Part shown: positions 1 to 64,000 of the stretch, piece by piece
Layout: every line of letters begins with the position of its first letter
How positions within the stretch are numbered: position 1 is the first letter of the stretch
DNA from: Pseudomonadota bacterium
GTDB taxonomy: Bacteria; Pseudomonadota; Alphaproteobacteria; Micropepsales; Micropepsaceae
NCBI GenBank assembly: GCA_016201105.1
Contig: JACQDN010000032.1
Span: 1 to 64,000 of the forward strand
Reading direction: 5' to 3'
DNA length: 64,000 nt
The notes under the pieces: model-generated
What the model was told of the DNA's origin: nothing
Database searches by the model: none
Seen by the model: the letters and a program-made list of their open reading frames with translations, nothing else
Translations under genes and position numbers: made by a program

Positions 1-680
1 ATGATGCGCGCGCCCTTTTTCATTTTGTGGATGGCGTCCGCCGAGAGGATGTTGCGCGTTTCGTGGGTGAGCGGGGTGTGCAGCGTGATGAAATCGGCGC
101 GCGGCAGAAGCTCGTTCAGTTCGACCTTTTCGATTCCCAGATCGGCGGCGCGTTCGGCCGAAAGATAAGGATCGAACGCGATCACCTTCATCTTCAGGCC
201 CTTGGCGCGATCGGCGACGATGGAGCCGATGTTGCCCGCCCCAATCAGGCCCAGCGTCTTGCCGTAGAGCTCCACGCCCATAAAGCGGTTCTTTTCCCAC
301 TTGCCGGCCTGGGTGGAGGCGTTGGCGGCGGGAAGCTCGCGCGCCAGCGCCATCATCAGCGCGATGGCATGCTCGGCGGTGGTGATGGAATTGCCGAACG
401 GCGTATTCATCACGATCACGCCTGCCGCCGTTGCCGCCGGAATGTCGACATTGTCGACGCCGATGCCGGCGCGGCCTACGACTTTGAGTTTCTTCGCCGC
501 CTTGATGACATCTGCCGTAATCTTGGTCGCCGACCGCAAGGCGATGCCGTCGTAGTCTCCCACGATGGCGAGCAGTTCTTCCTTGCTGAGCCCCGTCTTG
601 ACGTCGGCCTCGACGCCGCGCTCCTTGAAGATCCCAAGGGCGGCAGGTGAAAGTTTGTCGGCAATAAGAACCTTGGGCAT
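1..680 (-). CDS. serA: D-3-phosphoglycerate dehydrogenase, 5' part, cut by window edge
   Basis: This enzyme oxidises 3-phosphoglycerate with NAD+ to 3-phosphohydroxypyruvate, the first step of serine synthesis in the cytosol. About 226 N-terminal residues are visible; the rest lies beyond position 1. The N-terminal substrate domain starts MPKVLIADKLSP, and the nucleotide-binding domain has the G-x-G-x-x-G loop as GLIGAGNIGS. The ATG at 680 lies 5 nt after the serC stop, so the two genes form a serC-serA operon read leftwards and are probably both controlled by the leader upstream of serC. Whether C-terminal ACT regulatory domains follow cannot be seen here. Confidence 0.95.
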   Translation of the reverse strand, partial: MPKVLIADKLSPAALGIFKERGVEADVKTGLSKEELLAIVGDYDGIALRSATKITADVIKAAKKLKVVGRAGIGVDNVDIPAATAAGVIVMNTPFGNSITTAEHAIALMMALARELPAANASTQAGKWEKNRFMGVELYGKTLGLIGAGNIGSIVADRAKGLKMKVIAFDPYLSAERAADLGIEKVELNELLPRADFITLHTPLTHETRNILSADAIHKMKKGARI

Positions 681-685
681 TGTCG

Positions 686-1837
686 CTAACCTTTCACCTG
701 CGCCCAGGCCCAATCGAGCCAGGGCGTCAACGCTTCGAGATCGGCTTTGTCGACCGTGGCGCCGCACCAGATACGCAAGCCCGGCGGCGCGTTGCGGTGC
801 CCCGCGATGTCGTAGGCGACCTGTTCCTTCTCCAGCGTGTTCGCCAGCTTCTTCACCATCTCATAGCGTTTTTCTTCATCGAGCTTGGTGAAGGCCGGAT
901 CGGTGATCTTCAAACAGACGCTGGTGTTGGACCGCGAACCCTGTTCGCGCGCGAGATTCTCCGCCCAGCCGCATTCGCGCATCCAGCGTTCGAGCACTTG
1001 GGCGTTGGATTGCGACCGCGCAATCAGCGCGCGCAAGCCGCCGATGCCTTCAGCCCACTTCAAGGCGTCGAGATAATCTTCCAGCGCCAACATGGAGGGC
1101 GTGTTGATCGTCTCGCCTTCGAAAATACCTTCGTTGAGCTTGCCGCCTTTGGTCATGCGAAAGATTTTAGGTAGCGGGCGATCCGGCACGTAACTTTCCA
1201 GCCGCGCCACCGCGCGCGGCGACAAGACCAGCATGCCGTGCGCGGCTTCGCCGCCCAACACTTTCTGCCAGGAGAATGTCGTTACATCGAGCTTGTCCCA
1301 CGGCAGATCCATGGCGAAGGCCGCGCTCGTCGCATCGCAAATGGTGATGCCTTCGCGGTCTTTCGCAATCCATTCGCCGTCCGGCACGCGCACGCCGCTG
1401 GTCGTGCCGTTCCACAGGAAAACGACGTCGTGTGCGGGATCGGCTTGGCGCAGATCGGGAAGTTCGCCGTATCCCGCCTTGAAGATGCGCGCGTCCAGCT
1501 TCAGCTGCTTGACCGCGTCGGTCACCCAGTCTTCGCCGAAACTTTCCCAGGCAAAGAGGTCGACTTGCCTTGCCCCCAGCATGGACCACATCGCCATTTC
1601 CACCGCGCCGGTGTCGGACGCCGGCACGATGCCGACGCGATAGTCGGCGGGAATGCCGAGAATTTTCTTGGTGCGGTCGATGGCGTCCTTCAACCGCGCC
1701 TTGCCGTCCTTGGCGCGGTGGGAGCGTCCCAGAAATCCCTGTGCGAGAGCTTCAGGCGTCCAACCCGGCCGTTTGGCGCAAGGTCCGGACGAAAAAAAAG
1801 GCCGTGCAGGGCGCACGGCCGGTTTGATACCGGTCAT
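686..1837 (-). CDS. serC: Phosphoserine aminotransferase
   Basis: SerC converts 3-phosphohydroxypyruvate and glutamate to phosphoserine and 2-oxoglutarate with PLP, the second step of serine synthesis; it can also serve PLP synthesis. The 383-residue protein has the usual length for the alphaproteobacterial form. [12 protein letters not shown] near residues 15-26 is the family N-terminus, and the PLP lysine is K192 in [13 protein letters not shown]. The ATG at 1837 has GGAAGG 8 nt upstream. An out-of-frame ATG begins 7 nt before it. The first 30 codons contain an 8-bp GC-rich hairpin followed by eight T residues, an intrinsic-terminator shape inside the coding region. serA follows in the same operon. 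Confidence 0.96.
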
Positions 1838-1890
1838 CAGTCATTCCTTCCAGAATGAACGCACCTCGTTGGGGAGGTGTGGCCCGCAAT
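1791..1890 (-). promoter_or_regulatory. Structured 5' leader and terminator-like hairpin of serC (serC-motif-like attenuator)
   Basis: Reading leftwards from the predicted start of transcription near 1887, four inverted repeats follow. CACCTC/GAGGTG lies at 1862-1879. CATTC/GAATG at 1844-1859 has the ribosome site GGAAG in its loop. CCGGT/ACCGG at 1819-1833 covers the start codon. GGCCGTGC/GCACGGCC lies near 1799-1820 and is followed by eight T on the coding strand. The last two overlap, so they may be alternatives. A conserved serC leader RNA is known in Alphaproteobacteria; that this is that motif is my inference from position and shape. Confidence 0.55.
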
Positions 1891-1891
1891 C

Positions 1892-1920
1892 AAATTAGGG
1901 ATTCGCGTGAGAGGGGTCAA
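1892..1920 (-). promoter_or_regulatory. Sigma70-type promoter of serC-serA
   Basis: On the minus strand TTGACC (1915-1920) and TAATTT (1892-1897) are separated by exactly 17 nt, close to the housekeeping consensus. The predicted start lies near 1885, giving a leader of about 50 nt before the serC ATG. Confidence 0.65.
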
Positions 1921-1959
1921 CCGCGATAGCGTGTGCCATTCTGTCATGGGGGAAATGCA

Positions 1960-2451
1960 ATGCACGCTCGTCTCTTCGCGATTGCCGCTTTTGTGAGCGT
2001 TTTGCTCGCGCCGAATTTTGCCGCTGCGGCGACTGTGATTTCCGATCCGGTGAAATTTGTGAATGGCGTTTACGCAAACATGGTCAAGGCCAATGCCAAA
2101 AATTCCTACATGGCGCCGGAGGATATCTATACGCCGCGCCTGTCCGCGCTGTTCGCTCTCGACACGAAGGAAGCGGGCGGCGAGGTCGGTCGCATGGATT
2201 TCGATTTCTGGAGCAATGCCCAGGACTGGCAGATCAGCGGCGTGAAAGTGAAGGGCCTTGACGTTGAGAGCGCCAAAGACCGCAAGATCGTCGTCGCCAG
2301 ATTCAAGAACGAAGGCAAGCCCGAAGAAATTCATCTCTATTTCGAACGCGGCAAAAAGGGCTGGCTGCTCGACGATGCGCGCTCGACGGGCAAGGACAGC
2401 TGGACGCTGTCTCTCATCCTGAAGTATGGCTGGGCCGACGCGCCGCAGTAA
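1960..2451 (+). CDS. Small secreted protein, DUF3828-like
   Basis: The 163-residue protein begins MHARLFAIAAFV with a clear signal peptide ending near AAAA-TVIS, so it should be periplasmic. The mature part has a region resembling DUF3828 proteins (VNGVYANMVKAN, then DFDFWSNAQDWQ and a C-terminal GKDSWTLSLILKYGW). The ATG at 1960 is preferred over an upstream in-frame ATG at 1933 because GGGGGAA lies just before it and the signal peptide starts there. It is divergent from serC. Its function is unknown. Confidence 0.7.
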   Translation: MHARLFAIAAFVSVLLAPNFAAAATVISDPVKFVNGVYANMVKANAKNSYMAPEDIYTPRLSALFALDTKEAGGEVGRMDFDFWSNAQDWQISGVKVKGLDVESAKDRKIVVARFKNEGKPEEIHLYFERGKKGWLLDDARSTGKDSWTLSLILKYGWADAPQ

Positions 2452-2795
2452 GATGTTTCTCTCTGAACTTTCCCTCTCCCCCTCGGGGGGAGAGGTGATT
2501 TATGCGTTCGCACTGACGGCGAGCTTGACGAACTGCTGCAAATATCATCACGGCACCGAGCAAACGAACGCGCAACGCCTCCCGCGTGAAAGGCGAGATC
2601 CGTTTTCGTCGACGACCTCGATCTGCGACGGAAGGGCGGCTTTGAAGAACGCGAACTCGTCCATGGGCAAGCCAAGAGGTAGCGCCGCACGGCCATGCAA
2701 TCGGCGAGCCGACGCGCGGTGACTTTGGCCATCGTCAGATCGCGCGCGCGACAGGCGGAGACGATTGCGCCGAGCATCGGCGTTCCCTCGAGGGA
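2452..2795 (-). pseudogene. Gap with possible decayed reading frame
   Basis: No convincing gene lies here. A perfect GC palindrome (CTCTCCCC/GGGGAGAG) sits at 2474-2495. On the minus strand an ATG at 2777, 18 nt after the VWA gene stop and behind GAGGGAA, opens a frame beginning MLGAIVSACRARD. After about 40 codons the protein-like signal seems to move to another frame (MDEFAFFKAALPSQIE). This could be a frameshifted third gene of the VWA operon or chance. Confidence 0.25.
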
Positions 2796-3485
2796 CTACA
2801 TCTTTTCCAAGATGTCCTCGACCTGCTCCATGTTGTTGACCTGGTAGACCTTGCGCGCGCCAGCGCGCTTCAACTGCGAAGTCCATTTGTCGATTCTGCG
2901 GAAATAAGCTTCCGGATCTTCGTTGTCGCCTGATGTCTTGCTGACATTGGCGAGAATGACCGTCAACCCCGACAGATGCGCTTGCTCAAGAGACGCCGGT
3001 CGAACGCAATCCGGCGCCAGGTCCTGGACCATGTCCGAAAAGATGATGAGCGCCTTGCGGTCCGATCGCGACGGTTTCAGATATTCCGCAGCCAAAAAAA
3101 TCGCGCCCGTGATGTCGGTGTGCTCCGTCTGACGCAGTTTGGGTATGCCATTGTGCAAGTAGTTCAGAATCTCGCCCTGTTGTTCTTCCCGCGGCGTCTG
3201 CTGATCCGCCAAGCGAACGTCGATGACTTTTGCAGCATCGCTGAAGCTGCAGCTTTGAATGTACGCCAAGGTAAATGTGTCGCCTCCAGCCATCGGAATC
3301 ACGATCAGACCCAACTCGTGCATGCTCTTAACGGCGCGGGGAAAATAGCTCGCCGAGATATCGATCAAGACATATACGTCGCGCCCGCTGCCTGCGGTAT
3401 CGCAGGACATAAATGGCAGGCAGAGGACCATTGCGGCAATGGCGCGGAACTCTCGCCAGCCCGGCAGCTTTTGTCTCGACATCAT
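2796..3485 (-). CDS. VWA-domain lipoprotein
   Basis: The protein of about 229 residues begins MMSRQKLPGWREF, has a hydrophobic stretch and a lipobox-like FMSC. Aspartate at +2 after the cysteine is the signal that keeps lipoproteins in the inner membrane in enterics. The rest is a von Willebrand A fold: DVYVLIDISASYF carries the MIDAS D-x-S-x-S, and DITGAIFLAAEYL and ALIIFSDM fit later strands. The ATG at 3485 is chosen because it starts the signal sequence; a longer frame reaches 3557 and would overlap the upstream gene. It follows the multispan protein at 3509-4558 by 23 nt, so the two probably form a membrane complex. The exact role is unknown. Confidence 0.75.
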   Translation of the reverse strand: MMSRQKLPGWREFRAIAAMVLCLPFMSCDTAGSGRDVYVLIDISASYFPRAVKSMHELGLIVIPMAGGDTFTLAYIQSCSFSDAAKVIDVRLADQQTPREEQQGEILNYLHNGIPKLRQTEHTDITGAIFLAAEYLKPSRSDRKALIIFSDMVQDLAPDCVRPASLEQAHLSGLTVILANVSKTSGDNEDPEAYFRRIDKWTSQLKRAGARKVYQVNNMEQVEDILEKM

Positions 3486-3508
3486 GACAGCGCGCAGCCG
3501 ATGTGCGG

Positions 3509-4558
3509 TTACGGCTGGCTTCTGGACAGCCGCCGCGCCAACTCCGTCAGCGGCCACATCACCGTCTCAACGACGGTCATGATCAGCTCGAACAGGGCAA
3601 GCACGGCAGTCTGCAGGCCTTTGACCAATTCGGTCGCAAGGAAGAACGGCGCCTGCACGACCAGCGCCACCGCCCCGACGAGGAAAGTGACGATCGCGAA
3701 TGAGGCAGAAAAAACCGACAAGATCAGATCCGACGAGAGCATGAGAATCCACGGCATCATGAAGCCGAGGATCGCCTGATACATGGTGGGGATTGTCTGC
3801 ATCTGCGCGATCCCCGGCAGAGTTGAAGACTCGGCCTGCGCGGGTGCATTTGCTTTCTTCGTCAGCCTGTCTTCACTCGACGATCCTATGACGGTGCTAA
3901 TGGTTTGCCGAAATTTTTCTTCCTGCTCGATGAGTAGTTCGCGGTGATAAGCAATGCCTACCTCGACCAGCGACAACGCCAGCAACCCGACAAACAGACT
4001 GCGGCGAAGGAACGGATGGGCCGCAGAAGGCTTCTTCTCGGCGCGCGGAAAGAAAAGTGACAAATTGAGCTGCGCCATCAGAAACAGGCCGAGCAGGAAT
4101 TCCGCCGCGACGATGGCGAAAGCGGCCAAGTTGGCGATCGCGAGCGGCCCCACAAACGGCAGCACAAAGCGGATTCCACCAAACAACTCCTGCAGCGGTC
4201 TCTGCATGAGATAGAAATTCACCGCGGCCAACGCCAGGGCTATCACCGAGATGGGGATTGCGATCGCCAGTGTGGCGACGACGCTTTTGCCGTACTCCTC
4301 TTGGAAGCCCTTCGCCATCTCGCCCGCCACATTGAAGGCGGCCGTGCTCGATGAAGCGGCGGCGTCGGCTGGCGCCTTGACAACGTTGACAAAGAAATTG
4401 CCGACGGTATCGATGAGCTTGCCGACTTGCTTCCGACCGAGATAGAGAAAGAGCAGGGTCGCCGCGATCTTCAGAGCCTGATAGTCGGAATAGAACGCGG
4501 AGACGACGTCCAAGAGATCAGAGGTCGCACCAATAGCTTTATGGAAAATATCCCACAT
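3509..4558 (-). CDS. Multispan membrane protein of unknown function
   Basis: The protein has 349 residues. The start MWDIFHKAIG at 4558 follows GGGGGA at good spacing and is preferred to an in-frame ATG at 4600. Hydrophobic segments lie near residues 30-45, 95-120, 135-165, 190-205 and 265-315, with a soluble loop around 210-260. It resembles no family I recognise. It is the first gene of a leftward unit with the VWA lipoprotein. An uncharacterised envelope complex is the most I would infer. Confidence 0.7.
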   Translation of the reverse strand: MWDIFHKAIGATSDLLDVVSAFYSDYQALKIAATLLFLYLGRKQVGKLIDTVGNFFVNVVKAPADAAASSSTAAFNVAGEMAKGFQEEYGKSVVATLAIAIPISVIALALAAVNFYLMQRPLQELFGGIRFVLPFVGPLAIANLAAFAIVAAEFLLGLFLMAQLNLSLFFPRAEKKPSAAHPFLRRSLFVGLLALSLVEVGIAYHRELLIEQEEKFRQTISTVIGSSSEDRLTKKANAPAQAESSTLPGIAQMQTIPTMYQAILGFMMPWILMLSSDLILSVFSASFAIVTFLVGAVALVVQAPFFLATELVKGLQTAVLALFELIMTVVETVMWPLTELARRLSRSQP

Positions 4559-4695
4559 CTTGAAATCCCCCGAGCCGCTCAGCGCGGTCTTATCAAGCAA
4601 GCATAGCGCAAACCGGCATAATCAAGAAGCCCAGGAACTTTGGGCTTTTTGCGGTAAGAAACAGGGTGGCGCTGCTCGAAGTTCGTGGGATAAGT

Positions 4696-5508
4696 TCAAA
4701 CAAATATTTCAGCTGTCATATACAGCGCGCAAGGTCCGGACAGCACCGTTCGCGTGCCGTCCTGCGTGCAAATGAGATCGCCGCCGCGCGGCGAGACTTG
4801 CCGGGCTTTCAATGTCTTCTTGCCCAGCCGCTTGGCCCAGAACGGCGTTAGCGCGCAATGCGCCGAACCGGTGACCGGATCTTCGGGTACGCCTTTGTCG
4901 GGCGCAAAGAAGCGTGAGATGAAGTCGTATTCGCCGTCACCCGGCGCCGTGGCGATCAGACCCCAGCTGTTCACCGAGCGAAGCACGCGTGCGATCTCAC
5001 CGGCGCCTTTGAGGCCGCGCACGATCTTGGGATCGCTCCACACCGCCATGACATAGCGATCTTTGAGCACTTCGTCCGGCGCCGTTGCCCCCAACGCGTC
5101 GCCGATCTGTTTGGCGAAATCTTTTGGACCTTCGAACGGCGAGACGAAATCCGACGGCATCGACATCACATGCCGCCCGTCTCGTCCGCGTTCCACACTC
5201 AGCGTGCCGGAGCGGGTCTCGAACGAGACCGCCTTCAACTCGGGATCGATCGTGTCGAACACCAGCCAGGCGCTGGCGAGCGTGGCGTGGCCGCAAAGAT
5301 CGACTTCGCCCTCCGGCGTGAACCAGCGCAGATCGTATTTCCCCGGGGCGGTCTTCACGAAAAAGGCCGTCTCGGCGAGATTGTTCTCGTTGGCGATTTT
5401 CTGCATCAGCGCAGCGTCGAGCCATGTCTCCAAAGGCACGAGCGCGGCTGGATTGCCTTCCAGCGGCTTGGCCGCAAACGCATCGACCTGCCACATCTTC
5501 AGTTTCAT
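4696..5508 (-). CDS. PhzF-family isomerase/epimerase
   Basis: This 270-residue protein belongs to the PhzF/DapF-like fold. Visible family motifs are the N-terminal VDAFAAKPLEGNPAA, the catalytic-glutamate region NNLAETAFF, LCGHATLASAW and EDPVTGSAHCAL. PhzF proteins isomerise small carboxylate substrates; outside phenazine clusters the substrate is usually unknown, and there are no phenazine genes here. The ATG at 5508 begins the conserved MKLKMWQVDAF; upstream codons to 5580 do not fit the family. It is a single gene with a dispersed repeat behind its promoter. Confidence 0.9.
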   Translation of the reverse strand: MKLKMWQVDAFAAKPLEGNPAALVPLETWLDAALMQKIANENNLAETAFFVKTAPGKYDLRWFTPEGEVDLCGHATLASAWLVFDTIDPELKAVSFETRSGTLSVERGRDGRHVMSMPSDFVSPFEGPKDFAKQIGDALGATAPDEVLKDRYVMAVWSDPKIVRGLKGAGEIARVLRSVNSWGLIATAPGDGEYDFISRFFAPDKGVPEDPVTGSAHCALTPFWAKRLGKKTLKARQVSPRGGDLICTQDGTRTVLSGPCALYMTAEIFV

Positions 5509-5610
5509 GGCCGTGTTCTCTTGGCGTGACGCGCATTCATATCGTCTGTTCGGTGTGCGCGAGAACGCACGCAAATGCATAACGGCTCATAGCGGGGCGA
5601 CGGAACAATG

Positions 5611-5820
5611 AAGGAAGGGCTCACGCAGGCGCGACTGCGTCGCGCCGCAGAGGCGCAGAGAAAGCGAGTGTTCGGTGGCTATCTTCTCGACAGAAGCTGG
5701 CGCGCGAAGCGCGCCACGCCTGTTCCGACGGCTCAGCTTGAAAGGCAAAATCTGCTCCGCCGTCTCCGCGGCGCGGCAACGCCGCGCCCGCGGCTCCGCG
5801 TGAGCCCTTTTTTCTTCTTC
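5611..5820. repeat. Dispersed palindromic repeat, family A copy 1
   Basis: The two ends are inverted copies: AGGGCTCACGC on the left and its complement on the right near 5795-5810, with a smaller palindrome GGCGCGCGAAGCGCGCC in the middle. Other copies lie at about 51745-51920, 56050-56260 and 63913-64000. It fills the gap between the PhzF and rpoH genes and contains no real gene. Confidence 0.7.
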
Positions 5821-5842
5821 TGCTGCCCGTCCAGGAAGAGGC

Positions 5843-6739
5843 TTATGTCACGCCTTCGAGCGTGTGACTGCGCTTTTCCTTGAGCGCGCTCTTCATGGCG
5901 TTCTGAAGCTTTTCGAAGGCGCGCACTTCGATCTGGCGCACGCGCTCGCGGCTGACGCCGTATTTCTGCGAAAGATCTTCCAGCGTCGCCGGTTCGTCGC
6001 GCAGCCGGCGGGCGCGGATGATCTCGCGCTCGCGGTCGGTCAATTCGCCGAGCGCGGTTTCCAGAAGTTCATGGCGCTCGCCCATCTCTTCGCTTTCGGC
6101 GAGGCGGGTTTCCTGGTCGAGCGTGTCGTCGGCAAGCCAGTCTTGCCATTCGGATTCCGATTCCGAACGCAACGGCGCATTGAGCGAAGAGTCCGGCGCC
6201 GAAAGGCGGCGGTTCATGTTCACCACTTCACTCTCGGGCACCGCAAGTTTCTTGGCGATCTCGCTCACATGCTCGGGCGTGAGATCGCCTTCTTCCAGCG
6301 CGTTGATCTTGCCCTTGGCTTTGCGCAGGTTGAAGAACAGTTTCTTCTGCGCCGCCGTGGTGCCCATTTTCACAAGGCTCCATGAGCGCAGGATGTATTC
6401 CTGGATGGCGGCGCGGATCCACCACATCGCGTAGGTCGCAAGGCGAAAGCCGCGGTCGGGCTCGAAGCGCTTGACCGCCTGCATCAGGCCGACATTGCCT
6501 TCGGCGACGATTTCGGAAACCGGCAATCCATAACCGCGATAGCCCATCGCGATCTTGGCGACGAGACGCAAATGGCTGGTGATGAGCCGGCGCGCGGCGC
6601 CGGGGTCTTCATGCTCGCGCCAGCGTTTGGCGAGCATGTACTCCTCTTCCGGCTCCAGAAGCGGAAACTTCCGGATTTCGGAGAGATAGCGGGAAAGGCC
6701 GCCTTCGCCTTGAAGGGCAGGAAGCCCGCGGCTGCTCAT
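5843..6739 (-). CDS. rpoH: RNA polymerase sigma-32 factor
   Basis: RpoH directs transcription of heat-shock genes. The 298-residue length is normal. Region 2 is seen as SHLRLVAKIAMGYRGYGLP and AEGNVGLMQAVKRF, the RpoH signature as AAQKKLFFNLRKAKGK near residue 129, and the region 4 helix-turn-helix as YGVSRERVRQIEVRAFEKL. It has its own intergenic region of about 130 bp after rluD. I saw no convincing heat-shock promoter there. Confidence 0.96.
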   Translation of the reverse strand: MSSRGLPALQGEGGLSRYLSEIRKFPLLEPEEEYMLAKRWREHEDPGAARRLITSHLRLVAKIAMGYRGYGLPVSEIVAEGNVGLMQAVKRFEPDRGFRLATYAMWWIRAAIQEYILRSWSLVKMGTTAAQKKLFFNLRKAKGKINALEEGDLTPEHVSEIAKKLAVPESEVVNMNRRLSAPDSSLNAPLRSESESEWQDWLADDTLDQETRLAESEEMGERHELLETALGELTDREREIIRARRLRDEPATLEDLSQKYGVSRERVRQIEVRAFEKLQNAMKSALKEKRSHTLEGVT

Positions 6740-6870
6740 GATCTAAACCCCCAAAGACCCCCGACGGACGCCCAAGCGCGTTCGTGAAAGGCCGCACCTT
6801 CTAACAACGCGCAAGCCCCGCTGCTTGATGCGGAATGCACTACAGTTAGCGAAGTAATAACTAAGCAGGA

Positions 6871-7932
6871 TTATCGGATTTTCAAGCCTCGTAAGGCTTT
6901 GACAAGATTGGAAAAATCTTCTGGCCAGGAAGATTCGAAGCGTACGGTCTTGTGCGTGGAAGGGTGCTGAAACCCCAAAATAAAGGCATGCAGGGCCTGT
7001 CGCGGGAATTGCGAAGCCGTCCGATAGGCCTCCGCTTCGGCCTCGGTTTTGGCGCGGGGGGCCGCCCGCGCCCGCCCGTAGGAGGGATCGCCGATGAGCG
7101 GATGACCCAGATGGGTCAGGTGCACGCGGATCTGATGCGTGCGCCCGGTTTCCAGCCGGCATTCGATCAGGCTGGCGAAGGGGCGTTTATCGTCGCCGAA
7201 GCGTTCGATCACGGAATAGCGTGTGCGCGCGCGTTTTCCCTGTTCGCCTCTGAGCACCGCCATGCGCTTTCGGTCGAAGGGGTTGCGCCCGATCTGGCCT
7301 TCGATCATGCCCTGACCCAGTCGCGGGCTGCCCCATACCACCGCGTGATAGGCCCGTTCGATGGTGTGATTGGCGAATTGCTTGGCGAGGCTTGCCATCG
7401 CGCGCTCGTTCTTCGCCGCGACCAGCAATCCGCTGGTGTCCTTGTCGAGGCGGTGCACGATACCCGGCCGGGCCACGCCTCCGATGCCTTTCAAGCTCGC
7501 GCCGCAATGGGCGATCAGCGCGTTGACCAGCGTGCCGTCCGGATTGCCAGCGGCGGGGTGCACTACCAGTCCTGCCTGCTTGTCGATGACGATGAGATCC
7601 TTGTCTTCGTAGACGACGTTGAGCGGAATATCTTGTCCTTGCGGCTCTGCGGGCGACGGTGGCGGCACGCGCACATGATACGTTTGGCCTTGTTTGACCC
7701 TTGTATTGCCGTCTTTTATCGTCGCGCCGTCTCGCGTCACCTCACCCGATGCGAGCAACCCTTGCAGCCGCGCGCGCGAAAGTTCCCCGAGCGTGGCGGC
7801 AAGAAAACGGTCCAGGCGCTCGCCCGCCTGCTCTGCGGCGACGCAGGCGCGATGCGACGTTCCGCCCGCGGGATCGGGGCTGAGAAGAAGGGATTTTGAA
7901 GTGTCCGATTTGCCCGGCACGCTGCCTGCCAA
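6871..7932 (-). CDS. rluD: 23S rRNA pseudouridine synthase, RluD type
   Basis: RluD-family enzymes convert uridines of helix 69 in 23S rRNA to pseudouridine. An S4 RNA-binding domain lies near residues 35-90, followed by the catalytic RluA domain with HRLDKDTSGLLV containing the aspartate nucleophile, and later ETGRTHQIRVHL. The start is uncertain: the longest frame uses TTG at 7932 and overlaps the divergent gene by 32 bp, while a GTG at 7920 is the next candidate; no ribosome site is obvious for either. The N-terminal 30 residues look non-conserved. Confidence 0.9.
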   Translation of the reverse strand: MAGSVPGKSDTSKSLLLSPDPAGGTSHRACVAAEQAGERLDRFLAATLGELSRARLQGLLASGEVTRDGATIKDGNTRVKQGQTYHVRVPPPSPAEPQGQDIPLNVVYEDKDLIVIDKQAGLVVHPAAGNPDGTLVNALIAHCGASLKGIGGVARPGIVHRLDKDTSGLLVAAKNERAMASLAKQFANHTIERAYHAVVWGSPRLGQGMIEGQIGRNPFDRKRMAVLRGEQGKRARTRYSVIERFGDDKRPFASLIECRLETGRTHQIRVHLTHLGHPLIGDPSYGRARAAPRAKTEAEAEAYRTASQFPRQALHAFILGFQHPSTHKTVRFESSWPEDFSNLVKALRGLKIR

Positions 7933-8254
7933 CGATGAGGTGAAACAAAGCGCAGCCTATCGCGGGCTGAAGGCTGTCGTCATCATTCTTGGCGTGCTGA
8001 TCGTTCTGGGCCTAGGCGCACTGGTTACCGGAATGATCCTCAAATTCAACGGCAAGAGCAGGCCGGCATCGGGCGAAGGCGAGACGTTTGCGCTGGCGCC
8101 CGGTTCGGCGATCGTCTCCAGCGAAGTCTCCGGCAGCCGCTTGATCCTGCGTGTGAAAAACGAGACGGGCGAAGAGATCGACATCGTCGATACGCAAGAC
8201 GGTCACCTGATCAGCCGCATCAAGGCCGCGCCGCCGCAAGTGCCCTCGCATTGA
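7901..8254 (+). CDS. Small membrane-anchored protein next to rluD
   Basis: The 117-residue protein starts at GTG 7901 behind GAAGAAGGGA. One transmembrane helix (about residues 24-46) is followed by a periplasmic domain with LAPGSAIVSSEVSGSRLILRV. Small proteins like this lie divergent to rluD in many Alphaproteobacteria (DUF6476 is my best guess). Its stop overlaps the TTG of the JAMM protein gene (TTGA), so the two are probably translated together. The function is unknown. Confidence 0.75.
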   Translation: MSDLPGTLPANDEVKQSAAYRGLKAVVIILGVLIVLGLGALVTGMILKFNGKSRPASGEGETFALAPGSAIVSSEVSGSRLILRVKNETGEEIDIVDTQDGHLISRIKAAPPQVPSH

Positions 8255-8694
8255 CGCTCCGGCTTTCCATGGCCGCTTCTTTGCGCGAGCAGATCGCGCG
8301 CGAAGCCCGTGCCGCTTTCCCCGGTGAGTGCTGCGGCCTGATAGAAGGCGATTGCGATGGCGTGCGCATTCGCGTCACCGCCGTTCATCCCACACGCAAC
8401 CTTGCCAAGGAAAACGACCGCTTCGAGATCGATCCCATCGAGCAGTTCGCCCTGCTGCGCGCCGCGCGCGCGAGGGGAGGCGAGATCGTCGGCTGCTATC
8501 ACTCCCATCCCAATGGGCGCGTGGAGCCCAGTGCTCGCGATCTGGAAAACGCGGCTGAAGAAGGATTTCTCTGGGTCATCGCTGCTGTAGACCGGGGGCG
8601 GGACGTCGTGCATTCGGCCTTCCTCAGAGCGAAGGTCGGCTTTGAGGAATTGCCGGAAACCAAGCCCCTTGGTCCAAAGCCGATCCTTCGTTAA
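8251..8694 (+). CDS. JAMM/MPN+ metalloprotease (M67 family)
   Basis: The protein of about 147 residues is a stand-alone JAB/MPN domain. The JAMM zinc site is complete: E26 in FPGECCGL, H84 and H86 in CYHSHPNG, and the S94-x-x-D97 motif PSARD. Bacterial members remove ubiquitin-like or sulfur-carrier tails or act in cysteine metabolism; no sulfur-carrier partner is seen here. The start is TTG 8251, overlapping the previous stop, or ATG 8269. Confidence 0.88.
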   Translation: MTLRLSMAASLREQIAREARAAFPGECCGLIEGDCDGVRIRVTAVHPTRNLAKENDRFEIDPIEQFALLRAARARGGEIVGCYHSHPNGRVEPSARDLENAAEEGFLWVIAAVDRGRDVVHSAFLRAKVGFEELPETKPLGPKPILR

Positions 8695-8716
8695 CGTAAT
8701 GGCCAGGGGGACCGTC

Positions 8717-9292
8717 ATGGGGATTTTTTTCAAGACAAGCGCATCTTTCGCCATTGCAGTGGTTTTTTCGCTTTTTTTCGCGGCTTTATGGGCAGGGGCT
8801 GCGTCAGCGGATGATGCGTCTTATGAACCGCCCAAAGTGGACCGCTCCAAGCTGACTCCGCCGCCAACCTATCCGCCCGCTGCACAGTGGAGCGGAGAAC
8901 AGGGAACCACGACGATAAAGCTGCGTATCACCTCGAGTGGCAGAGCTGTGCGTCTCGGCGTCGAACGCTCGAGCGGTTTTGCAGACCTCGATAATGCCGC
9001 CGTCGCGGCAGTATTGGAGTGGCACTATCTGCCCGCGATGCGCAATGGAGAATCCGTTTCAGACTGGATGACTATCGATATCAATTTCCGGCTCCCAACC
9101 GTGGTAGAAGTGCCGGCGCCAACTCAGGTCGAAAACGACCCCGGCAAATTGATTTGCCGCAAGGACTTCGGCATCACCGGAACGCACATTCCTTCGGGAC
9201 CCTTGGTGTGTCTCACGCAACGGCAATGGGACAAGAACCGCCAGCAGGAACAACAGAATAAGAATGAGGCCGATCTGAAGGCGTTGGAGTGA
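8717..9292 (+). CDS. Secreted protein with TonB C-terminal-like domain
   Basis: The protein has 191 residues. The ATG at 8717 has AGGGGGA 6 nt upstream and begins a signal peptide (MGIFFKTSASFAIAVV). Residues about 60-140 match the TonB C-terminal fold: TTIKLRITSSGRAVRLGVERS, then DLDNAAVAAVLEWHYLPAM. There is no N-terminal anchor after cleavage and no ExbB/ExbD nearby, so it is probably a soluble periplasmic relative rather than a true energy transducer. The C-terminus is a charged coil. Confidence 0.75.
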   Translation: MGIFFKTSASFAIAVVFSLFFAALWAGAASADDASYEPPKVDRSKLTPPPTYPPAAQWSGEQGTTTIKLRITSSGRAVRLGVERSSGFADLDNAAVAAVLEWHYLPAMRNGESVSDWMTIDINFRLPTVVEVPAPTQVENDPGKLICRKDFGITGTHIPSGPLVCLTQRQWDKNRQQEQQNKNEADLKALE

Positions 9293-9383
9293 GGCCGGAT
9301 GCATTGACGCCGCATTCTGCCAAGATTTTCCGATCTCGTTGTCTGCCGTCCCCGCTGACGCTATAAGCGCGAATTCTCCGCTT

Positions 9384-9458
9384 GCTCCCATCGTCTAGCG
9401 GTTAGGACGCGGCCCTCTCAAGGCTGAAACCGGGGTTCGATTCCCCGTGGGAGCGCCA
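9384..9458 (+). tRNA. tRNA-Glu (CTC)
   Basis: A 7-bp acceptor stem GCTCCCA/TGGGAGC, T-arm GGGGTTCGATTCCCC and anticodon loop CTCTCAA give anticodon CTC, reading GAG. The CCA end is encoded (9456-9458). Confidence 0.95.
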
Positions 9459-9603
9459 CCCTTCGCCGCTGCGCGGCTTCGGGTGGCAAGCCGCCGCCGC
9501 AGAATTGGCGAAGGGTGTCTGCCGAAGCTCCGTTAGGAGCGTAGGAAGACCGCTGAAGTGTGATACGCAAGTGTTGCGACCTTCGCCTCATTGACCAGCC
9601 AGC

Positions 9604-10413
9604 ATGCGGACATTGGATCAAAAAACAGTCTGGCGCTATTTCGGCCTCGTCTTTGTTTTGTCGTCTCCGGCGTGGCTCGCCGGTGCGCTGGCGCCGGACG
9701 CTCTTTCGCACATCCTTGGCATCAGTCTTCCGCTCAGCGCGGTGATGGCTTTTCTTCCGGCCGCGGTGGCGTTGTTCTTTTCCTATCGTGCTGGCGGACG
9801 CGCAGCGGCAATGACTCTGTTGCAGAAGCTGTTCGAGAAAAGCGCAAGATCGAAACGGTATTGGTTTTTGACCGCGCTGCTCTTTATGCCTGCGGTGCTC
9901 GTCGCTTCCTACGGCCTTCTGCGCGTAACCGGCGAGCAGCTTCCGGCTTGGCATTTTTCCGTGCTGAGTCTGCCCGGATTCTTCTTGATGTTCTTCGTGG
10001 GCGCCGTGGGCGAAGAGCTGGGTTGGCAGGGTTATGTTTTTCCCCTGCTTCGGCAGCGCTGGAACGCGCTTGAATCGGCGCTTTTGTTGGGATCGGTGTG
10101 GGCGCTGTGGCATCTCATTCCGTTCTTTCAAACCGGTCACAGTGTGCAGTGGGTGGCGTGGCATTTTCTGGTCACGATTCTCCTGCGGGTCGTCACGGTG
10201 TGGTTGTTCGCCAATGCCGGCGGCAGCGTGCTGGCCGCAGTCCTGTTTCACGCCATGAGCAATGTCGGGATGTTTCTCTTCCCCAACTACGGCTCGCACT
10301 ACGATCCATTCACCACTTTTGTGGTTCTCGCCCTTGCGGCCGGCGCGATCGCCTTTCTTTGGGGACCTGCGACTTTGGCGCGGTTTCGCTATGGGCGGCA
10401 CGGGTTGGCCTGA
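9604..10413 (+). CDS. CPBP-family intramembrane metalloprotease
   Basis: This 269-residue polytopic protein carries the CPBP (Abi/CAAX protease and bacteriocin-processing) motifs: EELGWQGY near residue 136, WALWHLIPF near 163 and FHAMSN near 218. These residues form the intramembrane active site. The role in bacteria is often unknown; it stands alone between tRNA-Glu and the FixK-like gene. Confidence 0.88.
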   Translation: MRTLDQKTVWRYFGLVFVLSSPAWLAGALAPDALSHILGISLPLSAVMAFLPAAVALFFSYRAGGRAAAMTLLQKLFEKSARSKRYWFLTALLFMPAVLVASYGLLRVTGEQLPAWHFSVLSLPGFFLMFFVGAVGEELGWQGYVFPLLRQRWNALESALLLGSVWALWHLIPFFQTGHSVQWVAWHFLVTILLRVVTVWLFANAGGSVLAAVLFHAMSNVGMFLFPNYGSHYDPFTTFVVLALAAGAIAFLWGPATLARFRYGRHGLA

Positions 10414-10514
10414 CCCAGGCTCGCGCGCGTCAATCTGACATACGCAATCCTACGTAATGACGGCCGGGCCGTTGGCGCCGATGATTTGGGCTGCGTTGCA
10501 GGGTAGGGCTGAGC

Positions 10515-11249
10515 ATGGCGATCGCGACCAATGTCTATAGTAAGGGCTCTCGTCAGGGCGAAGGCGTTTCGCCGGTTCCCGCGGCCTGTGCCAGCAGCGG
10601 CTGCGAATTCTTCGAGAGGGCGGCACACAACAAGCCGCTGGGCCCCGTGCTCAAGTTCGATCGCAATGGCACGGTCTACCGTCGCGGTGAAACGGCGCAC
10701 TATTGCTACAAAGTGCTGGAAGGCGCCGTGCGCATTTCGCGCGTGCTCGTCGATGGTCACCGGCAGATCCTCAATTTCGTACTCCCCGGCGAAACGTTCG
10801 GTATCGAGCTCGCCGATCACTACACGGCCGATGCCGAAGCGGTACGCGGCGCGATGCTGCTGCGCTGTCCGCGCGGCTGCATCAGCCATCTGGCGGCGCA
10901 CGAACCCGTCCAGTGCCAGAAATTGATGGCGATGCTCAGCGACGGGATGTCCGCCGCGCAGGATCACGTCATTCTGCTCAGCCAGCAGAGCGCGCTTGAG
11001 CGCGTGGCGGCGTTTCTGCTCAGGTTGGCCGCCAACAATTCGGAGGATTCTGGTTCAGGCAATGCGCGGGTCATCGAAGTGCCGATGCAGCGCCAGGACA
11101 TGGCGGACTATCTCAGTCTTACTTTGGAGACGACGTGCCGCTCGCTGACGGAGTTGAAGAACCGGCATTTGGTCTCTATTCCCAATCGTCGGCAGATCCG
11201 CATTCATTCGATCGGCGGCTTGGAAGCGTTGCTCGCGCCGCAAGACTGA
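10515..11249 (+). CDS. FixK/FNR-type transcription regulator
   Basis: This CRP-superfamily regulator has 244 residues with a cyclic-nucleotide-binding-like domain (about 45-150) and a C-terminal helix-turn-helix (about 185-225). The recognition helix LTLETTCRSLTELK aligns with the FNR/FixK E-x-x-S-R reading of TTGAT half-sites; here the serine is C208. Cysteines at 25, 30, 64, 118, 122 and 134 do not match the FNR iron-sulfur pattern, so it is more FixK-like, although oxygen sensing is not excluded. Sites TTGAY-N4-RTCAR occur upstream of nearby respiratory genes and are its likely targets. The ATG at 10515 follows AGGGTAGGG. Confidence 0.88.
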   Translation: MAIATNVYSKGSRQGEGVSPVPAACASSGCEFFERAAHNKPLGPVLKFDRNGTVYRRGETAHYCYKVLEGAVRISRVLVDGHRQILNFVLPGETFGIELADHYTADAEAVRGAMLLRCPRGCISHLAAHEPVQCQKLMAMLSDGMSAAQDHVILLSQQSALERVAAFLLRLAANNSEDSGSGNARVIEVPMQRQDMADYLSLTLETTCRSLTELKNRHLVSIPNRRQIRIHSIGGLEALLAPQD

Positions 11250-11259
11250 GACGGCTGGT

Positions 11260-11601
11260 TCAAAGCGCAGCCGGCATATCGGGGCGAACGAACCTGGTCG
11301 GCAATCCCGCCTCGCGCCACGCTTTCAATCCGCCGGCCATGTGATTGTGAACATCCAAACCTGCCGCCTGGCATAGCGACAGCGCTTTGCGCGAGCGCAT
11401 GCCGCTGCCGCAGTGAAAGATCAATTCGCGGCATTCGCAGACCGGGAGTGCCGCAGGGTTGAAGGTCGAAAGCGGAAACAGCAGTGCCCCCTCGATCCGT
11501 TCGGCTGCGAATTCGTTGGGCTCGCGCACGTCGATGAGCAGCACTTCGCCTTTTGCCAGCAGTTTCGCGACTGTTTGCGGCGCAACATCGTTGATCGCCA
11601 T
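11260..11601 (-). CDS. Rhodanese-domain sulfurtransferase
   Basis: This single-domain rhodanese has about 113 residues: LLIDVREPNEFAAERIEGA, then the active-site loop CGSGMRS with the persulfide cysteine, and GGLKAWREAGLP. The ATG at 11601 follows GGAGAGG and begins MAINDVAPQ; the longer frame to 11691 is not needed. Because the gene ends 10 nt from the stop of the FixK-like gene, the two are convergent. A FixK-type site lies upstream at 11656. Confidence 0.9.
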   Translation of the reverse strand: MAINDVAPQTVAKLLAKGEVLLIDVREPNEFAAERIEGALLFPLSTFNPAALPVCECRELIFHCGSGMRSRKALSLCQAAGLDVHNHMAGGLKAWREAGLPTRFVRPDMPAAL

Positions 11602-11655
11602 GTGCCTCTCCATGGAAAGACATTGAAGCCTACCGGACCCGGCCGTCGGCAAACG

Positions 11656-11669
11656 TTGACGTGAATCAG
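11656..11669 (-). promoter_or_regulatory. FixK/FNR-type site upstream of the rhodanese gene
   Basis: TTGACGTGAATCAG fits TTGAY-N4-RTCAR. It lies 55 bp before the rhodanese ATG. The -10 at class II spacing is weak (GTAGGCT region). Confidence 0.5.
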
Positions 11670-11690
11670 CAAGCAGTGGGAATTTGATCA

Positions 11691-11728
11691 ATCACCTCCC
11701 CACAAGGGGCCCACAAGGGGGAGGTGAT
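11691..11728. repeat. GC palindrome between hemN and rhodanese genes
   Basis: ATCACCTCCCC and GGGGAGGTGAT form an 11-bp inverted repeat that could act as a transcription terminator-like hairpin after hemN. A related palindrome lies at 2474-2495. Confidence 0.5.
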
Positions 11729-11756
11729 ATTGCTGCCAAGTGAAATCGGACCGGCT

Positions 11757-13103
11757 CTAAACCGCCACGGCATGAACCGCGGCGCTGGCCGGCAAATAAG
11801 TATCGAAGGCCGCGCAAACCAGGCGAGCCGCAGCTCTGGCGTTGCCGGGTATTTCGAGCACGGAGCCGGAAACCTTAACGGCGCCCTTTGCGGCAAGAGG
11901 CGCCAGCGACGTCACTTCGCGAGAAAAATCACGACCGCTCCGGCCGAACGGCGCGGCGACGAAATCCAGATCCACCCTCATGTCGCACATCAGTCGCTCG
12001 ATGATCGCACGGCGCAGCCGGTCTTCGTCGCTCAGCCGCACACCGCGCGCGGTGGGAAGCTTTCCCTCATTCAGGGCCCGGCGATAGGCGGGGACATCCG
12101 CAATGTTCTGGACATAACCTTGCGGCAACGCGCCGATCGACGAGGCGCCGAGGCCGATGAGCGCGGGCGCGCTGTCGGTCGTATAGCCCTGGAAATTTCT
12201 GGCCAACGTTCCGTTTCGCTGCGCGATCGCCATGCTGTCGCCCGGCAGCGCGAAGTGATCCAGACCGATGGACTGGTAGCCCGCTTCCTCCAGCATCGCA
12301 TGCGCGGCATCGAATTGCTCGGCACGTTCCGCCACGCCGGGAAGCGCCGACCGGTCGATCAGTTTCTGATGTTTCTTGAAATGCGGCACATGCGCATAAC
12401 CGAACACCGCGATGCGGTCCGGCTTGAGCGTGAGAACATCGCCGATCGTGCGTTTCGAATGCGCCAGCGATTGGTGCGGCAAGCCATAGACCAGATCGAT
12501 GTTGATTGCCTTGATCCCGCTGGCGCGCAGCCGTTCCACCGCGCCTTGGGTGACGTCGAACGGTTGAATGCGGTTGATCGCTTTCTGGACCCGTTCGTCG
12601 CAGTCCTGCACGCCGATGCTGGCGCGATCGACCCCGATCCCGGCCAAGGCGGCGATGGTTTCGCCGCTCAGTTCGCGCGGATCGATTTCGATGGCGTAGC
12701 CCGCGAGCGGCGCGATTTCAAAGCTCGCGCGCAGCTTCGCATTCAGGGCGCGAATATCGTCCGGGCTCAACATGGTTGGCGAGCCGCCACCCCAGTGAAT
12801 ATGCGTCACCGGATGACGGGGGCCGAGGACCGCGGAGACGCGTTCGATCTCCTGAAAGAGGAGCTTCAGATAATGCGTGACCGGCGTGTAGAAGTTTACC
12901 ACGCTCGTGTGACAGCCGCAGAACCAGCACAGCGTGTCGCAGAAGGGTATGTGCAGATAGAGCGAGATCGGTGTTCCGCCAGGCAGTTCCGACAGCCATG
13001 CGCTGTAAGTCTCGGTATCTACCCCCGCGTGAAAATGCGGCGCGGTGGGATAGCTCGTGTAACGCGGCACGCGCGTTGCCAACAACTGCAGCTGTTCGTT
13101 CAT
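11757..13103 (-). CDS. hemN: Oxygen-independent coproporphyrinogen III oxidase
   Basis: This radical-SAM enzyme decarboxylates coproporphyrinogen III to protoporphyrinogen IX without oxygen, for haem synthesis under microaerobic conditions. The 448-residue protein has the HemN cysteine motif C55-x3-C59-x2-C62-x-C64 in HIPFCDTLCWFCGC, followed by HWGGGSPT. The ATG at 13103 has no Shine-Dalgarno sequence. A FixK-like site and a TAGATC -10 place the predicted start of transcription right at the ATG. Its haem product would feed the cbb3 oxidase encoded nearby. Confidence 0.95.
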   Translation of the reverse strand: MNEQLQLLATRVPRYTSYPTAPHFHAGVDTETYSAWLSELPGGTPISLYLHIPFCDTLCWFCGCHTSVVNFYTPVTHYLKLLFQEIERVSAVLGPRHPVTHIHWGGGSPTMLSPDDIRALNAKLRASFEIAPLAGYAIEIDPRELSGETIAALAGIGVDRASIGVQDCDERVQKAINRIQPFDVTQGAVERLRASGIKAINIDLVYGLPHQSLAHSKRTIGDVLTLKPDRIAVFGYAHVPHFKKHQKLIDRSALPGVAERAEQFDAAHAMLEEAGYQSIGLDHFALPGDSMAIAQRNGTLARNFQGYTTDSAPALIGLGASSIGALPQGYVQNIADVPAYRRALNEGKLPTARGVRLSDEDRLRRAIIERLMCDMRVDLDFVAAPFGRSGRDFSREVTSLAPLAAKGAVKVSGSVLEIPGNARAAARLVCAAFDTYLPASAAVHAVAV

Positions 13104-13104
13104 A

Positions 13105-13152
13105 CGCGTAGATCTAACAAGGTGCGGCGGACGCTTCTTTGATGGGGCGCAA
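13105..13152 (-). promoter_or_regulatory. Predicted FixK-dependent leaderless promoter of hemN
   Basis: On the minus strand TTGCGCCCCATCAA (13139-13152, two mismatches in one half-site) is followed after exactly 22 nt by TAGATC (-10), then 7 nt, then the hemN ATG. This is the class II arrangement centred at -41.5, with the start one base before the ATG. Confidence 0.5.
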
Positions 13153-13154
13153 AT

Positions 13155-13189
13155 AAAAAAGCTCCCGGTCCACGGGCGGGACCGGGAGC
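13155..13189 (-). terminator. Rho-independent terminator of the diiron gene
   Basis: An 11-bp perfect stem GCTCCCGGTCC/GGACCGGGAGC is followed on the minus strand by TTTTTTATTT. It ends the unit that starts upstream of 14348 and separates it from hemN. Confidence 0.85.
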
Positions 13190-13223
13190 AAAAGCGCTCC
13201 CCGAGGGAGGGCGGGGGGAACGC

Positions 13224-14348
13224 CTATTCGGCTGCCATAAGTTGCGGGGCGCCTCCTTCCATCGCATGCAGAATGTGCAGGTCTTCAGTAACGGGAATTC
13301 CGATTTCTTCGTATTTCTTGCGCACGCGCGGCGTGATCAGGCCGACACGGGCGAGCGCGGGCAGCATCAGATCCTTCAGCGAATGAATCTGTCCGGGGGG
13401 CAATTCCTGCATGAGACCGGCATCCGCGGCTTCCTGCATCCCTTTGAAGAAATCGTTCTGGTCGATACCGGAGTTTTCAAGCACTTCCAGGAAGCCGGCA
13501 TCGACGCGGCTGGCAAGGCCTTGCGCGCCGTCTTTCATCGTGGCCTGCACGATGATGTTGATGGCGTCGAAGGCGAACTCGGCCAGTTCTTCGCGCTCGG
13601 CTTCTTTGAGCTTCTTGATCACGGGGCCGAGATAGACATGGCCGAACGAAACATGCCGCGATTCGTCACGCATCACGTTGAAGGTGATCGCTTTCAAAAG
13701 CGGGCAGGTGGTCGAATGGTACATGTTGTTGAAGGCGCCCAGTGCCAAGCCTTCCACAATCATGTTCATGCCGATCATCACCTTTTCGTAGCGATCAGAC
13801 TTCAACGTGGTGTCGATCAACGTCTTGAGCCACGGCGACATCGGATAAATCATCGCGATCTTGTCGCAATATTTGGAATAGACTTCGACGTGACGCGCCT
13901 CGTCCATGGTCTGCGTCGCGGCATAATATTTCGCGGCCGTATCCGGAACCGAATGCGTGACGCAGGCCGCCGTCATCAGCGCGCCCTGTTCGCCGTGCAG
14001 GAATTGGGAGAGCAGCTGGGCGGTGGAATGCGCGATGAAGGTTTCGCGCTGCGTTTTCGACAGCCGGTGGAAGAACGGCATCTTGTGATACATCGAAGAT
14101 CTGTCGGTGATCAGCGGATTGGAGGGATCGACCTTGGTGTCCCACGGAAGCAGTTCGTCGGAGTCCCACTGATTCTGCTTGGCGCGTTTGTAGAGGTCTT
14201 CGACCTTGCCTTTGCCGAAGTCGTAGTTGAACGTCCACGCGATTTCCATCGGATTGCGATAGAGATCGTCGGGCGTCATGGTCACTTTCCAATCGCCCTT
14301 TTTTACGGTCTGGCCCTTCACGCTTTGCCCGGTCACTTTCGCTGCCAA
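13224..14348 (-). CDS. Diiron ferritin-like protein, paralogue 1
   Basis: The 374-residue all-helical protein has two copies of the diiron motif with exact spacing E-x28-D-E-x-R-H: first from HGEQGAL to MDEARHVE, second from VEGLALGAF to RDESRHVSFG. This spacing is shared with diiron oxygenases and oxidases such as AcsF, so dioxygen chemistry is likely; the substrate is unknown. The start is TTG 14348 behind GGGAGGAAATC. A [2Fe-2S] ferredoxin gene lies directly upstream on the same strand and could supply electrons. A near-perfect FixK site lies at 14408. A clear paralogue lies at 23353-24474, on the other side of the cco genes. Confidence 0.8.
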   Translation of the reverse strand: MAAKVTGQSVKGQTVKKGDWKVTMTPDDLYRNPMEIAWTFNYDFGKGKVEDLYKRAKQNQWDSDELLPWDTKVDPSNPLITDRSSMYHKMPFFHRLSKTQRETFIAHSTAQLLSQFLHGEQGALMTAACVTHSVPDTAAKYYAATQTMDEARHVEVYSKYCDKIAMIYPMSPWLKTLIDTTLKSDRYEKVMIGMNMIVEGLALGAFNNMYHSTTCPLLKAITFNVMRDESRHVSFGHVYLGPVIKKLKEAEREELAEFAFDAINIIVQATMKDGAQGLASRVDAGFLEVLENSGIDQNDFFKGMQEAADAGLMQELPPGQIHSLKDLMLPALARVGLITPRVRKKYEEIGIPVTEDLHILHAMEGGAPQLMAAE

Positions 14349-14407
14349 GATTTCCTCCCGTTGAACGACTAACGCGCGAAAAATGACGCAAGCGCCATCT
14401 TGGGTAA

Positions 14408-14421
14408 TTGATCCGGATCAG
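14408..14421 (-). promoter_or_regulatory. FixK/FNR-type site upstream of diiron gene 1
   Basis: TTGATCCGGATCAG matches the FNR consensus TTGAT-N4-ATCAA except for the last base. It lies 60 bp upstream of the TTG start, in the intergenic region behind the ferredoxin gene, so the diiron gene can be induced on its own. Confidence 0.65.
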
Positions 14422-14481
14422 CAAACGGACGCAGCGCCGTTTCGCCGCGGTTTTGCAAGAGATTCTCAGTATTGGTGCCGC

Positions 14482-14802
14482 TCAATATTGGTGTTCGGGC
14501 AGACGCACGGTGAGACCGTCCAGTTCGGGCGTCATTTCGATCTGGCAGGAAAGGCGGCTCTGCGAGGTCGGATCGACTGCGAAATCGAGCATGCCGTGCT
14601 CCAATTCGCTCTTGGGCGGTATTTTCTTGGACCAGGCGGGATCGACGTAAACGTGGCAGGTGGCGCATGCACAAGCTCCGCCACAGTCCCCGTCGATACC
14701 CGGAATCTGATGGCGGATCGCACCCTCCATGACGGAGAGCCCGGCGGCGACGTCCACGACGTGTTCGGTGCCGTTGAATTCGATGTATGTGACGCGAGGC
14801 AT
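14482..14802 (-). CDS. [2Fe-2S] ferredoxin, adrenodoxin type
   Basis: This electron carrier has 106 residues. The start [18 protein letters not shown] is typical of the family. Cluster ligands are in [17 protein letters not shown] (C-x5-C-x2-C pattern) with the fourth cysteine in RLSCQIEM. No Shine-Dalgarno sequence precedes ATG 14802, and the predicted FixK-dependent start of transcription coincides with it. It is most likely the partner of the diiron protein encoded 133 bp downstream. Confidence 0.9.
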
Positions 14803-14851
14803 GCGGTGAAATCTAGGCATCGCCGGCGCTGAAAAAATTGACGGCAATCAA
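14803..14851 (-). promoter_or_regulatory. Predicted FixK-dependent leaderless promoter of the ferredoxin gene
   Basis: TTGACGGCAATCAA (plus strand 14838-14851) fits TTGAY-N4-ATCAA perfectly. On the minus strand it is followed after 22 nt by TAGATT (14810-14815), the -10, then 7 nt to the ATG. This equals class II activation at -41.5 with the mRNA starting one base before the ATG. The site could also serve the divergent frame at 14885. Confidence 0.65.
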
Positions 14852-14884
14852 CGAACCGCCCAAACGCGGCCGCTAAGAACATCC

Positions 14885-15187
14885 ATGTTCTGTTGCGCTC
14901 TTCTTGCGTCGCTTGTGGCTCAACCCGTCCTGATGTCCGCAGACGGCTGGTTCGCCAAACTCGGAAGCCTTGTGTTCATCGCGCGGCCCGCGGTTGCGTT
15001 CGAAACGCTGCAGCCTCGCTGTATCGCAGACTCAAAACAGCGGCGAATAATCATTGCCGCAGCCATTGCGGTTGGCGAGATGGTTCTCGTCGTCATCGTC
15101 ACGCTTGGCTATTTCGCAGATGTGAATTCCGCCGCCGCGCATACGCAGTTTCCCCTATGGCATATCTGCCACGCCTTCGTGCGCTGA
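14885..15187 (+). CDS. Possible small membrane protein
   Basis: This frame of 100 codons has one strong hydrophobic helix (about residues 54-77). A hairpin with a T-run follows 8 nt after its stop, and the FixK-type site of the ferredoxin gene lies on its upstream side. An alternative start is ATG 14933. No family is recognised and the ribosome site is weak, so it may be spurious. Confidence 0.3.
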   Translation: MFCCALLASLVAQPVLMSADGWFAKLGSLVFIARPAVAFETLQPRCIADSKQRRIIIAAAIAVGEMVLVVIVTLGYFADVNSAAAHTQFPLWHICHAFVR

Positions 15188-15194
15188 GAGCACA

Positions 15195-15216
15195 GCGAGG
15201 AAACCTCGGGCTTTTT
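15195..15216 (+). terminator. Weak terminator-like hairpin before ccoN
   Basis: CGAGG-AAA-CCTCG is followed by GGCTTTTTG, just after the stop of the possible small gene at 15187 and just before the FixK site of the cco operon. Confidence 0.4.
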
Positions 15217-15256
15217 GATTTAAGTCAGCGAAGTTGGACGGCTCTGAACGCATAGA
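15215..15256 (+). promoter_or_regulatory. FixK/FNR-type site and promoter of ccoNOQP
   Basis: TTGATTTAAGTCAG (15215-15228) fits TTGAY-N4-RTCAR. CATAGA follows after 22 nt at 15251-15256, which places the site at -41.5 from a start near 15263. FixK/FNR control of cco operons is well established in Alphaproteobacteria. Confidence 0.65.
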
Positions 15257-15284
15257 GCAGGCGAGAACCTTCCTTGGATCCGCC

Positions 15285-15440
15285 ATGCTCTCACTTAGAT
15301 CAGAGATTCCTGCGCCTTCGCCGTCTCCCTCCGGATGGGAAAGCTACTGCGCTTGGGCGCGCGCTCAGCGCGACCGCGACGATGAATCGGCGCGAGAGTT
15401 CCACGAGACCCGCGACGCCGCGGCCGAAGGACGTTCCTGA
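15285..15440 (+). CDS. Possible small protein coupled to ccoN
   Basis: This frame of 51 codons starts at ATG 15285, about 22 nt after the predicted start of transcription, and its TGA overlaps the ccoN ATG as TGATG. The product is hydrophilic and rich in Arg, Glu and Asp ([17 protein letters not shown]). It resembles nothing I know; it may be a leader frame used for translational coupling or a chance frame. Confidence 0.3.
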
Positions 15441-17104
15441 TGCAAGCGGCCGTCTCTCCTGGTCCTGGAATCCGTCTCGACCTCGTCTTGGTTCCGACTC
15501 TGCTGGCGCTCGCTGCGGTCATCGGCGTCGTCGAGGCGGCGCGCTCGCCCGATCCGCTGATGGTGATTCAAGCCTGGACGTTCCTGGCCTGTCTGCTCGG
15601 CGCCGGCGTGTGGTTCATGAAGCGCTATGGCGGCGGCATCCCGGCCGATGAAGCCGGCGCCTACCAGAACGACGTGGTGAAAGCCGGCGTGATCGCCGCG
15701 ATGTTCTGGGGCATTGCCGGGATGCTGGTGGGCGTCGTCATCGCGCTCCAGCTTGCGTTTCCCGCGACCTTCTCGTTCCCCGATCTACCCTATTTCAATT
15801 TCGGACGGCTGCGGCCGCTTCACACCTCGGCGGTGATCTTTGCTTTCGGCGGCAACGTGCTGATCGCAACCTCGTTCTATGTCGTACAGCGCACGTGCAA
15901 AGCGCGACTGGCGGGCGGTGCTTGGCCGTGGTTCGTGTTCTGTGGCTATCAAACGTTCATCGTGCTTGCCGGCACCGGCTATCTCCTCGGCATCACCGAG
16001 GGCCGCGAATATGCCGAGCCCGAATGGTATCTCGACATCTGGCTCACCATCGTGTGGGTCGCCTATCTGCTCGTCTTCCTCGGCACGATCTGGAAGCGCA
16101 AAGAACCGCATATCTATGTGGCGAACTGGTTCTATCTGGCCTTCATCGTCACCATTGCGCTGCTCCACGTCGTCAACAATCTCTCGATGCCGGTCTCACT
16201 TCTGGAGACCAAGAGCTTCTCGGCCTTTTCCGGCGTGCAGGATGCGCTGACGCAGTGGTGGTACGGCCACAACGCGGTGGGTTTCTTCCTCACCGCGGGC
16301 TTTCTCGCCATCATGTACTACTTCATCCCCAAGCGCGCCGAACGCCCGGTCTATTCCTATCGCCTCTCCATCGTCCACTTCTGGACGCTGATCTTCATCT
16401 ATATCTGGGCCGGCCCACATCACCTGCACTACACCGCGCTGCCGGAATGGGCGCAGACGCTCGGCATGACCTTCTCGGTGATGCTGTGGATGCCCAGCTG
16501 GGGCGGCATGATCAACGGATTGATGACGCTGTCCGGTGCTTGGGACAAGCTGCGCACCGATCCGGTTTTGCGCATGCTCGTCGTCTCCGTCGCGTTCTAC
16601 GGCATGGCGACGTTCGAAGGCCCGGTGATGAGCGTCAAGGCAGTCAACGCGCTATCGCACTACACCGACTGGACCATCGGTCACGTGCATTCGGGCGCGC
16701 TCGGCTGGGTCGGCTTCGTCAGCTTCGGCGCGCTCTATTGCCTCGTGCCATGGCTGTGGAAACGCGAGCGTCTCTACTCCAACACGCTGGTGGAGTGGCA
16801 CTTCTGGGTCGCCACCATCGGTATCGTCTTCTACATCACCGCGATGTGGGTGAGCGGCATCATGCAGGGCCTGATGTGGCGCGCCTATAACGACTACGGC
16901 TTCCTCGAATACTCCTTCGTGGAAACCGTTCAGGCAATGCATCCCTATTACATCATCCGCGCGATGGGCGGTTTCCTCTATCTCTCCGGCGCGCTGATCA
17001 TGGCCTACAATCTGTGGCGCACGATCCGCGGCGATGTCCGCGAAGCGGGTGCACAACAGATCGCCACGGCGCCGGCCCTTGCAGTGCAAGGAGCGGTGTC
17101 ATGA
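15440..17104 (+). CDS. ccoN: Cytochrome c oxidase cbb3 subunit I
   Basis: CcoN is the catalytic subunit of the high-affinity cbb3 oxidase; it holds haem b and the haem b3-CuB site and reduces oxygen in the inner membrane. The 554-residue protein has about 13 membrane helices. Histidine ligands are seen in [31 protein letters not shown] and [11 protein letters not shown]. The start has GAAGGA upstream. Its stop overlaps the ccoO ATG (ATGA), as is usual for this operon. Confidence 0.98.
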
Positions 17105-17829
17105 ACCACGGAACCCTTGAGCGTCACTCGCTGCTTCTGTTGGTCGCGATCTTGATCGTCGTCTCGATCGGCGGCCTCATCGAGATCGCACCGTTGTTCT
17201 ACATCGGCAGCACCATCGAGAAAGTGCAGGGCATGCGCCCCTACACGCCGCTCGAGCTGGAAGGGCGCAACATCTACGTCCGCGAGGGCTGCTATCTTTG
17301 CCACAGCCAGATGATCCGTCCGCTGCGCGACGAGGTCGAACGCTACGGCCATTACAGCCTCGCGGCCGAAAGTATGTACGACCATCCCTTTCAATGGGGC
17401 TCCAAGCGCACGGGACCGGATCTGGCGCGTGTCGGCGGCAAATATTCCGACGAATGGCAGCGCGCGCACCTGGCCGATCCGCGCTCTGTGGTGCCCGAAT
17501 CGGTGATGCCGCCTTACGCGTTCCTGGAAAAGACACCACTCGACTACCGCAACATCGCCGATCAGCTCAAAGCCAATCGCGCGGTGGGCGTGCCTTACAC
17601 CGAAGCGGACATCGCCAACGCCAAAACGGATTTGGAAGCACAGGCCGATCCCAACAGCGATGGCGCCGACGCGATCGTCAAGCGCTATCCCAAAGCGCAA
17701 GTGCGCGATTTCGACGGCAATCCCAAACAGGTCAGCGAAGCCGATGCGCTGATCGCCTATCTGCAGATGCTCGGAACGCTGGTGGATTTCTCCAGCTATA
17801 AGGCCGACGCCCCCGAGAACAAGAGATAA
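17101..17829 (+). CDS. ccoO: Cytochrome c oxidase cbb3 subunit II
   Basis: This monohaem cytochrome c subunit of 242 residues has an N-terminal membrane anchor (residues 10-35) and the haem motif C64-Y-L-C-H68. It passes electrons from CcoP to CcoN. The ATG at 17101 overlaps the ccoN stop; the longer upstream frame lies inside ccoN and is rejected. Confidence 0.98.
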
Positions 17830-17831
17830 AC

Positions 17832-18002
17832 ATGGAAGGGCTCAACTACGAACAGGTTGCCGGTTTCGCGCACAGCTGGGGCGTCCTCTACTTCCTCGCG
17901 CTCTTTGCCCTCGTCTGCGCTTACGCGTTCTGGCCGTCGAATCGAAAGACGTTCAACAACGCCGCCTCCATTCCGCTTCAGGATGACGAGACAGAGTCAT
18001 GA
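17832..18002 (+). CDS. ccoQ: cbb3 oxidase subunit CcoQ
   Basis: The 56-residue single-helix protein MEGLNYEQVAGFAHSWGVLY has the C-terminal FWPSNRKTFNNAA typical of CcoQ, which stabilises the oxidase complex. It starts 2 nt after ccoO and its stop overlaps the ccoP ATG. Confidence 0.95.
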   Translation: MEGLNYEQVAGFAHSWGVLYFLALFALVCAYAFWPSNRKTFNNAASIPLQDDETES

Positions 18003-18865
18003 GCAAGAAAGACGTCGACCAACATTCCGGCACGGAAACCACCGGCCATGAGTGGGACGGTATCAGGGAGCTGAACACGCCTCTGCCGCGCTGGTGGCTT
18101 GGCATCTTCTACGCCACCATCGTGTGGGCGGTCGGTTACTGGGTCGTGATGCCGGCCTGGCCGCTGGTCAACGGCTACACGCACGGCGTTCTCAACCACT
18201 CTCAGCGCGCCGATGTCGCCAAGGCGGTGGAGATGCTCAAAGCCTCTCGCCGTGCTTCCGAAGCCAGATTGAGCAAAGCCGGCCTCACCACAATTCAAAA
18301 CGATCCCGACCTTCTGCAGTTCGCGATGGCCGAAGGTAAAGCCGCCTTCGGCGACAATTGCGCGCCGTGCCACGGCTCGGGCGGGCAGGGACACAAGGGC
18401 TATCCCAATCTCAATGACGATGTGTGGCTATGGGGCGGAACGCTGGGCGACATTCAGCACACCATCACGGTCGGCGTGCGTTCGGTCAGCCCCGACACCC
18501 GACAATCGCAGATGCCGGCATTCGGGCGCGATGGAATCCTGAAGGACGCGCAGATCGGCGATGTGACGGAATTCGTGCTCTCGCTGTCGGGCCGTTCCGC
18601 GGATGCGAAGGCCATCGCGCGCGGCAAGAAAGTCTTCGCCGACAATTGCGTGGCGTGCCATGGCGAGAGAGGTTTGGGGAACCGCGCGTTCGGCGCGCCC
18701 AATCTCGCCGATCGCGATTGGCTCTATGGCGGAACCCGCGAAGACATCCGCAGCCAAATCGAACTTGGCCGCGGCGGCGTGATGCCGACCTGGGGCGGCC
18801 GTCTGTCGCCGGAAACCATCAAGGCGCTAGCCGTCTATGTGCACAGCCTCGGTGGCGGCGAATAA
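17999..18865 (+). CDS. ccoP: Cytochrome c oxidase cbb3 subunit III, dihaem
   Basis: CcoP is the membrane-anchored dihaem cytochrome c of 288 residues that accepts electrons from soluble cytochrome c or the bc1 complex. It has the conserved YDGI-like start EWDGIRELNTPLPRWW, a helix near 33-53, and haem motifs C121-APC-H125 and C217-VAC-H221. Translation is coupled to ccoQ by the ATGA overlap. Confidence 0.98.
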   Translation: MSKKDVDQHSGTETTGHEWDGIRELNTPLPRWWLGIFYATIVWAVGYWVVMPAWPLVNGYTHGVLNHSQRADVAKAVEMLKASRRASEARLSKAGLTTIQNDPDLLQFAMAEGKAAFGDNCAPCHGSGGQGHKGYPNLNDDVWLWGGTLGDIQHTITVGVRSVSPDTRQSQMPAFGRDGILKDAQIGDVTEFVLSLSGRSADAKAIARGKKVFADNCVACHGERGLGNRAFGAPNLADRDWLYGGTREDIRSQIELGRGGVMPTWGGRLSPETIKALAVYVHSLGGGE

Positions 18866-18887
18866 AGCAAGCACGCGCCAAATACGG

Positions 18888-18935
18888 GCGAGGGCCAAAG
18901 CGTGCGAGGGCCAAAGCGTGCAAGGGCCAAAGTTG
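18888..18935. repeat. Three tandem 16-bp repeats between ccoP and ccoG
   Basis: Units GCGAGGGCCAAAGCGT at 18888-18903 and 18904-18919 are identical; the third (18920-18935) differs at four or five bases. They lie in the short gap just before the ccoG start. Confidence 0.85.
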
Positions 18936-18938
18936 AGA

Positions 18939-20468
18939 GTGAGTGACGTGAACGCACCGCAGTTCCTTGTGAGCGGGAAACCGGTTCCGATGCCATCACT
19001 TATGGCCGCGGAAGGTGTTGCGCGCTCGGATGCGCAAGCCACCAACAGCGCGGCCGCGCGCCGGTTTTATAAATCGCGCGTTCCGATCTATCCCAAGCTT
19101 GTGCACGGCACGTTCCGCAAGGTGAAGTGGGCGGCGATGGCGGTGCTGCTCGCCATCTACTATCTCGTGCCATGGATCAGGTGGGATCGGGGTCCCGGTG
19201 CGGCCGGCCAGGCCGTGCTGGTCGATCTCGCGCATGAGCGCTTCTATTTCTTCTTCATCGAGATCTGGCCGCAGGAAGTCTACTACGTCACCGGACTTCT
19301 CATTCTGGCAGCGATCGGCCTCTTCCTCGCCACCGCGCTGTTCGGGCGCATCTGGTGCGGCTACGCCTGTCCCCAGACAGTGTGGACCGATCTCTTCATC
19401 TATGTCGAAGATCTGATCGAGGGCGACCGCAGCGCCCGCATCCGCTCGTCGAAGGAACCGCGGACGGCCACGAAGATCGCCAAGCGCGCGTCGAAACATG
19501 CGGTATGGCTGTTGATTGCGTTGGCGACCGGGGGCGCTTGGATTTTCTATTTCGCCGACGCACCCACGCTGGCACGCTCGCTGGTGACGGGCGAGTCTTC
19601 TCCCATCATTTATGCCTTCATCGGGCTTTTCACCTTCACGACTTACTCGCTCGCCGGCCTCATGCGCGAGCAGGTCTGCATTTATATGTGCCCGTGGCCG
19701 CGCATTCAGGCGGCGATGACCGATGCCGAAGCACTGTCCGTCACCTATCGCACCGACCGCGGTGAGCCGCGCGGACCACACAAGAAAGGCCAGAGCTGGG
19801 AAAGTCGCGGCTCCTGCATCGATTGCAACCAATGCGTCGCCGCCTGCCCCATGGGGATCGACATCCGCGACGGGCTGCAGCTGGAATGTATCAATTGCGC
19901 GCTTTGCATCGATGCGTGCGACGAAGTCCTGCTCAAGATCGGCCAACCCAAGGGCCTCATCGGCTACGATACCGATCTCAACCTTCAGCGCCGCGCCAAA
20001 GGCGAGAAGGCGCGCTTCCGCTTCGTGCGCCCGCGCACGATCGTCTATGCCGCGCTTCTGCTCGCTGTCGGCGCCGTGATGCTGGTGAGTCTTTCCACGC
20101 GCGCCACCGTGGGTCTGGACGCCATCCGCGACCGCAACCCGAATTTCGTCGTGCTCGCCGACGGTTCAGTGCGCAACGGTTACATGATCAAGGTGCTGAA
20201 TCGCGGCGCCGAGCCGCGCACTTTCCTGATCTCCATCGAAGGGCCGAAGATTTCCGCCGTTCGCATCATCGGGCTCGACGATGCGAAATTGCCGGCGCGT
20301 ATTGCGGTGGAGGCGGACAAAGTTCGCACGCTTCGTGTGCTGATCACGGTGGCCGGCCACGATCTGCACACGGGTTCGCAGGAAATCGAATTCACCGTCG
20401 CCGATCCCAAGATCGGCGAACGCCACGAAACCGCGTCTGTCTTTGTGTCCGGAGAACCCCGGTCATGA
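18939..20468 (+). CDS. ccoG: cbb3 oxidase maturation iron-sulfur protein
   Basis: CcoG (FixG/RdxA) is a polytopic membrane protein with two [4Fe-4S] clusters that reduces copper during cbb3 assembly. About 509 residues are seen. Features include WCGYACPQTVWTDLF, the ferredoxin motifs CIDCNQCVAACPMGID and CINCALCIDACDE, and a C-terminal IgG-like domain. The start is a GTG at 18939 or 18948; an upstream in-frame ATG overlaps ccoP and the tandem repeats and is less likely. Confidence 0.95.
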   Translation: MSDVNAPQFLVSGKPVPMPSLMAAEGVARSDAQATNSAAARRFYKSRVPIYPKLVHGTFRKVKWAAMAVLLAIYYLVPWIRWDRGPGAAGQAVLVDLAHERFYFFFIEIWPQEVYYVTGLLILAAIGLFLATALFGRIWCGYACPQTVWTDLFIYVEDLIEGDRSARIRSSKEPRTATKIAKRASKHAVWLLIALATGGAWIFYFADAPTLARSLVTGESSPIIYAFIGLFTFTTYSLAGLMREQVCIYMCPWPRIQAAMTDAEALSVTYRTDRGEPRGPHKKGQSWESRGSCIDCNQCVAACPMGIDIRDGLQLECINCALCIDACDEVLLKIGQPKGLIGYDTDLNLQRRAKGEKARFRFVRPRTIVYAALLLAVGAVMLVSLSTRATVGLDAIRDRNPNFVVLADGSVRNGYMIKVLNRGAEPRTFLISIEGPKISAVRIIGLDDAKLPARIAVEADKVRTLRVLITVAGHDLHTGSQEIEFTVADPKIGERHETASVFVSGEPRS

Positions 20469-20929
20469 AACGCCCGCTCACCGGACGCGCTTTTCTGTTC
20501 TGGCTGCTGGGCGCCTTTGGCGTGGTGTTCGCCGTGAACGGAATTTTCGTCGCCGAGGCAATCGGAACATTCCGCGGCGGCGACGAACAGAATCCTTATC
20601 TGCAAGGCATCGACTACAACCACACGCTGGCACGCCGTGCCGAGCAGGCCGCGCTCGGCTGGCGCGCGACGATCGGCGAGCAGGACCATCGCATTTTGGT
20701 GACTTTGCAGTCGCGCGACGGCTCACCGGTGCGCGGGGAAATTCTGCAGGGCGAATTGCACCATCCCAGCGATGCCAATCTCGATCGTGCGATCGCGTTT
20801 CGCGCCATAGCGCCCGGCCTCTACGCCGCGGAGATGAAAGACGCAAAGCCCGGCGCCTGGGATGTCGTCGTGCGGGCGGCGGACGCGAAAAAGCCCTTTG
20901 AAGCGAGCCGCAGACTATGGCTGCGCTGA
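20465..20929 (+). CDS. ccoH: cbb3 assembly protein FixH/CcoH
   Basis: This 154-residue bitopic membrane protein has one N-terminal helix (FLFWLLGAFGVVFAVNGIFV) and the FixH periplasmic domain (YNHTLARRAEQAALGW; PGAWDVVVRA). It assists assembly of the cbb3 complex. It overlaps ccoG by 4 nt and ccoI by 13 nt. Confidence 0.95.
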   Translation: MKRPLTGRAFLFWLLGAFGVVFAVNGIFVAEAIGTFRGGDEQNPYLQGIDYNHTLARRAEQAALGWRATIGEQDHRILVTLQSRDGSPVRGEILQGELHHPSDANLDRAIAFRAIAPGLYAAEMKDAKPGAWDVVVRAADAKKPFEASRRLWLR

Positions 20930-23127
20930 CGCTTTCACGGTCGTTGTTTGAAGGGGATGAAAGCTTCGATCCTGCACCTTTCGTGCGCCGCGACGCCAAA
21001 GGCATCGCGCGACTGGAATTGCTGGTCAAAGGTGCGCGCTGCGCCAATTGCCTCGCCAAGATCGAGAACGGCGTCAAAGCGCTCGACGGCGTGCGCGAAG
21101 CGCGCCTCAATCTGTCCACCGGCAAGCTCGCGGTGACTTGGACCGGCAACAGGCTCGCGCCCGCCGCGATTCTCCGGCGCGTCACAGAGCTCGGTTACGA
21201 CGCGCGCGCTTACGATCCGGGGGCCTATCTCGAGAATGAGAAAGACGAAGGTCGCGCGTTGTTGACGTGTCTCGCGGTCGCCGGCTTCGGCAGCGTCTTC
21301 GTCGTCGGCCTGACCGACTCGGTCTGGTACGGCGGCGGCGACATGAGCGAAGCGACGCGCAATCTGTTCTTTTGGATTGCCGGTGCCGTTTCCATTCCCA
21401 CCGCGCTGTTTGCCGGCCGTCCCTTCTTTCGCTCGGCGTTCAAGAGCCTGTCGGCCGGCCATGCCAACATGGACGTGCCGATCGGTCTTTCGATCCTGTT
21501 GTCCCTGGCACTCAGCGTCTATCTGACGGTGCTGCACGATAAGCACAGCTACTTCGATGCGGCGGTGATGCTGCCATTTCTGCTGCTGATCGGGCGCTAT
21601 CTGGATTTCGCCGTGCGGCGCAAGGCGAAGGGCGCTGCGCGCGATCTTGCCGCCATGCAGGCGGTCACGGTGCGAAAACTCGATACGTCCGGACTGCCGC
21701 AGTCCGTCGCCGCGCGCGATGTCGCGGTCGGCGATCGCCTCCTGCTTGCGGCCGGCGAACGTGTGGCGGTCGACGGCGTGATCGAAGATCACGGCACAAC
21801 GGCCGATCTTTCGCTGGTGACGGGCGAAAGCGAGCCGGTCGCCATCGGCCAGGGCGAAATGCTGCGCGCGGGCTCCATCGTGATGGGCCGCGCTATCGTG
21901 CTGAAGGCATCCGCGCGCGTCGAGAACTCGCTGGTGGCGGAGATTTCGCGGCTCATCGAAGCGGGCCAGCAAAGCCGCAGCCGCTATGTGAAGCTCGCCG
22001 ATCGCGCCGCGCGGCTTTACGTGCCTGTCGTGCACGGCCTTGCGCTCAGCGTGTTCCTGTTCTGGTTTGTGGCGATGGATGCAGGGATCACGCTCTCGCT
22101 CAAATATGCGATCTCGCTTCTCATCATCACTTGTCCCTGCGCACTGGGTCTGGCGGTGCCCGCGGTGCAGATCGTGGCGACCGGCATTCTCTTCCGCCGC
22201 GGGCTGCTGGTGAAGTCCGGCGATGCGCTCGAACGTCTCGCCGAAGCGGACATCGCGATTTTCGACAAGACCGGCACGCTCACGCGCGGCCGTCCGGTTC
22301 CGGTAAATCTTCAAGCCATCTCCCAAAGCGATTTGAAAAAGGCTGCGCGCCTCGCCCGCGCCAGCCGCCATCCGCTCGCGCGCGCATTGGCGGGCGCTGC
22401 GGTCGTGGGTGATGTTGCCTCGGGCGTGCGCGAGACCGGCGGCGAAGGCATCGAGACGAGCGATCGCGGATTGAGCGAAAAACTCGGCAGCGCGATATTC
22501 GTAGGCGCCACGGCGCAAGACATGCATCAAAGTGAACTCTGGTATCGCGAAGGCACCGCGGCACCGGTGCGTTTTGCTTTCAGCGATCCTTTGCGCAGCG
22601 ACACGCCGCAAACGCTGCGGACGATTGCTTCGCAAGGCCTCAAGATCGAGATGCTGTCCGGTGACCGCGATGGCGTCGCCGCAACGATCGCGCGGGAAGC
22701 CGGCATCGATCAGTGGCGTGGACAAACCGGTCCAGTCGAGAAAACCCACCGTCTCGAAGAGCTTCGCAAAGGCGGCCACAAAGTGTTGATGGTGGGCGAC
22801 GGCCTCAACGATGCCGCCTCGCTCGCGCTCGCCCATGTTTCGATTTCGCCGGGAACGGCGGTGGATGCGGCGCAAGCCGCCGCCGATATGGTGTTGCAGG
22901 GCGAATCGCTGGCGCCGATTGGCGATGCGATCGCGATTTCCCGCCAGGCGAGGCGGCGCGTGTTGGAGAATTTCGCCTTTGCGATCGCTTACAACGCGGT
23001 TGCCATTCCGCTGGCCGCCTTCGGTCTCGTCACACCGCTGATTGCCGCGCTCGCCATGGCAGGATCATCGCTGATCGTCACGCTCAATGCGCTGCGGCTG
23101 GCCGCGTCGACCGGAGGGGCGCGCTGA
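20917..23127 (+). CDS. ccoI: Copper-exporting P1B-type ATPase for cbb3 assembly
   Basis: CcoI moves copper to the periplasmic side for CuB insertion. The 736-residue protein has an N-terminal metal-binding domain with CANC (about residue 44), membrane helices with the CPC motif in TCPCALGLAVP, the phosphorylation site DKTGTLTRG and MVGDGLNDAASLA. The overlap with ccoH shows translational coupling. The remote upstream region has no separate promoter that I can see. Confidence 0.97.
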   Translation: MAALTLSRSLFEGDESFDPAPFVRRDAKGIARLELLVKGARCANCLAKIENGVKALDGVREARLNLSTGKLAVTWTGNRLAPAAILRRVTELGYDARAYDPGAYLENEKDEGRALLTCLAVAGFGSVFVVGLTDSVWYGGGDMSEATRNLFFWIAGAVSIPTALFAGRPFFRSAFKSLSAGHANMDVPIGLSILLSLALSVYLTVLHDKHSYFDAAVMLPFLLLIGRYLDFAVRRKAKGAARDLAAMQAVTVRKLDTSGLPQSVAARDVAVGDRLLLAAGERVAVDGVIEDHGTTADLSLVTGESEPVAIGQGEMLRAGSIVMGRAIVLKASARVENSLVAEISRLIEAGQQSRSRYVKLADRAARLYVPVVHGLALSVFLFWFVAMDAGITLSLKYAISLLIITCPCALGLAVPAVQIVATGILFRRGLLVKSGDALERLAEADIAIFDKTGTLTRGRPVPVNLQAISQSDLKKAARLARASRHPLARALAGAAVVGDVASGVRETGGEGIETSDRGLSEKLGSAIFVGATAQDMHQSELWYREGTAAPVRFAFSDPLRSDTPQTLRTIASQGLKIEMLSGDRDGVAATIAREAGIDQWRGQTGPVEKTHRLEELRKGGHKVLMVGDGLNDAASLALAHVSISPGTAVDAAQAAADMVLQGESLAPIGDAIAISRQARRRVLENFAFAIAYNAVAIPLAAFGLVTPLIAALAMAGSSLIVTLNALRLAASTGGAR

Positions 23128-23267
23128 TGCCCGGCATCGGATTTCTCATCGCCTCGGCGCTCCTGCTCGGCCTCGCTGCACTGGCCGCCCTCATCTGGTC
23201 GCTCAGGAGCGGCCAGTACGACGACCTCGACGGCGCCTCCGAACGCATCCTCAACGACGACGATTGA
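23127..23267 (+). CDS. ccoS: cbb3 oxidase maturation protein CcoS
   Basis: The 46-residue single-helix protein has the family tail SLRSGQYDDLDGASERIL. CcoS is needed for cofactor insertion into CcoN. It overlaps the ccoI stop as TGATG. Confidence 0.95.
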   Translation: MPGIGFLIASALLLGLAALAALIWSLRSGQYDDLDGASERILNDDD

Positions 23268-23352
23268 CGCTGCGCCAACTAAGGTTTCGCACCCCGTCAC
23301 GGGCGCGTCCGGATATGCTATGCTTGTCCAAAGCCATTGCATTGGGTGAGTC

Positions 23353-24474
23353 ATGACCAACATCACCAAGGACGTCATGTACGACGCCGTCGCGCCTGGC
23401 GATTTCGAGTCCTTCATCGAGCTCGACCGCTACAACGCCCGCTCCACCGCCTTCGACAAGATCATCTCGGCGACGCACGACCACTTCTGGGATCCGCTCG
23501 ATCCCAAATACATCGATTTCTCAGAACCCTTCGATCTGGAAAACGAAGCGCTGATGCCGGAGGAGACGCAGCCGCTGCTGCGCCTTCCCTACATCGCCGA
23601 AACACTGAAAGACCAGAAAGACAGAATCCGCTTCATCAACTACATGCAGCTGTGGAATTTCTCTTCCATTCTGCATGGCGAGCAGGGCGCACTGAATCTC
23701 TCCGCCTCGCTCTGCCATGTGCTGAAGGATCAGGGCGCGCAAGAATACGCGGCCAACCAGACCCGCGAAGAAGCCCGCCACGTGACCGCCTTCGCGCGTT
23801 ACATCCGCGCCCGCTGGGGACGGCCGGTCGAATGCGGTACGGTGCTGAAGGCGCTGCTTATCGAGATCATTGATGCGCCGGAGGTCTACAAGAAGATCAT
23901 CGGCATGCAGATGCTGGTCGAAGGCCTCGCCATGGGCGCCTTCGCTTTCGGCTACAAGAACAATCGCGATCCCTTGGCGCGAAAGCTGTTCCAGCTGGTG
24001 ATGACCGACGAAGCCTTCCATCACAAGTTCGGAAAGATCTGGGCGGACCGTACGGTGCCGCGGATGACGCAGGCCGAACGCGCCATCGTGGAAGACTGGG
24101 CGGCGCATTGCGCCCAGGCCCTCATCTTCAACACCAATTCGCCCGAGCAGCAGCACGTCATCTTCGGTACCTTCGGTCTCGATCCCGAGCGCGTCATCGC
24201 CGAGATCGCGGCGCGCAAGAAAGAGCGCGATCCCACCCGCCAGTTCAAAGGCGATGCCAACGTCTTTCGCGTGCTGATCAAGACGCTGCTCAGCGCAGGC
24301 CTCATCACCGAGCGCACGCGCAAATTCTACGCAGCGCATGTCGATCTTGAGGAATTGCGCGCCGAGGGCGACCGCATCGTGGGCGACTCCATCGCCGAAG
24401 ACGGCATCCGCTATCTGCAGGCGATCAATTTCAAGGATCCAGGCCGCGCGGCGATCTCGGTGGCGGCGGAATAA
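23353..24474 (+). CDS. Diiron ferritin-like protein, paralogue 2
   Basis: This 373-residue protein is a paralogue of the one at 13224-14348. The same two motifs appear with 28-residue spacing: HGEQGAL to REEARHVT, and VEGLAMGAF to TDEAFHHKFG, where the R of the second motif is F. It therefore binds a diiron centre and may be an oxygenase or oxidase; the substrate is unknown. It lies 85 bp after ccoS in the same direction but probably has its own promoter. I found no FixK-type site in the gap, unlike paralogue 1. Confidence 0.8.
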   Translation: MTNITKDVMYDAVAPGDFESFIELDRYNARSTAFDKIISATHDHFWDPLDPKYIDFSEPFDLENEALMPEETQPLLRLPYIAETLKDQKDRIRFINYMQLWNFSSILHGEQGALNLSASLCHVLKDQGAQEYAANQTREEARHVTAFARYIRARWGRPVECGTVLKALLIEIIDAPEVYKKIIGMQMLVEGLAMGAFAFGYKNNRDPLARKLFQLVMTDEAFHHKFGKIWADRTVPRMTQAERAIVEDWAAHCAQALIFNTNSPEQQHVIFGTFGLDPERVIAEIAARKKERDPTRQFKGDANVFRVLIKTLLSAGLITERTRKFYAAHVDLEELRAEGDRIVGDSIAEDGIRYLQAINFKDPGRAAISVAAE

Positions 24475-24574
24475 AGCGCCGCCGCCCCATTCCCGCCACG
24501 CTTTGTTCTTGGCGCCGTTCCACACGGCAACTTTCCATCTGTGCACGCGTTTCCCCTCCAACCAGGAGGTCGAC

Positions 24575-25108
24575 ATGGCTGACTTGAGAGGATCGAGTGC
24601 GCCCCGCCGTGTGAGCACGGGCCGCGGCGGCAAGATTGTCGGAGCCATTATTGTAGTGGCGGCCGTGGTCGCCCTTGGCGCCTGGAGCTTTCAGGCCGGC
24701 ATGTGGAACGCGCCAAAACAGACCGAGCGCGTGGCATCAAGCGATTTGCCGTCGCCCCCGGCCCTTCCGGCGCAACCGCTGATGAAGCCGACAACCGCAC
24801 CGCCCGATGTGACGCCGCCGACGCTGGACACCCCGGCACAAACCCCGCCGAAGGCAGCCGTGAAAACCGCGCGCGTGGCGCCGAATAAGCGGGCGATCGA
24901 ACGCGCCCCGACGCCGGCGCCCGCGGCGGCGGTGCAGCCGTCGCCAGAAACGAACAATGCGACGACCAATGCGCCTGCGCAAACGGTGCCGCCGCAATCG
25001 GCCCTGACCCCGCCGCCCGCGCAGACCACAACCGAGCCTCCGCAGACGACGCCGGATCAATCCACGCCGGATCAGTCACAGCAGCCGTCTACGCCGCAGC
25101 AGCCTTGA
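24575..25108 (+). CDS. Single-span Pro/Thr/Gln-rich protein
   Basis: The 177-residue protein starts at ATG 24575 behind a perfect AGGAGGT. A helix near residues 20-42 is followed by a low-complexity tail rich in Pro, Thr, Ala and Gln that should lie in the periplasm. No domain is recognised; it may span the periplasm or contact the wall. Confidence 0.75.
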   Translation: MADLRGSSAPRRVSTGRGGKIVGAIIVVAAVVALGAWSFQAGMWNAPKQTERVASSDLPSPPALPAQPLMKPTTAPPDVTPPTLDTPAQTPPKAAVKTARVAPNKRAIERAPTPAPAAAVQPSPETNNATTNAPAQTVPPQSALTPPPAQTTTEPPQTTPDQSTPDQSQQPSTPQQP

Positions 25109-25194
25109 ACGGCGATCCGGACTTGTAACGACCGAATGTCAATACCCGCGCGCTCTGCTATGGAGTGCGCTTGTGTTGCTCGTCCGGAGTCCGC

Positions 25195-25797
25195 GTGGAT
25201 CACCGCCAATATTCTCCCTCGACCGCGCGCAATCGCGAGCCGATCCTCGCGGTGATGCGGCGCATCTTTCCGCAAATCGGAAAAGTGCTGGAGATCGCCT
25301 CGGGCTCGGGCGAGCACGCCGTCTTCGCCGCGTGCGCCATGCCGGGGCTGGTCTGGCAACCCAGCGATCTCGACGCCGAAGCGCGCGCCAGCATCGCAAG
25401 CTGGATCGCGCACGAAAAGCTTGCCAACGTTCTGCCGCCGCTGACGATCGATGTGCGCGAAGCGGATTGGACTGCCGAAGGCCCCTTCGATGCCGTCGTT
25501 GCCATCAACATGATCCACATCGCACCTTGGGAAGCGGCACTCGGCTTGTTCGGCGGAGCGGGACGATTGTTGCACAGAGGCGGAATTCTCTTCCTCTACG
25601 GACCTTACAAGCGCGAAGGCCGGCACACCGCGCCGTCCAACGAAGGGTTCGACCAATGGCTGAAGGCGCGCGATCCCGCTTTCGGCGTGCGCGATCTGGC
25701 CGACGTCACAGCGCTTGGCGAAGACAACGGTTTCGCGCTGCGCGAAATCGTCGAAATGCCGGCAAACAATCTGTGCGTGGTATTTGCAAAAAACTAA
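25195..25797 (+). CDS. DUF938-family SAM-dependent methyltransferase
   Basis: The protein of about 200 residues starts at GTG 25195 (DHRQYSPSTARNREPIL). The SAM-binding loop VLEIASGSGEHAVFAA and later FDAVVAINMIHIAPW match the DUF938 family of predicted methyltransferases. The substrate is unknown. Confidence 0.85.
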   Translation: MDHRQYSPSTARNREPILAVMRRIFPQIGKVLEIASGSGEHAVFAACAMPGLVWQPSDLDAEARASIASWIAHEKLANVLPPLTIDVREADWTAEGPFDAVVAINMIHIAPWEAALGLFGGAGRLLHRGGILFLYGPYKREGRHTAPSNEGFDQWLKARDPAFGVRDLADVTALGEDNGFALREIVEMPANNLCVVFAKN

Positions 25798-26006
25798 AAA
25801 CCAAATTGTCATCCCCGGCGAGCTTCGCTCACGAAGTGAGCGGAGCGAGGTTAAGGGGACCCAAGTGGTTGTGGCATGCTCGGGGTTGAGAATGGCGCAC
25901 CGAGAAAATCTTCGTGACCGTCCGATTGTCACGACATATGGGTCCCCTTAACCTCGCATCGTCCGCGTTGCGGCCGATACTCGCCGGGGATGACAATTTT
26001 TGGAGT
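25796..26006. repeat. Dispersed palindromic repeat, family B
   Basis: The outer arms AATTGTCATCCCCGGCGAG and its complement, and the inner arms GAGGTTAAGGGGACCCA and its complement, make a long imperfect hairpin between two convergent genes. A smaller palindrome around GCTTCGCTCACGAAGTGAGC lies in the left part. Confidence 0.75.
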
Positions 26007-26017
26007 GCTGACGCGTT

Positions 26018-26758
26018 TTAATTCGGCTTCTTGAAGCGATAGACGATCTGGTCCGTCTTGCCGCGGATGGACGGATCGAACACGATGATGGTGTGCGGAT
26101 CGTTCGGATTGCGCAGCACGTCGCTTTCGCCGTCGAACACGAAGCCCGCGCCTTCCATTTCGCTCTTGATGAGCGCGGGGTCGATGCGGTGCAGCTTGTC
26201 CGCGGTTTCTGTTCCGGGCGAACCGGGAAGCGCCACGTGATCGACGATCACCACCACGCCGCCCGGCTTGAGCAGTGCGAACCAGCCCTTGTCGACTTGT
26301 GCCATGTCGGCGTGCACACGGCTTAGATGCAGGTCATGGTAGTTCCACGACGTCCAAACGACATCGAGCGGCGCCATCGCCGGCAGCGGCTGGATCGCCA
26401 CGACGGCGATGTTGCCGTAACCGGGCAGGCTCGCGATGGCCGCCGCCGCCGGCTCCGCATCCGGTCCTTTGGGATCGGGTATGGCGACGTAGAGTTTGCC
26501 GCTGGGGCCCACGATCTTGGAAAAGATGCGGGTGAAATAACCGCCGCCGGGCAACAGTTCGAGAACGGTGTCGCCGGGTTTGAGCCCTGCGAATTCTGCC
26601 ATCTCAGCGGGCTTGCGCGCGGCATCGCGTGCGACGTCGGCCGCGGGCCGGCTTGAATCGGCAATCGCGGCCGCAATCGCCGCTTTGTCGGCGTCCGCCC
26701 ACGCCGGACTCGCGAGCAGCGCGGCGGCAAGCGCCGCGGCCATCAAACCAAGTTTCAT
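26018..26758 (-). CDS. Secreted predicted methyltransferase
   Basis: The 246-residue protein has a signal peptide (MKLGLMAAALAAALLASPAWA). The rest resembles a Rossmann methyltransferase: LKPGDTVLELLPGGGYFTRIFSKIVGP as motif I and LLKPGGVVVIVDHV later. Such exported relatives (predicted methyltransferase COG type) are known; whether they methylate anything in the periplasm is unclear. The ATG at 26758 follows GGGGAATGGC. Confidence 0.8.
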   Translation of the reverse strand: MKLGLMAAALAAALLASPAWADADKAAIAAAIADSSRPAADVARDAARKPAEMAEFAGLKPGDTVLELLPGGGYFTRIFSKIVGPSGKLYVAIPDPKGPDAEPAAAAIASLPGYGNIAVVAIQPLPAMAPLDVVWTSWNYHDLHLSRVHADMAQVDKGWFALLKPGGVVVIVDHVALPGSPGTETADKLHRIDPALIKSEMEGAGFVFDGESDVLRNPNDPHTIIVFDPSIRGKTDQIVYRFKKPN

Positions 26759-26857
26759 GCCATTCCCCACTCATCAATATTTGGCGCGACGCTGCACCTT
26801 GCGCATCGTAGCATGGGACTAACGCCATTCTCGCACCGCTTGCCGACAGGATCTGCC

Positions 26858-27337
26858 ATGCAAAGTTTGCTGCCCCTCGCCGAACGCATCGCCGCGCGGC
26901 TGAAAGAACGCAAGGAAACGATTGCCGTCGCGGAATCCTCGAGTGGCGGATTGATTTCCGCCGCCTTGCTCGCGGTGCCGGGGGCTTCGGCCTATTTCCT
27001 CGGCGGTGGGGTGATCTACACGGGCCGTGCCCTCAAGCAGCTCCTCGGCGTGGAGCGTGAACAGCTTTCGGGCATGCGTTCGTCGTCGGAACCTTACGCG
27101 CTCTTTCTCGCGCGCACTGTGCGCGAGCGCTTCCGCTGCAGCTGGGGGCTTTCGGAAACCGGGGCCGCCGGCCCCACCGGCAATCCTTACGGCGATGCGG
27201 CAGGCCACAGCTGCATCGCGCTCGCAGGCTCCGTCGAGCGGGTGATGACGCTGGAGACCGGCGAAGCCGACCGGGTCGAAAACATGCGCGCCTTCGCAGA
27301 AACCGCGCTCAAGCTTCTGCTGCAGGAGATGGGCTGA
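26858..27337 (+). CDS. CinA C-terminal-domain amidase (PncC-like)
   Basis: This stand-alone CinA-C domain of 159 residues has the motifs AVAESSSGGLISAALLAVPGAS, GVIYTG and GLSETGAAGPTG. Members deamidate nicotinamide mononucleotide in NAD recycling. ATG 26858 follows CAGGA; the longer frame to 26813 is not conserved. Confidence 0.88.
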   Translation: MQSLLPLAERIAARLKERKETIAVAESSSGGLISAALLAVPGASAYFLGGGVIYTGRALKQLLGVEREQLSGMRSSSEPYALFLARTVRERFRCSWGLSETGAAGPTGNPYGDAAGHSCIALAGSVERVMTLETGEADRVENMRAFAETALKLLLQEMG

Positions 27338-27353
27338 CACGCTGCAAGCGTGC

Positions 27354-27884
27354 TCAATCCGCTTCGCTGTGTCCCTTCGGGCGATAGAGGAAATCGAAAC
27401 CCGGCTGCCACGTCTTGCCGCCGTCGTCCGAGGTTTCGCCCAACTGCTCGACGCTGCCGTCCTTGGACGGCGTATAGGTCATGCGCGTGATTTGATTGGG
27501 CTTGCCGGGCTGCGGCCACACGCCTTGCAGCACCATGGCCTTGCCGTTCCAGCCGCCGGTGAAATCCACCGCCGAACCGTCGGAATCCACCCAGAACTGC
27601 CGCCATGCTTTTCTCTGCGGCACGTAGGTGCTCAGGCTCCCGCCGAGGTGCAGGCTTTTGGGGAGCCAGCTCTCCCGGATCGCACAGCCCGCATAGAGCT
27701 TTTCGATTTCGCTGTTGGCGACCTGTTTGTCGGAGCCCTTGGCAAATACCTTCCAGGTGCCCACCCAGAAATCGAATTGATGGCTTTGCGGTGCCGTGCA
27801 TCCGGAAGGCGGCGAAACCGTCGCAGCCGATGCGGTGGCGGAACACACAAGCATCGCCGCAAATGCAAGACGTGTGATGGTCAT
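27354..27884 (-). CDS. Secreted protein with lipocalin-like DUF1579-type fold
   Basis: The 176-residue protein has a signal peptide (MTITRLAFAAMLVCSATASA). The mature start SHQFDFWVGTWKVF and later WRQFWVDSDGSAVDFTGG resemble DUF1579-like proteins. ATG 27884 has a strong GGGAGGGGG site. The function is unknown. Confidence 0.75.
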   Translation of the reverse strand: MTITRLAFAAMLVCSATASAATVSPPSGCTAPQSHQFDFWVGTWKVFAKGSDKQVANSEIEKLYAGCAIRESWLPKSLHLGGSLSTYVPQRKAWRQFWVDSDGSAVDFTGGWNGKAMVLQGVWPQPGKPNQITRMTYTPSKDGSVEQLGETSDDGGKTWQPGFDFLYRPKGHSEAD

Positions 27885-27994
27885 GGCGCCCCCTCCCAAT
27901 GCAAATCGCTTTGGAAGCCGCGATGGCTTCCTTAAGTCACAACGCGGTGACTTGCCGGCTATTTGGCGCGACGGCAGCCGAAAAAACAATTGCC

Positions 27995-28028
27995 AAAAAA
28001 GAGCCCGGGACGCTCTCGCGCCCCGGGC
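27995..28028 (-). terminator. Rho-independent terminator of hsp20
   Basis: An 11-bp stem GCCCGGGGCGC/GCGTCCCGGGC with GAGA loop is followed on the minus strand by TTTTTT, 22 nt after the hsp20 stop. Confidence 0.9.
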
Positions 28029-28050
28029 GAAGGGCTCAAGCGGAAGGGGG

Positions 28051-28563
28051 TTACGCCGCTTTGACGTCAATCTTGCGCGGATTGATCGCGTCCGCCGACT
28101 TCGGGATCGTGATCATCAGCACGCCCTTGACGTATTTCGCCGTCACTTTCGAAGCATCGGCGTATTCGGGAAGTGCGAAGCTCCTCTGGAACATGCCATA
28201 GGAACGTTCGGCAATGTAACGATTCTTCGACTTGTCTTCGCTGGTCTGCTGTTTTTCGCCTTTGATCAACAGTGTGCTGTCGGTGACAGAGACATCCACG
28301 TTCTTCTCTTCGACTCCGGGCAGCTCGACGCTGATCATGTAGGCCTTGTCGTCTTCGCTGGCATCCACCGCCAGCGGAGCAAAGCCGTCCAGCTGTCTGG
28401 AGAACAGATACTCGACGTTTGAGAGCGGCCGGAACGTGAAATTTTCAAAGCCGCTGGAAAAGCGGTCGAAAAGACGCTCGGCCTCATGGCGAAACGCGGC
28501 CCAGGTGTCGTTGACTTCGACAGGAACGGCGTTGTTCTGCCTGACTTCAACATGTTTACCCAT
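28051..28563 (-). CDS. Small heat-shock protein Hsp20
   Basis: This 170-residue ATP-independent chaperone has the alpha-crystallin domain at about residues 60-160 (YMISVELPGVEEKNVDVSV; KYVKGVLMITIPK). ATG 28563 follows AAGGAGG; five codons upstream are rejected. Its promoter carries a FixK/FNR-type site at the class II position rather than a visible heat-shock promoter, pointing to induction at low oxygen. Confidence 0.92.
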   Translation of the reverse strand: MGKHVEVRQNNAVPVEVNDTWAAFRHEAERLFDRFSSGFENFTFRPLSNVEYLFSRQLDGFAPLAVDASEDDKAYMISVELPGVEEKNVDVSVTDSTLLIKGEKQQTSEDKSKNRYIAERSYGMFQRSFALPEYADASKVTAKYVKGVLMITIPKSADAINPRKIDVKAA

Positions 28564-28588
28564 AGTGGCCTCCTTCAAGAACCAAAAT

Positions 28589-28632
28589 GAATTCTATAAG
28601 ATTTTCCCCGAGCTTTCCTTGATCGGCATCAG
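28589..28632 (-). promoter_or_regulatory. FixK/FNR-activated promoter of hsp20
   Basis: TTGATCGGCATCAG (28619-28632) differs from TTGAT-N4-ATCAA at one base. On the minus strand it is followed after exactly 22 nt by TAGAAT, a 5/6 match to the -10, so the site is centred at -41.5. Confidence 0.7.
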
Positions 28633-28707
28633 TTTTCGAAAATATACGCAATCCGCAGCGGACAGATTCGGACGACGATGGGTGCGCTGCGGTTCGTCTT
28701 ATTCGCG

Positions 28708-31700
28708 TTATCGGCTGTCGCCAACCTTGATCGTGCCGATGAGTCGAGGCCCGTCTTCTTTCGGCTTCAGTTCGACTTCGAGCGTTTTCACGCTCTCATC
28801 CGCTCGTCCATAGGCGCGATAGAGATGCACCCGGATGGTGACGGCGCCATTGGGATTGAGACTGTCCTGCCTGTAAATGTTGACGTGAACGACATAGGTC
28901 CCGGAAGGCGCCTTTCGCAGCAGATACTCCTCAGGCCCGTAGCCTTGCGTCATGTCGTGCGACAGACGGCCGCCGATTTTGGTTTTGGGATTGCTATAGA
29001 TCGCACGCTCTCCGTCGGGTTCGTCCACCCACAGGTCCATGTCCGTGATGTTGGTATTCCACTCCAAAGTGACGCGAACATCGACATCGAGCAATGCAAT
29101 GAATCGGTCGTCCAGCGGCAATTTCGTGACGCCCAGTCTGCGCAAGCGCGGAACGACGCGATTGGCCTCCATCAGGGAGATGAGCTCGATTCCGTCATAG
29201 TCCGCGCTCCAGGTCTTGGCGACGATTTCGGAAAGAAGCGTCAGGGCTCGCAGATAGTCCGCGCGCTGAGCCGTTTGTGACGCTCCGGCTTTGCCTGCCC
29301 GCTCGGCGCGTTCGATCAATGCGAGCGCGAGATTGCGTCTTGGCTGAGGCAGGTCGGGCTCTAGATATACGAGCCGCTCGTAGAGCCAGAAGGCGCGCGC
29401 CTCGTCACCATAGCGCATGAGCCGGTCGGCGAGGATCGTTAGCGTCGTCGTGTCCGCGGTGGGAAGCTCCAGGGCGTTTAGAGCCACATCGATGGCATCC
29501 TGCGTGCGCCCTTGCCGAAACAGGAATTCTGCGGTGTCGAGATAGAAGGCCGGAAGCGTGCCGAATTCCGCTTCCTGCTTCTCGAACGCTGGCCAGAAGC
29601 CTTCCTTTCCAACTTTCTTGAACGCTGTGAGATAGGGTCTGTTGGGATTCCAGGGTTCGACTTCGATCGTCATGTCCTGTTGAGCGTCCGCGTCCGCGGT
29701 TACGGGTGAACTTGAGACGCCTTGGGCGGGAATGCGCCTGGCAGTGACAATTGCGGGTTCGACACTCGCCGGTGCGTTCGATGGGATGCTGATATCGGGC
29801 GGCGGCACGAATGCGGGCGGCGGTGGCGCAGGAGGAGGTGGTGGTGGTGGTGGCGGCGGCGGCGGTGGTGGCCCTGCAGGCTCCACACGCACCGAATTCG
29901 GCGCCGGTGCAACCCCGATTTTTACGGGCTTAAATTTGGTATTCCACCAGGTTTTTTGTTCATTCCACTCTGCCAAAACTTTTTGAAGCCGCGCGTCCTG
30001 CGCTGCCGCTCTTTCCGCCTTTCGCTGTTTGGATATCGATGCATATTTCGTGACAAGTTCTTTGTCTGCGGACAGCGGCGGTTCTATGTCGGCATTCGCG
30101 TAATCTTCGGCCGTTTCCAGAACGATGAAGGAGGCTGCAGGATTTGCGATCGAATATCGTCGCGAAATTGCCAGAAGTTGATCCTGGTCGGGCCGATCGC
30201 TCGCACTGATGCGCGACAGTTGATCCATGCCCCACATGGCCCCGAGCGCGTCATGCGAAGGAATGGCATCCCGCTGAACCTTGTATCGCCGCGTGGCTCG
30301 AGAATTTCCGTTCAGTGTGACGACGATGTCTCCGGTATCGGGCAGCGGACCGACGATGCGGAAACGATTCTCTGCGCCAGGGAGCACCACGTAGTCGAGC
30401 GCGCGCCCTGTCGAGTCCTGCACGCTGGAGATACCGACGGGTCGATGCAGCATTTTTGAAACGGCGACGTCGACCTTATCGGAGGTCAAATCGACATAGT
30501 CTCCCGCTGTCTGCCGCGCCAATTGCGTCAGAAGTGCGCGGTTTGCATCGTTTGCGCTGGAAACCGCAAACAACGTCTCGCAGGGAAGGGCTGCCACGCG
30601 ATAGGAATCGATGGTGATGTTTCCGTCCGAGAAATAGAGACAGACATCCGCGTCCGCTGCCCGTTGTACGGAAATTGCCGCCATCGACGTGGCGCCTCGA
30701 TAGGTGACATTCCTCAATGTCTGAATCAGTTCGGCTGAAGAGCCGGCAAATGATCGCAGCTCCGGTTGGGCATCGGCGAATAGAACAAGGTCGATCGTGC
30801 TTGGATGCGTATGATCCAGATAGCTTTGCAACAGAGCCAACTCGGTCTTGAGGTCGTCATCGCGGCGGGACAGCGATTTGTCCCAATAGATGCGAACGTG
30901 ACCGGGGTTCGCAGCTGCGCGGGCGTTGGCCACGACGTCGTCGATTTCGAAGAATGATTCTCCGCTCTTGTGTTGGCCGATCTGCAGCGGACTCCCCGCG
31001 GAAAGAGGGCCTATCTGCAGTGATCCCGAAAGCGTGCGATTGCTCGCCGAGCCGGTCGCTTCGAATTCCTTGCCGTCGTTCGTCCAGGCGAGTTCGATTC
31101 CGTCGGGCGCTTGGATATGGGGACGCGAAGCAAGACCGGAAGCGGTCACGTGAATATTTATAACACCGATGTTCTGCGACACCGAAAGTGGAATGATGAA
31201 GGAAGCGTCGGGATCGAGTGCAGAGACGAACTCCAGACGAACAGTCCGAGGTTTGTTTGCAACCAGGGGATAGACCCGCGTGTGGAATGCGTTTGTGCGC
31301 GTGACCTCGGCGAGTCCCGGATCGATGCCACGCCGTACCCGCGCTTCGTAGACTAGCTTGCCTTTTTCATGGCCGACGAGCACGCCATCGACGAGTTTGC
31401 CGCCCACGTCGAGCGCGTAGCCGGTAGCAATCGATTTCGCGGGCATGTCGAAGAAATAGTCCGCTTCGAAAACGCCGGTTCCGGGATTTTCGAAAGTGGC
31501 GGTTGTTGTCGTGCGCGCCGTATCGCCTTGAATTTCGACGTCGATATCGAGTTTGCTGATTGTCAGCGCACGAAACGTCGTTTTGTCGTCGACGTTGGTA
31601 TAAATATGCGCGCGCAGTTCGGGGTTCTGCGCTTCGCTCGCCGCCGGGGAAGGTGAAAAGCACAACAAGACCGCGAGGTTTAGAAGTACCAATCGAATGA

Positions 31701-31731
31701 AGTTGATAGGATCAATATAAGTTCGGCGCAT
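28708..31731 (-). CDS. Large exported VIT/VWA protein with proline tract and DUF2135-like end
   Basis: The 1007-residue protein starts at ATG 31731 behind AAGGGGAC with a signal peptide. An N-terminal VIT domain (about 40-170; DYFFDMPAKSIATGYAL) is followed by a VWA-like domain (about 280-430; HPSTIDLVLFADAQP), a run of more than ten prolines near residue 640-665 (bases 29822-29873), a helical repeat region, and a C-terminal domain like DUF2135 (NTNITDMDLWVDEPDGE). VIT-VWA proteins are often surface-bound or Ca2+-dependent adhesion or sorting factors. It is a single gene ahead of hsp20 on the same strand. Function is not known. Confidence 0.85.
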   Translation of the reverse strand: MRRTYIDPINFIRLVLLNLAVLLCFSPSPAASEAQNPELRAHIYTNVDDKTTFRALTISKLDIDVEIQGDTARTTTTATFENPGTGVFEADYFFDMPAKSIATGYALDVGGKLVDGVLVGHEKGKLVYEARVRRGIDPGLAEVTRTNAFHTRVYPLVANKPRTVRLEFVSALDPDASFIIPLSVSQNIGVINIHVTASGLASRPHIQAPDGIELAWTNDGKEFEATGSASNRTLSGSLQIGPLSAGSPLQIGQHKSGESFFEIDDVVANARAAANPGHVRIYWDKSLSRRDDDLKTELALLQSYLDHTHPSTIDLVLFADAQPELRSFAGSSAELIQTLRNVTYRGATSMAAISVQRAADADVCLYFSDGNITIDSYRVAALPCETLFAVSSANDANRALLTQLARQTAGDYVDLTSDKVDVAVSKMLHRPVGISSVQDSTGRALDYVVLPGAENRFRIVGPLPDTGDIVVTLNGNSRATRRYKVQRDAIPSHDALGAMWGMDQLSRISASDRPDQDQLLAISRRYSIANPAASFIVLETAEDYANADIEPPLSADKELVTKYASISKQRKAERAAAQDARLQKVLAEWNEQKTWWNTKFKPVKIGVAPAPNSVRVEPAGPPPPPPPPPPPPPPAPPPPAFVPPPDISIPSNAPASVEPAIVTARRIPAQGVSSSPVTADADAQQDMTIEVEPWNPNRPYLTAFKKVGKEGFWPAFEKQEAEFGTLPAFYLDTAEFLFRQGRTQDAIDVALNALELPTADTTTLTILADRLMRYGDEARAFWLYERLVYLEPDLPQPRRNLALALIERAERAGKAGASQTAQRADYLRALTLLSEIVAKTWSADYDGIELISLMEANRVVPRLRRLGVTKLPLDDRFIALLDVDVRVTLEWNTNITDMDLWVDEPDGERAIYSNPKTKIGGRLSHDMTQGYGPEEYLLRKAPSGTYVVHVNIYRQDSLNPNGAVTIRVHLYRAYGRADESVKTLEVELKPKEDGPRLIGTIKVGDSR

Positions 31732-31791
31732 GGACTGTCCCCTTCGGCGAAAATGCTTTGCCGAAAAGCCGACCAAATTGTGACCGACAAT

Positions 31792-33006
31792 CTACTCCGG
31801 CACGCTCACAGGCGATCGCCGCGCGCTCAATGCCAGCGAAATTGCCGGAATCACGATCACCGCCGCCATGTAGAACGGCGCGTTGACGCCGAGTTTGGAA
31901 AAACCGAGGCCCAGGAAAAAGGGACCCACCACGCGCGCCAGCGCGCCGGTGGCGTTGTTCAGTCCCAGATATTGTCCTTGATGTTCCATTTCCGCATTGC
32001 GCGAGATGAGCGCGGCGACGTTCGGCCAGGCGATCGATTGGCCGAACGCGGCAAGGGCCAGAAGCGGGACTGTCGTGACCGCGCCCACCGAGAGTGGCTG
32101 CAGGAACAGGCTCGTTGCCGTCAGCGCCATCCCGGCCGCCAGCACGCGCGCTTCGCCGAAGCGCCGCGACAGTCTTCCCACCAGAACGAGTTGGCAGGTG
32201 GCCGCCACCACGCCGACAACCGCGAAGGCGGCGCCGATCTCGCGCGGCCCCCAGCCGAAACGGGCCTGCGTCCACAAGCCGAAAATGGATTCGACGCCGA
32301 TGAAGGCGCAGCCCGCCAGGAAAGTCACACCCATCAGCCGTGCGATCGTGTGATGGGTGAGAGCATTGCCGAGTACGGCCCAGCGGCTTGCCTGATTGGA
32401 AATGCGCTGGGTGCGGATGCGGCTTTCTTTGACGAAAAATGCCATCGCGATCGCCGAACATGCCGAAAGCCCGGCACACACGAACATCGGCGTCTGAAAT
32501 CCGACATGGCCCGACTCCGGATGCGCCAGCAATCCGCCGAGCGCTGGGCCCACGATGAATCCGATGTTGAACGAGGCGCCGAGCAGCGAAAGGCGTCCGG
32601 ACCTCTGATCCTGCGGCGTCACATCGGCGATATAGCCCTGGATCACCGAGCCGTTGCCGCTGGCAAGTCCGCCCAGGATGCGCACAAGGAACGCGACATA
32701 CACGTTGGGCGCCAACGCCATCGCGATGTAGCAGATGCAATTGCCGCAAACCGTGCTGACGAGAATGGGTTTGCGCCCGATGCGGTCGGAGAGCCGGCCC
32801 CAGAACGGTTCGCCGAAGAAAGCGCCGATCGCATAGGCCGAAAAGACGAGCGCGATCTGCCAGGCCGGTGCGTTGAAAGACTTGGCGTAGAACGGCAACA
32901 GCGGCACGACGATGCCGAAGCCGAGCAGATTGATGAAGATCACCGCCAGCAGCGTGAACAACGCCGCGCGCGAGTCTGGTTCTGTTTTCTGGTTCTCGGT
33001 GGTCAT
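31792..33006 (-). CDS. MFS drug:H+ antiporter (TetA/DHA1 type)
   Basis: The 404-residue transporter has 12 predicted helices. The loop 2-3 motif is WGRLSDRIGRKPIL, and motif C-like NIGFIVGPALGGLLA sits in helix 5, as in drug exporters. ATG 33006 follows TAAGG. The substrate cannot be told from sequence. It is divergent from the cyclophilin gene. Confidence 0.9.
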   Translation of the reverse strand: MTTENQKTEPDSRAALFTLLAVIFINLLGFGIVVPLLPFYAKSFNAPAWQIALVFSAYAIGAFFGEPFWGRLSDRIGRKPILVSTVCGNCICYIAMALAPNVYVAFLVRILGGLASGNGSVIQGYIADVTPQDQRSGRLSLLGASFNIGFIVGPALGGLLAHPESGHVGFQTPMFVCAGLSACSAIAMAFFVKESRIRTQRISNQASRWAVLGNALTHHTIARLMGVTFLAGCAFIGVESIFGLWTQARFGWGPREIGAAFAVVGVVAATCQLVLVGRLSRRFGEARVLAAGMALTATSLFLQPLSVGAVTTVPLLALAAFGQSIAWPNVAALISRNAEMEHQGQYLGLNNATGALARVVGPFFLGLGFSKLGVNAPFYMAAVIVIPAISLALSARRSPVSVPE

Positions 33007-33052
33007 GCAAGCCTTACCGTGATTTATTGAGAAGGCGGGGGGAGGACAACCC

Positions 33053-34045
33053 ATGATTCGTGTGATTTCGCTGGCTCTTGTCGCAATTTTTGTCGCGGGC
33101 CCCGCATGGGCTCATGCACCGAGGCACGGGCACGCAAGACATCCGGTGCAGACCAGCGCGGCTGCAAGTGTCCAGACGAATGCGCAAACCGCCGCGCAAA
33201 CAACGGCGCAGGCCAACGACTGGCACCCTGTCGATCCCGAAAACATGCTGCTGATCGACGTGAAATACGGTCAGATCGTGGTCGAGCTCGCTCCCCAATT
33301 CGCGCCGGAGCATGTCGCGCGGATGAAGGCGCTGGCGCGCGCCCATTTCTTCGACGGTACCTCCTTCTATCGGGTGATCGACGGCTTCGTGGCGCAAGGC
33401 GGCATCGGGGAAGGCACGGCATCGACGAAGGATCAGACGACGCAAGACGATCCGCGCCGCGCCAACTGGCCGAACCTCAAGGCGGAATTCGACCGTCCGA
33501 TTTCGACAGAGCCTTCCTTCACGCCGCTCGGCAACGGCGATCTTTTCGCACAGCAGGTCGGGCACACGGGCGGATTTCCGGTCGGCCGCGACTTGAAGGA
33601 AAAGCGCACCTGGATCATCCACTGTCCGGGCACGTTCGCCTTCGCGCGCGACAACAAGGCCGATACCGCTTCGACAGAGTTCTACATCGTCATCGGCGAG
33701 GCGCCGCGCCGTCTCGACCGCAATCTCACCGCGTTCGGGCGCGTGCTGGACGGCATGCAATATCTGCAGAAACTGGAACGCGGCGATCCGGCCATTGCCA
33801 GCGGCGTCATTCAGGACAAGGACCGCGCCGACAAGATCGTCAAGATCCGCGTGGCCGCCGACGTGGCGCCGGCCGATCGTCCCGGTTTTGAAGTCATGCG
33901 CACCGACACCAAGGCCTTCGCGGAAACCAAGAAGCAATGGAAGAACCCCGCGCCGGACTTTTATGTCCGCACCCCGCCGCCGATCATCGATATCTGCCTG
34001 AAGCCGGTGCCGGTGCGCCGGGTCGCCTTGTCCGCGCCCGGCTGA
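33053..34045 (+). CDS. Periplasmic cyclophilin-type peptidyl-prolyl isomerase
   Basis: The 330-residue protein has a signal peptide (MIRVISLALVAIFVAGPAWA), a Gln/Ala/Thr-rich linker and a cyclophilin domain from about residue 62 (YGQIVVELAPQFAPEHV; FYRVIDGFVAQGG; STEFYIVIGEAP). It has a family insertion around residues 115-190. It should assist folding of exported proteins. GGGGGAGGA precedes the ATG. Confidence 0.92.
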   Translation: MIRVISLALVAIFVAGPAWAHAPRHGHARHPVQTSAAASVQTNAQTAAQTTAQANDWHPVDPENMLLIDVKYGQIVVELAPQFAPEHVARMKALARAHFFDGTSFYRVIDGFVAQGGIGEGTASTKDQTTQDDPRRANWPNLKAEFDRPISTEPSFTPLGNGDLFAQQVGHTGGFPVGRDLKEKRTWIIHCPGTFAFARDNKADTASTEFYIVIGEAPRRLDRNLTAFGRVLDGMQYLQKLERGDPAIASGVIQDKDRADKIVKIRVAADVAPADRPGFEVMRTDTKAFAETKKQWKNPAPDFYVRTPPPIIDICLKPVPVRRVALSAPG

Positions 34046-34108
34046 GCCGCTATTGGTGCGCCCGCCGCGCGGGCCGTCTGCCCGCGCTCAAATCGTCAAA
34101 GAACCCTT

Positions 34109-35050
34109 ATGCCCATTCTTCGCTTTATTCCGGAAGCCACCAAGATCGACTTCGTCGGCGTGCGTTATTTCGCGTTCGCCCTCGACGGGCTGTTGCTGCT
34201 CGCCTCCATCATTTCGATTTTCTATCAGGGCTTTAGCCTGGGTATCGATTTCACCGGCGGGCTGGCGATGGAAATGAAGTCCCCGCAACACATCGAGATT
34301 GGCGTGGTGCGCAGCGAGGTCGGAACGCTCGGCTTCAACGACCCGAGAATCCAATATTTCGGCGGCGGACAATGCGACCAGCCGAAGGAGAGCTGCGTAC
34401 TTATCCGCGTGCAACCCAAGGCCAACCAATCGGGTGAAGCCGCCGCGGAAGCGATTAAGAACAAGCTCGGATCCAGCTACACCGCGCGCAACACGCAGGT
34501 GATCGGCCCGCAGGTCAGCCACGAATTGTTCCTCGACGGCATCAAGGCGACGGTGCTCGCGATTTTCGCCATCGCGCTCTGGGTCGCGGTGCGCTTCGAA
34601 TGGCAATACGGCATCAGTGCGGCAGTCGCCACGGGTCACGACGTGCTGGTGACGGCGGGCCTGTTTTCGATCCTGCAGCTCGATTTCACGCTGACCTCGG
34701 TCGCGGCCCTGCTCACGCTGGCCGGCTATTCGATCAACGACACCGTCGTGGTGTTCGACCGTATCCGCGAGAACCGGCGCAAATACAAACGCATGCCGCT
34801 GGGCGATCTGATCAATCTTTCGACCAATCAGATGCTGACGCGAACCATCCTCGTCAGCGTCGCCACCGCGATTTCGATCATCCCCTTGACGATCTTCGGC
34901 GGACCGACCTTGCGCGATTTCTCCGCCGCAATCCTGTTCGGCATCGTCGTCGGCACCTTCTCGTCGATCTATGTCGCGTCCGCGTTGCTGCTCTATCTGC
35001 CTCAACCCTCTGGCGTGACGTCGGATACGGCGACAGCGGCGGGGGAATAG
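34109..35050 (+). CDS. secF: Protein translocase subunit SecF
   Basis: SecF works with SecD to pull proteins through the Sec channel using the proton gradient. The 313-residue protein has six helices and the family motifs LGIDFTGGLAMEM and AGYSINDTVVVFDRIRENRR. secD and yajC, which normally precede it, are absent; the gene before it is a cyclophilin. Confidence 0.95.
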   Translation: MPILRFIPEATKIDFVGVRYFAFALDGLLLLASIISIFYQGFSLGIDFTGGLAMEMKSPQHIEIGVVRSEVGTLGFNDPRIQYFGGGQCDQPKESCVLIRVQPKANQSGEAAAEAIKNKLGSSYTARNTQVIGPQVSHELFLDGIKATVLAIFAIALWVAVRFEWQYGISAAVATGHDVLVTAGLFSILQLDFTLTSVAALLTLAGYSINDTVVVFDRIRENRRKYKRMPLGDLINLSTNQMLTRTILVSVATAISIIPLTIFGGPTLRDFSAAILFGIVVGTFSSIYVASALLLYLPQPSGVTSDTATAAGE

Positions 35051-35145
35051 GCGTCATCCTGAGGTGCGTCGTGCGTGCTTCGGGGCTCCCCCGGATCAAG
35101 TCCGGGGTCGCACCTCAGCATGACGCGCACGGCGCCCCGAAGGAC
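35051..35145. repeat. Dispersed palindromic repeat, family C copy 1
   Basis: The arms CGTCATCCTGAGGTGCG and CGCACCTCAGCATGACG flank the block GGGGCTCCCCCGGATCAAGTCCGGGGTCGC. The same block recurs at 58759-58921. It lies between convergent secF and the DUF1134 gene. Confidence 0.8.
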
Positions 35146-35151
35146 CAAACG

Positions 35152-35718
35152 CTAAAACGGATTGAGCGTGTGCTCGCGCGTAAAGGTGAGATAGCCCGCA
35201 TTCGCGCCGGCGCGTAAACCGACGCCGGTGCGCATCGGTGCCAGCGTGATGCCGCTCGAACGCAGATAGTTCACGCCGATGCCGGCGACGACGTAAATCG
35301 TGCCTTCAACGCCCGGGAATTTCTGATAGAGCCGGTCTTCGTCGCGCAGATTGTAGATCAGCACGAAACATTTGGACGCGTTGCCGCCGAAGTCCCAACC
35401 GACCGATGGTCCCTGCCAATAGACCTTGACCGGGTCGTAGCCCTTGCGAATGAGCCAGCCCGATCCGTAACGCAGTCCGATCACGATCGCGCCGCTGCCT
35501 TCGTCGCCCTTGATGTAGGCATCGGGCAGTCCCTGATCTTTGAAGACGCGCTGTACGACCTTCGCGGCGGCCTCGGACGTGACTCCGAAGAAGTCGGCTG
35601 CGGACTGCACAATCTCGTTTTCGGTGAAAGTCTCGCCCTTGGCGAAAGCCGGGCTTGTCGCAAACGTGAGCGCTGCCAAGAGGAAGGCGGCGGCCATCGT
35701 GACGCGCGAAAGGATCAT
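35152..35718 (-). CDS. DUF1134 secreted protein
   Basis: The 188-residue protein has a signal peptide (MILSRVTMAAAFLLAALTF) and the DUF1134 body (GSGAIVIGLRYGSGWLIRKG; GPSVGWDFGGNASKCFVLIYNL). The family is typical of Alphaproteobacteria and its function is unknown. GAGGAG precedes ATG 35718. Confidence 0.88.
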   Translation of the reverse strand: MILSRVTMAAAFLLAALTFATSPAFAKGETFTENEIVQSAADFFGVTSEAAAKVVQRVFKDQGLPDAYIKGDEGSGAIVIGLRYGSGWLIRKGYDPVKVYWQGPSVGWDFGGNASKCFVLIYNLRDEDRLYQKFPGVEGTIYVVAGIGVNYLRSSGITLAPMRTGVGLRAGANAGYLTFTREHTLNPF

Positions 35719-35932
35719 TTTGGGCTCCTCGGGGTTATCTACACGATACGCAATCGGCGGGCGGCCTTTTGGTTCGGCCCAGTCCGCAAAACAGAGGGAA
35801 GCCGTGAATAGCGACATTTTTTCGACTGCACCAACCCCTTGGATCCGCCCTATGGAGGGTCATGTCTTTAGACCGCCGAATTGGGACAATTTGGAACAAC
35901 CGGGCCCTCACGACTCCCACAAGGACGAGGGT

Positions 35933-36214
35933 ATGACCCAGAGTTCCGACCCCAGCAACGACAACAAGCGTAACAGCGAGAAAGGTCCCTCCGGCCGGAT
36001 CGGCGGCGGAGGCTGGGTCGTCATATTTGTGCTTGGCGGCTTCTTGGTTCTGGCCGTTTGGTACGCGGTCGACATGTGGGGCAGGGTGCCGGACGTCGGC
36101 ATTCCTGCGATGGGCTGGTTCATTCTGATTCTGGGCGCCGTCGTCACTTTGATCGCCGGTGCAGGCCTCATGGCGCTGTTGTTTTATTCCAATCGCCACA
36201 ATCGCGATTTCTGA
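35933..36214 (+). CDS. Small two-span membrane protein
   Basis: The 93-residue protein has a hydrophilic N-terminus and two helices (about 28-46 and 60-83). ATG 35933 follows AGGACGAGG; an in-frame ATG at 35852 is an alternative. No family is recognised. Confidence 0.6.
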   Translation: MTQSSDPSNDNKRNSEKGPSGRIGGGGWVVIFVLGGFLVLAVWYAVDMWGRVPDVGIPAMGWFILILGAVVTLIAGAGLMALLFYSNRHNRDF

Positions 36215-36333
36215 TTGTCCCTAAGTCGTTGAACCCATGCAGGATTCCCAGCATGTGCATTGAATCGCGCGCGCCTTTTCCTAAGTCTCGATCCGTCGCA
36301 TTCTTCTCCGCGACACCGTTTCGGGGCTCAGCT

Positions 36334-37305
36334 GTGGCATCGACCTATTTCGTCTTCGCCGTTCTTTTTCTCGCGCTCATCACCGTTCTCGCCGGCGTCA
36401 AATCCGTTCCGCAGGGCCGCGAATGGACGGTGGAACGCTTTGGCCGCTTCACGCGTGTGCTGAAACCCGGCCTCAATCTCATCATTCCCTACTTCGATCG
36501 CATCGGCAAAAAACTCTCGCTGATGGAAGAGATGCTGGTCATTCCAAGTCAGGTCGTCATTACCCGCGACAACGCGATGGTCACCTCCGATGCGATCGCG
36601 TTCTATCAAGTCATCGATGCGCCCAAAGCCGCGTATGAAGTCGGCAATCTGCAGGGCGGCATCCAGAATCTTTGTCTGACCAATGTGCGCACGGTGATCG
36701 GTGCGATGGATCTGGACGAAGTTCTTTCCAAGCGCGACGAGATCAACCTGCGCCTGCTGCGCGTCGTGGATCTGGCGACCCAGCCTTGGGGCGTGAAGGT
36801 CACCCGTATCGAGATCAAGGACCTGTCGCCGCCGACCGACATCACCAACGCCATGGCGCGCCAGATGAAAGCCGAGCGCGAACGCCGCGCGGTCGTGCTG
36901 GAAGCCGACGGCGAAAAGCAGTCGCAGGTTCTTCGCGCCGAAGGCGCCAAACAGGCCGCGATCCTGCAGGCGGAAGGGCGCAAGGAGGCTGCGTTTCGCG
37001 ACGCCGAAGCGCGCGAACGCTCCGCGCAGGCTGAAGCCAAGGCGACGCAGATGGTTTCCGACGCCATCGCCGCGGGCAATGTGAACGCGCTCAACTACTT
37101 CCTCGGCCAGAAATATGTCGAAGCGTTTTCACATCTCGCTTCCGCACCGAACCAGAAATTCGTCGTCGTGCCGATGGAATCGGCCGGCCTGCTCGGCTCG
37201 CTCGCCGGGATTGTCGAATTGACGAAGGAAGCGGCCTCAGCCGCGCTGGCGTCGGCGCAGCTCCCGCGCGGCTCGGTCCCGCCTGTCGTTCCGCCACGGA
37301 GTTGA
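36334..37305 (+). CDS. SPFH/stomatin-like membrane protein (QmcA type)
   Basis: The 323-residue protein has an N-terminal membrane helix, an SPFH/Band 7 domain (VPQGREWTVERFGRFTRVLKPG) and a C-terminal coiled coil rich in Ala, Glu and Arg. It forms scaffolds in membrane microdomains. The GTG at 36334 starts the helix; an in-frame ATG at 36253 is an alternative. It overlaps the NfeD gene (TGATG), the classic stomatin-NfeD pair. Confidence 0.92.
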   Translation: MASTYFVFAVLFLALITVLAGVKSVPQGREWTVERFGRFTRVLKPGLNLIIPYFDRIGKKLSLMEEMLVIPSQVVITRDNAMVTSDAIAFYQVIDAPKAAYEVGNLQGGIQNLCLTNVRTVIGAMDLDEVLSKRDEINLRLLRVVDLATQPWGVKVTRIEIKDLSPPTDITNAMARQMKAERERRAVVLEADGEKQSQVLRAEGAKQAAILQAEGRKEAAFRDAEARERSAQAEAKATQMVSDAIAAGNVNALNYFLGQKYVEAFSHLASAPNQKFVVVPMESAGLLGSLAGIVELTKEAASAALASAQLPRGSVPPVVPPRS

Positions 37306-37766
37306 TGCAGATGGACAGCATTCTCACCGGCATCGAACCTTGGCACTGGTGGGCGCTCGGCGCGATTTTGCTGGGCGTCGAAATCCTCAGCACGACGACG
37401 TATCTGCTGTGGCCCGGTATCGCAGCGCTGCTCGTCGGTGCGCTGAATTTTCTCATGCCGTCGCTCGATCCGCGCTGGAGCGTGTTTCTGTTCGCCGTCG
37501 TTTCGGTGGTTGCAACCGTGGTGTGGAAGCGCTCGCCATGGGGCAACGCGGATCGCGCGACGCACAGCACGCTCAACGAAAGAAGCGCGCAATATGCCGG
37601 GCGCCGCGTCGTCGCGATGGACGATTTCGACGGCTCCACCGGCGCGGTCCTGGTCGACGACACGCGCTGGAACGCCGTGACCGTGGACGGCTCCGCGCCG
37701 CACAAAGGCGATCACGTGATCGTCGTCGGCGCCGACGGTGCATTGCTGAAAGTCAAAGCGGCGTAG
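37305..37766 (+). CDS. NfeD-like membrane protein
   Basis: The 153-residue protein has membrane helices near 15-60 and a C-terminal OB-fold domain (GSTGAVLVDDTRWNAV) of the short NfeD type, partner of the SPFH protein encoded just before. Confidence 0.9.
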   Translation: MQMDSILTGIEPWHWWALGAILLGVEILSTTTYLLWPGIAALLVGALNFLMPSLDPRWSVFLFAVVSVVATVVWKRSPWGNADRATHSTLNERSAQYAGRRVVAMDDFDGSTGAVLVDDTRWNAVTVDGSAPHKGDHVIVVGADGALLKVKAA

Positions 37767-37769
37767 ACT

Positions 37770-38576
37770 TTAGGCCGCGCCCCGCGCCACAAAAAACGGA
37801 TTGGTGAACTTGTCGTCTTTCTTGCCGTAGAGAAACGGCGTGCCGTCGAGCCGCGCCACGCTTCCTCCCGCGGCCGCCAGCACGGCATGTCCCGCCGCCG
37901 TGTCCCATTCCATGGTGGGCCCGTGGCGCGGATAAATATCGGCTTCGCCTGCCGCCACCAAACAGAACTTCAGCGACGATCCCGCGGTGATGAAATCCTT
38001 CACGCGGTAATGGTTGAGATATTCCTCGGTCTTGGAATCGCGATGGCTGCGGCTCGCCACGGCCACCATGCCGTCTTCGGCCGCGCGCCGCGCGTGGATC
38101 GCTTTGGCGGCGGCGAAATCCGGCAGCACGCCGAGCTCGGTTGCGATTTCGAACGCGCCGCGATCCTTCTCGCCGATGAAGAATCGATTCTTTGCCGGCG
38201 CATAGACAACGCCGCGGACGGGAACGCCGTTATCGATCTCGGCGATGTTCACGGTGAATTCGCCGTTGCGGCTGAGGAACTCCTTGGTGCCGTCGAGCGG
38301 ATCGACGAGGAAGAAGCGCGCGCCGATTTCGCGCACATGACCGGCCGCGACTTCTTCTTCCGCGATCACGGCAATTTCCGGGGCGAGCTTTGCAAGCCGC
38401 GCCAGAATGAATTCCTCGGCTTCCTCGTCGGCGGCGGTCACGGGCGAATGATCGGTCTTGCGCCGTGCTTGGACGCCCGCGGCGTAGTGCGCCAAGATGA
38501 TTTCACCGGCGTGCCAGGCGATTTGCGCCAACTCGCGCGCGAAAAGCGAAGGACGAGCCGGTTCGGAACTCTTCAC
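37770..38576 (-). CDS. cysQ: 3'(2'),5'-bisphosphate nucleotidase
   Basis: CysQ removes the 3'-phosphate from PAP, a by-product of sulfate assimilation. The 268-residue protein has the lithium-sensitive phosphatase motifs: the metal-binding glutamates in IAEEEVAAGH, DPLDGTKEFL and WDTAAGHAVL. It starts with GTG and converges with the NfeD gene. Confidence 0.93.
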   Translation of the reverse strand: MKSSEPARPSLFARELAQIAWHAGEIILAHYAAGVQARRKTDHSPVTAADEEAEEFILARLAKLAPEIAVIAEEEVAAGHVREIGARFFLVDPLDGTKEFLSRNGEFTVNIAEIDNGVPVRGVVYAPAKNRFFIGEKDRGAFEIATELGVLPDFAAAKAIHARRAAEDGMVAVASRSHRDSKTEEYLNHYRVKDFITAGSSLKFCLVAAGEADIYPRHGPTMEWDTAAGHAVLAAAGGSVARLDGTPFLYGKKDDKFTNPFFVARGAA

Positions 38577-38603
38577 GTTTGTCTCCCCGCCATTGAAGCC
38601 CCT

Positions 38604-38618
38604 TTAAGCATTCCTTAA
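38604..38618 (+). promoter_or_regulatory. CtrA-type site upstream of chpT
   Basis: A perfect TTAA-GCATTCC-TTAA, the TTAA-N7-TTAA recognition sequence of the master cell-cycle regulator CtrA, lies 23 bp before the chpT ATG. Confidence 0.65.
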
Positions 38619-38641
38619 GACGCGGTGGCGATTGTAACCAA

Positions 38642-39334
38642 ATGCAAACCATGACCGCCGCCTCAACGCCAACCCAGGCGCCATCGACCTCCGAGCCCCA
38701 TTCCTTCGAGAAAGCCATCAGCGATCTCGAATTCGCGGCGCTTCTCGTCAGTCGCGTATGCCACGATCTTGTGAGCCCCGTGGGCGCGGTGGTCAACGGG
38801 CTGGAAGTGCTGGAAGACGAGCGCGATGCCGCCATGCGGGCCGACGCGCTCAAGCTCGTGGCGTCCAGCGCAGAGCAGGCCGCCGCCCGTCTCCAATTTG
38901 CACGCATTGCCTTTGGCGCGGCGGGTTCCGCCGGCGCGGAACTCGATCTCAACGAAGTGGGCCGCGTCGTGCAGGGCTTGCTGCGCGGCGGCAAAGTCGA
39001 AATCGATTGGCGGGCCGCCTGCGTCAACTGGCCGAAGGATTGGGCAAAGCTGCTGATGAATGCGGCGTTGCTTGCCGCCGATAGCCTGCCGCGCGGCGGC
39101 AAAGTCGTGGTGCAAACCTCCAGCGGCGCCGATGCCCCCGGCTTCACGATCAGGGCCACGGGCCAGAACGCGCGGCTCTTGGAAGAGGTTGAAAAAGCCG
39201 CCCGCGGCGAGCCCTGCGGCCCTCTCGACGGACGCAGCATCCAGGCTTTTCTGACCCACAAGCTGGCGAGGCAGGTTAACGCGGGACTTACCGTCTCCGT
39301 GGCGGACGGCAAAGTGGAACTGATCGCGGGCTGA
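38642..39334 (+). CDS. chpT: Histidine phosphotransferase ChpT
   Basis: ChpT passes phosphate from the kinase CckA to CtrA and CpdR. The 230-residue protein has the DHp-like helix with the phosphoacceptor H41 in VCHDLVSPVGAVVNGLE, and a degenerate ATPase-like domain. The upstream CtrA site suggests feedback from CtrA. cpdR lies 21 kb away in this window. Confidence 0.92.
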   Translation: MQTMTAASTPTQAPSTSEPHSFEKAISDLEFAALLVSRVCHDLVSPVGAVVNGLEVLEDERDAAMRADALKLVASSAEQAAARLQFARIAFGAAGSAGAELDLNEVGRVVQGLLRGGKVEIDWRAACVNWPKDWAKLLMNAALLAADSLPRGGKVVVQTSSGADAPGFTIRATGQNARLLEEVEKAARGEPCGPLDGRSIQAFLTHKLARQVNAGLTVSVADGKVELIAG

Positions 39335-39419
39335 TCACAAAGATTCCCCGCTTCAGACCATATTTACCCGCTCAACCCTAAGCTGTCCCTTTGAAGCCGT
39401 GCCTGTCCAAGGGCGTCTT

Positions 39420-39785
39420 ATGAAGCACTGTCTGGTCATCGACGACAGCAGGGTCATCCGCAAGGTGGCCTGCCGCATACTCGAGGATATGCATTTCGAA
39501 ACCTCCGAGGCCGACGACGGTCCGGCGGCGCTCGAGATCTGCCGCACCAAGATGCCGGACGTGATTCTGCTCGACTGGACGATGCCGAACATGACAGCGA
39601 CCGATTTTCTGCGCGTGCTGCGCCGCGAGTACGGCGGCAAGCATCCGATCGTCGTTTTCTGCACGACGGAAAACGATGCGGTGCAGATCAACGAAGCGCT
39701 GAACGCCGGTGCGAACGAATACATCCTCAAACCGTTCGACGGTGACGATCTTCGCTCCAAGCTCGCACAAGTCGGCGCGGTTTAA
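39420..39785 (+). CDS. Single-domain response regulator (CheY-like)
   Basis: The 121-residue receiver domain has the acidic pair D8/D9, phosphoacceptor D52 (LLDWTMP), T82/T83 and K104 in LKPF. There is no output domain. It sits between chpT and cheR, a common alphaproteobacterial arrangement, and probably acts in motility control. ATG 39420 follows AAGGGCG. Confidence 0.92.
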   Translation: MKHCLVIDDSRVIRKVACRILEDMHFETSEADDGPAALEICRTKMPDVILLDWTMPNMTATDFLRVLRREYGGKHPIVVFCTTENDAVQINEALNAGANEYILKPFDGDDLRSKLAQVGAV

Positions 39786-39790
39786 TCCGC

Positions 39791-40633
39791 TTGGCGCTTG
39801 CCGTGCAGTCGTCGAACCTTTCCTTTCTCGCTGAATTCCTGAAGCGGCGCTCCGGACTGCATTTGACGCCGGACAAATACCGCCTGGTGGATTCGCGTCT
39901 GACGCGCGTTTCGCGCCGCTTTGGTTTTCGCAACGTGGAAGCCTTGCTCGCCGAGCTGCGCCACGAACCGGACGGCCTTTCCAAAGCCGTCAGCGAAGCG
40001 ATGACGACCAACGAAACCTCGTTCTTCCGCGATTCTGCGACGTTCGACCATTTTCACCGCTTCGTGCTGCCCAGGCTCCTGATCGCGCGCGCCAGGACGC
40101 GCCGTCTGCGCATCTGGTGCGCCGCTGCGGCCACCGGACAGGAGGCCTATTCGCTGGCCATGGTGCTCGACGGCGAGCGGCGGCTTTTCGAGAACTGGCA
40201 TATCGAACTGGTGGCGACGGACCTGTCGTCCGAAATGATCGCCCGCGCTGAACAGGGACTTTACTCGCAATACGAAATCCAGCGCGGCTTGCCGGTGGAA
40301 TTGCTGCTCGGCAATTTCGTGCAGGAAGGCGAATATTGGCGCATCGCCGAACGCTTGCGCTGGATGGTGAGCTTCCGCACCTTCAATCTGCTCGAGCCGT
40401 TCGACGCCCTCGAACCGTTCGACGTCATCTTCTGCCGCAATGTCCTTCTCTATTTCGATCACGCCACGAAGGCGGCCACGCTCGACAAGCTTGCGCGCGT
40501 GCTCGCGCCCGATGGCCATCTCATCCTCGGCCGCAGCGAATCCACCAGCGCCTCGAGCAAGGCCTTCGTGCCGGTGCAGGCGGCACGCGGGTGCTACGCC
40601 AAAGTGCGCGCACCCGCGCTTGTTGCCGTCTAG
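39791..40633 (+). CDS. cheR: Chemotaxis protein methyltransferase CheR
   Basis: The SAM-dependent methyltransferase of about 280 residues methylates chemoreceptor glutamates. It has the N-terminal CheR helical domain (MTTNETSFFRDSATFDHF) and catalytic domain (RIWCAAAATGQEAYSLAM; FDVIFCRNVLLYF). The start is TTG 39791 or GTG 39803; neither has a clear ribosome site. Confidence 0.9.
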   Translation: MALAVQSSNLSFLAEFLKRRSGLHLTPDKYRLVDSRLTRVSRRFGFRNVEALLAELRHEPDGLSKAVSEAMTTNETSFFRDSATFDHFHRFVLPRLLIARARTRRLRIWCAAAATGQEAYSLAMVLDGERRLFENWHIELVATDLSSEMIARAEQGLYSQYEIQRGLPVELLLGNFVQEGEYWRIAERLRWMVSFRTFNLLEPFDALEPFDVIFCRNVLLYFDHATKAATLDKLARVLAPDGHLILGRSESTSASSKAFVPVQAARGCYAKVRAPALVAV

Positions 40634-40688
40634 ATAAAGCGCAATCCGGCGAAGTGGATACCGGTTCGCCGTCAGATTGCGCGAAAAT

Positions 40689-42620
40689 CTAATAAGCCGC
40701 CCGGATTCCCGCAAAGACGGCACGGCCCGGCGCGCCATAGCCCAGCACCGGTTCGTAGCGGGTATCGAACGCGTTTTCGATTCGTCCGAACAGTTCCAGT
40801 TGGCCGTTGAGCGCGTAAGTCCCATAGACATTGAAGACCGTGTGGCTGGGAAGGCGCGTGGAACCGAAACTGTCGTCGAAGCGGGCGCCGACATAGGTCA
40901 TGCCCGCACCCAGCGACCAGGCGTCCGGCGATTTCCAAATCGCATTTGCGCTCGCCAGGATGTGAGGCCGCCGCGCCAGATCGAATCCGCTCTCCAGATT
41001 CTTGGCGGTCATGTTGGTGTAGGAACCGGTCAAGCTCAGTGCATCGCTCAGCCGCGCGTTGACTTCAAATTCAAAACCGCGCGAGCGCGCGCGGCCGACA
41101 TTGTAGTAGTAGCCGCCCACTGACGCCCTTAGCGCGCAAGCCGGCGAGACAACGCCAAAGCAGGAAAAGAAATCGATCTGGTCCGTCGTGCGCCGCTCGA
41201 AATAGGTCAGCGACGCCAGCACCCGTCCGTCCAGAAGCGACTGGTCCGCTCCGGCCTCCCAGCCATGCGCGATCTCGGGGCGCAGCGCAGTGAGCGGATT
41301 GGAAAACTCGGAGAACAATTCAAACAGCGTCGGCGCCTTGAACCCGTCGCCATAATTCGCCCGCAAGGTGGTGCCGCTGCGCACCTGCCAGGCTGCGGCA
41401 AGCTTCAGCGACGTGTGGCTGCCGAACGACTGGTCGTTGTCGTAGCGCACGCCACCGGTCAACGTCAGCTGATCGAACAGTGTGGTCTGCCATTGCGCGT
41501 AGTATCCGTCGATGCGCGTGTGCCCTTTGTCGTGGGTAGCCGGAAAGAATGAGCTGAAACTGTCATCGGTGAACGAGGTGCGTTGGGTCTCCGCCCCGAA
41601 GGTGATCTCGTTGTCGGGCGAAAGTTCGACGATACCCTGGTATTCGAGACGTTGCGCCGTTCCCTTGTCTTCGAAATTCTTGTGAATCGCATCGAAGATC
41701 GAATCGAAGAACGACCGATCGCTGCTCGTGCCGATCGCGGCGATGCGATTGTGAAAAACGCCGCCGAACAGATCGAAGTTGAGCCCAGCATAGCCGGTCA
41801 GCAGCATATTGGTGTTGTAGGCGTGCGAATCTGCAACGGTGAAAGGCGGCACAAAGAGGAAATTGTCGTCATAGTCGCTGTGCGAGCGGGTGTAATAGCT
41901 GCGCAGATCCAGGCTGACCGTATCGCTGATCGACCATCGTGTATTGGCCGCCAGCCCGACATTTCCGTAGCCGTCCGTCTCGCGATTGCCGTTTCTGGAA
42001 TCCGCGGCGGAGATCCCGTTGCTGTGAAAGACATTGGTGGCCACGCCATAGTCGAAATCGTCGAGGCTTCCGTGAGCCGCCGCGTTCACGTGCCAGGTAT
42101 CGAAAGAGCCGGCTTCCGCACTGGTCTGCAGTGCGAAGGCGTTTTCTCCGCCGCGCTGGGTGATGATGTCGACGACGCCGCCGATCGCATCGCTGCCGTA
42201 GAGCGTTGATTGCGGCCCACGCAGGATTTCGATCCTGGAAATGTTGTTCACCAGCACATCGCCCAGAACAGCGGGTCCGTCTGGGCCGCTGGGATCGTTG
42301 ATGCGCACCCCGTCAATTAACACCAGCGATTGCCCCGCCAGCGCGCCGCGGATTCCAATGGCGGTCGTCTGGCCCAGCCCGCCATTGCGTACGACGGTGA
42401 GTCCCGGGGTCTGTTCCAGCGCGTCGCTAACGGTGACGGTCTGGCGCTGCTTCAGATCTTCCGCCGTAATCACCGAAATCGAGGCTCCGGTTTTTTGCTT
42501 GGGCTGTTCGGTGCGAGTGGCAGTGACCACCACTGTCTCAACGGATGTCGCGGCCCAGGCAGGCGGGCTCAGAAGCCAAAGCGACAACAGGCTGCTGGAA
42601 ATAAGGATGGATTTGGACAT
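40689..42620 (-). CDS. btuB: TonB-dependent vitamin B12 receptor
   Basis: The 643-residue outer-membrane receptor imports cobalamin. A signal peptide is followed by the TonB box ETVVVTATR, a plug domain (DALEQTPGLTVVRNGG; LVLIDGVRINDP; IEILRGPQSTLYGSDAIGGVV) and a beta-barrel ending in an aromatic residue. The start at 42620 has AGGAG. The cobalamin riboswitch upstream fixes the substrate. A TonB system is encoded divergently 1 kb away. Confidence 0.93.
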   Translation of the reverse strand: MSKSILISSSLLSLWLLSPPAWAATSVETVVVTATRTEQPKQKTGASISVITAEDLKQRQTVTVSDALEQTPGLTVVRNGGLGQTTAIGIRGALAGQSLVLIDGVRINDPSGPDGPAVLGDVLVNNISRIEILRGPQSTLYGSDAIGGVVDIITQRGGENAFALQTSAEAGSFDTWHVNAAAHGSLDDFDYGVATNVFHSNGISAADSRNGNRETDGYGNVGLAANTRWSISDTVSLDLRSYYTRSHSDYDDNFLFVPPFTVADSHAYNTNMLLTGYAGLNFDLFGGVFHNRIAAIGTSSDRSFFDSIFDAIHKNFEDKGTAQRLEYQGIVELSPDNEITFGAETQRTSFTDDSFSSFFPATHDKGHTRIDGYYAQWQTTLFDQLTLTGGVRYDNDQSFGSHTSLKLAAAWQVRSGTTLRANYGDGFKAPTLFELFSEFSNPLTALRPEIAHGWEAGADQSLLDGRVLASLTYFERRTTDQIDFFSCFGVVSPACALRASVGGYYYNVGRARSRGFEFEVNARLSDALSLTGSYTNMTAKNLESGFDLARRPHILASANAIWKSPDAWSLGAGMTYVGARFDDSFGSTRLPSHTVFNVYGTYALNGQLELFGRIENAFDTRYEPVLGYGAPGRAVFAGIRAAY

Positions 42621-42819
42621 GGGTTTCTCCTGGTTGGGTTCCAGGAGCCGGCGCGCGGAGGAACGGCTTCGCAAAAGCCAATGGCTTTGCTGGCGCTCAA
42701 CAGCTTTGCAGACAAACGACATGGCTCGGCGAACCCCGCGCGTGACGACTCCAACACTGTCGTCACGGCGGTCACCCCGCAGCCCACGGCACACCCCGGC
42801 CGAAAGCAGGACGACGGCG

Positions 42820-42985
42820 CGAAGCAGGTCTCCTGACTCCCGGTTCTTCGCTTTCGCCCGCCTTCCCAAGGTTTTGATGCCTCAGTGGCGTTGTGGACGA
42901 TCGCTCGCCGGTCACAGTTGCGGGGGCAGCCGCGGTATCTCACCGCGTTCCCTTGAATCCCTTGCGGGAACCTCGCGCGCGCCCA
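42820..42985 (-). promoter_or_regulatory. Cobalamin riboswitch
   Basis: The minus strand shows the B12 box GGAGTCAGGAGACCTGC (42824-42840), GCCACTG, GGGAAGGC and the conserved core GCGGCTGCCCCCGCAACTGT. It lies about 200 nt upstream of the btuB start; the intervening 42621-42819 probably holds the expression platform. B12 binding should lower btuB expression. Confidence 0.93.
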
Positions 42986-43573
42986 AACGCTAATGTGAAG
43001 GCGGCGGTGCGGTCAACGCGTAGAGAGCCGGCAGGGATTCTCACTTGCGCTGCACAATGGGAAAAAGATTGGAAATTCAACGCGTCAGGCACTTTGTGGC
43101 ACCAGCGTCACGTTGCCGGATCAATCTTGCGCCCGCCCCCAATGTCCGCCGAACGGTTGATCGATGGCGACGCAGCCGGTCATGGGCGCAATTTTGCCAC
43201 CATGAAAATTTAGGCTTCAGGCAGCGAAAACATGAGTATGGAACGATTCGCCGCAGAGCTTGCCGGTCACCGGGATGGGCAAAATCTGTGTGCAATTCCT
43301 CCGCGCTGCGACGCCATGTCGGAACGCGGGGTGGATATGCAGAATTACCGAAAAATCAGGGTTTCCCGGCGTTGCGGGAGCGAAATTTTGATCCGTCGCT
43401 CGTCAATGACGGATTGTTGAGGCACATGATGAGCTTAGTTGTGTTGACAAATTCTCGATCTCGACGGCGTTTACCATTTGCGACGCTAGACCGCGCGGGG
43501 AACCGTGATTACGATGTATAAAAATATCGCATACCGGTCGCCGCAGTCGCGGACGAGCGGAGGGGGATACGGG
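42986..43573. other. Intergenic region between riboswitch and tonB leader
   Basis: I see no convincing gene here. TTGACA at 43444-43449 could be a -35 element, but no good -10 follows at 17 nt. TATAAA at 43517 is AT-rich. Frames of 60-70 codons are present without family resemblance. Confidence 0.5.
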
Positions 43574-43642
43574 GTGAGCCTGGTCAATCTGAACCAGACC
43601 CGGTGCTTTAGCGCCGGGTTTAGTTTTGTCCGGATAAGATGA
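43574..43642 (+). CDS. Possible 22-codon leader peptide before tonB
   Basis: A GTG behind GGAGGGGGATAC opens a frame beginning SLVNLNQTRC and ending 4 nt before the tonB ATG. It runs through the hairpin at 43598-43619. It may control tonB by coupling or attenuation; it could also be chance. Confidence 0.3.
   Translation: MSLVNLNQTRCFSAGFSFVRIR
43598..43628 (+). terminator. Terminator-like hairpin in the tonB leader
   Basis: ACCCGGTGC-TTTA-GCGCCGGGT is an almost perfect stem of nine base pairs followed by TTAGTTTTG, 28 nt before the tonB ATG. A small stem TGGT/ACCA precedes it. Confidence 0.55.
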
Positions 43643-43646
43643 GCTA

Positions 43647-44273
43647 ATGCAGCAACCATCACACGACCTGAAAATGTTCCAGTCGAGCCCGGTCTCGCCG
43701 CGCCGCTTCATCAGCATCGGCGTTGTCGGGGCGCTCCATGTTCTGGCAGTTTACGCTCTGGCCACGGGTTTGGCGGCGCAGCTGTTGGAAAAACCGCTGG
43801 AAGAATTGAAGGCGGAAGTCGTTCGGCAGAAACCGCCAGACAATCCCAAAGAGCCGCCGCCGCCGCCGCCGGATCTGGCCAAGCCGCCGCCGCCCTTCGT
43901 GCCGCCGCCCGATATTGCGATCTCGACGGAAGTGCAGTCGACCAACGCGATTTCGCAGGTACAGACAAAGCAGGAGGTGAAGGTGGGCATTAGTGCGCCC
44001 GCCGCTGCCAAGAGCGCCAATTGCGCAAGCAAATACTACCCGGCATTGGCGGTTCGCTTGGGCCACGAAGGCGCCACGATCGTGACCGTGGCCGTCGATG
44101 CGGACGGCGGCGTCACGGGCGTGACCGTAGCGACGCCCAGCGCCTTCAGTGAACTTGATGACGCGGCGGTCAAATGCATAACGAACGGCTGGCGGTTTAA
44201 GCCCGCGATGCAGAACGGCACGCCGATCGCCGGCAGCAAGCAATACAAAATCGTCTGGAAACTAACCGGCTGA
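43647..44273 (+). CDS. tonB: Energy transducer TonB
   Basis: The 208-residue TonB spans the periplasm to energise outer-membrane receptors. An N-terminal helix (about 22-44) is followed by a proline-rich stretch (residues 65-90, with PPPPPP) and the TonB C-terminal domain (GATIVTVAVDADGGVTGVTV; DAAVKCITNGWRFKP). It heads the exbB-exbD-exbD operon. Confidence 0.93.
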   Translation: MQQPSHDLKMFQSSPVSPRRFISIGVVGALHVLAVYALATGLAAQLLEKPLEELKAEVVRQKPPDNPKEPPPPPPDLAKPPPPFVPPPDIAISTEVQSTNAISQVQTKQEVKVGISAPAAAKSANCASKYYPALAVRLGHEGATIVTVAVDADGGVTGVTVATPSAFSELDDAAVKCITNGWRFKPAMQNGTPIAGSKQYKIVWKLTG

Positions 44274-44314
44274 GGAAGGCCCTTACGCATTCTAATCCAC
44301 GGAGTAGGCAAAAC

Positions 44315-45178
44315 ATGATCTCGAAGACACTGGCGGTCGCTGCTGCGATCCTTCTCCTGACGGGCATTGGCGCCGGTCAGGCGTTTGCACAAGCCTCGCA
44401 GCCTGCTGCACCCCAGCCGCAGATGACGAGCCCCGGCACGCCGGGCAACACGGCGACAACACCGCCTGGGACCGCGATGACTGCGCCGTCCAATCCCGCT
44501 GTGGCGGTACCGGCTCCGGCCGCACCGGCACCTAAGGCCAACCCGTACGGTCTGGGTGCCCTGTGGAGCGGCGGTGACTTCGTCGCCAAGACGGTCATCG
44601 TGCTTCTCGGCGTCATGTCGATCGGCACTTGGTACATCTTCTTCATGAAGTTCTTCGAACAGTCGCGCATGCTCGGTCAAGCCGGCCAGGTCGAGAAGCG
44701 CTTCTGGAGTTCGAACAACCTCAACGAAGGCATCGATAAGCTCGCCAAGAACAGCGTGTTCCGCTCTGTCGCGGAAAGCGGCGTGCGCGCGGCCTCCGGC
44801 GGCAGCGGCATGGTCAACACCAGCGACTGGATCGGCATGCAGCTGAACCGGCAATTGGAAGAGATCAACTCGCGCCTGCAGGGCGGCATCGCCTTCCTCG
44901 CCTCGGTCGGTTCGACGGCGCCGTTCGTTGGTCTGTTCGGCACGGTGTGGGGCATCTTGAACGCGCTGATCGCGATCGGCGTTGCCGGTCAGGCTTCGAT
45001 CGACAAGGTCGCGGGCCCGGTGGGTGAAGCTTTGATCATGACCGCGCTCGGTCTTGCCGTGGCCGTGCCGGCGGTGCTGCTCTACAACTTCCTCGTCCGC
45101 CGCAACAAGGTGATCAACGAGAAGCTGCGCGCCTTCGCGTCGGACCTTCAGACCTATCTCGTCACGAAGGGCAAGTAA
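44315..45178 (+). CDS. exbB: ExbB/TolQ proton channel subunit with N-terminal extension
   Basis: The 287-residue protein has a signal peptide and a Pro/Ala/Thr-rich periplasmic segment (about 25-75) before the three-helix MotA/TolQ/ExbB core (GSTAPFVGLFGTVWGILNAL). With ExbD it turns the proton gradient into TonB movement. The N-terminal extension is longer than in the E. coli protein. Confidence 0.93.
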   Translation: MISKTLAVAAAILLLTGIGAGQAFAQASQPAAPQPQMTSPGTPGNTATTPPGTAMTAPSNPAVAVPAPAAPAPKANPYGLGALWSGGDFVAKTVIVLLGVMSIGTWYIFFMKFFEQSRMLGQAGQVEKRFWSSNNLNEGIDKLAKNSVFRSVAESGVRAASGGSGMVNTSDWIGMQLNRQLEEINSRLQGGIAFLASVGSTAPFVGLFGTVWGILNALIAIGVAGQASIDKVAGPVGEALIMTALGLAVAVPAVLLYNFLVRRNKVINEKLRAFASDLQTYLVTKGK

Positions 45179-45213
45179 GAGCTAAGGCTGACCAGTAGGC
45201 GGAGTCATTCTTC

Positions 45214-45645
45214 ATGTCCATGAACGTACACTCGCCCGAAAGCGATGAAGCGGAACTGAACACGGTCATCAACACCACCCCGCTGGTGGACGTGATGCTC
45301 GTGCTGCTGATCATCTTCCTGATCACGGTTCCCGTCATCGTGAAGGCGATTCCGGTTCAGCTTCCGAACGCGAAGAACATCGCGACCATCACCAAGCCGG
45401 AAAACATCGTGATTGCGGTGGACAAGGACGAAAACGTCTACTGGAACAATGAGCTCGTGACCGACAACAACGAGATCATCCGCCGCCTCGAGGAAAAGGC
45501 CGTCTTGAAGCCGCAACCGGAAGTGCACATTCGCGGCGACAAGGATACGCGCTTCGAGGCCGTTGGACGTATCGTCTACGACTGCCAGCGTGCCAGCATC
45601 GCGAAGGTGGGCTTCCTCACCGAACCGCGCAACGAAGCCCAGTAA
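45214..45645 (+). CDS. exbD: ExbD, first copy
   Basis: The 143-residue protein has one helix with the membrane aspartate in NTTPLVDVMLVLLIIFLIT and a periplasmic domain. It starts 35 nt after exbB. A second, different ExbD follows. Confidence 0.93.
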   Translation: MSMNVHSPESDEAELNTVINTTPLVDVMLVLLIIFLITVPVIVKAIPVQLPNAKNIATITKPENIVIAVDKDENVYWNNELVTDNNEIIRRLEEKAVLKPQPEVHIRGDKDTRFEAVGRIVYDCQRASIAKVGFLTEPRNEAQ

Positions 45646-45675
45646 GAGCACGCAGGCAGAGCAAAGGTATTCCCT

Positions 45676-46104
45676 ATGGCCATGAATGTCGGAAATGAGT
45701 CGGGTGAAGGCGAGGTGATGGTGGAGATGAACACGACGCCGTTGATCGACGTCATGCTCGTTCTCCTCGTCATGCTGATCATCACCCTTCCGATCCAGAC
45801 CCATGCGGTGAAGCTGGACATGCCGGTCAATCCGCCGCCGCCGCCGCCGATTCCGCCCACGGTCGTCAACATCAACGTGGACTTCGACGGTACGGTCTAT
45901 TGGGATAGCCAGCCGGTCGATGCCGCGACGATGGACGGCTACTTCTACCAAATCGGCCAGTCCCCGCCGGAGGACCAGAAGGAAATTCACATTAGCGCGA
46001 ACCGTCTTGCGAAATACGACACGGTTGCCAAGGTTATGGCCAATGCACAGCGTCGTGGTGTCGTCCATATCGGTATCATCGGCACTGAGACGTATGTACA
46101 GTAA
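45676..46104 (+). CDS. exbD: ExbD, second copy
   Basis: The 142-residue protein has the same membrane motif (NTTPLIDVMLVLLVMLIIT) and a proline-rich junction (PPPPPPIPPT). Two ExbD genes in one TonB operon occur in several Alphaproteobacteria and Xanthomonads; the pair may form a mixed dimer. Confidence 0.92.
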   Translation: MAMNVGNESGEGEVMVEMNTTPLIDVMLVLLVMLIITLPIQTHAVKLDMPVNPPPPPPIPPTVVNINVDFDGTVYWDSQPVDAATMDGYFYQIGQSPPEDQKEIHISANRLAKYDTVAKVMANAQRRGVVHIGIIGTETYVQ

Positions 46105-46185
46105 ATGAGGGGCGACCGCGGATTGGGCAAACATGCGGTCGCATGCCGCCCGAGACCCGCGCCTGTTTAGATAGAGGTCTCGACA

Positions 46186-47328
46186 ATGATGATGAAATCA
46201 CTCCGCGCTGTGTCTTTGGCGCTTGTTTTGGGCGCCGGCGCGGTTGTCGTGGTCGGTGTGTCTCCGATGTCGGTCGCCGAGGCGTCCGTCCGCGCTTCCG
46301 TGGGCAAGCCGCTGCAGGAAGCCATTGCGCTGGCCAAGAGCGGCAACGGCAGCGGCGCGATGGCAAAAGTGCGCGAAGCCGAAGGCGTCGGCTCGCTCAC
46401 GGCGGAGGAGCAACGCACGATTTCCCAGACCAAGGAATTCATCGCCGCCAAGACGGGCGCCGGCGGCTCCGACACCGCGACCGGCTGCCAGGCGAAGTTC
46501 GCCAACGACTACAATGCCGGCCGTTATCACAATGTCGTCTCCGAGGACGCCGATTGCATGCGCAAATACGGCGCCTACAACGGCAACAGCCAGCTGATCG
46601 TGGCGCAAGCCTACTACATGATGGGAGAGTGCTCGACAGCGATCCGCATGCTGAACAGCATGGGCGACAGCGAGAACGTTTTGTCGTTGATCATGTCGTG
46701 CGCACACAGGAGCGGCGATTCCGACGCCGAACAGAACGCCGCCGAAAAACTCATCCGCAGAGGCAACGCGAAATACTGGACCTATGCACTGGGCGCGGCC
46801 GAGCGCACCAAGGGCCTCAAGGACCATCAGAACCTCGACATCTACCGCATCCGTCTGCTCACCGGGAACATGCGCAATGCCGATGATTACCGGTTGTTGA
46901 CGCAGCTTGCTCTGCAGTTCGGTTTTTCAAACGAAGCGGCAACCGTCGCCAAGAAGGGTCTCGACGCGAAAATGCTCTCCGGCGACCGCGACATGAAGCT
47001 CTTGAGCGTCGCACAGGCGCAGGCCGCCAAGGACAATGCGAGCTTCGCCGCTCTGACAAAGCAGGCCAATGCGGCCAAGACCGGCGATCAAGCCGTGAAG
47101 CTTGGTGAAAACCTGTGGGGCGCGAACCGCGCCGCCGATGGCGTCAGCCTCATTCAGTCGGGCCTCCAGAAAGGCGTAACCGGCAAGGACGACGCGCAGA
47201 TCGCGCTTGGCATGACGCTGTTCAGTTCTGGACAGAAAGGTGCCGCTCAGAAGGCGCTGGACGCGGTCAGCGATGAGAAGGTCAAGGTCGCCGCGCATCT
47301 GTGGTCGCTTTACTTCGGCACGCACTGA
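46186..47328 (+). CDS. Secreted helical-repeat protein of the TonB operon
   Basis: The 380-residue protein has a signal peptide and helical repeats of TPR type (AIALAKSGNGSGAMAKVREAEG; AQAYYMMGECSTAIRMLNSMG; YRLLTQLALQFGFSNEAATVAKKG). It is the last gene of the tonB-exbB-exbD-exbD unit, so it may link the complex to receptors or the wall. A terminator follows. No enzymatic motif is seen. Confidence 0.8.
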   Translation: MMMKSLRAVSLALVLGAGAVVVVGVSPMSVAEASVRASVGKPLQEAIALAKSGNGSGAMAKVREAEGVGSLTAEEQRTISQTKEFIAAKTGAGGSDTATGCQAKFANDYNAGRYHNVVSEDADCMRKYGAYNGNSQLIVAQAYYMMGECSTAIRMLNSMGDSENVLSLIMSCAHRSGDSDAEQNAAEKLIRRGNAKYWTYALGAAERTKGLKDHQNLDIYRIRLLTGNMRNADDYRLLTQLALQFGFSNEAATVAKKGLDAKMLSGDRDMKLLSVAQAQAAKDNASFAALTKQANAAKTGDQAVKLGENLWGANRAADGVSLIQSGLQKGVTGKDDAQIALGMTLFSSGQKGAAQKALDAVSDEKVKVAAHLWSLYFGTH

Positions 47329-47350
47329 GGCCAGGAGATCAATCAACAAC

Positions 47351-47380
47351 AAAAGGCCGCCGCAAATGGCGGCCTTTTTT
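47351..47380. terminator. Bidirectional terminator
   Basis: GGCCGCC-GCAAAT-GGCGGCC with AAAA on one side and TTTTTT on the other lies between two convergent genes and can serve both. Confidence 0.92.
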
Positions 47381-47395
47381 GTTGGTTCTGCAGCC

Positions 47396-49141
47396 TTATG
47401 GCGCCGAAACCGGTGTCGGCGATGCACCGGCCACGGCGCCGCGCACCGACAGCAGATAGGCGCGCACGTCGATGTCGGGAGGCGTGGCAACGCCTTTGCC
47501 AGGCCCGGGCTCTTTCAGTCCGTCGAGGCCGAAATCCATCTGTGCTTCATAGGTACGGTCGATCTGGTTGCGCAGATATTTTTCCGCTTCGTACCAGGCG
47601 CGTTTCTCCGCCCCATCATTGCAGGTGATGAGTTCGCCGGGGTCATGCGCCCCCCAGCGATGTTCGGCGCACTGATAGGGATCGAACGACATCGCGAACA
47701 GCCGCTTGCGCGCCTCTTCATACGACAGCGTGATTGGCGAGCTGTCGCTGCGGGTGTAGCCGACCGAGCAAGCCGCGGCGCCCGCATCGTATGTGCGGAT
47801 CAAATCGCCCACGAGATCGCTGCCCTGATAAATCAGCTTCTTGTCGCCGGCCTGATACATCTTCACGAAGCGTTCGGTCTGGTCGCGCAGTTCCTTGAAG
47901 GCGGTCTTCAGCCGCGCATCGCGTGAGGGCGTGGAATAGGTCTCCCAATCGCCTTCCGTGCCGTAGATGTTGGGCGGCAGCCGGTCCGGTTGCGGGTGTC
48001 GGTTGATGCCCGCCGCAATCGCGATATCCACGGCGAGGGCGCGGTAGTGCAGGTCGTCGCAATTGGAAGCGACCATGTCGTGCACTTCCTTCACCGGATC
48101 GAACTGAAGTTTTCCGCCGGCGAGCTTGGCGCGCACATAGTCGTAGTAGTCGAGCCGCTCGTCGTTGAGCACGAACATGCCCGCGCTCCAATTCATGTCG
48201 GCGGGGCGTTGGCCCGTGCCGAAGAACTGTTCTTCGGAATAATTGGGAATGTTCTTGTTGGCTGGCAGCTCCATGTGTCCGCCGATCAGAATGCCGTCAG
48301 CGCGCCGTGTCGCTCCCACCAGCGCCACCGAACGCCAGTTCTTGAAGCCGGCGCCCATGCCGGGCCGCGAGCGCACGAAGCGCACGTCGTAAAAGCCGTG
48401 CGTGACGGTGTTGTCGGGATGGGCGTCGATATAGGCGATGCGCCCGTCGGGATCGACGCGGAATACGGTCGCCAGATGCCCGTTGGGATCGTAGATGACC
48501 GTGCCCGGACGAATCGATTTCGCATCGATGGCCGGCGAATAGTGATCGGGCGGCAGCGGTGCGTCGAGATCGGGGTGAATGCGGTAAGTCGCCGATGAGA
48601 TCACATCGCGAATGGTTTCCAGGAGCGCATAGCCCGATGTTGAGAGCGAAAGCACATCGTGGCGCTCCACCACGCTGTTGCCCTCGCGCGTGTAGCGGAT
48701 GTCGCGCGAGGCGCCGCGCGGCTCGACTTCGCTTTCGTAGGAGAACGGAAGGCCCCGCTTCCACGCATAGTAAGCGCGCAGGAAGTAGGGAAAGTCGGCG
48801 CAGTCGGCTTTGAAGTAGATGCCTTCCACATCGCTGGCGCGGAACGGGTTGCCTGGCCCGTGCAGGCAATCGTCCACCGTCCGGCATTTGGATTCGCCCA
48901 AAGACGTGATGAATTCCCCGAAACCGCGCTCGTCTTCCTCGCTCCAGTGATCGAAGCGGATGACGTACATCACCGAGCTGGGAACGGCCGGCAGCGAGGC
49001 GAGCGTGGGAGGTTTGTTGGGAACCGGCGTGAGCGCAGACGGCGCCTTTTGCGACGCGACCGGATTCAGCTCCTGCGCCGCGCCGCCCACCATCACGGCG
49101 GCAAATGCGACGAGCCCCAGCATGGCCCCTTTGGTGCGCAT
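47396..49141 (-). CDS. Large secreted protein, predicted NlpC/P60-like cysteine hydrolase
   Basis: The 581-residue protein has a signal peptide. ADCADFPYFLRAYYAWKRGLP with C114 and PGTVIYDPNGHLATVFRV with H222 follow the order and spacing of papain-like NlpC/P60 or CHAP proteins, which cleave peptidoglycan peptides or amides; this is my inference from motif shape. The C-terminal 300 residues, with several further cysteines, match nothing I know. It is a single gene convergent with the TonB operon. Confidence 0.6.
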   Translation of the reverse strand: MRTKGAMLGLVAFAAVMVGGAAQELNPVASQKAPSALTPVPNKPPTLASLPAVPSSVMYVIRFDHWSEEDERGFGEFITSLGESKCRTVDDCLHGPGNPFRASDVEGIYFKADCADFPYFLRAYYAWKRGLPFSYESEVEPRGASRDIRYTREGNSVVERHDVLSLSTSGYALLETIRDVISSATYRIHPDLDAPLPPDHYSPAIDAKSIRPGTVIYDPNGHLATVFRVDPDGRIAYIDAHPDNTVTHGFYDVRFVRSRPGMGAGFKNWRSVALVGATRRADGILIGGHMELPANKNIPNYSEEQFFGTGQRPADMNWSAGMFVLNDERLDYYDYVRAKLAGGKLQFDPVKEVHDMVASNCDDLHYRALAVDIAIAAGINRHPQPDRLPPNIYGTEGDWETYSTPSRDARLKTAFKELRDQTERFVKMYQAGDKKLIYQGSDLVGDLIRTYDAGAAACSVGYTRSDSSPITLSYEEARKRLFAMSFDPYQCAEHRWGAHDPGELITCNDGAEKRAWYEAEKYLRNQIDRTYEAQMDFGLDGLKEPGPGKGVATPPDIDVRAYLLSVRGAVAGASPTPVSAP

Positions 49142-49305
49142 CCGTCCCCCCGAACGATGAGCTCACAACCTTCATTGTGGCGACAGGATATGACGGGCGC
49201 AATCGAGGGATGTGAACTAGTCTTCTTGCCCTGGGCCGGTCCAATATTGCGCCGCTGTCACAGGGTCGCGGTAACCATACGGCAGGTCTAACCTGCGGGG
49301 GAATC

Positions 49306-49344
49306 ATGCGAATCGATCGTCGCCGCGCGTTGTCATGTTGCTGA
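49306..49344 (+). pseudogene. 12-codon frame before modB, possible modA remnant
   Basis: ATG 49306 behind GCGGGGGAATC encodes MRIDRRRALSCC and stops 7 nt inside modB. The strong ribosome site and Arg-rich start resemble the beginning of a secretion signal of ModA, which is otherwise missing. A short leader peptide is the alternative. Confidence 0.35.
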
Positions 49345-50024
49345 CGCCCGCCGAAAGCCAAGCGCTGTTTTTGTCCCTGCGGGTGTCGCTGGTGGCGGTC
49401 GGTGCTGCCTTGCCGTTCGCGGTCGTGACGGCCGCGCTGCTCGCCAACCGCCGCTTTCCCGCAAAGCCCGTCGTCGATGGCTTGGTGCATTTGCCGTTGG
49501 TCTTGCCGCCGGTGGTGATCGGCTACCTGCTGCTGCTGATGCTGGGCACCCGCGCGCCGGTCGGCGCCTGGCTGCTCCACACTCTGGGCATCCGCTTTGT
49601 CTTCAGCTGGACTGGGGCAGCCCTTGCTTCGGCCATCATCACATTTCCCTTTCAAGTGCGTGCGATCCGCCTCGCGTTGGAATCGATAGACGCAGGATTG
49701 GGAGAGGCGGCCGAGACCTTGGGAGCGGGCTGGTTCGATCGCTTCGTCAATCTCACTTTGCCGTTGGCGCTTCCCGGCATCCTCGCGGGTGCGATCACCG
49801 CCTTCGCCGCGAGCCTCGGAGAATTCGGCGCCATCATCACCTTCGTGTCGAATATTCCCGGCGAAACCCGCACGCTGCCGCTTGCCATTTACAGCGCGCT
49901 GCAGGCGCCCGGTGGCGAGGATGAGGCGCTCAGGCTGTCGCTCATCTCCATCGTGCTGGCGCTGATCGGCGTGACGCTTGCCGAAATCGCCGACCGCCGC
50001 GTGCGCGCGAGCCTTGGACGATGA
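49335..50024 (+). CDS. modB: Molybdate ABC transporter permease
   Basis: The 229-residue inner-membrane permease has the ABC interaction loop EAAETLGAGWFDRFVNLTLPLALPG and family helices (LVLPPVVIGYLLLLMLG). It overlaps modC by 4 nt. No modA gene is found beside it. Confidence 0.92.
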   Translation: MLLTPAESQALFLSLRVSLVAVGAALPFAVVTAALLANRRFPAKPVVDGLVHLPLVLPPVVIGYLLLLMLGTRAPVGAWLLHTLGIRFVFSWTGAALASAIITFPFQVRAIRLALESIDAGLGEAAETLGAGWFDRFVNLTLPLALPGILAGAITAFAASLGEFGAIITFVSNIPGETRTLPLAIYSALQAPGGEDEALRLSLISIVLALIGVTLAEIADRRVRASLGR

Positions 50025-51121
50025 CTGCGACGATGAGCGTCGACGTCTACCTCAGCCACGATTTCGCAGGCTTTTCGGTCGATGCGGCGTTTTCGATCGA
50101 CAGCCCCGGAATCACCGCTCTCTTTGGCCCGTCGGGTGCGGGCAAATCCACCATCATCAACGCGATCGCGGGATTGCTGCGCCCGCGCGAGGGGCGCATT
50201 GTCATCAACGGGCGCGAAGTGTTCGACAGCGCCAAGAACCTTTTCGTTTCACCGCGTGCCCGGCACGCCGGTTATGTGTTTCAGGACTCGCGTCTCTTTC
50301 CCCATATGAGCGTGGAGAACAATCTGCGCTTCGGTTGGCGGCGCGCCGAGCAGCCCGCGAGCGAAACCGATATCGCCCACGTCGTCGAACTGCTTGGCCT
50401 CGCGCCATTGCTCGCGCGGTTGCCCGCCAGGCTTTCCGGCGGCGAACGCGGGCGCGTGGCGCTCGGCCGCGCCTTGCTTTCGTCACCCGAACTTCTCTTG
50501 CTGGACGAACCGCTCGCCGCCCTCGATGCCGCACGCAAATCGGAAATTCTTCCCTACCTCGAGCGGCTGCGCGACGAGACGCGGTTGCCGATGCTCTACG
50601 TCAGTCATTCGCTGGAAGAGGTCTCCCGCCTGGCCGACAACATGATCGTCTTGCAGTCCGGCCGCATCGCGGCGCAGGGCTCTGTCTTCGAACTGATGAG
50701 CGATCTTAAATTCGCGCTCCTGCTCGGCAGTCAACCGTTCGGCTCTGTCATCGACACGCGGGTGAAAGAGCATTTGCCGAACGGATTGACCGCGCTCGAA
50801 TTTGCGGGCGGCATCTTCCTTGTCGTGAAAATCGCCCGCTCTGCGCGATCGCGCGTGCGCGTTCACATTCGCGCGGAAGACGTGATGCTGGCGCTGGAAG
50901 AGCCCAAGGCGGTCAGCGCCAACAATGTACTCCCGGCGCGTATCGCCGCGGTCGAAGCACAGGGCGCCGCGCACGCCAATATTCAGCTCGCGTGCGGCGA
51001 AGTCAGGCTCGTTGCGCGCATTACACAAGCCTCGCTAGCGCGCCTCGACCTGAAACCGGGCAGCGACGTCTTCGCGATCGTCAAATCGGTAACCGTCGAT
51101 CCGCAGATCTCCGCCGTTTAG
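50021..51121 (+). CDS. modC: Molybdate ABC transporter ATPase
   Basis: The 366-residue ATPase has Walker A GPSGAGKST, signature LSGGERGRVALGRAL, Walker B LLLLDEPLAALD and a C-terminal TOBE domain (about 295-360; NNVLPARIAAVEAQGAAHAN) that binds oxyanion. ATGA overlaps the modB stop; a second ATG lies 12 nt later. Confidence 0.94.
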   Translation: MTATMSVDVYLSHDFAGFSVDAAFSIDSPGITALFGPSGAGKSTIINAIAGLLRPREGRIVINGREVFDSAKNLFVSPRARHAGYVFQDSRLFPHMSVENNLRFGWRRAEQPASETDIAHVVELLGLAPLLARLPARLSGGERGRVALGRALLSSPELLLLDEPLAALDAARKSEILPYLERLRDETRLPMLYVSHSLEEVSRLADNMIVLQSGRIAAQGSVFELMSDLKFALLLGSQPFGSVIDTRVKEHLPNGLTALEFAGGIFLVVKIARSARSRVRVHIRAEDVMLALEEPKAVSANNVLPARIAAVEAQGAAHANIQLACGEVRLVARITQASLARLDLKPGSDVFAIVKSVTVDPQISAV

Positions 51122-51180
51122 GCCGTTGCGGCAGTCATGCGGCTCCGCCATGGTTGTCTTGAGAAAAACCGGAGGACATC

Positions 51181-51738
51181 ATGGCGCTCATTCCCTATGC
51201 CGATATCGAAAAATTGCCCGAGAAAGCCCGCGAGGCCTTTGACCGGCTGCCGCGCAAGCTCAATATCTTTCGGATGTGGGCCAATGCGCCCGATTGTTTT
51301 GTCTCCGGCATGCGTTTCGGCGGCAATATCCTGGCCCGCCAGAAGCTGAACGCGGCGCTGCGCGAGCTGGTCATCCTGCTGGTGGCGCGCATCGAAGGGG
51401 GCACCTATGAATGGGTGCAGCACGTTCCCATCGCCGAAGCAGCCGGTTGCAAGAAAGACCAAATCAAGGCGCTTGAAGCTTCCAGGCTCGACGATCCTGC
51501 TTTCGATGCACGCGAAAAGGTTCTTTTGCGTTTCGCCCGCGAAGTGATCGTGGACGTGCGGGCGAGCGGGGTCACGCTCAAGGAAGCACAGAAGCATTTT
51601 TCCCCCCAGGAGATCGTGGAGATCATTCTCACTTGCGGCTTCTACATGACGATGGCGCGCATGACCGAAACCACCGGCGTCGACGTCGACGCGCCCGCCG
51701 GCATGGAGATCGTCAAAAACCTGGATAAGATGCGATAA
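51181..51738 (+). CDS. Carboxymuconolactone decarboxylase-family protein
   Basis: The 185-residue helical protein is related to AhpD/CMD. It has the motif ARIEGGTYEWVQHVPIAEAAG with the E-x-x-x-H arrangement but no C-x-x-C, so it is not a thiol peroxidase partner of AhpD type. The substrate is unknown. GGAGGACATC precedes the ATG. Confidence 0.85.
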   Translation: MALIPYADIEKLPEKAREAFDRLPRKLNIFRMWANAPDCFVSGMRFGGNILARQKLNAALRELVILLVARIEGGTYEWVQHVPIAEAAGCKKDQIKALEASRLDDPAFDAREKVLLRFAREVIVDVRASGVTLKEAQKHFSPQEIVEIILTCGFYMTMARMTETTGVDVDAPAGMEIVKNLDKMR

Positions 51739-51744
51739 AAAAAA

Positions 51745-51920
51745 GAAAAGGGTTCACGCGGAGACGCGGAGCCGCGGAGACTGAGACTCGCTTGCCGGGA
51801 CCGTGGCTGGCTCTAGAAAGATTTGTCGGCCGGGCTTCGCCCGGCCAATATTTCAATGAGCTGTGCCGAATTTGACGTCTAAGCTCAAACTCCGCGTCTC
51901 CGCGTGAATCCTTCTTGTTC
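51745..51920. repeat. Dispersed palindromic repeat, family A copy 2
   Basis: The ends AAGGGTTCACGCGGAGACGC and its complement ACTCCGCGTCTCCGCGTGAAT enclose a small core palindrome CGGCCGGGCTTCGCCCGGCC. It lies between two convergent genes. Confidence 0.8.
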
Positions 51921-52340
51921 CTACTTCTTCTCCCGGAACACCAGCCTGCTCGACATCGCGAAATTGAATGCCAAGCCGGCGATAGAACCCGCGGCAACCG
52001 CGAGATAGGGATTGTCGAACGGCTGCGGCGCGAGCGCCACCAGCGAGGCGTAGACGGCATAGTTGACCAGGCCGCCAAGCGCATTGGCGGCGAGAAACGC
52101 GATCCATTCCGCCACGATGCTTTTTGTACCGGCTGCCGCGCGATCGGCGAAAGTGAGCTGCCGGTTGGCCCACCAGGTAAACGTCGCGGCCACGAGATAG
52201 GCGATGAGCTGTCCGCTGTAGCGATCGAGGTGCAGCCCACGCAGCATCGCGGCCAGCACGACTTCGTTGACGATAAAGCCCCCAACGCCGACCAACGCGA
52301 AGCGCAAAAACCGCGACTGAAGGAACGCGCCGATCGTCAC
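51921..52340 (-). CDS. GtrA-family membrane protein
   Basis: The 139-residue four-helix protein has LRFALVGVGGFIVNEVVLAAML and TFTWWANRQLTF, as in GtrA flippases of bactoprenol-linked sugars. GTG 52340 overlaps the stop of the glycosyltransferase gene (GTGA), so the genes form one unit. Confidence 0.88.
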   Translation of the reverse strand: MTIGAFLQSRFLRFALVGVGGFIVNEVVLAAMLRGLHLDRYSGQLIAYLVAATFTWWANRQLTFADRAAAGTKSIVAEWIAFLAANALGGLVNYAVYASLVALAPQPFDNPYLAVAAGSIAGLAFNFAMSSRLVFREKK

Positions 52341-53296
52341 GGCAGCTTCAGATCGTGCGGGCTTTTGATCGCAAGATAAGCAAGGCGCTTCAAATCCCAG
52401 CGCCCGCGCGTCACCGTGTCGAGGATCAGCCCGCTCGCCAGCGACAGGAAGGCCAGCAGCATCATGCCGGTGGCAAGCACGGCGGTCGGAATGCGCGGCA
52501 CCAATCCGGTGCGCAGATATTCCAGCACCACCGGTGTGCCCAGGAACAGCGACGCGATCACCAGTAGGCCGAAGATGATCGAGAAGAAAACCAGCGGCCG
52601 TTCTTCGCGCACCAGCGAGGTGATGGTGAAGAGAATGCGAAATCCGTCGCGCCAGGTGTTGAGCTTGCTCACCGAGCCGACGGGGCGCTCCTTGTAGCGC
52701 GTATCCACTTCGGCCATCGGCATCAAAAGCCGCACCGCGTGCACCGTGAGTTCGGTTTCGATGCCGAAGCCCTCCGCCGTGAAGGGAAAGCTCTTCACAA
52801 AGCGGCGCGACATCACGCGATAGCCGGTCAGAAGATCGCCGAGCTTCACGCGGAACATCATCGCGGTCAGTCCCGTGAGCAGCCGGTTGCCCAGCACATG
52901 GCCGGCTCGATAAGCGTCTTTCGCCATGGCAATACGGCGTCCCGACACGATATCGAGCCCGTCTTCGACGAGAAGGCGCGCGAGCGCGGGGGCGGCCGTC
53001 GCATCATAGGTATCGTCACCGTCCACCAGGATGTAGATGTCGGCTTCGATGTCGGCGAACATGCGGCGCACCACATTGCCTTTTCCCTGGCGGGATTCGC
53101 GGCGCACGACGGCGCCCGCGTCCGTCGCGCGCGCGATCGTCTGGTCCTTGGAATTGTTGTCGTAGACGTAGACGGTGGCTGCGGGCAGCGCGGCTCGAAA
53201 GTCGCGCACGGTTTTTCCGATCGCCGCGTCCTCGTTGTAGCAGGGGATGAGCACCGCGATGCGGGCCCTCTCTTTTTTCATGAGAGCGTCACTCAT
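52337..53296 (-). CDS. GT2 glycosyltransferase, DPM1/GtrB type
   Basis: The 319-residue protein has a GT-A domain (AVLIPCYNEDAAIGKTV; ADIYILVDGDDTYD with the D-x-D metal site) and two C-terminal helices. It probably makes a polyprenyl-phosphate sugar that GtrA flips and the next enzyme uses. It overlaps the membrane GT gene by 8 nt. Confidence 0.9.
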   Translation of the reverse strand: MSDALMKKERARIAVLIPCYNEDAAIGKTVRDFRAALPAATVYVYDNNSKDQTIARATDAGAVVRRESRQGKGNVVRRMFADIEADIYILVDGDDTYDATAAPALARLLVEDGLDIVSGRRIAMAKDAYRAGHVLGNRLLTGLTAMMFRVKLGDLLTGYRVMSRRFVKSFPFTAEGFGIETELTVHAVRLLMPMAEVDTRYKERPVGSVSKLNTWRDGFRILFTITSLVREERPLVFFSIIFGLLVIASLFLGTPVVLEYLRTGLVPRIPTAVLATGMMLLAFLSLASGLILDTVTRGRWDLKRLAYLAIKSPHDLKLP

Positions 53297-54899
53297 GGAT
53301 TTTTTCGGCTCCCCGGGTCACCGGGCAGAAGCGGTAGGGCCCGCCCAGATTCGTTTCGATATCTCGGCACTCAATCCAGTTCACCGCAAGGTCGTAGTCG
53401 GTGAGCGCCTGGCGCGCGCGTTCCATCTCATATTCATTGGATAGCACATAGAGGTCGCCTTTGAACTCGGCCACGCGCGCGCGCGCGATTTGCGTCAATT
53501 TCGAACGGTCTTTGGGCTGGATCATCCAGCCGTCGATGCGAAGCACGGGCATGGCGCGCGGCAGCGAGGCGACCACGAAGCCGAGCGGAGCTTCGCCCGT
53601 CATCAGCAGCATGGTGTTTTCCGGATGAGGAATCGGCGGCAACGTCACCTGCACATAGGGATCGTCGGCGGGCGCGCGCTCCAAAATGTTCGGCCGCGTC
53701 AGCGCGAGCGCGACAACCATCAGCACGCCCAGAATGCTGAGCTGCACCTGCCGCGGCAGCGCCCACAATCCGATGGCCGCCACGATCACGATGGGCGCCA
53801 GCATTTCGAGCGCCAGAATGTAGCGATAGATCGCAAAGATGCTGATCCAGGCGATATAGGTGGCGATCGCAAACGCGAAGATGGCCGCTGCCGCTGCCGG
53901 TGCGACCAGCGGCTTGCGCGATCGTCCGGAGAAGATCCAGAAGGGCAGCGTGATCAGCACGGTGAGATAGGCCAGCCCGACGCGGGCGTCGCCGAAGGGA
54001 AGATCGTTGGCGACCCGCCAGTCGATCGAAAAAAGGATCGGATAGAGCAGGGCCTCGCGCAAATTGGCCGGCAGGAAACGCGTATCGCGATAGGTCGCGT
54101 CCAGCGCCAGCGGCGAGTGGAAATACTGATTGAAATAGGGAAAGAGCGGGTTGCCCGTGAGGTGGTCCATCTTCCACCACCAGTAACCGGCAAACAGCGC
54201 CAGCCCGAGCACGCCGCCCAATCCGCCGGCCAGAAGACGCGTGCCGCGATGTTTGATATCGCCGGGCAGAACGGCGAGCGCGGCGGCGAATCCGATGGCG
54301 TAGGGCGCTTGAGGAAGCTTCAAACCCACCGCGCTTCCCGTCACCAACCCCGCGATCAGCGCGATCGCGGCGGCGCGCGAAAGTGCGCCCGTACTCAGCG
54401 TCTCACGCTGAGTCACAAGAAGCGCGAGGCCCGAGAGCGTGAACACGCTCATCACATTGTCGTAGTAGGTCGTGCCGGTGAGGCTGAGCGTCAATCCGCC
54501 CGTCATGCAGAAGAGCGCGAGCACGCCCGCCATGAAGTGGCGTTCCTCGCTTTGAAGCATCGATCGCGCGATCAGATAGAGCGGAACGATGTTGGCGCCT
54601 TGGGCCGCGCCCAACACGCCGAGCGCGATCCAGCTATGGGTATGCGTGCCGAGCCAATAGAACGGAACGTCGAGCAGAGGATTGTAATAAGTCGCGTGAT
54701 GGGCGACGGCGATGTCGAAGCCGAGCCTGCTATTGAGGAACGCATAGGGCGCGTACCAATGATAGTTGCGGAAGTCCCACGACATGTCCTTGCCGAGGGA
54801 GATCACGAACAGGCCCCACGCGACCATTACCACGCCCAGGAACAGCAATTCCTGGGGCGCCAGAGGGGGAGCGCGGCGTGAGGCGTACGGACGGGGCAT
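53289..54899 (-). CDS. Polytopic GT-C-type glycosyltransferase
   Basis: The protein of about 536 residues has some 11 membrane helices and a short C-terminal soluble domain. WDFRNYHWYAPYAFLN after the first helix carries the D-x-x-N/H type start of GT-C enzymes. With the GT2 and GtrA genes it forms a three-gene unit for sugar transfer outside the inner membrane, such as lipid A or polysaccharide decoration. The start MPRPYASRRAPP at 54899 is likely but has no strong ribosome site. Confidence 0.8.
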   Translation of the reverse strand: MPRPYASRRAPPLAPQELLFLGVVMVAWGLFVISLGKDMSWDFRNYHWYAPYAFLNSRLGFDIAVAHHATYYNPLLDVPFYWLGTHTHSWIALGVLGAAQGANIVPLYLIARSMLQSEERHFMAGVLALFCMTGGLTLSLTGTTYYDNVMSVFTLSGLALLVTQRETLSTGALSRAAAIALIAGLVTGSAVGLKLPQAPYAIGFAAALAVLPGDIKHRGTRLLAGGLGGVLGLALFAGYWWWKMDHLTGNPLFPYFNQYFHSPLALDATYRDTRFLPANLREALLYPILFSIDWRVANDLPFGDARVGLAYLTVLITLPFWIFSGRSRKPLVAPAAAAAIFAFAIATYIAWISIFAIYRYILALEMLAPIVIVAAIGLWALPRQVQLSILGVLMVVALALTRPNILERAPADDPYVQVTLPPIPHPENTMLLMTGEAPLGFVVASLPRAMPVLRIDGWMIQPKDRSKLTQIARARVAEFKGDLYVLSNEYEMERARQALTDYDLAVNWIECRDIETNLGGPYRFCPVTRGAEKIHE

Positions 54900-55066
54900 G
54901 AAAACCGGCGGATTGTCGGCGGCGCGGAAACTATCACGCCCCTCGCGCAAAGCATCTGACGTGCCGTCGCGGGGGGTTGCTCCGGACCATGCCACACGGC
55001 AGGTTCCCGCCCCTTGGCCGCCAGAGCAGCGGCCTCATTCAAAACGAATTGACGGGGCCACAGGTC

Positions 55067-56044
55067 ATGAAGGGTTTAAGGGCGCATCATCTGAAGGGCT
55101 TGGAGACGACGGCCATCGAGGACTGGCAGCCGGGTGAACCTCAAGAGGATCAGATCCGCATTGCCGTCGCCGCCGCCGGAGCCAACTTCGCCGATCTGTC
55201 CGCCCTTTCGGGTGAGCGCCGTCCTTCTCCGCCCGTTCCCTTCACGCCGGGCCTGGAAGTGGCGGGTGCGGTGTCCGCCGTCGGCAAGGGCGTAAAGGGC
55301 TTCAAGGTTGGCGATGCCGTCGTCGCTTTCACCCCCTGGGGCGGCATGGCGGAGCAGGCGCTCGCCCCGGCCGCCACCGCGGTCGCAATTCCCAAAGGCC
55401 TCTCTCTGCAGACGGCTGCGGCGCTGCCGATGGCTTATGCGGGTGCGCTGCTGGCACTCAATCGCGCCCATGTCGGCAAGGAGGATCGGCTTCTCGTCTT
55501 CGGCGCGAGCAGCCATATCGGCCTTGCCGCCGTCTCGCTGGGAAAGCTTCTCGGAGCGCAAGTGATTGCGGCGGCCTCCGGCGAACAAAGGAGCGCTCTG
55601 CCGAAGGAATACGGCGCCGATCATGTCATCGATCCCACCACCAGCCCGCTGGCCGAAGGCATCGCGAATGCGACCGCAAAGAAAGGCATCAGCGTCGTGT
55701 TCGATCCGGTGGGCGGAAACTCATTGACGGCCGCGATGCCGGCGGCGGCAGCCGGCGCGCGCATCATTATCGCGGGCTTTGCGGCCGGCAAACCGGGCAC
55801 GCTCAATGCCATGGCTGTCTTCGCCAAGAATGCCCAAGTGCTCGGCGCCAACACGGTGCTTGAGCTTTCCACCAATCCCGAGGGCGTGCGCGCCGCCCTG
55901 CAGCAGGTGGTGGTGTGGGCGGCGGAAGGAAAATTGAAGCCGCGCGTCGCGGCCCAATTTCCCCTCGCCCAAGCCCGTCACGCGCTCGACTACGTGCAAA
56001 CCCGCCGCGGCTCCGGCGCCGTGCTGGTGACGATGGGGAAATAG
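55067..56044 (+). CDS. Zinc-independent quinone oxidoreductase-like enzyme (MDR family)
   Basis: The 325-residue NADPH-dependent reductase has the MDR N-terminal domain (PFTPGLEVAGAVSAVGKGVKG) and the nucleotide loop LLVFGASSHIGLAAVSLGKLLG, where A-x-x-x-x-G replaces the usual GxGxxG. It lacks catalytic zinc ligands. ATG 55067 begins the conserved part; the upstream frame is rejected. Confidence 0.9.
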   Translation: MKGLRAHHLKGLETTAIEDWQPGEPQEDQIRIAVAAAGANFADLSALSGERRPSPPVPFTPGLEVAGAVSAVGKGVKGFKVGDAVVAFTPWGGMAEQALAPAATAVAIPKGLSLQTAAALPMAYAGALLALNRAHVGKEDRLLVFGASSHIGLAAVSLGKLLGAQVIAAASGEQRSALPKEYGADHVIDPTTSPLAEGIANATAKKGISVVFDPVGGNSLTAAMPAAAAGARIIIAGFAAGKPGTLNAMAVFAKNAQVLGANTVLELSTNPEGVRAALQQVVVWAAEGKLKPRVAAQFPLAQARHALDYVQTRRGSGAVLVTMGK

Positions 56045-56049
56045 CGAAC

Positions 56050-56260
56050 AAGAAAATGAAGGATTCGCGCGGAGCCGCGGAGACGCGGAGTGCGCAGAAA
56101 TATTTGCGCGTTTGTCGAGAACTTCTGTTGTTTCGCGTGCAATTGGCGCGCGAAGCGCGCCGGCAATTCGAAGCGTCAGTTCATAGAGGCGTGCGCTGAA
56201 TTCTCGCTATTTCGGTGACCTCCGCGTCTTCGCGGCTCCGCGCGAATCATTCACTTGTTG
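56050..56260. repeat. Dispersed palindromic repeat, family A copy 3
   Basis: The ends GGATTCGCGCGGAGCCGCGG and its complement near 56229-56249 match copies 1 and 2. The core palindrome GGCGCGCGAAGCGCGCC equals that of copy 1. It lies between two convergent genes. Confidence 0.8.
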
Positions 56261-56272
56261 CGAACCGCGGAA

Positions 56273-57325
56273 TCAAACTTCCGGCAAATTCGCCAGGAAT
56301 TCTTCCGTGCAGGCGCGCCAGGAGCGGGTGAGGGCATAGGCGCGGCAGTCTTGGCGCGGGATTTTCAGCGCGCGTTCGCAGGCTTTCTTGAGATCCTCAT
56401 CCAGTGCCGCCACCTTTGCTTGGCCAAGCACGTCCTTCGGCCCTTGCACCGGAAACGCCGCCACCGGCACGCCGCACGCGAGCGCTTCCAGAATGACCAG
56501 TCCGAACGTATCGGTGCGGCTGGGAAACACGAATACGTCGCTCGCCGCATAGTGGCGCACCAGATCCTGGCCGATCTTGGGGCCCAGGAATTTCGCCTGC
56601 GGATAATGCCGCTCGAGCGAGGCGCGCGTCGGGCCATCGCCGATGAGGACTTTGGTGCCCGGCAGATCGAGTTTCAAAAACGCTTCGATGTTCTTTTCCA
56701 CCGCGATACGCCCGACATAAAGCCAGATGGGGCGCTGAAACGGCAGCGTCGCGTCCTCGCTGGGCCAGGAATCGCTGGGCCTGAACATGTTCACGTCCAC
56801 CCCGCGCGACCAGATGCGCACATTGTGAAAGCCGCGCTCTTCGAGTTCGCGCTGCAGCGACGGTGTCGCCACCATCATCGCGTCGGCCGGTCCGTGAAAC
56901 CAGCGCAGAAAGCGATAGACGAGGCCCTCGGGAATGATGGGAATGCGCGCGCGCACATATTCGGGAAAGCGGGTGTGGAACGACGTCGTGAAGGGGATCT
57001 TCCGCTCAAGGCATATCTTGCGCGCGGAGAGCCCGATCGTGCCTTCGGTCGCAATATGGATGGCGGTGGGATCGAATTCGTCGATCATCTTTTCCAGGCT
57101 CCTGCGCGGAAAGATAGCCAGGCGAATCTCGGAATAGGTGGGAAGCGGCAGGGTGAAGCGCCCTTCCGGCGTCGCGTAGCGCACGTCGTGGCCCAGGGCT
57201 GCGAGATCGTCACCAAGCGTTTCAAGAGTCCGCACCACGCCGTTCACCTGCGGGCGCCAGGCATCGGTGACGATGAGCACGCGAAAGGCTTGCGTGTTGC
57301 GTGCCGGAGCAAGGCTCTGTGGCAT
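56273..57325 (-). CDS. GT4 glycosyltransferase, phosphatidylinositol mannosyltransferase/SqdX-like
   Basis: The 350-residue GT-B enzyme starts at ATG 57325 behind GAAGG. The N-terminal VLIVTDAWRPQVNGVVRTLETL and C-terminal FPSRTDTFGLVILEALACGVPV with the E-x7-E retaining signature fit. Relatives transfer mannose or similar sugars to lipids. In other Alphaproteobacteria it follows a UDP-2,3-diacylglucosamine phosphatase-like gene; here only the tail of that gene remains. Confidence 0.9.
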   Translation of the reverse strand: MPQSLAPARNTQAFRVLIVTDAWRPQVNGVVRTLETLGDDLAALGHDVRYATPEGRFTLPLPTYSEIRLAIFPRRSLEKMIDEFDPTAIHIATEGTIGLSARKICLERKIPFTTSFHTRFPEYVRARIPIIPEGLVYRFLRWFHGPADAMMVATPSLQRELEERGFHNVRIWSRGVDVNMFRPSDSWPSEDATLPFQRPIWLYVGRIAVEKNIEAFLKLDLPGTKVLIGDGPTRASLERHYPQAKFLGPKIGQDLVRHYAASDVFVFPSRTDTFGLVILEALACGVPVAAFPVQGPKDVLGQAKVAALDEDLKKACERALKIPRQDCRAYALTRSWRACTEEFLANLPEV

Positions 57326-57362
57326 CACGCCAAGACCTTCAAAGGATAGCTCGCACGCGCCC

Positions 57363-57770
57363 CTAGGCGGGGAAGGGAATCGCGCCCGGTACGGGAGACG
57401 ATGAGGCTGGTTCCTGCGCGTCGGCCGTGGCTGCCCAGCGAAGTATCTCCAGATTCCCCCGGGCATCTTCGACAAGCGCGGTGCAGCTTTCAACCCAGTC
57501 GCCGTCGTTGAGGTAGAGAACGCCGTTGATGGTTCGCATCTGAGCGTGATGAATATGGCCGCACACGACGCCGTCGAGACCGCCAAGATCTTCTCGGGAG
57601 CGGACCTGATCGGCCACGGTCTCCTCGAAGCGGCAGATGTGCCACTGCACGGAGCGTTTGCGCGCCGGCTGCTTGGCTTGGTGCCGGGATGTTTCAGCGC
57701 AAGCTCGGAGACGGGCGAAGACGGAGGAAAGGGCAGGTGGTCTTTCAGCGTTCGCCGCATGACAATGTCA
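57363..57770 (-). pseudogene. 3' remnant of UDP-2,3-diacylglucosamine diphosphatase-like metallophosphoesterase
   Basis: The last 85 codons encode LGGLDGVVCGHIHHAQMRT and LYLNDGDWVESCTALVEDA, which match the C-terminal half of COG2908-type phosphoesterases with the GHIHH metal motif. Upstream the frame runs into a stop at 57768-57770 after a stretch without similarity, and the N-terminal metal motifs (D-x-H, GNHD) are absent from all three frames. The gene is thus truncated or decayed. Confidence 0.75.
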
Positions 57771-58081
57771 GGCCGCTCAAACTCGGACCCGGTGACGTCG
57801 GCCATTCGAACGCTCCCCGCCTCGCGTCTGCTTGCGGACGCGCGCGAATCACACCTGCATTTGGGTGCCTCTGCCTCACGCAAGGCCGTATCGTTGCAAC
57901 GCCGCGTCGGGACGGTTGCGGTGCAGCAAATTTTTTGTGAATCAGGTTGTTTGGCGTGGAATATTTTGCACTGCACAACGACTATGCGCCTTGCGCAGGA
58001 TGTAGGCAGAAAGTCGATTAACTTACTGGCAAATCAGAGTTTTTAGGCAAGAATTGGAATTGTAAAATTTCACGAATACGC
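57771..58081. other. Gap before the small RNA
   Basis: No gene is supported. The region becomes AT-richer from 57930 (57950-58070), unlike the flanking DNA, and may be remnant DNA upstream of the broken phosphoesterase plus the upstream part of the small-RNA promoter. Confidence 0.4.
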
Positions 58082-58110
58082 TTGCTCAGCCGATTTTCGG
58101 GACCTATATT
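58082..58110 (+). promoter_or_regulatory. Promoter of the small RNA
   Basis: TTGCTC (58082-58087) and TATATT (58105-58110) are separated by exactly 17 nt. The predicted start is near 58117. Confidence 0.6.
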
Positions 58111-58116
58111 GTTGCA

Positions 58117-58207
58117 ACGCGGCATTGCGAGCTTGCTCGTGATTTCGCGGCCCTTCCTGGGCGTTTCCTCCCTGAACTTGGCCGCTCCTCCGGGAGCGGC
58201 CTTTTTT
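58117..58207 (+). ncRNA. Candidate trans-acting small RNA with anti-Shine-Dalgarno motif
   Basis: About 90 nt lie between a good promoter and a strong terminator. The predicted fold is a 5' stem with CUUG loop (ATTGCGAG/CTCGTGAT), a short stem GCCC-TTCCT-GGGC, an open stretch GTTTCCTCCCTGAACTT, and the terminator stem GGCCGCTCC-TCCG-GGAGCGGCC with TTTTTT. The exposed UUCCUCCC would pair with ribosome sites, as in Hfq-dependent AbcR and other alphaproteobacterial sRNAs. No reading frame explains it. Confidence 0.6.
58180..58207 (+). terminator. Rho-independent terminator of the small RNA
   Basis: A 9-bp perfect stem with UCCG tetraloop is followed by six T (58202-58207). No protein gene precedes it. 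Confidence 0.93.
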
Positions 58208-58232
58208 CTCGATGGAACCCAAAAATCAAAAC

Positions 58233-58371
58233 CGTCATCCCGGCCAAGCGCCTGCAGGGCGCGCGCGCCGGGACCCATGAACACGGTGCGGAAGGTTCGA
58301 GGAGGCAGCTGAACACCATGCTTATGGGTCCCGGCACGCGCGTTGCTGCGCAACGCTTGGCCGGGATGACG
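58233..58371. repeat. Dispersed palindromic repeat, family D
   Basis: CGTCATCCCGGCCAAGCG on the left and CGCTTGGCCGGGATGACG on the right are exact inverse copies, with inner arms around CCGGGACCCAT/ATGGGTCCCGG. Confidence 0.8.
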
Positions 58372-58482
58372 ATGAGTTGCAATGGATTTACTCTTTCGGT
58401 CATTTTTCTGATTGACCTTGGCGCCGGGCTTCCGGAAATTGGCCGCCAATTCAGCCCCGTTCTTCTCCATGAGGCAGCAACC

Positions 58483-58758
58483 GTGAAATACGAGATCGAC
58501 TATCAGTTCCTTCCCAAAGGCTCCGACAAGCTGGAGGAAATCGGCCAAATCGCCGATCTCGTGATGGGCGACGAAGCGGGCTTCGGTCTTCTGCCCAATG
58601 TGGGCGACTATGTGGAGATCCCCAGAAGCCGTATGGGCGAACGCGAAATCTATCGCGGCCGCGTCTGCCGCCGCTTCTTCCGCCACATCCTGGGCTATTG
58701 CTACGTTCGCATCACCATCGCCGAAGTTGAAGAGGCGGAGTGGAATTCGCTGAAGTAG
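58483..58758 (+). CDS. Hypothetical 91-residue protein
   Basis: The frame starts at GTG 58483 behind GAGGCA and encodes KYEIDYQFLPKGSDKLEEI, with VGDYVEIPRSRMGE and a tail rich in Arg and aromatic residues. Codon use is like that of the neighbours and it is flanked by repeats on both sides. No family is recognised; a small soluble beta-rich protein is likely. Confidence 0.65.
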   Translation: MKYEIDYQFLPKGSDKLEEIGQIADLVMGDEAGFGLLPNVGDYVEIPRSRMGEREIYRGRVCRRFFRHILGYCYVRITIAEVEEAEWNSLK

Positions 58759-58921
58759 TTTGCGTGCTTCGGGGCTCCCCCGGATCAAGTCCGGGGTCGC
58801 ACCTCAGCATGACGAGAGTGAGTTCATTCCGACCGAGATGCTTGCTACTTGTAGTGCACCGCTCGCGTCATGCTGAGGTGCGTTGCGTAGCAACGCCCCG
58901 AAGCACGCAGAGAAGCACGCA
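58759..58921. repeat. Dispersed palindromic repeat, family C copy 2
   Basis: The block GCTCCCCCGGATCAAGTCCG and its surroundings are identical to copy 1 at 35051-35145. Inverted arms TGCTTCGGGGC and GCCCCGAAGCACGC lie at the ends, and CACCTCAGCATGACG pairs with CGTCATGCTGAGGTG. Confidence 0.8.
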
Positions 58922-58924
58922 ACC

Positions 58925-59833
58925 TTATTCCGCCGCCAGCGCGCTTGGCCGCTGACCGCCCAGCAGCCCCACATCGATCTTGACCAGATCGCGCAAGGCA
59001 TCGGCGATGCGCAGTTTCACGTCGTGAAAGCGCATCGAGGGCAGAATGCGGTCTTCGTCGAGATAAAGTCCGCGATTGATTTCGATCTGCAGCGCATGCG
59101 CCCCGCGCGCCGGCCTGCCGTGCAAAAGCGTGGTGTAGCCGCCGGCATAAGGCACGTTGCGCACCACCGTGAAAGCGCGCGCTTCGAAGGCGCGTTCGGC
59201 GCGCCGCATCAAGGCGTGTCCCGCCGAAACGCCGTAGCGGTCGCCAATCACGATGTCCGGCGCCGCCGCCGCCGACGGCATGGAGTGGCAATCGACCGCC
59301 ACCGCCACGCCGAATTTCGCGCGCGTTTCTTCCATCAGCGCGTTCAGCGCCGCGTGATAGGGCCGATAGAGCGTGGAAAGCCGTTCCTCGGCTTCGGCGA
59401 TGGAAAGCTTGCCCTGATAGATTTCCGCGCCGTCGCGCACGATGCGCGGGATGACGCCCAATCCGGCCGTCACGCGCGGGCTGGCGCTGTCGATCGCGTG
59501 CGGCAGCACGCCTTCGAACATGCCGGCGTCGAGTTCGGCGGGCGAGCGGTTGGCATCGAGATAGGCGCGGGGGAAGTTCGCCGCGATCAGCGGCGCGCCG
59601 AGCTCGGCGACGCTCGCGAACAACTCGTCCACGAACGCGTCTTCGGAACGGCGCAGATTGATGGGATTGAGCCGGCTTTTGGCGACGAAGCTCGCCGGAT
59701 AAAGCCGCCCGGAATGCGGCGAGGCGAATACGAAGGGAACGCTCTGGCGCGCGGGTCTGAGGATCTCGAACGGGTGCTCTCTGAGGCTGGCAAGCAGCGT
59801 ATCGTGGGGCGCGGCGGATCTGGCTGTGTTCAT
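58925..59833 (-). CDS. N-formylglutamate amidohydrolase
   Basis: The 302-residue protein of the FGase family (HutG type) hydrolyses N-formylglutamate to formate and glutamate at the end of one histidine-degradation route. Motifs are VFASPHSGRLYPASF, DANRSPAELD, VDCHSMPS and LQIEINRGLYLDE. Start 59833 follows GCGGAAG. No other hut genes lie nearby. Confidence 0.9.
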   Translation of the reverse strand: MNTARSAAPHDTLLASLREHPFEILRPARQSVPFVFASPHSGRLYPASFVAKSRLNPINLRRSEDAFVDELFASVAELGAPLIAANFPRAYLDANRSPAELDAGMFEGVLPHAIDSASPRVTAGLGVIPRIVRDGAEIYQGKLSIAEAEERLSTLYRPYHAALNALMEETRAKFGVAVAVDCHSMPSAAAAPDIVIGDRYGVSAGHALMRRAERAFEARAFTVVRNVPYAGGYTTLLHGRPARGAHALQIEINRGLYLDEDRILPSMRFHDVKLRIADALRDLVKIDVGLLGGQRPSALAAE

Positions 59834-59976
59834 GGCCGGCTTCCGCCCATCTGTTTCACTTTGCGCCAACCCGAGTCGTTCATCTTGGAGGCAAGCAGAC
59901 CACCAACCGCGCGGTAGGATCAACCCTTGGCCGTTGCAAGGCCGCCACCCTCGGCGGGGCGAACTGAATTTGCCCG

Positions 59977-59991
59977 TTAACTCGCATTTAC
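59977..59991 (+). promoter_or_regulatory. CtrA-type site upstream of cpdR
   Basis: TTAA-CTCGCAT-TTAC matches TTAA-N7-TTAA with one change and lies 45 bp before the cpdR ATG. Confidence 0.5.
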
Positions 59992-60036
59992 GCATTTGCG
60001 GTTATAGGCTTTAGTCGGCTCCCGGGCGGGCAGGCG

Positions 60037-60396
60037 ATGGCACATATCCTTTTGGCGGAAGACGATGAATCGCTGCGGAAGTTCCTCGCCGCGGCGCTGG
60101 CCAAGGCCGGCCACGACGTCACTGATTTCGGCGACGGCAGCGAAGCCTTCGAGTGCCTGAAGGGCTTTCGCTTCGATCTTCTGCTCACCGATATCGTGAT
60201 GCCCGGCATGGACGGTATCGAACTCGCCAAGCGCGCCGCCGAGATGAACGCGGCGCTGAAGATCATGTTCATCACCGGCTTTGCCGCCGTGGCGTTGCAT
60301 CCCTCCTCCAACGCCCCCAAGCAGGCCAAAGTCCTCTCCAAGCCCTTCCACCTGCGCGACATCGTCAACGAAGTCGAACGCATGATCGCGGCCTGA
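60037..60396 (+). CDS. cpdR: Cell-cycle response regulator CpdR
   Basis: CpdR is a single receiver domain that in its unphosphorylated form primes ClpXP to degrade cell-cycle proteins; ChpT phosphorylates it. The 119-residue protein has D9/D10, phosphoacceptor D52 in LLTDIVMPGMDGIELAK, T80 and K102. It ends in Ala-Ala, which could itself be a ClpXP signal. The CtrA-type site upstream fits the known circuit. Confidence 0.92.
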   Translation: MAHILLAEDDESLRKFLAAALAKAGHDVTDFGDGSEAFECLKGFRFDLLLTDIVMPGMDGIELAKRAAEMNAALKIMFITGFAAVALHPSSNAPKQAKVLSKPFHLRDIVNEVERMIAA

Positions 60397-60437
60397 CCCT
60401 CCCTCGGGAGGGTCGAAATTTGCGGCATGCAAATTTC
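60395..60437. terminator. Two hairpins after cpdR
   Basis: GACCCTCCC/GGGAGGGTC (60395-60414) is followed by GAAATTTGC/GCAAATTTC (60415-60437). There is no T-run; they may end transcription or belong to a repeat family. Confidence 0.5.
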
Positions 60438-60556
60438 GGGGAGGATTAGGAAAGCCCCTGGCGCCGACCCTTGGCCCAGCCCCAAAACAACGCCAGCTTG
60501 CCGCCCCTCCGGCCCAAGGCTATAGAAGCCGCCCCGCCTAAGAATGAAGTCGAGTG

Positions 60557-60630
60557 GGCGCGTAGCTCAGCGGGAGAGCACTACCTTGACATGGTAGGGG
60601 TCACAGGTTCGATCCCTGTCGCGCCCACCA
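60557..60630 (+). tRNA. tRNA-Val (GAC)
   Basis: Acceptor GGGCGCG/CGCGCCC, anticodon stem CTACC/GGTAG with loop TTGACAT give anticodon GAC; T-arm CAGGTTCGATCCCTG; CCA encoded at 60628-60630. Confidence 0.95.
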
Positions 60631-60735
60631 CATAATCGAATAGTATCAAATAATTAAAATGGAGCGGCGATTTCGCCGCTGCAATTTATTTTCCGACATG
60701 CGCAAAAAATACGCGGCCGGGCTTCGCCCGGTGGT

Positions 60736-62127
60736 TCAGTTCACAGACTTGTCGCGGGCAAATCCCCACGCCACGATCTGGCTGATGTCCTCTTCCGTAT
60801 AGCCCGCCTGCCTTCGGCCCGTGCGGTTGAGCGGCCGCTCCGGGCGCTTGCCGCCACGCTGCGCTTTTCCCTGTTCGATCACGGCCAACTCGGCCATCGC
60901 CTCGTCGAGATTCTCCATCACGAAATGCTCGCGGGCGGATTCGGCGCGGGCAGTGAAATACGCGAAAGCTTCGGCCCTCGCCTCGACCAGCGAAGCATTC
61001 TCCCGGCTCAATATCTCGCGCGACCAGCGCAGGCCGGATTGCGCGTGGAACACCTCGTCGCGAAGGATGTATTCGAACGCCTGCACGATGTCGGTCTGGC
61101 CCGCCAATCTGCGACGCTCGATATCGTAGGCGAGGTTGTCGACGGCGAGACCTTCCATGAAGGTCTGCCGGATCAGCATGCGCCACACCAACTCCTTCCG
61201 GCTGCCCTTTTCGCAGGGTTCGAATTCATAAAGCCCATCATAGGAAGCAGTGCTGATCTCGAAATCGCCGTGACGGACGTTTCGCGCGCGCATCAGCCTG
61301 CCGAGCATGCTGGCATGCCGCGCTTCGTCAGAGGCCTGCCTTGCCATGTCGCGATGGAAATTCCACGGCATCTCCGGATGCTCGTAGCTGTTGCGGGCCA
61401 TGAGCTCGAGAGTGGTAAATTCCTCGTCGAGCTCCTTGTGCAGCAGCATGGCGATGTCGCGCGGATCGTGGAGCGGGTCGGCCGGCAACAGCCCAAGCGA
61501 GCCGGTCGGGCAGAAACGCGAGTTTTCCGGCCGCACGGCGGCGGGCACGCGGTCGAGCGGCTGCCACAATGCGTCTTCGAGGGCGAGCGGTTTTCCCGCC
61601 TCCCGTTCGCGCCAGAGCTCCTCGAATTCACGGCCGCGTTTTCCCATCGCGGCCCTGTCGCTGAAGGAAGCAAGCGAGAGCCCTTCGCGCCGTTCGCTCT
61701 GGATCACGGCAAGCACGGAGCGGACGAGTTCGAGGGAGGCGCGATCCCCGTCCGCGTCGGTTGCCAGCACATGCGCCCGATACATCTCAATGAGGCGCGG
61801 ATAGAGAAAACCGTAGATCCCCGTCACGAGCGCGGCTGGACTTGCCGATCGGTCGACATGCGCGAGCAGCGTTTGCCAGCCTTGCGAAATCGTCGCTTCC
61901 TCCGCCACCGCATGGCAAAGCCCGTGAATCCGGCTCTTCAATTGCGTCGCCCGTTCGATGGCGCGATGCATGTGCGCGGCGAAGACGAGCTTGACTTCGA
62001 AGACGGGCATCTTGACGGCCCAGCCGGCGAAAATGTGCGCGAGCGCCCGCTCGAGGAACGCGAGCGCAACGAGCGACGATGCCGCCTCCATCGGCGACCA
62101 AGACGAGGACCTGCGCCGTCGGGTCAT
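60736..62127 (-). CDS. Ferritin-like diiron protein of DUF455 type
   Basis: The 463-residue protein has a long helical N-terminal region (1-220) and a diiron-type helical bundle: LDEEFTTLELMARNSYEH, ASDEARHASML, FMEGLAVDNLAYDIERRR and LRDEVFHAQSG supply Glu and His ligands. It differs from the paralogues at 13 and 23 kb in motif spacing (25-31 residues) and in the N-terminal half. It starts 27 nt after a secreted precursor-like protein gene in the same operon, which may be its substrate. An enzyme modifying that protein is one hypothesis; iron storage or tRNA/amine oxidation are others. Confidence 0.75.
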   Translation of the reverse strand: MTRRRRSSSWSPMEAASSLVALAFLERALAHIFAGWAVKMPVFEVKLVFAAHMHRAIERATQLKSRIHGLCHAVAEEATISQGWQTLLAHVDRSASPAALVTGIYGFLYPRLIEMYRAHVLATDADGDRASLELVRSVLAVIQSERREGLSLASFSDRAAMGKRGREFEELWREREAGKPLALEDALWQPLDRVPAAVRPENSRFCPTGSLGLLPADPLHDPRDIAMLLHKELDEEFTTLELMARNSYEHPEMPWNFHRDMARQASDEARHASMLGRLMRARNVRHGDFEISTASYDGLYEFEPCEKGSRKELVWRMLIRQTFMEGLAVDNLAYDIERRRLAGQTDIVQAFEYILRDEVFHAQSGLRWSREILSRENASLVEARAEAFAYFTARAESAREHFVMENLDEAMAELAVIEQGKAQRGGKRPERPLNRTGRRQAGYTEEDISQIVAWGFARDKSVN

Positions 62128-62154
62128 GTCACTCCCGATGGTGCGCGCCTTCTT

Positions 62155-62892
62155 CTACCTTGCGAACACGGAAGCATACATCGCCGGATCGGAATTCACG
62201 CCGATCTGGATCGCCTTGTTCCAGGGACAGCAGGCATGCGCGTCGGCCGCGTCGAGATAGGAGCGGCCCACCGCGGCGAGAATGGATCGTCCCACCACCA
62301 TGCGCCCGGCGATGGCATCGATTTCCGCCGGCGTAGGCTTGCCGTTGTTTGCGCCAGTTTCCGCAAGCCGCGCGGTCGCGACTTGGGCCGCGTCCTCGCG
62401 CGCCGTCTGGAACTGTTCGCGTGTCATCTGACGGATCACCATCGTCTCGTTATTCGAAAGCGCGTATTTGGCGGCCACCGCGTCGGGATCGCGGAAGATC
62501 CGTTCCGCGAGAGCGGAATCTGTCAGCGCCTCATTCGCAATTTTGATGAGGTGCACGGCGGTTGGATTCACGCGCACCGGCTGAACGACGGAAGGCCGCA
62601 GTTTCTCCTCCGAGAACATGCTGAGCGAAGGAAGGAGATTGATCCCCAGCGGCGCGTGGGGCTGTTTCTTCACGGGCAAGCCGTCGCCAACCGGATTCCC
62701 CCGCCCCGGTTGTGCGTCAGCGGGCGGCGGCGGCTGGTCCGAGGACATCTTCGATGAAGAAGCGACATCGATCCCGGCGGGGGCGGCCAGCGTCTTCTTC
62801 ACGGGCAAGCCGACGAAGACCGCGACAGCGGCCGCGGTCGTGGTCAGCGTGATCAGGAGGTTGCGCAGCGATGACGGGCTTGGATGTTTCAT
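62155..62892 (-). CDS. Secreted protein with LigA/RiPP-leader-like helical segment
   Basis: The 245-residue protein starts at ATG 62892 behind GGAGAGGAAG. An N-terminal membrane/signal helix (10-30) is followed by two related stretches, GLPVKK-x3-AP-x-GI (28-41 and 71-84). Residues 118-165 (IANEALTDSALAERIF, then RDPDAVAAKYALSNNE) resemble helical leader or LigA-like segments that precede modified peptides (NHLP/Nif11 type). The C-terminus has vicinal cysteines C221-C222. It is the first gene of an operon with the ferritin-like gene. The resemblance is by eye only. Confidence 0.6.
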   Translation of the reverse strand: MKHPSPSSLRNLLITLTTTAAAVAVFVGLPVKKTLAAPAGIDVASSSKMSSDQPPPPADAQPGRGNPVGDGLPVKKQPHAPLGINLLPSLSMFSEEKLRPSVVQPVRVNPTAVHLIKIANEALTDSALAERIFRDPDAVAAKYALSNNETMVIRQMTREQFQTAREDAAQVATARLAETGANNGKPTPAEIDAIAGRMVVGRSILAAVGRSYLDAADAHACCPWNKAIQIGVNSDPAMYASVFAR

Positions 62893-63377
62893 ACTTCCTC
62901 TCCTCTTGTGACCGAAATTCGGCGGTTCAATCCCGAGAAGCATATCTATGAACGGACATTCCCCGGATGACCCCACACCAAAGTAGATAATAGTGTTTTT
63001 TTGAGGCCCGTTGAAGCCTCGGACGAGGTTGCCGACATGCAGGCAGGGGAAATCGCGCCCAAGAGGTAGGCTGGCCCGTGAAATTCGGCGAGAAATCTCT
63101 GAGCTAAGATCGCGATTTTGAACGTCTGCTGCTTCCGCTCCCGTCTTCGAATGACCAGATGTGAGTTTCTCAGCTCGATTGGCTCGTCAATTCCGTCGCC
63201 ATCGTCCGTAAGCGGAATTTCCTTGATGCCGCAGGCGCATGGGTTCTGCGGCCGCGCTGCAACATGAACGGCGGTGTCCGAGACTCACATTGTGATGCGG
63301 ATTCCAGCCCAACAGGACTAATGTGCCCATAGCAGCGGCATCCGATGGCCGTTGCCTTCGCCGAGGGAGGCTTAGCC
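62893..63377. other. Intergenic region without a supported gene
   Basis: I see no gene, no strong hairpin and no tRNA here. It should contain the divergent promoters of the genes at 62892 and 63378. The base use is less GC-rich around 62985-63010. Confidence 0.5.
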
Positions 63378-63746
63378 ATGCAGTTCAAGTTAACGGATAT
63401 CGTTGTGTTGCTTGCTGCGGCGTCCGCTCTGACCGGTATCAGCCTTGCCGCGTCCAGTCCGGCAAGCGCCGATCAACCGTCCAGCACGCTGGAGAGGGTC
63501 AGAGTGCCGTTGAAATTGAAGATATCGCGTATCGCGCTGGCGCACTCGAACTATGGAGCGCTCAAAGCGGAACTCGCTCGTTCGCAAGATCCGACGAAAA
63601 ACGCGATCCTTCAAGCCGCAATGGACAGGTTGCAAAAAAGCCATCCTGGCGGTGCGGCAAACGACAAATGGAGTTTCAGCCTCGTGTTCAACCTGAGTTG
63701 GGGCAGCGCGATGCAAGATCAGGGCAACGGTACAATTCACGATTGA
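63378..63746 (+). CDS. Small secreted protein
   Basis: The 122-residue protein starts at ATG 63378 behind GAGGGAGG. A signal peptide (MQFKLTDIVVLLAAASALTG) is followed by a helical middle (ALAHSNYGALKAELARS) and a short tail with DKWSFSLVFNLSWGSA. Function is unknown. It is divergent from the two-gene operon at 62.9 kb. Confidence 0.65.
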   Translation: MQFKLTDIVVLLAAASALTGISLAASSPASADQPSSTLERVRVPLKLKISRIALAHSNYGALKAELARSQDPTKNAILQAAMDRLQKSHPGGAANDKWSFSLVFNLSWGSAMQDQGNGTIHD

Positions 63747-63912
63747 TCGAGTGCAATACGCATTCAGATAGAATATGTCGTCGGGACCGGTATCGGAAGG
63801 CGTCCCGGCGCCGTCGTTTTTTTCCGCCGAGATGAAATCACCGCCCATGCGGAATGTTCGCATACGGAGTAGCGAACAAGAAGGTGAAACTTCCGCACGA
63901 AGTGGTGGCGGG

Positions 63913-64000
63913 AAAGGAAGGGTTCACGCGAAGCCGCGGAGGTCCTGCGTATTCCGCGTGTCCCTTGCAGCGAGCACCATGACATTTTTGGCGCGCAAAG
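63913..64000. repeat. Dispersed palindromic repeat, family A copy 4, cut by window edge
   Basis: GGAAGGGTTCACGCGAAGCCGCGGAG matches the left arm of the other copies, and GGCGCGCAAAG at the very end looks like the start of the core palindrome. The right arm lies beyond position 64000. Confidence 0.65.

Follow-up and report, generated by a model that had tools for sequence, protein, structure and literature searches.

The element at positions 58082–58207 of the window, which is the whole 64,000-nt stretch of DNA analysed, carries a small RNA (sRNA) that is a member of the already described alphaproteobacterial αr8/MmgR family. The explanation favoured for the locus as a whole, that a single αr8 sRNA would act by seed pairing with Hfq and would be repressed by PhaR until PHB granules form, is regarded as likely. 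The question of an unassigned sRNA is closed in this way, the family, the mechanism and the usual neighbour all being already known, and the addition made by the analysis is a testable PhaR wiring of αr8.

Table 1. Features at and around the αr8 sRNA, in window coordinates.
Feature	Position	Strand	Evidence or remark
Predicted upstream PhaR site GACGGTTGCGGTGCAGCAAAT	57911–57931	.	Third-best match of the whole window
Predicted upstream PhaR site ATATTTTGCACTGCACAACGA	57961–57981	.	Best match of the whole window
Promoter: −35 TTGCTC (58082–58087), 17-nt spacer, −10 TATATT (58105–58110)	58082–58110	+	Sequence; 32/34 orthologues
Predicted PhaR operator TATTGTTGCAACGCGGCATTG across −10/+1	58107–58127	.	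Second-best match of the window
αr8 (mmgR/suhB, RF00519) sRNA	58117–58207	+	Inferred transcript of ~91 nt; Rfam match, alignment of 31 orthologues
5' stem with CUUG loop (58132–58135)	58118–58149	+	Fold; compensatory changes; mostly outside the Rfam model
Short hairpin GCCC-UUCCU-GGGC, stem invariant	58150–58162	+	Fold, alignment; within the RF00519 consensus
10-mer seed UUUCCUCCCU, unpaired	58164–58173	+	Complementary to Shine-Dalgarno sequences
Rho-independent terminator, 9-bp stem and U6	58180–58207	+	Fold, terminator scan, alignment
N-formylglutamate amidohydrolase gene (FGase, PF05013)	58925–59830	−	E = 5.5e-72; convergent with the sRNA

Architecture and family of the sRNA

The whole window was searched against 4227 Rfam families, and a match to RF00519 (suhB; described as mmgR; αr8 family) was found at 58143–58216, spanning the full model (positions 1–77 of 77) and scoring 63.7 bits where the cut-off is 41. 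The E value of 8.4e-11 excludes a chance origin of the sRNA elements and, where the original prediction had seen no assignable family, RF00519 fits well and is the only Rfam family above its gathering score at the locus. Other marks of αr8 were also present, namely a single-stranded UUUCCUCCCU downstream of a weak hairpin, a Rho-independent terminator and an adjoining FGase gene, separated from the terminator by about 0.7 kb that hold an unnamed frame of 91 codons.

AbcR1 and AbcR2 (αr15), sRNAs of Alphaproteobacteria that depend on Hfq, expose anti-Shine-Dalgarno motifs, and an Hfq-dependent, AbcR-like RNA had been proposed here; the trans-acting build and the exposed anti-Shine-Dalgarno stretch of that proposal stand, but the RNA belongs to αr8 and not to AbcR, which is another family. 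The covariance-model search that had been recommended found RF00519, and no AbcR/αr15-type model occurred among the Rfam matches at E up to 5 when the short sRNA stretch alone was searched a second time with permissive filters, so that membership of AbcR, with which the element shares its general build (stems, exposed CU-rich stretch and terminator), is rejected as refuted, the gene neighbour and the 10-mer both being of αr8 type. SorX and SorY (RF02784 and RF02651) have the CCUCCCU and terminator region in common with the window sRNA, with scores of 23.5 and 19.5 bits, respectively, far under their cut-offs of 46.6 and 111.

The window's own genome holds one RF00519 copy, and matches above the cut-off were found in 43 of the 61 genomes searched, both within the genus and in further families of the class. 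Weaker second αr8-like matches (28–36 bits) were observed in several congeners (G026, G028, G029, G034 and others) and none in the own genome. Exact copies of a 36-nt core were found in 40 contigs of named genomes, including Rhizomicrobium electricum DSM 21034 (Micropepsaceae, Micropepsales), and the organism of the window is a relative of Rhizomicrobium.

Downstream of TATATT, the order of the parts is ACGCGG-CAUUGCGAG-CUUG-CUCGUGAUUUCGCG, GCCC-UUCCU-GGGC, G, UUUCCUCCCU, GAACUU and then the terminator, GGCCGCUCC-UCCG-GGAGCGGCC-UUUUUU; the start of the RNA was inferred from the promoter, to within 1–2 nt. All three stems are present in the predicted fold of the + strand, which folds better than 200 of 200 dinucleotide shuffles (z = −3.63). 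The seed is unpaired in the centroid and in the MFE structure, save for its last base in the latter, and the terminator scan gave a stem at 58180–58201 of 9 bp, 8 of them G-C, followed by six T. Because the sequence, the fold and the terminator scan have them in place, all the elements described in the original prediction are real, that is, the promoter with 17-nt spacing, the 5' stem with its CUUG loop, the open anti-Shine-Dalgarno stretch and the perfect terminator. The short hairpin, the FGase neighbour and the predicted operator at the promoter were absent from it.

The promoter matches the consensus at 8 of 12 positions only, which accounts for its absence from the promoter scan list, and taken alone by consensus it is not significant. 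It becomes convincing because the same layout, TTG..., exactly 17 nt and then CATATT, TATATT or a close variant, recurs in all 32 parsed orthologues, the parser having demanded the 17-nt spacing and 2 of the 34 loci having failed to fit.

Conservation and gene neighbourhood

Conservation of the stems and of CCUCCC in relatives had been set beforehand as a test of the prediction, and both were conserved in the 31 aligned congeneric orthologues. UUCCUCCCU is identical in 31 of 31, and the inner terminator pairs and the stem of the short hairpin are invariant. Sequence and length of the 5' stem differ widely among the orthologues, yet 94% of its cells are paired, a value that falls to 26–61% when the partner is slid by one to three columns; this difference is partly expected, since this alignment was also the source of the structure. 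The compensatory changes looked for in relatives were found at 5 of the 9 consensus pairs of this stem, with 16 cells changed on both sides against a shuffled mean of 3.7 (0 of 500 shuffles reach it), and this count goes beyond what an alignment-derived structure would explain.

Open frames do cross the sRNA, for example from a TTG at 58082 to 58312, so the earlier claim of no reading frame holds only in the sense that none is credible as a gene: the distance from start to core ranges from 34 to 51 nt among the orthologues, and the differences in length do not come in multiples of three, whereas the pairing of the stem is preserved. With such indels and a conserved promoter of its own, the element is most improbably a small protein gene, or a 3'-end or terminator fragment of a neighbouring transcript, in place of an independent sRNA gene, despite the frame that runs across it.

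In 21 of 21 congeneric genomes that have a strong sRNA match (own genome included), the FGase gene shares the contig with the sRNA at a distance of about 2 kb or less, and the two are convergent in all but one of these. Hfq is encoded in the window's genome. Two inverted-repeat elements (58233–58371 and 58761–58909; arms CGTCATCCCGGCCAAGCG and TGCGTGCTTCGGGGC) lie directly downstream of the sRNA, between it and FGase. On the other side of the sRNA, a remnant of a divergent metallophosphoesterase gene was recognised at 57399–57641 (−), covering residues 207–283 of about 296; the gene is complete in most relatives. A conserved intergenic block, GCGAATCTTTTGTTGC...GTGAATC, in which two GANTC sites are possibly targets of CcrM methylation, occurs about 210–290 bp upstream of the seed in relatives (e.g., loci L020, L022, L024 and L026) and is mostly lost in the window. 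Elsewhere in the window, a cobalamin riboswitch (RF00174, 124 bits) at 42806–42990 (−) precedes a TonB-dependent receptor gene, and a serC leader (RF00517) at 1837–1889 (−) precedes a serC-like gene at 686–1837.

Predicted PhaR operators

The PhaR matrix was built from those Sinorhizobium meliloti sites to which Table 3 of PMC12542648 assigns efficient binding; they come from another order than that of the host. The scan of the window was repeated with the mmgR site excluded from the matrix. The three top matches among about 63,980 window positions (57961, 58107 and 57911) all lie either before the sRNA start or over it and fall within 220 bp, which was the case for none of 2000 palindromic column-shuffled matrices. 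A PhaR-like site of at least 11 bits was found within 380 bp around the core in 33 of 34 genus loci, compared with 3 in 87,670 other positions, and in 40 of 40 named-record loci (38 at the start site; Rhizomicrobium electricum included), compared with 8 in 284,438, the two counts not being independent because of the relatedness of the loci and the overlap between the sets. In most of the genus orthologues, too, a site occupies the start-site position. Many congeneric loci also have a second PhaR-like site about 115–150 bp further upstream, with differing flanks. A PhaR gene is present in the own genome, as it is in 22 of 22 congeners searched. Phasin genes are present in the own genome, and its phasin promoter exhibits three PhaR-like sites around TTGACA-17-TATAAG (locus L160, 1248–1325, contig C83), one of them right after the −10; one further PhaR-like site lies in the phaR–phaA gap. 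From the site enrichment, the presence of phaR and the phasin sites, PhaR binding at the sRNA promoter is predicted with good support.

Between the −10 and the stem lies a conserved block, GTTGCA(A/G)CGCGG, which fits the PhaR core YGCRNYGCR. The stem takes in no more than the right part of this block, the right half of the start-site match doubling as the 5' arm of the first stem of the sRNA. A part of the start-site conservation thus has another cause, as the CGCGG half pairs within the RNA and the site overlaps the promoter, and the αr8 sRNA could be real and seed-pairing without the TGC-N-GC sites serving as PhaR operators in this lineage, the start-site sequence being conserved for promoter opening or as a stem arm. 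Such a reading seems unlikely, since GTTGCA between −10 and +1 is conserved though it lies outside the stem, the second sites further upstream recur with differing flanks, the phasin promoter of the own genome bears the same motif, PhaR genes co-occur, and the operator of S. meliloti mmgR was proven by gel shift (PMC12542648).

Another alternative concerns the ownership of the sites at 57911 and 57961, which might serve the divergent metallophosphoesterase gene and leave only the start-site operator to the sRNA. In relatives, the upstream sites do sit between the sRNA and that gene, and the assignment is conceivable, if somewhat doubtful; in the window the gene is reduced to the remnant described above, yet 57961 is the best site of the whole window, and the retention of the best site beside a gene remnant leans towards ownership by the sRNA, short of proof. 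In the reading preferred here, all three sites act on the sRNA. A broader proposal, which we hold to be fairly likely, would make the αr8 sRNA a core PhaR output throughout the Rhizomicrobium-like lineage, with an operator that overlaps the start and whose right half doubles as a stem arm, and with a second site roughly 115–150 bp upstream, and the circuit would be old and shared in Alphaproteobacteria, not a Sinorhizobium feature.

Proposed action and comparison with known systems

According to the proposed mechanism, a housekeeping-type promoter would give rise to an RNA of about 91 nt that consists of the 5' stem, the short hairpin, the 10-nt seed UUUCCUCCCU and the terminator with its U tail. 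Judged by homology, the seed, assisted by Hfq, would pair with ribosome binding sites of the GGGAGG(A) type in selected mRNAs, whose expression would fall. The predicted sites suggest that the PHB-sensing repressor PhaR, on the −10/start-site operator and the upstream sites, would keep the RNA off, and that PHB granules would remove PhaR from these sites; the RNA would then come on and trim carbon metabolism and storage functions. Tuning of PHB by the sRNA is proposed here because of the predicted operator and the S. meliloti precedent, and the storage state probably switches the sRNA on and off in this lineage too.

Candidate targets were also evaluated. Phasin mRNAs did not pair strongly with the seed (−10.3 and −14.2 kcal/mol) and were rejected as direct targets. 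TonB-dependent receptors, for which there is a Caulobacter precedent, paired no better than window genes (p = 0.38; six receptors against 19 window genes, with rough start calls) and were likewise rejected. The lack of a signal from both groups leaves the target side unsupported in this organism. The pattern GGGAGGAA...ATG gave 21 matches in comparison with 1 for the reversed pattern, which shows only Shine-Dalgarno usage; its list includes candidates, such as, by eye, a thiolase-like and a carboxylase-like gene, but targets are not separable in it from other genes. A regulon drawn from AGGGAGG...ATG (45 matches in the own genome) was rejected because the matches were mostly halves of a dispersed repeat and not ribosome binding sites. 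This repeat, the palindrome ACCCTCCC-CTTG-AGGGAGGGT, gave 239 pattern matches in the own genome (both strands, up to 2 mismatches); its copies are mostly inverted pairs 100–190 bp apart and REPIN-like, a shorter version is present at window position 60396, and its AGGGAGGG half mimics αr8 seed targets in pattern searches.

The closest functional precedent for the seed is found in SisA–D of Caulobacter crescentus (αr8), which have the identical 10-mer UUUCCUCCCU next to a weak hairpin and a terminator (PMC12559287). By means of this 10-mer and with the aid of Hfq, SisA base-pairs to mRNAs at their ribosome binding region and lowers their expression, an effect that is abolished by a point mutation and brought back by a compensatory mutation, and CrfA of Caulobacter is a sponge RNA that titrates the αr8 family (PMC12559287). 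A single αr8 copy beside the FGase gene is the rule in most species, and Caulobacter sisA has the same neighbour (PMC12559287), as does the window sRNA, although Caulobacter carries four αr8 copies and the window's genome one. Moreover, no common upstream motif was reported for sisA–D (PMC12559287), whereas the window sRNA has a conserved promoter with a PhaR-like site.

In this last respect the window sRNA resembles MmgR of S. meliloti, with which it also has the covariance model, the anti-Shine-Dalgarno core and the terminator in common. MmgR depends on Hfq, has AniA (PhaR) as its repressor and keeps PHB granules in check (PMC7143759, PMC12542648). It measures 77 nt, compared with the ~91 nt inferred for the window RNA, which is longer because of its 5' stem. 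A PhaR (AniA) site lies in the promoter region of mmgR, at about −33 to −13 (PMC12542648, PMC7143759), and in the window such a site is predicted across −10/+1, with further sites upstream. While PhaR repression of mmgR was thus already known in S. meliloti, what is added here is the conservation of a predicted operator at the start site. The conservation of this putative operator in a third order suggests that the coupling of the sRNA to PHB is either ancestral or was gained more than once.
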